Source: Chitinophaga pinensis (GTDB taxonomy: Bacteria; Bacteroidota; Bacteroidia; NS11-12g; UBA9320). From it: a stretch of 34,591 bases of DNA. This document shows, in pieces, positions 1 to 34,591 of the stretch. The first letter of the stretch is position 1. Every line of letters begins with the position of its first letter. The DNA is taken from positions 1-34,591 of the forward strand of contig CAMDGU010000030.1 of assembly GCA_945897885.1 (NCBI GenBank). Direction: 5' to 3'. Made by a program: the position numbers and the translations under genes. A model generated the notes under the pieces. It had not been told where the DNA came from and did no database searches. It was given only the letters and a program-made list of their open reading frames with translations.

Positions 1-6
1 AAAAGA

Positions 7-32
7 AAAAGACCCGACGAATCGGGTCTTTT
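7..32. terminator. Bidirectional intrinsic terminator after the S46 peptidase gene
   Basis: Bases 8-17 and 22-31 are a perfect 10-bp inverted repeat (AAAGACCCGA / TCGGGTCTTT) with a 4-nt loop, extendable by one A-T pair. On the minus strand the stem is followed by a T-rich tract (complement of bases 1-10), as expected for the peptidase gene that ends at 56. A short T run also follows on the plus strand, so it could stop transcription from both sides. Confidence 0.8.
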
Positions 33-55
33 AACAAAATATTTAAAGGATTATT

Positions 56-2233
56 TTATTTCACAATCTTCATTTCATTTAGCAAATACCCTGCTCCAGC
101 AAATTTATCAATGATAAATAACGTGTAGCGTATATCCAATGAAATAGTACGTTGCAACGCTGGTTCAAAAGCAAAATCGCTGCTTATGGCTTCCCAGTTA
201 CCGTCAAAAGCGGTTCCTATTAACTCACCTTTGCCATTAATTACAGGGCTTCCGCTATTACCACCGGTAATATCGTTGGTGGTTAAAAAACAGGTATGTA
301 AATTTCCCTGAGCATCAGCATACTGTCCAAAGTCTTTCTTTTTCATTAAATCAATCAACTTGGCAGGGGCATCAAATTCAATATCGCCCGGTTGGTATTT
401 TTCTACAACACCGCGGTCGGTGGTATATTCTTTATATAAAACCGCATCGCGGGCTTCATAATTTTGAACTGTTCCGTAGGTTAAACGCATGGTTCCGTTA
501 GCATCAGGGCTAAAAGTTTTTCCGGTTTGCATTTCCATCATAGCACTTTGAAACAAACGGCTGGCACGGCTTAATTTGCTGTTTACATCATCATAAACCG
601 GTTTCATTTCTTCGGTCATTTTTTTGATGTAGGAGCTTGAAATAATATAAATCGGGTCTTTTTTCAACGCTTTTAAATTTGGATTACCCAAATATTTCTC
701 CAACTTAGCCTGATTGGCAAACATTGATTTTTTGAATAATGACTCCGCCAATTTGGTATAATTCTTTTTCGATTTATCTACCATGGCTATTATTTCCTTT
801 GGCAATTGGGCGTGGTCAATATCCTCATAAAGGTATTGCAACACTTTAGCCAATACTTTTACTTCAATAGGATTATAAAATTCTTTAAAAGTTTCAGGAA
901 CCGATTTAAGACTTCCTGCTGTAAAATCAGCAATCTTCTTTTTGGTTTCCTCATCTTGCACTGCAGTAGATAATAATTTTTCAAGGGTGGTAAAGCCCGC
1001 AGCAATTGCCAATGGTTGAGAATTTAATAACCCATCCGAATAGTAACTTTGGTACAATCCATATTGGTTTAGTTTTGAAAAAGCATCTTTATACAAGGTA
1101 AAAACTTCCCCATAGGTAATATCTTTTTGATTTGTTTTAATCCATGCTGCCATTTCATCTTCCGCTGCTTTGCGGCGTTCGTAAAGCTTTAAATTTTTTA
1201 AACCATCTACTTCTCCTTTAAATTTTTTCCAGTAATTGCTCAATCCGGCATATTTATCCGAATACATCAATTTAATTTTAGGATCGGCATGCATAGATTC
1301 TTCATATATATCTAAAACGGCACGACGAACCTTAACACGGGCCGGACGTTCTTTATTTGAATAATAATTGATACCATCGCTATAAGTATAACGCGAGGTA
1401 CGACCAGGGTAACCTAAAATCATGGCGTAATCTCCAGGCTGAGTTCCCTGTAATGAAATTGGGAAAAAATGCTTTGGAGTGTATGGTTTGTTCTCAGCAT
1501 TAAAGTCGGCAGGTTTGTTATCCTTATCAGAATAAATGCGGAACATACTGAAATCACAGGTATGACGAGGCCACATCCAGTTATCAGTTTCACCACCAAA
1601 TTTTCCAACATTTTCAGGAGGAGCTCCAACTAAACGGATGTCACGAAATACTTCATAATACATGGCTAAAAATTTATTTCCATTATAAAAAGGAACTATT
1701 TCCACCAAATATTTGCGTTCGTCCTTCACCATCAAATCTTCCTTTGCTTTTCCTAACGCAGCGGTAACAGCTTTGGTTCGGGCAGCTTCTTCATCGTTTA
1801 CATTAATGCCGTTTAACACCATATCAGTCACATCTTCTACACGAATAAGTATTCCAATATTAAAATTAGCTTTACGTTCGCTGGCACGGTCTTTGGCAAA
1901 AAAACCATTTTTAAGAATATTGTCCTCAGGTGTACTTAACTCTTGAATGGCGCCATATCCACAGTGGTGATTGCTTAAAAATAAACCTTCGTTTGAAATA
2001 ATTTCACCGGTGCAAAACATACGGTTACTTCCGCGTTGCATCAAACGCAAAACACCATCTTTAACACACGATTGGTTAATACTGTAAATGTCTTCAGCAG
2101 TAAGTTTTAACCCTTTGGCTTGCATGTCACTTTCCAATTGTTTGAGGAGAGTTAATGGCCACATACCTTCATCGGCCTTGGTAGTTAATACCGATACGAA
2201 GAGGCATAAAATAAGAATGTAGATTTTTTTCAT
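56..2233 (-). CDS. S46 family serine dipeptidyl peptidase, DPP7-like
   Basis: S46 enzymes are periplasmic or outer-membrane exopeptidases that release dipeptides from peptide N-termini in Bacteroidota that feed on protein. I place the start at the Met of MKKIYILILCL, 14 codons inside the longest frame, because this gives a clean signal peptide (725 aa) ending near TTKADEG. The catalytic elements are visible: NHHCGYGAIQ (His-His at 89-90), WMWPRHTCDF with Asp227, and GGNSGSPV with Ser660. Asp227 has the same number I recall for the P. gingivalis DPP11 catalytic Asp. Eighteen residues after the Ser the sequence reads AFDGNWE. From family knowledge, Gly here marks DPP7 (hydrophobic P1) and Arg marks DPP11 (acidic P1), so DPP7-like specificity is inferred. 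The gene is downstream of lepA on the same strand and is followed by the terminator at 7-32. Confidence 0.93.
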   Translation of the reverse strand: MKKIYILILCLFVSVLTTKADEGMWPLTLLKQLESDMQAKGLKLTAEDIYSINQSCVKDGVLRLMQRGSNRMFCTGEIISNEGLFLSNHHCGYGAIQELSTPEDNILKNGFFAKDRASERKANFNIGILIRVEDVTDMVLNGINVNDEEAARTKAVTAALGKAKEDLMVKDERKYLVEIVPFYNGNKFLAMYYEVFRDIRLVGAPPENVGKFGGETDNWMWPRHTCDFSMFRIYSDKDNKPADFNAENKPYTPKHFFPISLQGTQPGDYAMILGYPGRTSRYTYSDGINYYSNKERPARVKVRRAVLDIYEESMHADPKIKLMYSDKYAGLSNYWKKFKGEVDGLKNLKLYERRKAAEDEMAAWIKTNQKDITYGEVFTLYKDAFSKLNQYGLYQSYYSDGLLNSQPLAIAAGFTTLEKLLSTAVQDEETKKKIADFTAGSLKSVPETFKEFYNPIEVKVLAKVLQYLYEDIDHAQLPKEIIAMVDKSKKNYTKLAESLFKKSMFANQAKLEKYLGNPNLKALKKDPIYIISSSYIKKMTEEMKPVYDDVNSKLSRASRLFQSAMMEMQTGKTFSPDANGTMRLTYGTVQNYEARDAVLYKEYTTDRGVVEKYQPGDIEFDAPAKLIDLMKKKDFGQYADAQGNLHTCFLTTNDITGGNSGSPVINGKGELIGTAFDGNWEAISSDFAFEPALQRTISLDIRYTLFIIDKFAGAGYLLNEMKIVK

Positions 2234-2321
2234 ACTATGATTGATTATTGTTTTTTTAAAATTTTGGCAAAACAACTAAAAGTTTTTTAAACCCTCAGTT
2301 GCTTTCGATTAATAATATTTT

Positions 2322-4112
2322 TTAACTGTCAAGTTTTAAAACGGCCATGAATGCGGATTGCGGAATTTCGACTCTACCAACCTGTTTCATTCGCTTTTTA
2401 CCTTCCTTTTGTTTTTCTAACAGTTTACGTTTTCGGCTAATATCACCACCATAACATTTGGCCGTTACATCCTTACGCATGGCTTTAATGCTTTCTCTGG
2501 CAATTACCTTGGCGCCTATAGCTGCCTGAATAGGAATTTCAAACATTTGACGTGGTATCAGTTCTCTCAATTTTTCACAAATCTTTTTACCGTATTCATA
2601 CGCTTTACTTCGGTGTAAAATGGAAGAAAGGGCATCTACCTGCTCGGCGTTAAGAAGTATATCTAACTTTATCAAATCCGATTCACGGTAACCAATTGGA
2701 TGATAATCAAACGACGCATAACCTTTTGAAATCGTTTTTAATTTATCATAAAAATCAAAAACTACCTCAGCCATTGGCATTTCAAAAATCAACTCCACAC
2801 GGTTGGTAGTTAAAAAATTTTGAGACTTTAAAACTCCGCGTTTGTTGATACATAAGCTGATTACAGGACCTATAAAATCGCTACTTGTAATTACCTGGGC
2901 ATTAATATAAGGTTCTTCTATGTAGTCAATTACGGATGGATCGGGCAAATCGGATGGGTTATTTACAACCATCTCTACACCTTTTTTTGTAAAGCAGTGA
3001 AATGAAACGTTGGGAACCGTAGTAATTACCGTCATACCAAACTCACGCTCCAATCGTTCCTGGATAATTTCCATGTGCAGCATTCCCAAAAATCCGCAAC
3101 GGAAACCAAAACCCAGAGCTGCTGATGATTCAGGTTCAAAAACCAGTGAGGCATCATTTAACTGAAGTTTGCCCATAGAATCGCGCAAGTCCTCAAAATC
3201 GTCGGTCTCAATCGGATAAATACCCGCAAAAACCATCGGTTTTACATCCTCAAATCCTTGAATACCTTCGGTACATGGGTTGGCCACGGTGGTAAGAGTA
3301 TCCCCAACTTTTACCTCTTTGGCTTCCTTTATCCCTGAAATTATATACCCTACATCCCCTGCAAATACTTCACTTCTTGGCTCCGGCTTTAAGCGAAGAA
3401 TACCAACTTCATCTGCAAAATATTCTTTACCTGTATTTATAAATTTAACCTTATCGCCCTTTTTCAATGAACCATCTAATATTCGGAAGTAAGCAATAAT
3501 TCCTCTAAAGGAATTGAAAACCGAATCAAAAATTAATGCTTTTAAAGGGGCCGCAGGATTACCCTTAGGTGCAGGAACCCTTTCAATAATAGCTTTTAAA
3601 ATTTCATCAACTCCAAGTCCTGTTTTACCACTTGCCGGAATTATTTCGTCCCGTTCACACATTATCAGGTCACATATTTGGTCTTTTACTTCCTCAGGCA
3701 TTGCTCCCGGCAAATCCATTTTATTTAGTACCGGGATTATTACCAGGTCATTATTTAATGCCAGATATAAGTTGGAGATCGTTTGAGCCTGAATTCCCTG
3801 AGAAGCATCAACAATAAGCAATGCTCCTTCACAAGCAGCAATGGAACGACTTACTTCATACGAAAAATCAACGTGGCCCGGAGTGTCAATTAAATTGAGA
3901 ACATACTTTTGACCATTCAAGGCATAGTCCATTTGTATGGCATGGCTTTTTATGGTAATTCCACGTTCACGTTCAATATCCATATCATCCAAAACTTGAG
4001 CTTGTTTTTCGCGCGAGGTAATTGTGTGGGTAGTATCCAAGAGCCTATCGGCTAGTGTACTTTTGCCATGATCAATATGGGCAATAATGCAGAAATTGCG
4101 GATGTTTTCCAT
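2322..4112 (-). CDS. lepA: Elongation factor 4 (LepA), ribosome-associated GTPase
   Basis: EF4 is a cytoplasmic translational GTPase that binds the ribosome and acts on stalled or mistranslocated complexes. The protein is full length (596 aa). It starts [19 protein letters not shown], which carries the G1 P-loop (AHIDHGKST). It continues with the G2/switch region [11 protein letters not shown]3 DTPGHVDF and G4 NKMDLPGA. The LepA-specific C-terminal domain is intact, with the hallmark [21 protein letters not shown] and the end [16 protein letters not shown]. An ATG start is preceded on the minus strand by a Bacteroidota -7 box (4128-4135). It lies 91 bp after the sugar phosphotransferase gene and 88 bp before the S46 peptidase gene; neither neighbour suggests a specialised role. 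This is a housekeeping gene and the identification is very safe. Confidence 0.98.
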
Positions 4113-4127
4113 TCAAAAAAAAGAGTG

Positions 4128-4135
4128 CAAATATA
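4128..4135 (-). promoter_or_regulatory. Bacteroidota-type -7 promoter element for lepA
   Basis: The minus strand reads TATATTTG followed by CA, an exact match to TAnnTTTG, 15 nt before the lepA ATG. No convincing TTG box was found 17-23 nt upstream, so the -33 element is missing or degenerate. The implied 5' leader is only about ten bases. Confidence 0.5.
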
Positions 4136-4203
4136 GGAATTTAGGTGATGGGATTGGGAGTAAATTTAAGAAGAAAATATTTAAATAAAAATGAAAATAA
4201 ATC

Positions 4204-5610
4204 CTACTTTCCTCGCCCCTGAACCATTATCAGCACAGTGTAGATCACAATTTTAAAGTCCAAAGCAAGGCTCATATTTTCAAGGTAAAGCAAATCAAAT
4301 TTTAGGCGTTGTACCATTTCATCTACATTCTCAGCATAGCCATATTTCACTTGCCCCCAAGAAGTAATGCCGGGGCGAATTTTATGCAATCTTACATAAT
4401 GCGGTGCTCTTTGAACAATTTGGTCAATAAAAAACTGGCGTTCAGGTCGCGGTCCTACTACTGACATATCGCCCTTTAAAACATTAAAAAATTGGGGTAA
4501 TTCATCCATGCGGGATTTACGAAGAAACCTTCCAAATTTGGTTATTCGTGGGTCGTCTTCCTTTGATAGCTGGGGACCTGCTTGTTCGGCATCGGTTCGC
4601 ATGGTTCTGAATTTTATGATATTAAACGTTCTGCCATTCATCCCTATTCGTTCTTGCAGAAAAAACATCGGACCTTTTGAAGTTACCTTTACACCAAGCC
4701 CAATTATTATATAAAATGGTAAACCTAAAATTAAGAATAGTAGAGAAAATCCAATATCAAATATGCGCTTTACAGATTTTTGCCAATAAGGCATTATCTC
4801 GGTATTTACCTCAATAAGAATAGCTCCTAAGATATTACTCATCCTTACCGAACCTGAAAGAATATCATAGATATGAGGAATAATTTTAATAGCCACATGT
4901 TTTAAGGAAAGTAAGTTTAAAATTTTATTAATTTTATCATTTTCTACAGTTTCTATGGCAATAATAACTTCTTCAATTTTATATTTTTCTATCAATTCAG
5001 GCAGTAAACTATAATTGCCAAGTCCCGGTAATTCGGGATTCATTAATTCGGTGTTTTCTCCGTTTACAGTTACAAAACCTTTAAAATAATACCCTTCCTT
5101 TTCCTTTGCATTTGTGAGTTCATTGTATAATTGGGCTGCTTTTTCATTGCTTCCGATTAACACCGTATTTAAACCAAGCTTGCCTGAAATAATTTTACGG
5201 TGAATAGAGGTAGAAATGATAAACCTAAGAATAGCTGTGGATGAAAAATGAACCAAAAATAATAATCCTACCGTTTGGTAATAGGACTTATACCCTGCTA
5301 TATAATCATCTAAAATAAGGCCGAAAAAAATAAAAATAACACCAATTACTGAAAGCAAAAACAATTCAGACAATTCTTTAAGTCGCGATTTTTTCAGAAT
5401 ATTATTATATAAACCGTAAATGGCATATAAGCAAACCCATGCTGTGGGTATTAAAATAACTCCTTCATAAAATTTATAATCAGAATACACAGCATCTATT
5501 GGCTGGGCCTCTATATTTACCTTTCTAAAAACAAATATTACCAACCATGCAAAAGCCGCTGTAACTAAATCAGAAATCAGGTAAAGGATTTTATACTGTT
5601 TACGGTTCAA
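4204..5610 (-). CDS. Polyprenyl-phosphate sugar phosphotransferase (WcaJ/WbaP type)
   Basis: This inner-membrane enzyme family moves a sugar-1-phosphate from a nucleotide sugar to undecaprenyl phosphate, the first step of many capsule, O-antigen and exopolysaccharide pathways. The 468-aa protein has about four N-terminal membrane segments (roughly 8-28, 50-68, 82-104, 113-132). A Rossmann-like middle domain follows (VLIGSNEKAAQLYNEL). The catalytic sugar-transferase domain follows a further hydrophobic hairpin near 287-307 and carries KRIFDIGFS, FNIIKFRTMRTDAE, DELPQFFNVLKGDMS and VGPRPE. The start codon is TTG inside a TTGA overlap with the stop of the upstream lipoprotein gene. An in-frame TAA lies just upstream and no early ATG exists, so TTG is the only reasonable start and translational coupling is likely. 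The exact sugar cannot be read from the sequence. Confidence 0.93.
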   Translation of the reverse strand: MNRKQYKILYLISDLVTAAFAWLVIFVFRKVNIEAQPIDAVYSDYKFYEGVILIPTAWVCLYAIYGLYNNILKKSRLKELSELFLLSVIGVIFIFFGLILDDYIAGYKSYYQTVGLLFLVHFSSTAILRFIISTSIHRKIISGKLGLNTVLIGSNEKAAQLYNELTNAKEKEGYYFKGFVTVNGENTELMNPELPGLGNYSLLPELIEKYKIEEVIIAIETVENDKINKILNLLSLKHVAIKIIPHIYDILSGSVRMSNILGAILIEVNTEIMPYWQKSVKRIFDIGFSLLFLILGLPFYIIIGLGVKVTSKGPMFFLQERIGMNGRTFNIIKFRTMRTDAEQAGPQLSKEDDPRITKFGRFLRKSRMDELPQFFNVLKGDMSVVGPRPERQFFIDQIVQRAPHYVRLHKIRPGITSWGQVKYGYAENVDEMVQRLKFDLLYLENMSLALDFKIVIYTVLIMVQGRGK

Positions 5611-6497
5611 AAATGTAAAAGCTTAATATTATCGATAAATATAACAGCCGCACTATCTTGATTATTGACTGCATTAACAAATATCCTAAATTTTTTACCT
5701 GTATTAGCGCTGCTATTTACATCATCCGACAAGCGAATGTATGCCTTTTTCCATTCAAGTGGTGAGGCATAACTGGCATAAACAGGTATTCCAAAATCTA
5801 AAGAGGTACCGCTAGTTGGGTAAATGCCAAATGAAATAGGCACATCCGATTTGTAATTTACTTCTAAATAAATATCTGAAGTCGTTCGAGGCAAATCATA
5901 AATACCGATACTGCTATTTTCAAATGTTCCTCTTTTTCCTCTAAAATCAACTTTGCCACTGTATTTATTACCTGGCTTGGTATATTCAAAAACTTCGTTT
6001 GGTTTGTTGGTTAATGACAAAGTATCTATCGTTCGCGTTACTCCTGTTTTTTCTAATGATACCGCCAAATCTTCAAAATCTTCAATCCATTGAAAATTGA
6101 CAGCTTCCTTATAGGTTAAAACAGGTTTTAAGGTATCAATTTCAGTAGGTTTTAAAAATATCTTTTTTGTAAATACCTCATAAAAAGGATAAAACTTACG
6201 GTTATTCATTTGACCATTTACTTTAACTCCAGCAAACACAGTAATTAAACAGGAATCCTTTTTTAACACGGGAACCATGCATGGCAATTCAAAAGCACCT
6301 ACCAATTCCCCGTTAACTAAAATCCACGCATCGCGTATATCATGTGCATTACTGCCTTGGGAACCATCTGGCTTTACCTGCAAATCAATTCTATTGATAT
6401 AAATGTACGCAGGAACCGGTTCTGCCTTATCAAAAGACTTACAACCCGCACTAAGAAGGAATACTATTAAAATACTAAATATTGGAGTTAACCGCAT
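5607..6497 (-). CDS. Lipoprotein of unknown function, beta-rich
   Basis: I do not recognise a named family. The 296-aa product starts MRLTPIFSILIVFLLSAGCKS, a lipoprotein signal with the lipobox LSAGC, so the mature protein is predicted to be lipid-anchored at Cys19. The rest has short alternating hydrophobic strands and no membrane segments. The C-terminal part (SPLEWKKAYIRLSD ... FRIFVNAVNNQDSAAVIFIDNI) resembles the end of jelly-roll or carbohydrate-binding-like folds; that is inference only. The gene overlaps the upstream oxidoreductase-like gene by 10 nt and the downstream phosphotransferase gene by 4 nt. The three are therefore almost certainly one transcript, which hints at a job in surface-glycan synthesis or export. 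Confidence 0.85.
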   Translation of the reverse strand: MRLTPIFSILIVFLLSAGCKSFDKAEPVPAYIYINRIDLQVKPDGSQGSNAHDIRDAWILVNGELVGAFELPCMVPVLKKDSCLITVFAGVKVNGQMNNRKFYPFYEVFTKKIFLKPTEIDTLKPVLTYKEAVNFQWIEDFEDLAVSLEKTGVTRTIDTLSLTNKPNEVFEYTKPGNKYSGKVDFRGKRGTFENSSIGIYDLPRTTSDIYLEVNYKSDVPISFGIYPTSGTSLDFGIPVYASYASPLEWKKAYIRLSDDVNSSANTGKKFRIFVNAVNNQDSAAVIFIDNIKLLHF

Positions 6498-7471
6498 TTT
6501 GCCACAAAATTTCGTTCCAGCTGATCATATATTTTTTCAGCTACAAATTTAATGGCTAAGTGGTCATTTAATGAAGCCGGGGACTTACTTTTTAATTTCA
6601 CCGCATTAAAAAACGCATCCAACTCGGCAAAAGCCACGTTTTTTATGTCAAATTTTTCAAAGGTTTCTACACTTCCGCTCAAAGCATCACTCTCATCCGT
6701 ATTCTCCCAAAAAGATTCATCATTGGAGTTAAATACCTTAATGGTATTGGCTATATGATCAAGGGTATAATAGCTGTTATTTTGGTAAAAACGGGTTTTG
6801 TGAATATCCTTAATGGCTATTTTACTGCCGGAAATATTGGCTATACAAGCGTTTTTAAATTCTATCCTTATATTGATAATATCGGGATCATTAAAAATAA
6901 CACCTACCCCTGTGGCATGGATGTTCTTTATTGCAGAATCTACTTTATTAATTATAATATCTATATCCTCAAGCAACACATCCGATATTATGGAGAGTTG
7001 TGTAGAACGGCGTTTGTATTGGCAAAAGTGATTGCTTTCAATAAGACGTGGAGTGATTTTCTTTTCATTTACCGACATAAAAAAATCAGAAAACCTATGA
7101 TGCAATCCCATTTGAATGATCACTTCGGCCTCATTGGCCAAATCTTGCAGGGTTCTTAACTCCTCAGGAGTTAACGGGAACAATTGATTGATAAAAATAT
7201 GCTTGCAATGCCTAACAATATGACGCAATTCTAAATAATTGGCATGTAGCAAATCATTTATAATTACGGCATCATTATGTAAAAGCAATTCATTGAGAGA
7301 GGAAAATTTATGAAGACCTTCCATATCACTTTCAAAACCGCCAGTGAGCAACCAACCCGAGTTATTTTTGTTTAAAAAATTACCGTCAGGTTGAACCAGT
7401 TTTTCTAGTGGTAAAAAATTTCTCTTTCCAACTAAACCAACTTTTATAATATTGTGGGATGTTTGTAACAA
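6488..7471 (-). CDS. Gfo/Idh/MocA-like protein, probably non-catalytic
   Basis: The 327-aa protein follows the layout of Gfo/Idh/MocA NAD(P)-dependent sugar oxidoreductases: an N-terminal Rossmann-like half, QMGLHHRFSDFF, then SDVLLEDIDIIINKVDS and a beta-sheet domain (IRIEFKNACIANISGSKIA). However, the nucleotide-binding glycine motif (usually GxGxxG) reads GLVGKRNFL. The family's EKP motif is replaced by NQLFP (FINQLFPLTPEEL). The His of the usual DLMIHDID-type motif is Glu (DVLLEDIDI). I infer lost redox activity, perhaps a binding or scaffold role. The start is TTG (TTG TTA CAA); an in-frame TAA sits upstream and the next Met is far inside. It is first in the operon with the lipoprotein and phosphotransferase genes and diverges from pcm across 69 bp. 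Confidence 0.8.
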   Translation of the reverse strand: MLQTSHNIIKVGLVGKRNFLPLEKLVQPDGNFLNKNNSGWLLTGGFESDMEGLHKFSSLNELLLHNDAVIINDLLHANYLELRHIVRHCKHIFINQLFPLTPEELRTLQDLANEAEVIIQMGLHHRFSDFFMSVNEKKITPRLIESNHFCQYKRRSTQLSIISDVLLEDIDIIINKVDSAIKNIHATGVGVIFNDPDIINIRIEFKNACIANISGSKIAIKDIHKTRFYQNNSYYTLDHIANTIKVFNSNDESFWENTDESDALSGSVETFEKFDIKNVAFAELDAFFNAVKLKSKSPASLNDHLAIKFVAEKIYDQLERNFVAKCG

Positions 7472-7509
7472 ATTACTCCACGAAAAACGGCTATTAACTT
7501 AAGTGAAAG

Positions 7510-7517
7510 CAAAAATA
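7510..7517 (-). promoter_or_regulatory. Possible -7 promoter element for the oxidoreductase-like operon
   Basis: The minus strand reads TATTTTTG, which fits TAnnTTTG, 38 nt before the TTG start at 7471. No clear -33 TTG was seen at the usual spacing, so this is a single-element call. Confidence 0.35.
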
Positions 7518-7540
7518 TTATCATTTAACTGTACTAAAAT

Positions 7541-8203
7541 TTGAACACACGAAAAGACTCCTACAAACACCAAGGCCAAAGGGCCCAGCTTGTAAAATTA
7601 TTAAACACTAATAAAATTAATGATAAAAATGTGCTTATGGCTATGGCCAACGTACCGCGTCATTTATTTTTATCGAAGGATTTTGAAGATAGGGCTTATG
7701 ATGATGTAGCACTTCCTATTGACGAAGACCAAACAATATCTCAACCCTACACTGTTGCTTTTCAAACCCAAACATTAGAGATTAAACCCGGTGATAAAGT
7801 TTTGGAAATAGGCACGGGTTCCGGCTATCAAGCTGCGGTGCTGGCTGATATGGGTGCTGATGTATACTCTGTAGAGAGAATTGAGAAATTACACAAGCAA
7901 GCTAAAGTAATTTTGAGCCAACTTTACAAAAATGTAAAGCTTTTTTTAAGCGATGGTACCATGGGTTTGCCTGATAAAGCACCATTTGATAAAATAATCG
8001 TAACGGCCGCTGCCCCTAAAATACCGGAAACTCTGTTAGCTCAACTTAAACCCGGGGGCATGGCCATTATACCTATTGGCGACCTCAAACTCCAAAAAAT
8101 GATACTTATTAAAAAGTCTGTTGAAAATATAATTACCCAAAAAGAATTGGGTGACTTTAGATTTGTGCCATTGATTGGCAAAGATGGCTGGCAAAAAAAT
8201 TAG
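7541..8203 (+). CDS. pcm: Protein-L-isoaspartate O-methyltransferase
   Basis: Pcm is a cytoplasmic repair enzyme that methylates isoaspartyl residues in aged proteins using S-adenosylmethionine. The 220-aa protein carries the family signature VPRHLFL near the N-terminus, the substrate-loop sequence DEDQTISQPYTVAFQTQ, the SAM-binding motif VLEIGTGSGYQAAVLA and the later DKIIVTAAAPKIP and LKPGGMAIIPIG. Length is normal for the family. The start is TTG: an in-frame TAA lies two codons upstream, and the first internal Met (LMAMANVPR) would remove conserved sequence. The start diverges from the oxidoreductase-like gene, and the 3' end overlaps the amidase gene by 20-29 nt, so these two are probably co-transcribed. 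Confidence 0.95.
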   Translation: MNTRKDSYKHQGQRAQLVKLLNTNKINDKNVLMAMANVPRHLFLSKDFEDRAYDDVALPIDEDQTISQPYTVAFQTQTLEIKPGDKVLEIGTGSGYQAAVLADMGADVYSVERIEKLHKQAKVILSQLYKNVKLFLSDGTMGLPDKAPFDKIIVTAAAPKIPETLLAQLKPGGMAIIPIGDLKLQKMILIKKSVENIITQKELGDFRFVPLIGKDGWQKN

Positions 8204-9326
8204 CTTAATACTTATTCTATTTCTAACCGCACCGTCGGCTTTTAGTCAATCGTTTCGGTATTTGCAATACATTCCTTCGGCTACAATAAAAATTGATGAT
8301 GCCCTAAAAAAATACCAGCTAAAACCGGAGGATAAAGATTCTTTAATTTTATTTAACAATCTAACGGGTTCATCCGTTTTAACAAAAGGCACCAAATACA
8401 AAATGCCTATACGAATTTATCCTTTTAGTGGCGATAACATTCGTTCGTCTATCGGTATCGATAATTATAATACAGCCAAAAGCATTGAAAAATATAATAC
8501 CACGCTTGAAGAAACGGGTATAAAGAAAACTGACCCCAAAAAGGGAAATGAAATTTGGGTTTCTATTAGTTTTTTAAAAGAAAAGAAAAAAGAATTTGAG
8601 CCTTATACTACCAAATATACCATACTTGGAAAAAAATATGAAAAGGTGGAGGTGACTGATAATAAACTGAGAGGAGAATTATTTTACCTAATCAGCGGAC
8701 ACGGAGGTCCAGATCCAGGTGCCAATTGCAACAAGGAGGGAAATTTATTGTGTGAGGACGAATATGCCTATGATATTGTTTTGCGTTTGGCCCGAAATTT
8801 AATTTCACATGGGGCTCAAGTATACGTTATTGTAGTAGACGAAAATGACGGTATTCGTGAATCAATGTATCTAAAACATGATCACGATGAGGTAACGTAT
8901 GATGAGAAACCTATTCCACTTAACCAGGTAAAACGCCTGAAACAACGAACCGACCTTATTAATAAACTCTATAAAAAACACGAAGGAAAATACAAACAAA
9001 AGTTAATTGAGCTGCATATTGACAGCCGAAGCGAAGACAAAAAAATAGACTTATTCTTTTATCATTTTCCCGGCAGTGAAGCCGGGAAAAAAATAGCAGA
9101 CAAAATGTTGGAAACTGTAAAGGAGAAATACAATACCCATCAAAAAGAACGTGGATATACAGGTGTTGTAAAAGAACGTGACCTCTATTCTTTAAGAGAG
9201 ACCTTGCCACTTTGCATCTACATTGAAGTTGGGAATATTACCAACGAATTTGACCAGCGCCGTATTTTAATTCCTAATAACCGTCAGGCTTTAGCCAATT
9301 GGCTAGCCGAGGGATTAATGAAATAA
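8175..9326 (+). CDS. Exported N-acetylmuramoyl-L-alanine amidase (Amidase_3 type)
   Basis: Amidase_3 enzymes are zinc hydrolases that cut the amide bond between MurNAc and L-Ala of peptidoglycan. An N-terminal signal peptide (MAGKKISLILILFLTAPSAFSQ) sends this one out of the cytoplasm. A non-catalytic region of about 140 residues follows, then the catalytic domain. Zinc ligands are visible as His176 in SGHGGPDPGAN, a Glu in CEDEYAYD (194 or 196) and His281 in ELHIDSR. The catalytic Glu351 is in IEVGNITNEFD. All are present, so the enzyme should be active. The start is either the ATG at 8175 or the second at 8184; both lie inside the end of pcm and both give a usable signal peptide. A role in cell separation or wall remodelling is likely. 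Confidence 0.88.
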   Translation: MAKMAGKKISLILILFLTAPSAFSQSFRYLQYIPSATIKIDDALKKYQLKPEDKDSLILFNNLTGSSVLTKGTKYKMPIRIYPFSGDNIRSSIGIDNYNTAKSIEKYNTTLEETGIKKTDPKKGNEIWVSISFLKEKKKEFEPYTTKYTILGKKYEKVEVTDNKLRGELFYLISGHGGPDPGANCNKEGNLLCEDEYAYDIVLRLARNLISHGAQVYVIVVDENDGIRESMYLKHDHDEVTYDEKPIPLNQVKRLKQRTDLINKLYKKHEGKYKQKLIELHIDSRSEDKKIDLFFYHFPGSEAGKKIADKMLETVKEKYNTHQKERGYTGVVKERDLYSLRETLPLCIYIEVGNITNEFDQRRILIPNNRQALANWLAEGLMK

Positions 9327-9401
9327 GATAAATTTGATTCCAATTTATTCTTTAAATGGTACGACATTTGCCAAAACTAGTTTAATTAAAAACAAAATAC
9401 T

Positions 9402-10010
9402 ATGACACTCAAGGTTATCAAAATCCATATACTAAAATACATTTTGCTAATACTTTTTATGCATGTTGGAATCAAAACCATAATGGCTCAAGACACCACC
9501 AAACGCAGAACCCGTCTTGTAAGATATGAAGTGGTGGATGGTGATACATTTCCTGTTTATACTTTTGATGAAGTTATTTTAAAGGATCTTAGAGATCCCG
9601 AAGCTTATAAAAAATATTTACGATTGGTTAGAAACGTAAAAAAAACCTTACCGTATGCCAAACTAACTGCATTTAAGCTTCAAATGATTGAAGACAATTT
9701 AAATCAGTTGAAAACAAAACGGGCAAAGGACCAATACATTAAGCAACATGAAAAAGCATTAAAAGAGGATTTTGAAAAACAACTCGAAAATCTATCGGTA
9801 ACACAAGGATTGTTGTTGATGAAATTAATACACCGCGAAACAGGCTCCACCACCTACGAAATCTTAAAAAAATATAGGGGAAGTGCCAAAGCGATGATGT
9901 GGCAAACATTTGCAAAATTTTATGGTTCTGACACCAAAGGAACCTATGACCCTGTGGAAGACTACCAAATAGAACACATTATTCGTTCACTTGAAATAGA
10001 AGATAATTAA
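9402..10010 (+). CDS. DUF4294 family protein
   Basis: This is a Bacteroidota-restricted family without a known function. The 202-aa protein begins with a long hydrophobic signal or anchor (IHILKYILLILFMHVGI ... IMAQ), so it is probably exported. Family hallmarks follow: VDGDTFPVYTFDEV, YLRLVRNVKKTLPYAKL, then LLMKLIHRETGSTTYEIL and a C-terminal stretch ending YDPVEDYQIEHIIRSLE. The middle (about 95-140) is Lys/Glu-rich and looks helical. It lies 75 bp after the amidase gene on the same strand. A TAnnTTTG match (TAAATTTG, 9329-9336) just after the amidase stop could give it its own promoter, but no -33 box was seen. Confidence 0.85.
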   Translation: MTLKVIKIHILKYILLILFMHVGIKTIMAQDTTKRRTRLVRYEVVDGDTFPVYTFDEVILKDLRDPEAYKKYLRLVRNVKKTLPYAKLTAFKLQMIEDNLNQLKTKRAKDQYIKQHEKALKEDFEKQLENLSVTQGLLLMKLIHRETGSTTYEILKKYRGSAKAMMWQTFAKFYGSDTKGTYDPVEDYQIEHIIRSLEIEDN

Positions 10011-10019
10011 TAGTTATGA

Positions 10020-10117
10020 AATACCCTGAGGCTATCTCAAATCTACCGGATGTGATATCCATGGGTATTGCATATGGCCCATAGCTAAAAAACAAAAAAT
10101 TACAAATCGAAGATTTG
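10020..10117 (+). other. Structured non-coding stretch (nested inverted repeats) before bshB1
   Basis: Within the 146-bp gap there is a set of inverted repeats. AATACCC (10020-10026) pairs with GGGTATT (10063-10069). Inside lie TGAG/CTCA (10027-10039) and GGAT/ATCC (10048-10060), giving a three-way-junction shape. Two more hairpins follow: a TATG/CATA stem (about 10070-10085) and CAAATC-GAA-GATTTG (10103-10117). I cannot assign it to a known RNA family. It may be a cis-regulatory RNA, a dispersed repeat, or the remains of a small gene, since a 22-codon frame runs through it. Confidence 0.35.
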
Positions 10118-10156
10118 ATAATACCTTTAACTAAAAATATATAGATTAATTATCAT

Positions 10157-10858
10157 ATGAAATTAGATATTTTGGCATTTGCCGCCCATCCTGACGATGC
10201 AGAACTCTCTTGTTCAGGCACACTTTTACAACATATTGCCATGGGTAAAAAGGTTGGCATAATAGACTTAACACGGGGTGAATTAGGAACCCGTGGTTCG
10301 GCAGAATTACGAGATCAGGAAGCTGCCAATTCATCAAAAATTATGGGCATTCATGTCCGTGAAAACCTGAGAATGGCTGACGGATTTTTTGAAGACAACA
10401 AAGAACATCAGTTAACAATAATTGAAATGATTCGAAAATATCAGCCTGATTTAGTTTTGGCTAATGCCATAAACGATCGTCATATTGACCATGGCCGGGG
10501 AGCAGAGTTGGTGCACAAAGCTTCTTTTCTTGCAGGACTTTCAAAAATTGAAACCGGTGATTTAAAGGCTTGGAGACCAAAACGTGTTTTGCATTATATT
10601 CAAGATTATTTTATGCAACCTGATGTTGTAGTAGATATTACCCCATGGTTTGAAAAGAAAAAAGAATGCATCATGGCATTTTCAAGTCAGTTTTACAACC
10701 CTAAGAGCAAAGAACCTGAAACCCCCATATCAAGTGCCAGTTTCTTCCAATTTTTAGAAGCCCGTTCACGTGAAATGGGCCGATTGATTGGTGTTGAATT
10801 TGGGGAAGGATTTGTTTCTAAAACTCCCCTAAACCTTAAAGATTTAACAGGAATTTAA
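10157..10858 (+). CDS. bshB1: Bacillithiol biosynthesis deacetylase BshB1
   Basis: BshB1 removes the acetyl group from GlcNAc-malate, giving GlcN-malate, the second step in making the low-molecular-weight thiol bacillithiol. The 233-aa cytoplasmic protein is a PIG-L/LmbE-type zinc deacetylase. It has the AAHPDDAELSCSG motif at residues 9-21 (His11, Asp13 and Asp14 as metal and catalytic residues), LTRGELGTRGS, and the second metal motif RHIDHGRGAELV. The closing part (KKKECIMAFSSQFYNP, then SSASFFQFLEARSREMGRLIG) is typical of BshB1 rather than of mycothiol enzymes. The start ATG is clear. Its stop codon directly abuts the stop of the convergent MFS gene, with no terminator between them. The other bacillithiol genes are not in the window. 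Confidence 0.94.
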   Translation: MKLDILAFAAHPDDAELSCSGTLLQHIAMGKKVGIIDLTRGELGTRGSAELRDQEAANSSKIMGIHVRENLRMADGFFEDNKEHQLTIIEMIRKYQPDLVLANAINDRHIDHGRGAELVHKASFLAGLSKIETGDLKAWRPKRVLHYIQDYFMQPDVVVDITPWFEKKKECIMAFSSQFYNPKSKEPETPISSASFFQFLEARSREMGRLIGVEFGEGFVSKTPLNLKDLTGI

Positions 10859-12166
10859 TTATTCCCCTTTTATTCGGGTAGATAAAAATGCTGCAAATAG
10901 CATAAAAACTCCACCTAACTGAACGGCTAGCATCCTATCGTTTCCGAGCCAATGACTCATTATCCATCCAAAAAATATGGATGCTATAATTTCAGGTAAA
11001 ACAATAAAGAAATTAAATATCCCCATATAAATACCAACCTTATTTTCAGGCAAACAATTACTAAGCATGGAATAAGGCATGGATAAAATACTAGCCCAGG
11101 CAATACCAACACCCGTCATTGATAAATAAAGAAATTCGGGTGTATCTATAAACCGAACTGAAATCAGTCCAATAGCACCTGCAGTAAGGCATAATGCATG
11201 TGTGTACTTTCTTCCAATTTTATTTGCTATAACTGGAATGAATAGGGCAAAAATAAACGTTATTAAATTGTAATAAGAAAGGGTAAGTCCGGCAAATTCA
11301 ACACCTTTGGTATATAATTCTGATGATTCATCAGGGGCATTAAACACATTACGGGCTACCGCTGAAGAATAATAAAACCACATTAAAAATAAACCCGGCC
11401 AGGTAAAAAACTGCACCCAAGCCAATTGCCGCATTTTTGTAGGCATGGCAGTTATCGCACTCAAAATTTCGTTAACTCCTCCGCCAAAACCTTTATTCGA
11501 TTCTTTAACTTTTTCTTTAAAATCCAATTCAGCAGGCGGGTACTCTTTGGTGGTGAAAATGGTATAAAGAACAGCACCCAAAAATGCTACCGCCCCAACA
11601 TAAAATGAATATTTAACACTTAGTGGAATTTCGCCGGCATTCCCTGTATTTACTATACCAAACCAATGAGTCATCATCCAAGGCAAGGCAGATGCCACAA
11701 CTGATCCCAAGCCTATAAAAAGACTTTGCATTGCAAAACCTCTTGTCCTTTGTTTATCATTTAGCTTATCTGTTACAAAGGCTCTAAAAGGTTCCATGCT
11801 TATGTTGATAGAGGTATCCAAAATCCAAAGTAAACCCGCTGCCATCCATAGTGCGGTGGAGTTTGGCATAAAAATAAGAGCAATCGAACTTAGTATAGCG
11901 CCAATTAAGAAATAAGGTCTTCGCCGTCCTAAAACCGGATGCCAGGTTCTATCACTTAAATAGCCTATGATTGGTTGAACTATAAAACCGGTAAGTGGTG
12001 CAGCTAGAAAAAGAAATGGAATATCTCCTGCTTCGGCACCCAGATATTCATAAATAGGACCCATATTGGCCATTTGCAATGCCCAGCCAAACTGGATACC
12101 CAAAAAACCAAAACTCATGTTCCATATTTGCCAAAAAGATAACTTTGGTTTTTCGATAGTACTCAT
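10859..12166 (-). CDS. MFS sugar transporter, SLC45/maltose-permease-like
   Basis: This is a 435-aa inner-membrane protein with about 12 hydrophobic segments. The first cytoplasmic loop contains GYLSDRTWHPVLGRRRPYFL, the D-R...GRRRP signature of the SLC45-like glycoside transporters that import sucrose or maltose by cation symport. The N-terminus LSFWQIWNMSFGFLGIQFGWALQ is also typical of that group. The gene is 31 nt downstream of the Nudix-type regulator on the same strand, so the two form an operon divergent from the GH65 and amylase operon. From this context I infer that it imports maltose or short maltodextrins from the periplasm. The specific substrate is not proven by sequence. Confidence 0.88.
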   Translation of the reverse strand: MSTIEKPKLSFWQIWNMSFGFLGIQFGWALQMANMGPIYEYLGAEAGDIPFLFLAAPLTGFIVQPIIGYLSDRTWHPVLGRRRPYFLIGAILSSIALIFMPNSTALWMAAGLLWILDTSINISMEPFRAFVTDKLNDKQRTRGFAMQSLFIGLGSVVASALPWMMTHWFGIVNTGNAGEIPLSVKYSFYVGAVAFLGAVLYTIFTTKEYPPAELDFKEKVKESNKGFGGGVNEILSAITAMPTKMRQLAWVQFFTWPGLFLMWFYYSSAVARNVFNAPDESSELYTKGVEFAGLTLSYYNLITFIFALFIPVIANKIGRKYTHALCLTAGAIGLISVRFIDTPEFLYLSMTGVGIAWASILSMPYSMLSNCLPENKVGIYMGIFNFFIVLPEIIASIFFGWIMSHWLGNDRMLAVQLGGVFMLFAAFLSTRIKGE

Positions 12167-12197
12167 CTTACGTTTTATTATTGTTGTTAAATTTTTA

Positions 12198-12932
12198 TTA
12201 GATAAAATCTGGAGCTTCTTGATATTTTTTATTAAATCTGAAAAAACGGGCAGGCTTGTGATTTACTCCCTCTTGTTTTTCCTTTAAAGGTTTAATAATT
12301 CCTGATTTAATTATTTTCCGTCTAAAATTTCTTTTATCCAATTCTGTATTCAAAATTATTTCATACAACCTTTGCAAATGCGAAAGGGTAAATTTTTCTG
12401 GCATTAATTCAAAACCTGCCGGAATTTTATGAAGATCCTTTTTAAGTATACTGAGTGCCTTTTCTAAAATTATATTATGATCGAAGGCTAAATTTCCAAC
12501 CTCATTAATATTTACCCATGTTGCATTTTTTGCAAATCCTGATGGCGTGGGACTATAGCGTTCTAACCTAACCAATGAATAATATGCCACCGTAATAACT
12601 CTGGCTTCCGGTATTTCCCGGGTAGCTTCTAACCAACGTCTATCCTCGGGTTTACTTAATCTATTGGGGTTGCCAAAGGTTGCAAATTGTTCCAAGTATA
12701 AATCGCTAAGGTTTGTTAATTCTTTTAAAACTCGTTTAGCAGCATCGTCTAAATCTTCGTCCTCCTTAATTAAATTTCCCGGTAAAGCCATCGACCCACG
12801 ATCTGAAACCGAGTTTGTGCTTGGAAACTGCTCAATTAATAAAACTTTTAAGTCATTATTATCAAATCCAAAAATCACACAATCCACCGAGACATGAGGG
12901 TTAAGCTTAGAAATAGTTTGAAAATCTGCCAT
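12198..12932 (-). CDS. Nudix-domain transcriptional regulator (NrtR-like), likely sugar-responsive
   Basis: The 244-aa protein has an N-terminal Nudix fold (SVDCVIFGFDNNDLKVLLIEQF; MALPGNLIKEDEDLDDAAKR) followed by a C-terminal region that fits a winged-helix DNA-binding domain (PEKFTLSHLQRLYEIIL, LDKRNFRRKII, KPARFFRF). This is the architecture of NrtR-family repressors; related proteins in Bacteroidota control sugar pathways. The Nudix box is degraded: relative to GX5EX7REUXEEXGU it reads D for the first Glu and KRVLKE for REUXEE, so hydrolase activity is unlikely and a ligand-sensing role is inferred. It sits between the transporter gene and the divergent kinase gene, opposite a shared control region with an inverted repeat (13002-13014). 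It takes the place often held by a LacI-type regulator in maltose clusters. Confidence 0.87.
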   Translation of the reverse strand: MADFQTISKLNPHVSVDCVIFGFDNNDLKVLLIEQFPSTNSVSDRGSMALPGNLIKEDEDLDDAAKRVLKELTNLSDLYLEQFATFGNPNRLSKPEDRRWLEATREIPEARVITVAYYSLVRLERYSPTPSGFAKNATWVNINEVGNLAFDHNIILEKALSILKKDLHKIPAGFELMPEKFTLSHLQRLYEIILNTELDKRNFRRKIIKSGIIKPLKEKQEGVNHKPARFFRFNKKYQEAPDFI

Positions 12933-12959
12933 TCTTCGGGTCTAAAAATTTTAACGTCC

Positions 12960-12988
12960 CAAAATTATATTTTCCAAGGCATTTCAAA
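12960..12988 (-). promoter_or_regulatory. Promoter of the Nudix regulator-MFS operon
   Basis: On the minus strand TTTG (12985-12988) is followed after 17 nt by TAATTTTG (12960-12967). Both elements match the Bacteroidota consensus (TTG, 17-23 nt, TAnnTTTG). The -7 box is 27 nt before the regulator ATG. It is the best two-box promoter in the window. Confidence 0.62.
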
Positions 12989-12997
12989 ACTATTTTC

Positions 12998-13023
12998 TTT
13001 GTGTAAATTTTACAATAAGTTTG
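12998..13023 (+). promoter_or_regulatory. Promoter of the kinase-pgmB-GH65 operon
   Basis: TAAGTTTG (13016-13023) matches TAnnTTTG exactly and is 34 nt before the kinase ATG. A TTTG (12998-13001) lies upstream with a 14-nt spacer, shorter than usual. It is back to back with the regulator promoter, so one bound protein could control both. Confidence 0.5.
13002..13014. promoter_or_regulatory. Candidate operator (inverted repeat) for the Nudix regulator
   Basis: The 13 bases are TGTAAA-T-TTTACA, a perfect 6-bp inverted repeat with a 1-nt centre. It fills the spacer between the TTTG and TAAGTTTG boxes of the plus-strand promoter and lies 14 nt from the -33 box of the divergent promoter. The position suits repression of the catabolic operon and autoregulation. 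Assignment to the Nudix protein rests on position only. Confidence 0.45.
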
Positions 13024-13057
13024 CCCTCCTTTTCAAATTATATAATTATAAATAAAT

Positions 13058-13921
13058 ATGCTTTTGGTAGCCGATAGTGGATCGACAAAATGTGACTGGA
13101 TTCTTGTAAAATCGAATGGCGAGAGATTAGAAACCAATACAATGGGTTTTAATCCTTTTTTTCATAATGAGGAGTTGATAGCGAGTGAAATTTCTAAAAA
13201 TGAAATCTTAATGTCTTATGCAGATAGGATATTAAATATTTATTTTTTTGGGGCAGGAGCCTCAAGTAAACAAAGAAATACCATTGTAGAAAATGGTTTA
13301 AAAAAAGTGTTCAAAAACACGGTAGAATTAAGGGTAGACCATGACCTAATTGGCGCTGCCATAGCTACCGCTGAAGATGACCCTGGAATTGCTTGTATTT
13401 TAGGAACCGGTTCTAACTCATGTTACTATGATGGGACAACGGTTCAGGAGGTGGTTCCTGCTTTGGGCTATATACTGGGCGATGAGGGTAGCGGGGCTTA
13501 TTTTGGAAAAATTTTATTAAGTAAATATCTTTATAAAAAACTACCGATTGAATTGGCTACTGCCCTTGAAAAAGAGTGTGGTGTAAGTAAAGAATCGATT
13601 TTTGAAGCCGTTTATAACAAACCAAATCCCAATGTGTATTTAGCTTCCTTTATGCGGTTTGCCCGCGACCACAATGACCATCCTTTTTTCAAAGAAATGA
13701 TTTACAAGGGTATTTCAGCATTTATTAATATTCATGTTTGGTGTTATGAAAATTTTAGGGAAGTGCCGGTTCATTTTGTTGGTTCTATTGCCTATTACTT
13801 TAAAGACACCCTGGAAGAAGTGGCCAAAAATTACAGATTTACTGTTGGTAAAATTGTTAAAAAACCTGTTACACCATTGGCTGATTATTATTGTAAAAAA
13901 CTCAATTTCCCAATCGTTTAA
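13058..13921 (+). CDS. BadF/BadG-type sugar kinase (GlcNAc-kinase-like), probable glucokinase
   Basis: The 287-aa cytoplasmic protein belongs to the ASKHA kinase fold as seen in BadF/BadG/BcrA/BcrD-type N-acetylglucosamine kinases. Visible motifs in order are ADSGSTKCDWIL (phosphate-1 loop, residues 5-16), VDHDLIGAA (with the likely catalytic Asp), ILGTGSNS (phosphate-2, Gly116 onward) and LGDEGSGAYFGK (141-146). Family members phosphorylate amino sugars or glucose with ATP. Here it opens the operon that also holds pgmB and GH65. Maltose phosphorolysis leaves free glucose, so I infer a glucose kinase role feeding glucose-6-phosphate. The alternative is a general GlcN/GlcNAc kinase. Start ATG is clear, with an upstream promoter and operator. 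It ends 11 nt before pgmB. Confidence 0.85.
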   Translation: MLLVADSGSTKCDWILVKSNGERLETNTMGFNPFFHNEELIASEISKNEILMSYADRILNIYFFGAGASSKQRNTIVENGLKKVFKNTVELRVDHDLIGAAIATAEDDPGIACILGTGSNSCYYDGTTVQEVVPALGYILGDEGSGAYFGKILLSKYLYKKLPIELATALEKECGVSKESIFEAVYNKPNPNVYLASFMRFARDHNDHPFFKEMIYKGISAFINIHVWCYENFREVPVHFVGSIAYYFKDTLEEVAKNYRFTVGKIVKKPVTPLADYYCKKLNFPIV

Positions 13922-13932
13922 AAAAACAGAGT

Positions 13933-14601
13933 GTGGAAGGTTATGCTTGTATTTTCGACCTCGATGGGGTAATTGTTGATACTGCAAAATATCACTTTTT
14001 GGCATGGCGTAAGCTTGCCAATGCTTTGGGATTTGATTTTACTGAAAACCAAAATGAATCGTTGAAGGGAATAAGCCGGGCTGAATCTCTGGATATAATT
14101 TTGGCTTGGGGAAACGTGGAACTTACCCATGCTGAAAAGGATGAATGGCTGAAAACCAAAAACAATTGGTATTTGGAACACGTGCTTACCATGAATGAAG
14201 AAGCGATACTTCCCGGAGCCAAGGAATTTATAACAATAGTTAAAAATGCTGGCTTTAAAATTGCTTTAGGCTCAGCCAGTAAAAATGCGGTATCCATTCT
14301 TGAAAAAGTAGGATTACTTAACCAATTTGATGCCATAATAGATGGAACAAAAACGACCAAAAGTAAACCCGACCCACAGGTTTTTACCATGTGTGCCGAT
14401 GAATTAGGAATTGCTTATAAAAACTGTGTGGTATTTGAAGATGCCGAAGCCGGTATAGAAGCCGCGCTAAGTGCAGGAATGGCAGCCATAGGAATTGGAA
14501 ATAAAACCATCCTAAACCGAGCCCTTTTTGCCGTAAATGACTTATCGGAAATGACTTTAGAAAAACTTCCATTCATTAATTCAAATACAATACCCCATTA
14601 A
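13933..14601 (+). CDS. pgmB: Beta-phosphoglucomutase
   Basis: This HAD-superfamily cytoplasmic enzyme converts beta-D-glucose-1-phosphate to glucose-6-phosphate. The 222-aa protein shows HAD motif I FDLDGVIVDT with the nucleophile Asp9 and acid/base Asp11, the cap-domain sequence LKGISRAESLDIIL typical of beta-PGM, motif II as LGSASKNA, the Lys region SKPDPQVF and motif III VVFEDAEAGIEAA. The start is GTG (GTG GAA GGT), 11 nt after the kinase stop; no ATG precedes motif I. It ends 3 nt before the GH65 gene. The pairing with an inverting GH65 phosphorylase, which makes the beta anomer, strongly supports the function. Confidence 0.95.
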   Translation: MEGYACIFDLDGVIVDTAKYHFLAWRKLANALGFDFTENQNESLKGISRAESLDIILAWGNVELTHAEKDEWLKTKNNWYLEHVLTMNEEAILPGAKEFITIVKNAGFKIALGSASKNAVSILEKVGLLNQFDAIIDGTKTTKSKPDPQVFTMCADELGIAYKNCVVFEDAEAGIEAALSAGMAAIGIGNKTILNRALFAVNDLSEMTLEKLPFINSNTIPH

Positions 14602-14604
14602 TCA

Positions 14605-16899
14605 ATGAAAAACTACATAAAACCCGACGAATGGTTGATACTTGAAGAAGGCTTTGAACCTGAAAATAATCGGGTATCAGAAAGTATCTTTAGTATTGGA
14701 AATGGAAAAATGGGCCAGCGGGCCAATTTTGAAGAAAAATACTCGGGTGATAGCTTGCAGGGTAGTTATATAGCCGGTGTTTATTACCCCGATAAAACCC
14801 GCGTGGGTTGGTGGAAAAACGGTTATCCTGAGTATTTTGCAAAAGTACCCAATGCCACCAATTGGATTGGTTTTAATATTACAATAAACGGAATAGAATT
14901 GGATTTGGCTACCTGCAAAATCAATCATTTTAGCAGGGAGCTCAATATGAAAGAAGGCTACTTGAAACGCAAGTTTGAAGCCGTTTTGCCAAATAACGAA
15001 ATAATACAGGTTCAATCCACCCGTTTTTGCAGCTTGGCTCAGGATGCCATAGCCGCTATAGAATACAAAATAACACCCGTTTCATCCACGGCTGCTATTA
15101 GTGTAGAAGCTTATTTGGATGGAAACATAAAAAATGAAGATGCCAATTACGACGAACTTTTTTGGGATGAAATAAGTCAATGGGCTGAGGGAAACAAAGC
15201 TTGTGTAGCGGTTCAAACCAGAAAAACACTGTTTGATGTAGCCACTGCCATGCAGTTTCAGGCATTTGTTGATGATACCCAAATTACAGCTTACCCCACT
15301 CCAATTACTTTAAAAAAATATGCTGCTTTAAAAAGCGACTATTCCATTTCTAAAGGACAAACCCTATCGCTTTATAAATATGTTGCCAACCTATCAAGCA
15401 TGGATTATGACAGCGATGGCATTGAAAACATGGCCATTTCCAAAGCTGAAAAAGCTGCCGGTATTGGTTTTGAAGCTTTAAAAAAAGAACAAGCCGCAGC
15501 GTGGGCTGCCAAATGGGATGAATCGGACATTACCATAACGGGAGATGTTTCGGCACAACAAGCCATTCGTTTCAATATTTTTCAACTTAACCAAACCTAC
15601 TCAGGAAACGATGCCCGATTAAATATTGGTCCAAAGGGATTTACCGGAGAAAAATATGGTGGCAGCACCTATTGGGATACCGAAGCTTATTGTTTGCCTT
15701 TTTACCAGGCCACCGCCAGTGAGGAAGTAGCCCGAAATTTATTAATTTACCGCTACAATCATTTACCAAAAGCCATTGAAAATGCCGAAAAATTAGGCTT
15801 TAAAAATGGAGCGGCACTTTACCCAATGGTAACTATGAACGGCGAAGAATGCCATAATGAATGGGAAATAACCTTTGAAGAAATTCACAGAAACGGAGCC
15901 ATTGCCTATGCCATTTACGATTATGTAAAATACACGGGCGACAAAAAATACATTGCAGATTATGGTTTGGAAGTGCTGATTGGAATAGCTCGTTTTTGGG
16001 CACAGCGCATCACCTTAAGTAAGGATAAGCAAAAGTTTGTAATGCTTGGTGTTACAGGCCCCAATGAGTTTGAAAACAATGTAAACAACAACTGGTATAC
16101 CAATAAAATTGCTTGTTGGTGTATGGCATATTGTGCTCAAAATTGTGAAACCCAAAAACTTGAAAATTTTGAAGAATGGCAAAGAATTTCAAAAGCTGCC
16201 GAGTTTGATGAATCCGAACTTGGAACATGGAAACAAATAGTTGCCAATATGTATTATCCGTTTGACGAAAAGTTAAATATCTTTTTGCAACAGGATGGAT
16301 TTTTGGATAAAGAACAAGTAACAGTAAATAATTTATTGCCCTCCGAACGCCCTATTGTGGAACATTGGAGTTGGGACAGAATTTTAAGAAGCATTTTCAT
16401 AAAACAAGCCGACGTTTTGCAAGGCATTTATTTTTTTGAAGATGAGTTTGATTTAGATTCAATAAAGCGCCACTTTGATTATTATGAACCAAGAACCGTG
16501 CATGAAAGTTCACTGTCACCCTGCGTTCATTCCATTTTGGCTGCTAAAATTGGTGACAGAAAGAAAGCCTATGAATTTTACCTCCGAACAGCCCGATTGG
16601 ATTTAGACAATTATAATAATGACACCAAAGATGGCCTTCACATTACCAGTATGGCAGGCACTTGGCTTACTATTGTAAAAGGTTTTGCAGGAATGCGAGT
16701 GATAAATGATGAATTAACGTTTACTCCGTTTTTACCTGATGAATGGAAAGAATTTTCATTTAAGGTGCGATTTAGAAATGCTGTGTTAAAAATCACTGTA
16801 TCCAAGTCAGAAACTAAGATTGAGCAATTGAGCGGGGATAAAGTAAAGGTTAAAATTATTGAAAATAATGGCGCAAAAAAAGGGGTGGTTGCTCATTGA
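14605..16899 (+). CDS. GH65 glycoside phosphorylase, probable maltose phosphorylase
   Basis: GH65 phosphorylases split alpha-linked disaccharides with phosphate to beta-glucose-1-phosphate and glucose. The 764-aa protein has normal family length and no signal peptide, so it acts in the cytoplasm. It has the N-terminal beta-sandwich (IFSIGNGKMGQRANFEE), the (alpha/alpha)6 barrel with YWDTEAYCLPFYQ, and VTGPNEFENNVNNNWYTN with the predicted general acid Glu488. That number is close to Glu487, which I recall for the Lactobacillus maltose phosphorylase. The downstream RTVHESSLSPCVHS and DGLHITSMAGTW motifs are also present. Trehalose, kojibiose or nigerose phosphorylase are alternatives from sequence alone, but the neighbouring amylases and SLC45-like importer favour maltose. 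Its stop codon lies inside a strong hairpin (16882-16912). Confidence 0.92.
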   Translation: MKNYIKPDEWLILEEGFEPENNRVSESIFSIGNGKMGQRANFEEKYSGDSLQGSYIAGVYYPDKTRVGWWKNGYPEYFAKVPNATNWIGFNITINGIELDLATCKINHFSRELNMKEGYLKRKFEAVLPNNEIIQVQSTRFCSLAQDAIAAIEYKITPVSSTAAISVEAYLDGNIKNEDANYDELFWDEISQWAEGNKACVAVQTRKTLFDVATAMQFQAFVDDTQITAYPTPITLKKYAALKSDYSISKGQTLSLYKYVANLSSMDYDSDGIENMAISKAEKAAGIGFEALKKEQAAAWAAKWDESDITITGDVSAQQAIRFNIFQLNQTYSGNDARLNIGPKGFTGEKYGGSTYWDTEAYCLPFYQATASEEVARNLLIYRYNHLPKAIENAEKLGFKNGAALYPMVTMNGEECHNEWEITFEEIHRNGAIAYAIYDYVKYTGDKKYIADYGLEVLIGIARFWAQRITLSKDKQKFVMLGVTGPNEFENNVNNNWYTNKIACWCMAYCAQNCETQKLENFEEWQRISKAAEFDESELGTWKQIVANMYYPFDEKLNIFLQQDGFLDKEQVTVNNLLPSERPIVEHWSWDRILRSIFIKQADVLQGIYFFEDEFDLDSIKRHFDYYEPRTVHESSLSPCVHSILAAKIGDRKKAYEFYLRTARLDLDNYNNDTKDGLHITSMAGTWLTIVKGFAGMRVINDELTFTPFLPDEWKEFSFKVRFRNAVLKITVSKSETKIEQLSGDKVKVKIIENNGAKKGVVAH

Positions 16900-16912
16900 G
16901 CCAAACCACCCC
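16882..16912. terminator. Hairpin spanning the GH65 stop codon
   Basis: GGGGTGGTT (16882-16890) pairs with AACCACCCC (16904-16912), with an inner GCTC/GAGC stem, a 3-nt loop and a 2-nt bulge. The GH65 TGA (16897-16899) is in the loop side. On the plus strand no T run follows, so it is more likely an mRNA-stabilising or attenuating hairpin than a full terminator. On the minus strand seven T follow it, which would make a good terminator for antisense transcripts. Confidence 0.55.
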
Positions 16913-17032
16913 GTACCTAATTAACCCTTATTTATGAAAACACAGACTTTAAGAATCACTTCTAAAAAGGCTGCTAAATAAATAACGAGTGCAAAGTAAA
17001 TTGGTTACACATTTTGAAAAAGTTTTTAAACG

Positions 17033-19426
17033 ATGAGTAAAATAAAAAAACCGTTATATATTATCTTCTGTGTAGTGTTTACACTTTCGTGCGGGCAACA
17101 AAAGGCTACTATTAATGATGACGAAATTCTTTATGGGCTGGCCTCCCCTATCACTATCAATTCAGAAGACAGCACTACCATTTTACTTCAGGATTATTTT
17201 ATCAAACCTGAAACGGTAGATTCTGTTTCGAAGCCAATTGGGTACAAAATTTACCGAGATAAAAAAGCGGGAATAGTTTCTTTAATCGCCGAATCCAAAT
17301 CTTCCAGCAATCCGGGGAATATCAGGTTTTGGGTAAATGGCAAATCCTTTGATATTCCTACCAAAAATCGTTATAAAAAATCTATAAATTTTACTTTTAA
17401 AAATAGTGAAGCCATAGATTCAGTGCAGTTGACAGGTGATTTTAATGGATGGACCCCGCATAAAAATCCCTTAAAAAAATCAGGCGATACATTTTCCTGT
17501 GACCTTAATCTTACTCCCGGGCAATACGGTTATCAAATTGTAAAAAACGGCAAATGGGGACTGGATGAAAATAATCCTTTAAAAATAAGTAACGGACAGG
17601 GTGGGTTTAATTCTGTAATAAAAGTGGAGGATTTAAATCCCAATCTGGTTCCAAAAATTTTTACCGCCACGGGTTCTGATAAAATGTTTTCAATAATTAT
17701 TACCGGTGCCGGAAAGTTGCAGATGGCAACTTACCTAAACAACCATCTGCTTAAAGAAAAAGAAATTAAAGAAACGCCCTATTCTAAAGTTTATATTTTT
17801 GAAATTCCTGAAGTTGCGAAGTCTCAAAAACGCGGCCACATTCGTGTATTTTGCAACAATGAATTTACCTCTGGGAATGATCTTTTGATTCCATTGCAAA
17901 ATGGAAAGATAATAACCGACCCCAGTCTTTTAACCCGAAGCGACTTTGAATCCAATATCCTTTATTTCATGATGGTGGACCGTTTTAACAATGGAACCAC
18001 AGCCAATGATTACAAAATGGATACTAACCTTGTGAAACCAAAAGCTCAGTATTATGGTGGTGATATCAAGGGGATTTTGGCCAAACTAAAGGAAGGATAT
18101 TTTAAAAATTTGGGTATAAATGCTATTTGGATTTCACCAATAACACAAAATCCATTAGGAGCCTGGGGGCAATTTAAAGACCCCGACACTAAATTTTCCG
18201 CTTATCATGGCTATTGGCCAACAACCCTTACCACGGTTGATTTTAGATTTGGTACTGAAGCGGATGTAAAGGAACTTTTGGAAGAGGCTCACAAACAAAA
18301 CATCAATGTATTTTTAGACTATGTAGCCCATCATTTGCACATTGAACATCCCATTATCAAAAAAAATCCAACATGGGTTACGCCACTCTATTTGCCTGAT
18401 GGCACAATGAATACAGAGCGATGGGATGATTACCGATTAACCACATGGTTTGATACCTTTATGCCAACCCTAAACTTATCTGACCAAAAAGTAACCGATT
18501 ATATGGTAGATAGTGCATTGCATTGGGTTAGGGATGTTCCGTTTGATGGATTCAGACATGATGCCACCAAACATATTCCGTTAAATTTTTGGAGAACGTT
18601 AACAAAAAAAATAAAAACAGAAGTTGAGATTCCCCGAAAACAGCATATTTACCAAATTGGTGAAACATACGGAAACAATGAATTGATAAGCAGTTATGTA
18701 AATACAGGTATGCTGGATGCTCAATTTGATTTTAATCTTTACGATGCTCTTTTACCTGTTTTTACTGCAGAAAACGAATCCTTCAAGCGGGTAAGTTCAG
18801 CCCTAAAACAAAGTTTCAGCTATTATGGATTTCATCATTTAATGGGTAACATTACCGGTAATCAGGATAAACCAAGATTTATATCTTATGCCGATGGTTC
18901 TATAAATTCATCCATACCATGGCAAGAAACCAAACGAATGGGTTGGAAAAAAAACATACAGGTAAAGGACACACTAGCCTATAAAAAATTGGCCGCTGCT
19001 CATGCATTTAACCTTACTATTCCGGGAGTTCCAATTATTTACTACGGCGATGAGTTCGGCATGCCGGGGGCAAATGACCCTGACAACCGAAGAATGATGA
19101 AATTTTCAGGATTATCAAACAATGAGACCTGGCTTAAAGAAACTACTACCAAATTGGCTGAAATGCGAAAAAACAGCATGGCTTTGATGTATGGCGATTT
19201 TCAGGAATTGAGGGTAGATGATAACATTTTTGCTTATAGCCGCAATTATTTTGGAGAAACCGTTTGGGTTATTTTTAACAAAGGAAAAACAACTACAACT
19301 TTCCAAAACGAGCGATTAGCAGGAAAAGAAACCGTACTGTTTGGCAATCAGCCTTCCAATAAAACAAAGGCCTTAAGTATTGATATTGAGCCATGGTCGT
19401 TTGCTATTATTAAATGGAATAACTAA
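17033..19426 (+). CDS. GH13 alpha-amylase family lipoprotein with N-terminal glycogen-binding-like domain
   Basis: The 797-aa product starts MSKIKKPLYIIFCVVFTLSCG, a lipoprotein signal with lipobox TLSC, so it is anchored in an outer membrane or periplasmic face. Residues about 117-200 look like a CBM48/E-set domain (VQLTGDFNGWTPHKNP ... GQYGYQIVKNGKWGLD). The GH13 barrel begins at LYFMMVDRFNNG and shows YVAHH, the nucleophile Asp510 in DGFRHDATKH, acid/base Glu544 in YQIGETYGN and the third acid Asp612 in TGNQDKPR. The usual His before that Asp is Gln here. A C-terminal beta domain follows. It should cut starch, maltodextrin or cyclodextrin-like glucans. The gene lies 133 bp after the GH65 gene and 20 bp before the second amylase gene. 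Confidence 0.9.
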   Translation: MSKIKKPLYIIFCVVFTLSCGQQKATINDDEILYGLASPITINSEDSTTILLQDYFIKPETVDSVSKPIGYKIYRDKKAGIVSLIAESKSSSNPGNIRFWVNGKSFDIPTKNRYKKSINFTFKNSEAIDSVQLTGDFNGWTPHKNPLKKSGDTFSCDLNLTPGQYGYQIVKNGKWGLDENNPLKISNGQGGFNSVIKVEDLNPNLVPKIFTATGSDKMFSIIITGAGKLQMATYLNNHLLKEKEIKETPYSKVYIFEIPEVAKSQKRGHIRVFCNNEFTSGNDLLIPLQNGKIITDPSLLTRSDFESNILYFMMVDRFNNGTTANDYKMDTNLVKPKAQYYGGDIKGILAKLKEGYFKNLGINAIWISPITQNPLGAWGQFKDPDTKFSAYHGYWPTTLTTVDFRFGTEADVKELLEEAHKQNINVFLDYVAHHLHIEHPIIKKNPTWVTPLYLPDGTMNTERWDDYRLTTWFDTFMPTLNLSDQKVTDYMVDSALHWVRDVPFDGFRHDATKHIPLNFWRTLTKKIKTEVEIPRKQHIYQIGETYGNNELISSYVNTGMLDAQFDFNLYDALLPVFTAENESFKRVSSALKQSFSYYGFHHLMGNITGNQDKPRFISYADGSINSSIPWQETKRMGWKKNIQVKDTLAYKKLAAAHAFNLTIPGVPIIYYGDEFGMPGANDPDNRRMMKFSGLSNNETWLKETTTKLAEMRKNSMALMYGDFQELRVDDNIFAYSRNYFGETVWVIFNKGKTTTTFQNERLAGKETVLFGNQPSNKTKALSIDIEPWSFAIIKWNN

Positions 19427-19446
19427 AAAATTTAAAACTATTTATC

Positions 19447-20844
19447 ATGACAAAAACATTTATAAAATTTACCCTTGCTCTTCTTTTTGCAACCTTAATT
19501 TTTAACAGTTGCCAGCAAAAATCAAAGGATGAAAAAGACGAAAAAACACAAACCGACGGACAGGCAGATTTGCCTTGGTTAAAAAATGCCGTGATTTACG
19601 AAGTAAACCTCCGTCAGTTTTCAGCTTCCGGAAAATTTAAAGATTTTGAAGTTCGTTTGGATTCTATAAAAAAATTGGGAGTTGATATTTTATGGTTTAT
19701 GCCTTTGCAGCCTATAGGTATTAAAAACCGTAAAGGTTCATTGGGAAGCTACTACTCTATTAAGGATTATATGGCTGTAAATCCTGAATTTGGTACCTTG
19801 GATGAGTTTAGAAATTTGGTAGAAAAATGTCATCAAAAAGGCTTTAAAGTTATATTGGATTGGGTTGGTAATCATTCCTCATGGGATAATAAACTTATAA
19901 CCGAACACCCCGATTGGTATACCAAAGACAGCAGCGGAAAAATAATAGCTCCCGTGCCTGATTGGAGCGATGTAGCCGACCTGAATTATGAAAACAAAGA
20001 ACTACGAGGCTACATGATAAATGCCATGAAATGGTGGATTGACGAGTGTGATTTGGATGGTTTTAGATGCGATGTGGCCATGATGATTCCTACTGATTTT
20101 TGGGTAGAGGCCACCAAAGAATTAAATCAAACAAAAAAAGTGTTTATGCTTGCCGAAGCCGAACAGCCCGACCACATGCTCAAAGCATTTCATGCTTGCT
20201 ATGGCTGGGAGTTTCATCATATTCTTAAAGAAATTTATAAAGGAAACAAAAATGCAGACAGTTTGAGAAAGTACTTTGAAAAAACTTCTGACATTTACCC
20301 TGCCGAAGCCATAAAAATGCATTTTGTGGCCAATCATGACGAAAACACTTGGAACGGAACCACCAAGGAATCCTATGGTGAATCGGAAGATGCCATGACT
20401 GCGCTTAGCTTTACACTTGGTGGATTGCCCATGATATACAATGGTATGGAAGCCGGATTGGACAAGCGTTTAAAGTTTTTTGATAAAGACCCAATAGACT
20501 GGAATAAAGCCAACGGAGCAAGCCGTTTTGAATTTTACAAAACCTTGGCAGCTATTCGTCACAAAAACCCAGCTATTTGGACCAACATTGACGGGCAAAC
20601 CAATACTCAAATTTTTAAAACAACGAAGGAAGTGTTTGCTTTTATAAAACAATCAGGAAATAATAGAGTGCTGGTTGTTGCCAATCTTTCAAGCAAGACA
20701 GTTAAAATGGATGCTTTAGAAATTCCGGGTTTGGAACAATTCAGTTTAAGACTTTATAAAAACATGAAAACAGATGGGGAGCATCTTTATGAACTAGGCC
20801 CTTGGGGATATTCGGTAAGCACAGTGAATGAACCAACAGAATAA
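19447..20844 (+). CDS. GH13 alpha-amylase family lipoprotein, compact
   Basis: The 465-aa product has a lipoprotein signal (FTLALLFATLIFNSCQQ) followed by a Lys/Asp-rich linker, then directly a GH13 barrel without an accessory domain. Motifs: AVIYEVNLRQFS at the barrel start, VILDWVGNHSSW, nucleophile Asp209 in GFRCDVAMM, acid/base Glu237 in MLAEAEQPD, and Asp298 with its preceding His in VANHDENTW. All three catalytic acids are present. It is shorter than the upstream amylase and lacks its glucan-binding domain, so the two probably differ in substrate size. The DUF1801 gene follows after 12 nt. No SusC/SusD pair accompanies these enzymes in the window. Confidence 0.9.
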   Translation: MTKTFIKFTLALLFATLIFNSCQQKSKDEKDEKTQTDGQADLPWLKNAVIYEVNLRQFSASGKFKDFEVRLDSIKKLGVDILWFMPLQPIGIKNRKGSLGSYYSIKDYMAVNPEFGTLDEFRNLVEKCHQKGFKVILDWVGNHSSWDNKLITEHPDWYTKDSSGKIIAPVPDWSDVADLNYENKELRGYMINAMKWWIDECDLDGFRCDVAMMIPTDFWVEATKELNQTKKVFMLAEAEQPDHMLKAFHACYGWEFHHILKEIYKGNKNADSLRKYFEKTSDIYPAEAIKMHFVANHDENTWNGTTKESYGESEDAMTALSFTLGGLPMIYNGMEAGLDKRLKFFDKDPIDWNKANGASRFEFYKTLAAIRHKNPAIWTNIDGQTNTQIFKTTKEVFAFIKQSGNNRVLVVANLSSKTVKMDALEIPGLEQFSLRLYKNMKTDGEHLYELGPWGYSVSTVNEPTE

Positions 20845-20856
20845 CGATTTTCATTT

Positions 20857-21480
20857 ATGGCAACGATTGACCAGCGAATTGATCAATACATTATTAATGC
20901 ACAAGAATTTGCACAACCTATTCTCATTCATTTAAGAGAACTGATTCATGCGGCATGCCCCGAAGTTAAAGAAACCTTAAAATGGGGAATGCCTTCATTT
21001 GATTACAAAGGTCCACTTTGCACGTTTGCTGCCTTTAAGCATCACGCCGTTTTTTCATTTTGGAAAAATACATTTTTAAAAGACCCTTTAAATTACCTGA
21101 AACCACAAAAAAATGAAGGTGGTGAAGCAATGGGGCAATTTGGCAAATTAACCAGTGTAAATCAACTGCCACCTGACGATGTAATGCTTGATTTTATTAT
21201 TCAGGCCATGGAATTAAACGAAGCAGGAATAAATCTTCCAAAAAAGCAAAAGGTAACAGATTCTGAAGTTTCCATACCCGATGATTTAATGAACGCTTTA
21301 AATAAAAATCCGGATGCATTAAATACCTTTCAAAATTTTACACCAAGTCAAAAAAGAGAATACACCCTTTGGATTGAAGAAGCCAAAACTGAAACCACCC
21401 GAACAAAGCGACAGGAAACTGCTATAGAATGGATGAATGAAGGGAAAATTAGAAATTGGAAATATATAGCCAAACCTTAA
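20857..21480 (+). CDS. DUF1801 / YdeI (OmpD-associated)-like protein
   Basis: The 207-aa protein has an N-terminal DUF1801 domain (about 5-110: ILIHLRELIHAACPEVKETLKWGMPSF, then TFAAFKHHAVFSFW). A C-terminal YdeI/OmdA-type segment (about 140-205) reads FTPSQKREYTLWIEEAKTETTRTKRQE and WMNEGKIRNWKY. No signal peptide is visible, so it is cytoplasmic. Proteins with this pairing are common in Bacteroidota and have no firm function. The small domain resembles frataxin-like folds, which is family knowledge and not visible here. The gene follows the second amylase by 12 nt and is probably read from the same transcript, but a link to sugar use is not evident. Confidence 0.85.
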   Translation: MATIDQRIDQYIINAQEFAQPILIHLRELIHAACPEVKETLKWGMPSFDYKGPLCTFAAFKHHAVFSFWKNTFLKDPLNYLKPQKNEGGEAMGQFGKLTSVNQLPPDDVMLDFIIQAMELNEAGINLPKKQKVTDSEVSIPDDLMNALNKNPDALNTFQNFTPSQKREYTLWIEEAKTETTRTKRQETAIEWMNEGKIRNWKYIAKP

Positions 21481-21529
21481 ATGACTATTTTTATAAGGCA
21501 AATTTTAAGAAAACGAAATTTTGTTAGGA

Positions 21530-21720
21530 GTAGTTGTGGGTTGGGCTGCCAAAAACCGAGGAACGAGGCAAGCGAATACCAAAAAGAAAATTAACATAAA
21601 CGGATGAGCAAATGCGGGCCGTGCCCCGGAAATGTGCAAGGAAGCATATTTTTGGCTTGAATTTTTGGTAACTTTTTTTTCAAGAAAAAAGTTACGAAAG
21701 TCCGAGTGTAATGGTTTAAT
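21530..21720. repeat. Possible dispersed intergenic repeat
   Basis: Between the convergent DUF1801 and queG genes there is a 264-bp gap without a credible gene. Its composition changes sharply: a GC-rich patch (GCGGGCCGTGCCCCGG, about 21615-21630) sits in AT-rich flanks and runs into TTTTTGGTAAC and the hairpin at 21668-21695. From memory, stretches like this with a ...TTTTTGGTAACTTTTTT... end recur between genes in Bacteroidota genomes. Copy number cannot be judged from one window. Confidence 0.3.
21668..21695. terminator. Bidirectional terminator-like hairpin between convergent genes
   Basis: GTAACTTTTTT (21668-21678) pairs with AAAAAAGTTAC (21685-21695), an 11-bp stem with a 6-nt loop. 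It lies between two genes that point at each other, 188 bp after one stop and 50 bp before the other. The A/T-rich inner stem makes it a non-classical terminator; it may instead be the end of a repeat. Confidence 0.4.
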
Positions 21721-21744
21721 TGCAGGAAATAATCATCTTTACAC

Positions 21745-22686
21745 TTATTTCAAAAATTCAATATTTCGTTTCAAGCCTTTAAACTTGGTTCGCTGCACAG
21801 CAGAGTTTTTAAAAAGCTTTAAAAAAATTAATTCATCCATTTCCGCCCATTCTTTATTTGTTTGATTTAAAAATTCCTCTTTGGGAGTAAATAACGGCTC
21901 TGCAGTATGTTTTGAAAAACGGTTCCAGGGACAAACATCCTGACACACATCACAGCCAAAGGCCCAATTCTCCATTTTATTTTTAAACTCTGCAGGAATT
22001 TCTTCCCTCAACTCGATGGTAAGATAGGAAATGCATTTATTGGAATCAATAACGGCATTGGGCAAAATAGCCTCCGTAGGGCAAGCATCTATACAGGCGG
22101 TGCAAGTTCCGCAATAATTTTTGATAGGTAAATCCGGAATAAGTTCCAAATCACAAATAATTTCAGCTAAAAAATAAAAACTGCCGGCCTTTTTATTAAT
22201 CAATAAACTGTTTTTACCTATCCACCCCAAGCCACTTTTGGCAGCCCATGCTCTTTCCATTACCGGTGCTGAATCTACAAAAACCCTGCAATCAAAATCT
22301 CCAATTTCTAATTTCAAATGACTGACAAGATCATACAATTTATCTTTAATCACCTTGTGATAATCTTCCCCATAAGCATACTTCGAAATTTTGGGAGCAT
22401 CAGCCTCCTTTTGTTGTTTGGCCGGAAAATAATTATACATCAGGCTAATAACTGACTTTGCTCCCGGGACCAACAATCGCGGATCAAGGCGCTTGTCAAA
22501 ATGGTTTTCCATCCATTTCATAGTGCCATGCTTTCCTTCCATTAACCAATTTTCTAATCGGGGGGCATCCTTTTCCAAAAATTCAGCTTTAGAAATACCA
22601 CAAAAACTAAAGCCTGCTTTCAAGGCTATTTCCTTTACAAGTGCTGTATTTTTATCTGCTGAAACCAACATGGTTTTTAAAACCAT
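21745..22686 (-). CDS. queG: Epoxyqueuosine reductase QueG
   Basis: QueG is a cobalamin- and iron-sulfur-dependent cytoplasmic enzyme that reduces epoxyqueuosine to queuosine in the anticodon of GUN tRNAs. The 313-aa protein carries YNYFPAKQQ and [15 protein letters not shown], the signature [22 protein letters not shown], and two ferredoxin-like cysteine sets: [15 protein letters not shown] and [11 protein letters not shown], enough for two [4Fe-4S] clusters. The C-terminal helical repeats seen in some longer family members are largely absent, as is common in Bacteroidota. The ATG at 22686 lies inside the end of the flippase gene (10-nt overlap); a second Met five codons later (MLVSADKN) is an alternative start. 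Co-transcription with a polysaccharide flippase is unusual for this housekeeping gene. Confidence 0.95.
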
Positions 22687-24176
22687 CTGAATTTTCCCTT
22701 TACCAATTGAAGGGCGGTGTTATTTAAATCTTCTGATAATTTTAACCCAAAAACCAATCCCATAAACAATGCGATTAAAGAAGTAGACCTTACAAAAATA
22801 TTAAGCCACACCGATTGAAAATGCGGCACTACCTGATGAACCAAAAGTATAGCCACAAATACCAAAAGTATCTTTATCCAATCAAAGGTTAACCAGTTAA
22901 TTTTATAGTATTTGTAAACGATAATATAGTTAAGGACTCCAAAAGAAATATATCCAACCAACACTCCCAATGCAGTGCCATTGATGCCCCACAATGGAAC
23001 CGCCAGATGGTATGTAACAAAAATAGCAAAAAGCCACACCGCGATAACAACCAAGTTCCACCTATAAAAATGAGAATTATTAATAACTATTCCAGGCAAA
23101 ATTGAAAACATCTCAATTAATTTGGCAACCCCAAGTATAAGAATAACTAATTTCCCTGACTTATAAAGTTCTCCATTGGGCATTAATGAGTATATATTAT
23201 CTGCATTAAACCACAGTCCTAATAAAATAAACATACCAATTAGAACCTGATTAATATTCCCCTTGTTTACAACCTCCTTCAATTCAATCCATTTTTCATC
23301 ATGCATAAGTTTTGAAATTACAGGTTGCATAAGGGGTAATATAACTCGTTTAGGCAATTCTGTCATAATAGCAATACTCATAGCAGTTGAATAAATACCC
23401 AATAGCTTATCCCCCCCCTCAAAACTTACCGAGAAATAATCTGAGCGTGTAATAACAAGCGGGCCTATACTTCCTAGCAATGCAATTCCGCTAAAAGCAA
23501 AAAAATCATTTTTAATAAATTTGTTATTCCTTATAAACTCAATATCAGGAATAAAGGATAACGGATTAATTTTAAATAAATAAACTATATCTACTAACAG
23601 CACAATTAAATATGAAACCAATAACCAAATCAGAAATTGATTAAAGCTTAATATTCCTTTCCAGGCTAGTAAAATAAGTAAAAGGTTTATTATTCTTAAA
23701 CCATTTTCCCTTAAAATATTTACAACTACTATTCTGCCAAATTGAGCACAATACTGTTCAGTGACTACTGTAAATAGCATAATAACAGTAAGTGGAATTA
23801 TTATATGAATATAATTTGTGGTATTGGAGCCTCCATCCTTTAGCAAATTAATAATGGATGGCCCAGAGATTAATAGAACCGCAGAAAGTAGAAGTATTCC
23901 TAAAATGGGAATAAGATAAACCCAGAATGTAAATCCATGATGATAGGAACCTTTTTTATCTTGAAATTTAGGAAAAAATCTACTCATACTGTAGGCTATT
24001 CCTAAACTGGCAAATCCAGCTAAAACGCCTGAAATATCAATTACAAACCTACTTATTCCAACCTCAGAAGGCTGGAATACCTTTGGCATTAAAATCAATA
24101 TATTGATATAACCAATAACAAGACCAGCATAGTTACTAATTGAGGCTTTTAATGATTGCCTAATAATGAGCCCCAT
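22677..24176 (-). CDS. Oligosaccharide flippase / polysaccharide biosynthesis membrane protein (Wzx-like)
   Basis: The 499-aa protein is almost entirely hydrophobic, with about 12-14 membrane segments in the pattern of MOP/MATE-fold flippases (start [38 protein letters not shown]). Such proteins move undecaprenyl-linked glycan units from the cytoplasmic to the periplasmic face of the inner membrane for O-antigen or capsule assembly. Typical features are the internal repeat of six-segment bundles and the loop with [21 protein letters not shown]. The substrate glycan is unknown. The methyltransferase gene lies 57 bp upstream and queG overlaps the 3' end. The gene fits the surface-glycan locus that continues to the right of the window. 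Confidence 0.88.
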
Positions 24177-24233
24177 GATAAAGTAAAATAATGCTATTTA
24201 TATTCTTAATCAAAGCAATGCAAGGAGAAAATT

Positions 24234-24989
24234 TTAGTTCTTTTGAGCAATGCCGTATAAATGAGTCTTTTGAAAAGGTAATTTTTTAGATATTCCTAAT
24301 TTATTTTTTAACCACCATTTTAAATGAAGTTTATAATAAGATACCTTATCTTGGTAGTAAGAAAAATCTGTATTATTAACATCAATAGGAGAAAAATTAT
24401 GATCCTTTAAAATATCAGACATTCTTTCTATAGTAAAAGACTGTAAATGTTGCATATGGTGATGAGCCGCATCGCAAAAAGGACAATAAACAGAATGAGC
24501 TTTTAAATCTTCATTAAACGGCGTGGTTACTATAAAATAACCTCCTGGTTTAAGTAATCTATGAATAATGTTCAACGTATTATTTAAGATATCTGTTCTT
24601 AAGTGTTCAATGGTTTCAATTAAAAATATAATATCGAACGAATTATCAGTAAAATTTTTATCTAACTCCGAAAAATTAATTATGCTTTTAATATTGGTAT
24701 TTCCCTTATTTTTAAGAATTGATTTTTCAACTGAAACTTGAGAAAAGTCTAATCCATAAATTTCATTATTGGGATATTCAATTGATAAATAGTTTATAAA
24801 ATTACCATTGCCACAACCATAGTCCAAAATCTTTCCCTTTAGCTCTATCTTTTGTTTTACCAATTTTACTATTCCTAGCCCAACAGCTTCACCAAAATAG
24901 AGAACATCATCACTTACCATATTATCCCAAAAACGCTGGGTTACTTCATCTGTCCAATCTTGTTCCTCTTTGTATTTTATCGTTTTCAT
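24234..24989 (-). CDS. Class I SAM-dependent methyltransferase of a glycan locus
   Basis: The 251-aa protein has the SAM-binding motif ILDYGCGNGNFINYL (about 73-87), the acidic end of strand beta-2 in IYGLDFS, and DIIFLIETIEHL followed by LLKPGGYFIVTTPF. After the Rossmann core comes a Cys/His-rich segment, YCPFCDAAHHHMQHLQSF. A similar CPxCxxxFHRxQHxRSF-like segment is known to me from many methyltransferases in Bacteroidota polysaccharide clusters, so it is a family feature, possibly metal-binding. No signal peptide; cytoplasmic. Its acceptor is probably a sugar or lipid-linked glycan, but this is inference from the flippase next door. Confidence 0.85.
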   Translation of the reverse strand: MKTIKYKEEQDWTDEVTQRFWDNMVSDDVLYFGEAVGLGIVKLVKQKIELKGKILDYGCGNGNFINYLSIEYPNNEIYGLDFSQVSVEKSILKNKGNTNIKSIINFSELDKNFTDNSFDIIFLIETIEHLRTDILNNTLNIIHRLLKPGGYFIVTTPFNEDLKAHSVYCPFCDAAHHHMQHLQSFTIERMSDILKDHNFSPIDVNNTDFSYYQDKVSYYKLHLKWWLKNKLGISKKLPFQKTHLYGIAQKN

Positions 24990-25017
24990 TTAATTAATGT
25001 AGATTATATTCGGTTGG

Positions 25018-25025
25018 CAAATTTA
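25018..25025 (-). promoter_or_regulatory. -7 promoter element for the methyltransferase-flippase-queG unit
   Basis: The minus strand reads TAAATTTG, an exact TAnnTTTG match 28 nt before the methyltransferase ATG. No TTG lies 17-23 nt upstream. It is in the 124-bp divergent gap shared with the first kelch/Ig gene. Confidence 0.42.
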
Positions 25026-25079
25026 CTATTTTAATCATGTAATCCATTTTTTGCATTATTCTTTAATTCCAATAAATTG

Positions 25080-25109
25080 TTGAATAAAATAATAAATTGC
25101 TCATATTTG
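25080..25109 (+). promoter_or_regulatory. Promoter of the first kelch/Ig gene, giving a very short leader
   Basis: TTG (25080-25082), a 19-nt spacer and CATATTTG (25102-25109) match the Bacteroidota consensus with one mismatch. The ATG is only 5 nt beyond the -7 box, so the transcript would be leaderless or nearly so. Confidence 0.45.
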
Positions 25110-25113
25110 TGCT

Positions 25114-28035
25114 ATGAAAAAGACAATAGCCACCCTAATTCTATGCCTGGTATTAAATTACCCTTTGTTTGCTCAAAAATTATGGGACCAAAAAACTAAC
25201 TATCCCAGTAGCCAAAGAAATAACGCTACAGGTTTTTCAATCAATGGTAAAGGATATATTGGCTTAGGACAAAATCCAAGTGGATCAAAATTTACAGATT
25301 TTTACGAATACGATCCTTCTACGAACAAATGGACTCAAAAAGCAAATTATACTGGACCAGGGTTAGCTGGATGTACAGGTTTTTCAGCTAATGGAAAGGG
25401 GTATGTGTGTTTTGGGGTTAACAGTTCAGGGGTTAACCAAAAAGAATTATGGGAGTATACACCAAACTCTAATTCATGGACTCAAAAAGCCACTTTCCCC
25501 GGCACTGCCAGATACCATGCCGGCTGTTTTGTTATTAATGATACTGCTTTTATAATTGGTGGTAATCCTGGAGGTTCTCCTTATTTATCTGATGTTTGGA
25601 TGTATGTGCCTGCCACAAATACCTGGACTCAAAAAGCCAACTTCGGTGGTGGAAACCGAGCTGGAGGAACAGGATTCACAGTAAATGGTGTTGGATATTT
25701 TGGTACAGGTATTACTAGCGCTACTTCTCCCCAAAAAGACGTTTGGAAATATAATAAATCCAAAGATACATGGTCTAGTATTGCTAATTTACCTTCAGCA
25801 GCTTGCTCCGGTGCTATAGGTTTTGGAATAGGACTTAAAGGATATTTAGGAGCAGGTTATGACGTAACGAATTTTTTAAAAGATATTTATGAGTATGACC
25901 CTAAAGCTAATACTTGGAAAAAAACAGATTCTATTCCATCTTCTCAAAGTGTAAGAGGTTTTTCTGTTTCTTTCGTTATTGGTGGCAGTGCTTATTTTGG
26001 TACAGGATATGGAACAGCGGTTAGTAATTCTCTAAATGATTTTTGGTCACTTACACCAAAAATACAATGTGTTGCCTATTTTTTAACCGACCCATATAAT
26101 CAATCCGTAAATCTGAATGATACCGCAAAATTTAGTGCGTTATCAAACGATACCAGTGCCACTTATAAGTGGCAAATGAATGCAGGAACAGGTTTTAAAG
26201 ACTTAAGTGATGGTGGCCAATATTCCGGCTCAAAAACTAAAAAGTTATCTGTAGCCAACGTAAAATATGCAACTAACAATAATTTAAAATTTAGGTGCAT
26301 TGCCACCGGAAAAACTTGTTCTGACTCATCCTCCAGCGCCACCTTAACTGTTATTTGTCCTACAATTATCAAAACTTACCCAACCAATCAAACAGGAAAC
26401 AATGGAACAAATGTTAAATTCAATATTTCAGCAATTTATTCAGGAACCACCTATCAATGGCAAAAAGATGATGGTACCGGATTTAAAGATATAACCAACG
26501 GTGGTCAGTTTGCAGGAGTTGATAATGATACTTTATCAATAAATGACCTGCTATATTCCAATAATGGTCTCAAAGTTAGATGCAATGCATCCTATGACGG
26601 ATGTACATCAACATCATCAATTGTCTTGTTAACTGTTACATGCAAAAGCATCATAAAAAATCAACCTTCTAACACAACTGTTGTTACAGGAAATAAGACA
26701 TCCATAAGTTTAAATGTTTTTGATGCCGGAACAACCTTTCAATGGAAGACTAAAATTGGCACTTCGTTTCAAAACCTTATTAATGCAGGACAATACTATG
26801 GTGTTACTTCTGATTCATTAAAAATTACACCGGCCGATATATCTAATAAAAATCAACAATTTAAGTGTCTGGTTAATTACAAAGGTTGCAAGGATTCTTC
26901 TAAAATTGTTACACTTGATGTGTTATGCAAGCCTCTTGTTTCTGCCCAGCCGCAAAACCAGAATAAGACGGAAGGTGAAAAAGCACTATTTACTGCATCT
27001 TCTGCAGAAACCAATACTTCCTTTTTATGGCAAATAAATGGTGGTACAGGTTATCAAAATTTAAATAACTCCGGCTCAATAAATGGGGCAACCAACGATA
27101 GTTTAACTATTTCCAATCTCACTTTGGCAGATAACAACCGTGTATACAGATGCATTTTATCTTCAGGCGGATGTTTTGATACTACAAAAAATGCCACATT
27201 ACTGGTTCGTTGCAAAACAATACTGAACACACAACCTAAAAATGTAAAAGCCTTTGTTTCTAGCAATGCTATTTTAAGTTTTTCAAGCTTTGAGGCCAAT
27301 GCTACTTTTGCCTGGCAATCAGATGTTGGATTTGGATATCAAAATCTTAGCAATGCAGGTCAATACAATGGGGTGAATAATGATTCCTTAATTATTTCAA
27401 ATGTTTCGTTATCAAATAATAATCAAAAATTTAGATGTATTCTTACTTTGGGCAATTGTACGGAGACCACTGAAATTGCTACCCTTCAGGTTATTTGTAA
27501 CACTATTATTGATAGACAGCCTGTGAATAAAACTGCTGCTATTTCGGGAAGTACATTTTTGAATGTGTCTGCATTTGATTCTAAGGCAACCTTTAGATGG
27601 CAATCAGATGTTGGATTTGGTTATCAAAACCTTAGCAATGCAGGACAGTACAAAGGAGTAAATGACGACACCCTCACAATTCTTGATTTAACCACGGGTA
27701 ACAATAACCAAACCTTTAGATGTATCATTGGCAGCGGAGCCTGCAGTGATACGACCAATATTGCAAGCATCACAGTAAAATCAGCCGGAATTACTCAAAA
27801 TAAATATGGTAAAATATCGGTATTCCCAAACCCAAGCAATGGTTTTATTCAGTTAAAAATTAACCCGGAATTATTTAATAGTTCATTCAATTTAATAGAC
27901 CAACAAGGAAGAATAATTATAGCAGGAAAGCTAACAGAAACCAATACCAAAATAAGTATTGAGCATTTAGCCAGTGGAGTATATATTCTTCAAACTGAAC
28001 CAACACTGACAAGGACATTGATAATCAAACAATAA
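25114..28035 (+). CDS. T9SS-secreted kelch-repeat / Ig-like repeat surface protein A
   Basis: This 973-aa protein has a signal peptide (MKKTIATLILCLVLNYPLFAQ). Residues about 22-318 hold roughly six kelch-type repeats of near 50 residues, each with a GxGYxGxG strand and a DxYEYDPxxNxWTQKAxF strand, predicted to form a beta-propeller. From Cys319 to about 890 there are six Ig-like repeats of about 95 residues. Each has a core TxxWQxxxGxGFxxL, then GQYxGxxxDxLxI, then a FRCxxxxxxC pair of cysteines suited to disulfides. Residues about 896-973 are a T9SS type A sorting domain (VFPNPSNG at 903-910, LIDQQGRII, HLASGVYILQ). It is expected to cross the outer membrane by T9SS and be anchored at the surface. 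Function is unknown; adhesion or glycan binding is inferred. A close paralog follows after 33 bp. Confidence 0.9.
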   Translation: MKKTIATLILCLVLNYPLFAQKLWDQKTNYPSSQRNNATGFSINGKGYIGLGQNPSGSKFTDFYEYDPSTNKWTQKANYTGPGLAGCTGFSANGKGYVCFGVNSSGVNQKELWEYTPNSNSWTQKATFPGTARYHAGCFVINDTAFIIGGNPGGSPYLSDVWMYVPATNTWTQKANFGGGNRAGGTGFTVNGVGYFGTGITSATSPQKDVWKYNKSKDTWSSIANLPSAACSGAIGFGIGLKGYLGAGYDVTNFLKDIYEYDPKANTWKKTDSIPSSQSVRGFSVSFVIGGSAYFGTGYGTAVSNSLNDFWSLTPKIQCVAYFLTDPYNQSVNLNDTAKFSALSNDTSATYKWQMNAGTGFKDLSDGGQYSGSKTKKLSVANVKYATNNNLKFRCIATGKTCSDSSSSATLTVICPTIIKTYPTNQTGNNGTNVKFNISAIYSGTTYQWQKDDGTGFKDITNGGQFAGVDNDTLSINDLLYSNNGLKVRCNASYDGCTSTSSIVLLTVTCKSIIKNQPSNTTVVTGNKTSISLNVFDAGTTFQWKTKIGTSFQNLINAGQYYGVTSDSLKITPADISNKNQQFKCLVNYKGCKDSSKIVTLDVLCKPLVSAQPQNQNKTEGEKALFTASSAETNTSFLWQINGGTGYQNLNNSGSINGATNDSLTISNLTLADNNRVYRCILSSGGCFDTTKNATLLVRCKTILNTQPKNVKAFVSSNAILSFSSFEANATFAWQSDVGFGYQNLSNAGQYNGVNNDSLIISNVSLSNNNQKFRCILTLGNCTETTEIATLQVICNTIIDRQPVNKTAAISGSTFLNVSAFDSKATFRWQSDVGFGYQNLSNAGQYKGVNDDTLTILDLTTGNNNQTFRCIIGSGACSDTTNIASITVKSAGITQNKYGKISVFPNPSNGFIQLKINPELFNSSFNLIDQQGRIIIAGKLTETNTKISIEHLASGVYILQTEPTLTRTLIIKQ

Positions 28036-28068
28036 TTAATGTTTTTAAAGAATTAATCTAAAATTAAA

Positions 28069-30999
28069 ATGAAAAAAATATTTTTCTTACTCGTGCTAGG
28101 TGTGTTGCTTTCTACCTCAGCGTTTTCTCAAAAATCATGGAATCAAAAAAACAATTTTTCTGGAACAGCCAGAAATAGTTCCATCGCATTTAGCATTAAT
28201 GGTAAAGGATATTTAGGATTAGGTCAAAATGCGAGTGGGACCAAACTTTTTGATTTTTTTGAATATGACCCAACTAATAACTCTTGGACTCAAAAGGCAA
28301 ATTACCCTGGAGCAGGAAGTTTCGCAGCTAGCTCATTTGTAATCAATGGAAAAGGATATGTTTGCTTTGGAGGTTCTAATGCAGGTAATCCTCAGGGAGA
28401 TTTATGGGAATACAACCCTACCACCAATGCTTGGACACAAAAAGCAAATTTCCCAGGGACAAAACGATATGGAGCTAGTTGGTTTGTTATAAGTGATACT
28501 GCTTTTTTAATGACTGGTTCTTCCGGAGGTTCTCCTTATTTAAGTGACGTTTGGATGTATATACCTTCAACAAATACATGGTCTCAAAAGGCTAATTTTC
28601 CAGGAGGCAGCAGATCTCATGGTGTAGGATTTACAGTAGACGGCATTGGGTATTTTGGCACTGGTATCAGTAGTAGTTCTTCTGCCACCAAAGATATTTG
28701 GAAGTATAACAAAGCCAAAGACACTTGGTCAAAGATTGCCGATATTCCTGGCGGAAATATTACCGGGACGATTGCGTTCGAAATTGATGGTAGAGGGTAC
28801 TTAGGAACTGGTTATACCTTGTCAAGCTTTTTAAAGGATTATTACGAATACAATCCAGCAGTCAACACATGGACTAAGGTTGATTCAGTGCCGTCGTCTC
28901 ACAATGCAAGAGGAGGTTCCATCGCTTTCGTGATAAATAGAAGTGCTTATATTGGTACTGGATATGCATCTACAACAGGTACTGGTGCTGGTTTAAATGA
29001 TTTGTGGTCATATACCCCAAAATCAAGATGTGCTAGTGATTTTTCAACCGAACCCTATAGTCAATCTGTTAAAATGTATGATTCTGCTATTTTCATTGCT
29101 AAATCCATTGATACTGCAGCTACTTACCAATGGCAGATTAATACCGGTTCCGGATTTTCAAACGTTTCCAACGGAGGTCAATATTCTGGGGCAAAAACGA
29201 AGCGATTTGCGATAGCCAATGCAAAGGTTGCTTCTAATAGTGGCCATAAATTTAGATGTGTTGCCATGGGCAAAAACTGCTCCGACACTTCCATTATTGC
29301 CACTCTTACTGTAACGTGCCCTACCCTGTTTAAAACCGAACCTACGAATCAAACAGGTAATAATGGAAGTTCTGTTACCTTTACAGTTGCCCCTATATAT
29401 TCAGCCACTACCTTTCTTTGGCAAAAAGATGATGGAACTGGATATAAAGATATTACCAACTCAGGCCAGTATAATGGGTTTGATAATGATACTTTAACAA
29501 TGAATGACCTATTGTATTCCAATAATAATTATAAGTTTAGATGCGTGGCTTCTTATGATGGTTGTGTATACACTTCTGCCGCTGCTGTGCTCACAGTAAC
29601 TTGCAAATCTATAATCAAAACCCAACCTGGCGATTTAAAAGTAAACAGGGGGGCTAAGGCTATTTTTGTTGTAGGCACGTTTGATGCAGGCACCACATTT
29701 CAATGGAAAATAAAAAACGGCACCACATTTAAAACCCTTTCAGATGCCGGACAATACTATGGAACAATGAATGATTCCCTTCTAATCAATCCTGCAAGTA
29801 TGTCAAACAAAAATCAGCAATACAAATGTGTGATGAACTACAAAGGCTGTAAAGATTCTACAAAGATTGTTACCTTAGATGTTTTATGCACTCCTATGGT
29901 ATCTTCAAACCCAATAAACCAAGATAAAACCGAAAATGAAAAAGCAATATTCTCGGTAACCTCTCTTGATGCTAATGCCACATTTACCTGGCAAATGAAT
30001 ATTGGTGCAGGGTTTCAAAACCTAAACGCCTCCTCACAAGTATCAGGAATAGATAATGATTCCTTAACAATTTCAAATATTACTTTGGCTAATAACAATC
30101 AAAATTTCAGATGTATTCTTGCATCTGACGGTTGTTTTGACACTTCGCAAACTGCCATACTAAAGGTGAAATGCAAAACCCTAATAAATTCTAAACCTAA
30201 AAGCAAAAAAGTTTTTGTAGGAGATAATGCTTTATTAAGTTTAAGCGTTTTAGAGTCAACTGCTAAATTAGCATGGCAATCCGATGTAGGTTTTGGGTAT
30301 CAAAACCTTAGTGATGCAGGCCAATACAATGGTGTAAGCAATGACTCACTTTCTATTGCCAATGTTTCATTTGCCAATAACAATCAAAAATTTAGATGCA
30401 TACTAACCCTTGGCAATTGTACAGAAACTACCGATGTTGTAACCCTAAGTACCATTTGCAAGCCCGGAATTATGGACCAACCTACCAATAAATCAGCCAC
30501 TGTTGGAGGTACAGCTTACTTTAGAGTGTCAGCAGCCCTGCCAAATACAACCTATAAATGGCAAACGGATTTAGGATTAGGATTTCAAAATTTAAGCAAC
30601 GCAGGTCAGTTTAAAGGAGCCAATAAAGACACTTTACATATAAGCAATTTAACGGCAGTTAATGATAATCAAGTATTCAGATGTATACTTAGCAGCGGTG
30701 CATGCAATGACACTTCTGAAATTGCAACTTTAACCGTTAAAGCATCAGGAAGCTCTAAAGACTTTCAAAATCAAAATGTAACTATTTTCCCAAATCCGAG
30801 TAATGGATTAGTTGATATAAAAATCACTCCTACCTTATGGAATAATTTCTTTAAAATAATAGACCAACAAGGAAGAGTAGTTGCCAATGGAAAACTATCA
30901 GAAAGCAACACTCCTATTAGCATTGAACATTTAGCCAATGGAGTTTATATCCTTCAAACTGAGCCAACAATTACTAGAACATTACTTATAAAAAATTAA
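28069..30999 (+). CDS. T9SS-secreted kelch-repeat / Ig-like repeat surface protein B (paralog of A)
   Basis: This 976-aa protein matches its upstream neighbour along its whole length in the same order. It has a signal peptide (FFLLVLGVLLSTSAFSQ), about six kelch repeats to residue 320, six Ig-like repeats from Cys321 to about 890, and a type A sorting domain (VTIFPNPSNG from 904, LANGVYILQTEP). The sorting domains are the most alike part and the kelch blades vary in their loops. Only 33 bp separate the two genes, so they are probably co-transcribed. The pattern says tandem duplication followed by divergence. The ends are intact with no frameshift. A 36-bp palindrome 19 bp downstream probably ends the transcript. 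Confidence 0.9.
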   Translation: MKKIFFLLVLGVLLSTSAFSQKSWNQKNNFSGTARNSSIAFSINGKGYLGLGQNASGTKLFDFFEYDPTNNSWTQKANYPGAGSFAASSFVINGKGYVCFGGSNAGNPQGDLWEYNPTTNAWTQKANFPGTKRYGASWFVISDTAFLMTGSSGGSPYLSDVWMYIPSTNTWSQKANFPGGSRSHGVGFTVDGIGYFGTGISSSSSATKDIWKYNKAKDTWSKIADIPGGNITGTIAFEIDGRGYLGTGYTLSSFLKDYYEYNPAVNTWTKVDSVPSSHNARGGSIAFVINRSAYIGTGYASTTGTGAGLNDLWSYTPKSRCASDFSTEPYSQSVKMYDSAIFIAKSIDTAATYQWQINTGSGFSNVSNGGQYSGAKTKRFAIANAKVASNSGHKFRCVAMGKNCSDTSIIATLTVTCPTLFKTEPTNQTGNNGSSVTFTVAPIYSATTFLWQKDDGTGYKDITNSGQYNGFDNDTLTMNDLLYSNNNYKFRCVASYDGCVYTSAAAVLTVTCKSIIKTQPGDLKVNRGAKAIFVVGTFDAGTTFQWKIKNGTTFKTLSDAGQYYGTMNDSLLINPASMSNKNQQYKCVMNYKGCKDSTKIVTLDVLCTPMVSSNPINQDKTENEKAIFSVTSLDANATFTWQMNIGAGFQNLNASSQVSGIDNDSLTISNITLANNNQNFRCILASDGCFDTSQTAILKVKCKTLINSKPKSKKVFVGDNALLSLSVLESTAKLAWQSDVGFGYQNLSDAGQYNGVSNDSLSIANVSFANNNQKFRCILTLGNCTETTDVVTLSTICKPGIMDQPTNKSATVGGTAYFRVSAALPNTTYKWQTDLGLGFQNLSNAGQFKGANKDTLHISNLTAVNDNQVFRCILSSGACNDTSEIATLTVKASGSSKDFQNQNVTIFPNPSNGLVDIKITPTLWNNFFKIIDQQGRVVANGKLSESNTPISIEHLANGVYILQTEPTITRTLLIKN

Positions 31000-31018
31000 A
31001 AACATCTGAAAAATTAAT

Positions 31019-31054
31019 AATTGCCTTAATTATCCTAGGATAATTAAGGCAATT
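31019..31054. terminator. Perfect 36-bp palindrome, probable terminator of the kelch/Ig operon
   Basis: Bases 31019-31036 and 31037-31054 are exact reverse complements with no interruption; the centre is CCTAGG. Folded as RNA this gives a stem of about 16 bp with a 4-nt loop, followed by TTTTG. It lies 19 bp after paralog B and before the methyltransferase promoter. Terminator is the simplest reading; a protein-binding site or cruciform is possible. Confidence 0.6.
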
Positions 31055-31081
31055 TTGTTTAAAATGCTGTTTTCTAAATTG

Positions 31082-31089
31082 TATACTTG
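31082..31089 (+). promoter_or_regulatory. -7 promoter element for the second methyltransferase gene
   Basis: TATACTTG followed by CA matches TAnnTTTG with one mismatch, 25 nt before the ATG and just after the palindrome. The only TTTG upstream (31054-31057) is 24 nt away, slightly wide. Confidence 0.4.
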
Positions 31090-31114
31090 CACTCTTATTT
31101 TTAAAGAGTAACAA

Positions 31115-31948
31115 ATGGATACATTTTCGCAACATGAATTAGAAGTTTTAGAAGGCAAACGGTTTAAGTTTGGAAAAAATTGGCTATCATTTATTAAAAC
31201 CTTAAATAGCGAAAGAATCGTTAATGCCGAAAAATCACTAAAAGAATTTTTAAAATGTGAATCGTTAAAAGATAAAAAATTTATAGATATCGGTTCGGGT
31301 AGTGGAATGTTTAGTCTTGCTGCAAAAAATCTTGGTGCCAATGTTTTTTCATTTGACTATGATGGTAGTTCGGTTGAAAGTACACAGATATTAAAAGAAA
31401 AATATTACCCAACAGATGAAAACTGGAAGGTTGTTCAAGGTTCAGTGCTTGACAATGAGTTTCTTACTTCTTTGGGAACCTTCGATATTGTTTATTCATG
31501 GGGAGTTTTGCATCACACAGGAAGTATGTGGAATGCGATACAGAATATCATACCATTAGTAAAACAAGATGGTGAAATATTTATTGCACTATACAATGAC
31601 CAAGGACCTACTTCAAAAAAATGGTTAAAAGTAAAACAGATTTATAACAAAGGATTTTTTGGCAAACTTTTTATTAGTTCCATATTTATAAGTTATTTCT
31701 TGGCAAATTTTATTTTTTACAGTTTAAAACAAGGACATTCACCCTTTAAAAAATACAAGGATTATAAACAACAGCGAGGTATGTCTGTTTATCACGACTG
31801 GCACGACTGGCTTGGTGGATTGCCTTTTGAAGTAGCTTCAAACGAAAAAGTTGTTGATTTTTTTAATGAACGTGGATTTTATTTAAAGAAAATAAGAACC
31901 AATAACGGATTGGGTTGTAACCAATATGTATTTAAAAAATTAGTTTAA
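31115..31948 (+). CDS. Class I SAM-dependent methyltransferase
   Basis: The 277-aa protein has motif I FIDIGSGSGMFSLAA (about 54-68), motif II VFSFDYDGSSV, and DIVYSWGVLHHTGSMWNAI with LVKQDGEIFIAL for the later core strands, a layout typical of small-molecule or glycan methyltransferases. After the core there is a hydrophobic patch (KLFISSIFISYFLANFIFYSL) that could sit on the membrane, then YHDWHDWLGGLPFEVAS, which I recognise from methyltransferases of polysaccharide loci without a defined substrate. It is unrelated in detail to the methyltransferase at 24234-24989. Its TAA overlaps the stop of the convergent asparagine synthetase gene by three bases. Confidence 0.85.
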   Translation: MDTFSQHELEVLEGKRFKFGKNWLSFIKTLNSERIVNAEKSLKEFLKCESLKDKKFIDIGSGSGMFSLAAKNLGANVFSFDYDGSSVESTQILKEKYYPTDENWKVVQGSVLDNEFLTSLGTFDIVYSWGVLHHTGSMWNAIQNIIPLVKQDGEIFIALYNDQGPTSKKWLKVKQIYNKGFFGKLFISSIFISYFLANFIFYSLKQGHSPFKKYKDYKQQRGMSVYHDWHDWLGGLPFEVASNEKVVDFFNERGFYLKKIRTNNGLGCNQYVFKKLV

Positions 31949-33837
31949 AAATCTAATTTTTCAACCTTTTGGTTAAGGTGAAATACCCTTAACCATATTT
32001 CAAAAACCAACATACTAAACAATAGCTTCTCCATTTGAGATGGACGAGCTTTTTGGTACCATTCAATTAATTTCAAACTGCCTTCGATATTGATTATTCC
32101 TAGTTCTGCTGAAATACCTTCCTTAATATAACTTTTTAACAAATCAGACCATTTTGAATTAAAATAGTCTCTTACAGGAATTCTAAATCCTGTTTTCTTT
32201 TTATAAACTATTTCCTTTGGTAAATATTTTTCACAAATTTTCTTCAACAATAACTTCTCTTGCCCGCCAGGCATAAGAATCTCCGGCTTAAGAGTTGAAG
32301 TAAATTCTATTAATCTGTTATCTAAAAATGGGGCTCGTGATTCGATAGAAGCATACATAGTTCCTGAGTCTACCTTCATTAAAAAATCATCAGGTAAATA
32401 TCCTTTTACCCCTAGATAAAACATCATATCATGATTACTTATTTTCTTTGGGTAGCCTTTTATGATTGATTTCGGAAAGTAAGCTTGCTCTGTTTCCAAT
32501 TCACTTATAAATGTAGATTGGAACAAAAGTTTTCGAATATTTGATGGCTCATAATCCATTGCATTGCAATAACTATCAAGGCCACCAAACTTAATCATTC
32601 GTTCAATATTTGCAATTTTTGAAGGATATTTCCACCCAGGCTGAAATCTTCTGTTTGATAGCTCATCCAAAATAGTCTTTAATGGCAAGGAGCTTGGAGT
32701 AATTTTATTTAATAAAGCAGGTATGCCGTATCCACCAAAAATTTCATCTCCACCATCTCCCGTCAATACTACTGTTAAAAACTGCCTTGCCTTTTCTGAA
32801 ACAGCTGCTGTTGGAATTATTGAACTATCTGCAAACGGTTCAATCATTGCTAATAATTGAGGAAGCTTATTTATACAATCAATCTCCAAATCAACTTGAT
32901 TGTAATTTAGCCCATGAAGCTTGGCAATTTCCTTCGCATATTTTGCTTCATCCAATTCAGGATTTTGTGGAGTGGATAATGTAATACTGGAAATTCCTTT
33001 CTTGTATTGTGAAGCGATACCGGCAACTAGGCCAGAATCATTTCCCCCGCTTAAAAACAAACCCAGAGGAACATCAGAAATTAATTTTTCCTGAACACTG
33101 CTATGCATAATTTCCTCCACCTTTGTTTGAGCCTCCTCAAATGAGATATCAATTTTTTCATGATACTTCACTTCCCAATACTTACTCAATTTTATTTCGT
33201 CTTTAGTTACAATGCCAAATTGAGCAGGCAATAGTTTTTTGATTCCCTTATAAATACTGTGATTCTGAGAAATATATTGATATGCAAAAAGTTCTGAAAT
33301 TGCTTTGGGATTTAATTCTCTTTTATCAATTAAATTTGAAATTGCCGCTAAATTGGAAGCAAAAGAAAATACCCCATTTTCAAAGCTATAGAACAAGGGT
33401 TTTTCGCCAAATCTATCTCTTGCAAAAAATAATTCTTGAAGTTGATTGTCCCAAATCGCAAAAGCCCACATTCCTCTTAGTCTTTCAAGAATTTGCGCCC
33501 CTTTGTAAATATAACCTTTGAGTAAGACCTCCGTATCAGAGTTGGTGTTAAAACGAATTCCCAACTCATTTTCTAGCTGGGTTCTAACTTCTTGGTAATT
33601 ATAAATCTCACCATTAAAAACGACACTGTAACGCTTATCTTCTGAGTAGAATGGCTGATTAGCTTCAGCACTTAAATCAATAATAGCAAGTCTACAATGA
33701 CCAAGAGTTGCATTCCCAATTGTGTTAATTGTTGTGTTATCCGGGCCTCGGTAAGCCATTGCACTGCAAGCTTTTGTTACCTCTTGTTCAAAATTTTGAA
33801 AAGTGTTAAAAGAAATTTTCCCAGCTATGCCGCACAT
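31945..33837 (-). CDS. asnB: Asparagine synthetase (glutamine-hydrolysing), glycan-locus type
   Basis: AsnB-type enzymes make asparagine from aspartate, ATP and glutamine; members in polysaccharide loci may amidate other carboxyls such as uronic acids. The 630-aa protein starts MCGIAGKISF, so after Met removal Cys2 is the N-terminal glutaminase nucleophile. The glutaminase domain shows MAYRGPDN, GHCRLAIIDLS and FNGEIYNYQE. The synthetase domain has the ATP-pyrophosphatase loop LFLSGGNDSGLVA and VLTGDGGDEIFGGYG, with a C-terminal ESRAPFLDNRLIEF and KKTGFRIPVRDYF. Both halves look active. The position between a methyltransferase and a glycosyltransferase favours a role in sugar modification over general asparagine supply, but that is inference. 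Confidence 0.9.
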   Translation of the reverse strand: MCGIAGKISFNTFQNFEQEVTKACSAMAYRGPDNTTINTIGNATLGHCRLAIIDLSAEANQPFYSEDKRYSVVFNGEIYNYQEVRTQLENELGIRFNTNSDTEVLLKGYIYKGAQILERLRGMWAFAIWDNQLQELFFARDRFGEKPLFYSFENGVFSFASNLAAISNLIDKRELNPKAISELFAYQYISQNHSIYKGIKKLLPAQFGIVTKDEIKLSKYWEVKYHEKIDISFEEAQTKVEEIMHSSVQEKLISDVPLGLFLSGGNDSGLVAGIASQYKKGISSITLSTPQNPELDEAKYAKEIAKLHGLNYNQVDLEIDCINKLPQLLAMIEPFADSSIIPTAAVSEKARQFLTVVLTGDGGDEIFGGYGIPALLNKITPSSLPLKTILDELSNRRFQPGWKYPSKIANIERMIKFGGLDSYCNAMDYEPSNIRKLLFQSTFISELETEQAYFPKSIIKGYPKKISNHDMMFYLGVKGYLPDDFLMKVDSGTMYASIESRAPFLDNRLIEFTSTLKPEILMPGGQEKLLLKKICEKYLPKEIVYKKKTGFRIPVRDYFNSKWSDLLKSYIKEGISAELGIINIEGSLKLIEWYQKARPSQMEKLLFSMLVFEIWLRVFHLNQKVEKLDF

Positions 33838-33919
33838 AAATTAATATTGCTTCAAAATAAATAGAATAATTCGTAGTGAACTACTTTTTATTTTTAAAAA
33901 TAAATCCTACTCTTTATAA

Positions 33920-34591
33920 ATGCGAATAGCCCTTGCCACTACTGAATTTTTGACCGAAAAAACCTACGATGGGGGTTTGTCAAACTACATTTACAGAGTA
34001 AGTTTATCCTTGCAGGCATTGGGGCATGAACCCATAATTTTTGTTGCTTCTACCAAAAATGAAATTCTGGACTATAACAGTCTAACGGTTGTAAGGATAA
34101 ACGAAAAACAACTAACCTGGTGGTATTGGCTATTAAATGGGTTAACTCTTTTTCGTCTCAATCCTACTTTACTTTTTATGGTGAGGAGTTACAGGATGAA
34201 ACGGGCAATTTTAAATTACCACAGAAACCACCCCATTGATATCGTGCATTACACCAATGCTATGGCTTTGGGAATTTTTAAACTTCGAAATATTCCTTCA
34301 TGTATTCGAATTTCGAGTTACCAAAAATTATTGGATGAAGCCAGCGGCTATAAACAAACCTTTAGACTATGGCAAAAGCAGTACTTGCAGGATGTGATGC
34401 TAAAGCAAGCTAAATACGTTTTTGGACCAAGTAAAATAATCGGGAACCATATTGCTCAAAAATTTAATAAGGAGATTGCTTTAATAGAGACGCCTTTTGC
34501 GTTGGATAATACCAATACAAGCAATGACCGCTTAAATGAAATTAATACCCTAACCCAAAACAATCCTTACTTGCTTTATTTTGGGTCACTC
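33920..34591 (+). CDS. Glycosyltransferase (GT4-like), 5' part only
   Basis: An open frame runs from the ATG at 33920 to the last base of the window (224 codons, no stop), so the gene continues beyond it. The start MRIALATTEFLTEKTYDGGL and SNYIYRVSLSLQALGHEPII is the N-terminal Rossmann half of a GT-B enzyme of GT4 type, with the glycine-rich acceptor loop YDGGLSNYI. Later elements are IDIVHYTNAMALG, VFGPSKIIGNHI, IETPFAL and NPYLLYFGSL, the last being the usual entry to the donor-binding C-terminal half. The protein would be cytoplasmic and add a sugar to a lipid-linked glycan. It diverges from asnB over 82 bp. Confidence 0.85.
   Translation, partial: MRIALATTEFLTEKTYDGGLSNYIYRVSLSLQALGHEPIIFVASTKNEILDYNSLTVVRINEKQLTWWYWLLNGLTLFRLNPTLLFMVRSYRMKRAILNYHRNHPIDIVHYTNAMALGIFKLRNIPSCIRISSYQKLLDEASGYKQTFRLWQKQYLQDVMLKQAKYVFGPSKIIGNHIAQKFNKEIALIETPFALDNTNTSNDRLNEINTLTQNNPYLLYFGSL

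Follow-up and report, generated by a model that had tools for sequence, protein, structure and literature searches.

A conserved palindrome between the divergent promoters of a Bacteroidota maltose locus as the probable operator of an AraR-like Nudix repressor

The window, i.e., the whole 34,591-nt stretch of DNA analyzed here, contains a maltose locus organized as two divergent transcription units. On the minus strand, a regulator gene (12198–12932), encoding a Nudix domain with a degraded box and an NrtR winged helix, lies upstream of a gene for an MFS sugar transporter of the GPH/sucrose-symporter-like type (10859–12166), assigned from domain matches and from linkage in relatives. On the plus strand, the operon opens with a BadF/hexokinase-like sugar kinase (13058–13921), below the Pfam cut-off and close to PDB entries 1zxo and 8oqw, and continues with a beta-phosphoglucomutase (13933–14601; NCBIfam TIGR01990, above cut-off), a GH65 maltose phosphorylase (14605–16899; PDB 1h54 at 8e-221), and two GH13 alpha-glucan enzymes that are predicted lipoproteins, recognized by domain matches (17033–19426 and 19447–20844). 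By context, the kinase is probably a glucokinase; despite the maltose operon setting, the solved proteins nearest to it are annotated as MurNAc or GlcNAc kinases. No xylose genes were found at the locus. Elsewhere in the window, two long secreted proteins (973 and 976 aa) are encoded in tandem at 25114–28035 and 28069–30999; they closely resemble each other, also at their C-terminal ends, and contain repeated motifs.

The 125-bp intergenic region between the two units holds the 13-bp inverted repeat TGTAAA-T-TTTACA (TGTAAATTTTACA) at 13002–13014, the single exact match to this sequence in the window. The first-pass annotation had reported the repeat and placed it in the spacer of the plus-strand promoter and close to the −33 box of the other, and both observations largely hold; the minus-strand −33 element lies inside the distal arm of the repeat. 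Comparison with relatives extends the repeat to a predicted 17-bp operator, TGTGTAAATTTTACAAT (13000–13016, no strand assigned), of which the repeat is the palindromic core. The −7 box of the kinase/beta-phosphoglucomutase/GH65/GH13 operon, TAAGTTTG (13016–13023, plus strand), has a position conserved in relatives and shares one base with the 3′ edge of the operator. The probable −33 element of this promoter is an imperfect TTTT at 12993–12996 on the same strand, assigned by position only, with a 19-nt spacer to the −7 box; it is more likely than TTTG at 12998–13001 because the latter would leave a 14-nt spacer, too short for the known Bacteroidota promoter. In the opposite direction, the regulator/transporter promoter has its −7 box, TAGTTTTG, at 12985–12992 (minus strand) and its −33 at about 13012–13016, which falls within the operator. 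Thus, one operator lies within both divergent promoters, covering the plus-strand spacer and the minus-strand −33. Because the 3′ edge of the operator runs into the −7 box, occlusion of RNA polymerase, and hence repression, is the natural reading, and activation instead of repression appears unlikely from the predicted geometry.

The regulator matches PF00293 (4e-7) and PF21906 (4.9e-26), and among solved structures AraR of Bacteroides thetaiotaomicron is nearest to it (3.5e-40, 36% identity). Its predicted model (pLDDT 89.5) finds its fold in 5bs6 and 3gz6 and matches AraR structures at Z 20–22. In the Nudix box, GNLIKEDEDLDDAAKRVLKELTNL, RE is changed to RV and EE to EL, and catalytic glutamates are lost in the same manner as in AraR. 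Judged from sequence and modeled fold, the protein is a catalytically dead Nudix transcription factor of the NrtR/AraR family, in keeping with the Nudix/winged-helix regulator with a degraded box described at the outset. Genome-wide, no other protein matches its sequence or the AraR_C family. In the phylogenetic tree, the regulator belongs to clade A, which makes up one side of a branch with good support (96/95); BtAraR sits on a long branch of unsure placement, and the XylR sequence lies outside the tree.

BtAraR (BT0354; PDB 5bs6, 5dd4, 5deq) is the NrtR-family L-arabinose repressor of Bacteroides; it senses free L-arabinose through residues R34, R86, and H131, and its crystal operator, GTGT-TACTTTT-ACAC, is contacted by K179, R180, N181, and K184 (PMC4666351). 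The window regulator resembles BtAraR in domain order, dead Nudix box, fold, recognition helix, and sugar-gene neighborhood, and the window site, GTGT-AAATTTT-ACAA, has the same 7-bp spacing as GTGT-N7-ACAC. The recognition-helix residues K/R-R-N-F are kept across clade A; in the window regulator, K, R, and N are retained, and K184 is replaced by Arg. Since the consensus half-sites, the spacing, and key DNA-contact residues match those of AraR, the 13-bp repeat is very probably the central portion of a 17-bp operator of AraR type, the docking site of a sugar-sensing repressor. However, the two proteins belong to different clades, and the window and its relatives have maltose/starch genes (the relatives also glycolysis genes) rather than arabinose genes. 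BtXylR (BT0791), set beside the window regulator by description only, is an NrtR-family sugar regulator of Bacteroidota, but with a predicted xylose regulon (PMC4666351, PMC3878776). The Shewanella NrtR (PDB 3gz5, 3gz6, 3gz8) shares the fold, the domain order, and the principle of a dimeric repressor released by a Nudix-pocket ligand, whereas it governs NAD genes, senses ADP-ribose, and is more distant (1.7e-14, versus 3.5e-40 for AraR).

We searched the upstream regions of orthologous loci for the site, as the first-pass annotation had proposed, and the operator was recovered. An orthologous clade A regulator was found in 13 relatives of the same family, divergent from a kinase or maltose phosphorylase gene in 13/13. 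The consensus AGTGT-N7-ACACT, which we defined from relatives and scored over its 10 outer positions, lies 5′ of the regulator in all 13, in each case as AGTGTAN5TACACT followed by AAGTTTG in the intergenic DNA. A wider scan of bacterial and archaeal genomes gave 332 relatives, from which 80 loci were taken for analysis; the same-family and wider sets overlap at least at one contig, carried as both L091 and L031. Upstream DNA was available for 78 loci: 73 have GTGT-N7-ACA or its one-sided variant, and in 67 the regulator is divergent from kinase or maltose genes; some clade members are without maltose genes nearby. After dropping proteins more than 85% identical, 38 non-redundant loci from elsewhere in Bacteroidota were left, with GTGT-N7-ACAC present in 29 and other spacers from 1 to 15 never above two loci. 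Strong sites, with 9 or 10 of 10 operator positions, occur in 31 of the 38 and are absent in about a fifth; scrambled motifs reach at most 8 of 10 positions. In the 683 kb that the loci comprise, 75 strong sites were counted, 68 of them in promoter-like positions; six control motifs gave 0–3. Of 47 aligned loci, 26 have the target −7 box, TAnnTTTG, at a constant distance from the operator, overlapping its last base in 23 and directly following it in three, and another group of loci has a TAnnTTTG-like box just 5′ of the operator. Each of these arrangements is compatible with repression by occlusion.

Outside the locus, the exact motif AGTGTAN5TACACT occurs once in the 3.03-Mb assembly, on contig C43 (AGTGTAAAAAATACACT), with a cyclomaltodextrinase gene on one side and genes for a secreted amylase and a starch-binding protein on the other; the equivalent divergent starch pair carries an operator site in three relatives (L091, L105, and L115). 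A one-mismatch site lies 5′ of a SusC/SusD pair on contig C39, which is no more than a possible regulon member, given that one-mismatch sites are expected by chance. Whole-genome counts of AGTGTN7ACACT with mismatches gave no clear excess over the control, and none at two mismatches, so that only strong sites, taken together with the genes around them, carry information. Operator sites stand in front of susC, amylase, and transporter genes in relatives. Within the window, a possible second operator, TGTGTAGTGTTTACACT (9/10; 17069–17085, no strand assigned), lies within the codons for the signal peptide of the first GH13 gene and is doubtful; two relatives (L040 and L043) have an operator site at the start codon of the same gene. 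The weaker GTAA-N5-TTAC pair near 17000 (16996–17008), originally offered as a second site, reaches about 7/10 by hand count, which is the background level, and was discarded.

The regulator and the maltose genes also travel together, and with the operator they are found side by side in many environmental Bacteroidota. Among 108 genomes of the order, the regulator clade is present in 54 (by score, one from fragments), maltose phosphorylase in 51, and both in 47; in 41 of these 47, the two genes share a contig and lie at most 4.05 kb apart (raw counts that ignore kinship). Six congeners are without the regulator, maltose phosphorylase, and cyclomaltodextrinase. The first-pass annotation had proposed a Nudix-family maltose switch, and its core stands, in that the regulator is co-conserved with the repeat and the maltose genes; the proposal is refined to a 17-bp AraR-type operator and a putative regulon that reaches starch genes elsewhere in the genome. 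The sugar phosphate or similar ligand that it suggested is kept only as a candidate.

The ligand pocket departs from that of AraR. AraR pocket residues were mapped by sequence alignment, which also placed the insertion described below. R86, V92, F129, and H131 are kept in the window regulator as R91, V112, F150, and H152, whereas the R34 position, Arg in most clade members, is Gln35, and the F49 position is Leu54. The window regulator was considered as an AraR orthologue responding to L-arabinose, and rejected, given Gln35 in place of R34 and no arabinose gene cluster. In all aligned clade A members, an insertion of about 15 residues follows right after the R86 position (window R91), with D97, W100, and R105 invariant; it is missing from AraR and clade B. 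Because this insertion sits beside the sugar pocket, arabinose is disfavored as effector, and the aligned sequences argue for a different or larger ligand in clade A.

What clade A chiefly senses bears on how the maltose operon should be viewed. The clade could respond mainly to glucose or glycolytic metabolites (e.g., glucose-6-phosphate or beta-glucose-1-phosphate), with the maltose operon as one of several targets, an account compatible with the operator assignment and to which we give not quite even odds. In twelve loci, a phosphofructokinase gene (pfkA) faces the regulator across the operator, followed in some by gapA (glyceraldehyde-3-phosphate dehydrogenase) or by an aldehyde dehydrogenase gene, whose product we take to be GapN-like. 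Because pfkA, and sometimes gapA, faces the regulator in this way, the signal read by the clade may be the state of glucose metabolism and not maltose itself, and the clade may govern glycolysis. The kinase is the commonest partner gene of the regulator, and two of the pfkA loci (L155 and L160) have no maltose genes in the stretch examined. However, the window operon contains neither pfkA nor gapA, and three other loci (L033, L037, and L041) keep maltose phosphorylase without a kinase next to the regulator.

Assignment of the operator to another, unlinked factor (e.g., a Crp-like protein), with the Nudix gene as a bystander, is improbable. Palindromes of the TGT/ACA type are recognized by factors of several families, and the assignment to the regulator was made by comparison only; but the site tracks the regulator clade, has exactly the half-sites and spacing of the AraR operator, and does not occur upstream of the sister clade B, which has Pro at the R180 position. 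Clade B Nudix paralogues were tried as bearers of the same operator and rejected, their upstream best being only 6–8/10 and a single 9/10 match arising spuriously from consecutive N letters. The sister clade (L044–L053 and L056), which lacks the insertion and carries that Pro where the DNA-intercalating Arg is expected, adjoins sugar transporters and glycoside hydrolases. LacI-family MalR, of a type often found in maltose clusters according to the first-pass annotation, has an equal role at an equal kind of maltose operon but belongs to an unrelated protein family, and no LacI-family protein (PF00356) was found in this genome, the same profile matching in 9 of 14 genomes as a control.

A functionless coincidence of AT-rich intergenic DNA is less probable still, although the repeat by itself is unremarkable. 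Perfect 6-1-6 inverted repeats number 20 in the window versus 17.4 ± 4 expected, and the simulated P for one such repeat in this AT-rich 125-bp intergenic region is ~0.16; the bare palindrome is significant neither window-wide nor in its own intergenic region. The case for function comes instead from conservation in relatives: the site recurs in orthologous loci with its spacing and its position relative to the −7 box fixed, which refutes coincidence in practice. Two outer positions of the window operator differ from the consensus, and at 8/10 it is weaker than the copies in relatives, with P ~0.012 in its own intergenic region. It is also the best PWM match in the window, scoring 15.6 bits where the null maximum is 8.5 ± 2.7 bits and the highest of 60 simulations 16.1 bits. 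Least probable of all is an NrtR of NAD metabolism responding to ADP-ribose, as suggested by the single NCBIfam match, an ADPR-responsive NtrR model far below cut-off (122.8 versus 400 bits), and opposed by AraR as the closest relative and by neighbors and strong operator sites that belong to sugar genes, with no NAD synthesis genes among those examined.

Our main reading, with a probability of roughly 0.87, is that the repeat is the operator core of the adjacent NrtR/AraR-family repressor, which would shut both promoters on binding, be released from DNA by a sugar metabolite, and also control the unlinked starch divergon. From the conservation and spacing of the operator, its overlap with promoters, the gene linkage, the regulon sites, the protein family, and the fold, as seen by comparison, we infer DNA binding, repression, induction, and a ligand in the following form. 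A regulator dimer would bind the AGTGT-N7-ACACT-type site at 13000–13016, which lies between the −33 and −7 elements of the kinase/beta-phosphoglucomutase/maltose phosphorylase/GH13 operon and also covers the −33 of the promoter for the regulator and transporter genes, and would turn off both. Upon entry of maltose or starch sugars into the cell, a sugar metabolite would bind the dead Nudix pocket and turn the winged helices, so that the DNA is released. The same repressor would control the cyclomaltodextrinase/starch-binding protein/amylase divergon on C43 and possibly the SusC/SusD pair on C39.

The module is thus, with good support, of a known kind, the AraR-like NrtR repressors, with a starch/maltose regulon, in a clade for which a literature search, with subscription papers and RegPrecise pages outside its reach, found no experimental description; nor did it find a prior description of such control in these Bacteroidota. 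For Bacteroidota that are mostly uncultured, the analysis predicts which regulator acts on starch and maltose use, through which operator and on which genes, with glycolysis genes added in relatives; it would extend the sugar-sensing NrtR branch from pentoses to alpha-glucans. More tentatively, and at somewhat less than even odds, this dead-Nudix clade could be a widespread controller of carbon flow in Bacteroidota, sensing an intracellular glucose-derived metabolite via its clade-specific pocket insertion and using a single operator to coordinate glycolysis (pfkA, gapA) with the uptake of starch and the phosphorolysis of maltose. The pocket insertion, with its invariant Trp and Arg, makes ligand specificity in this fold directly testable.
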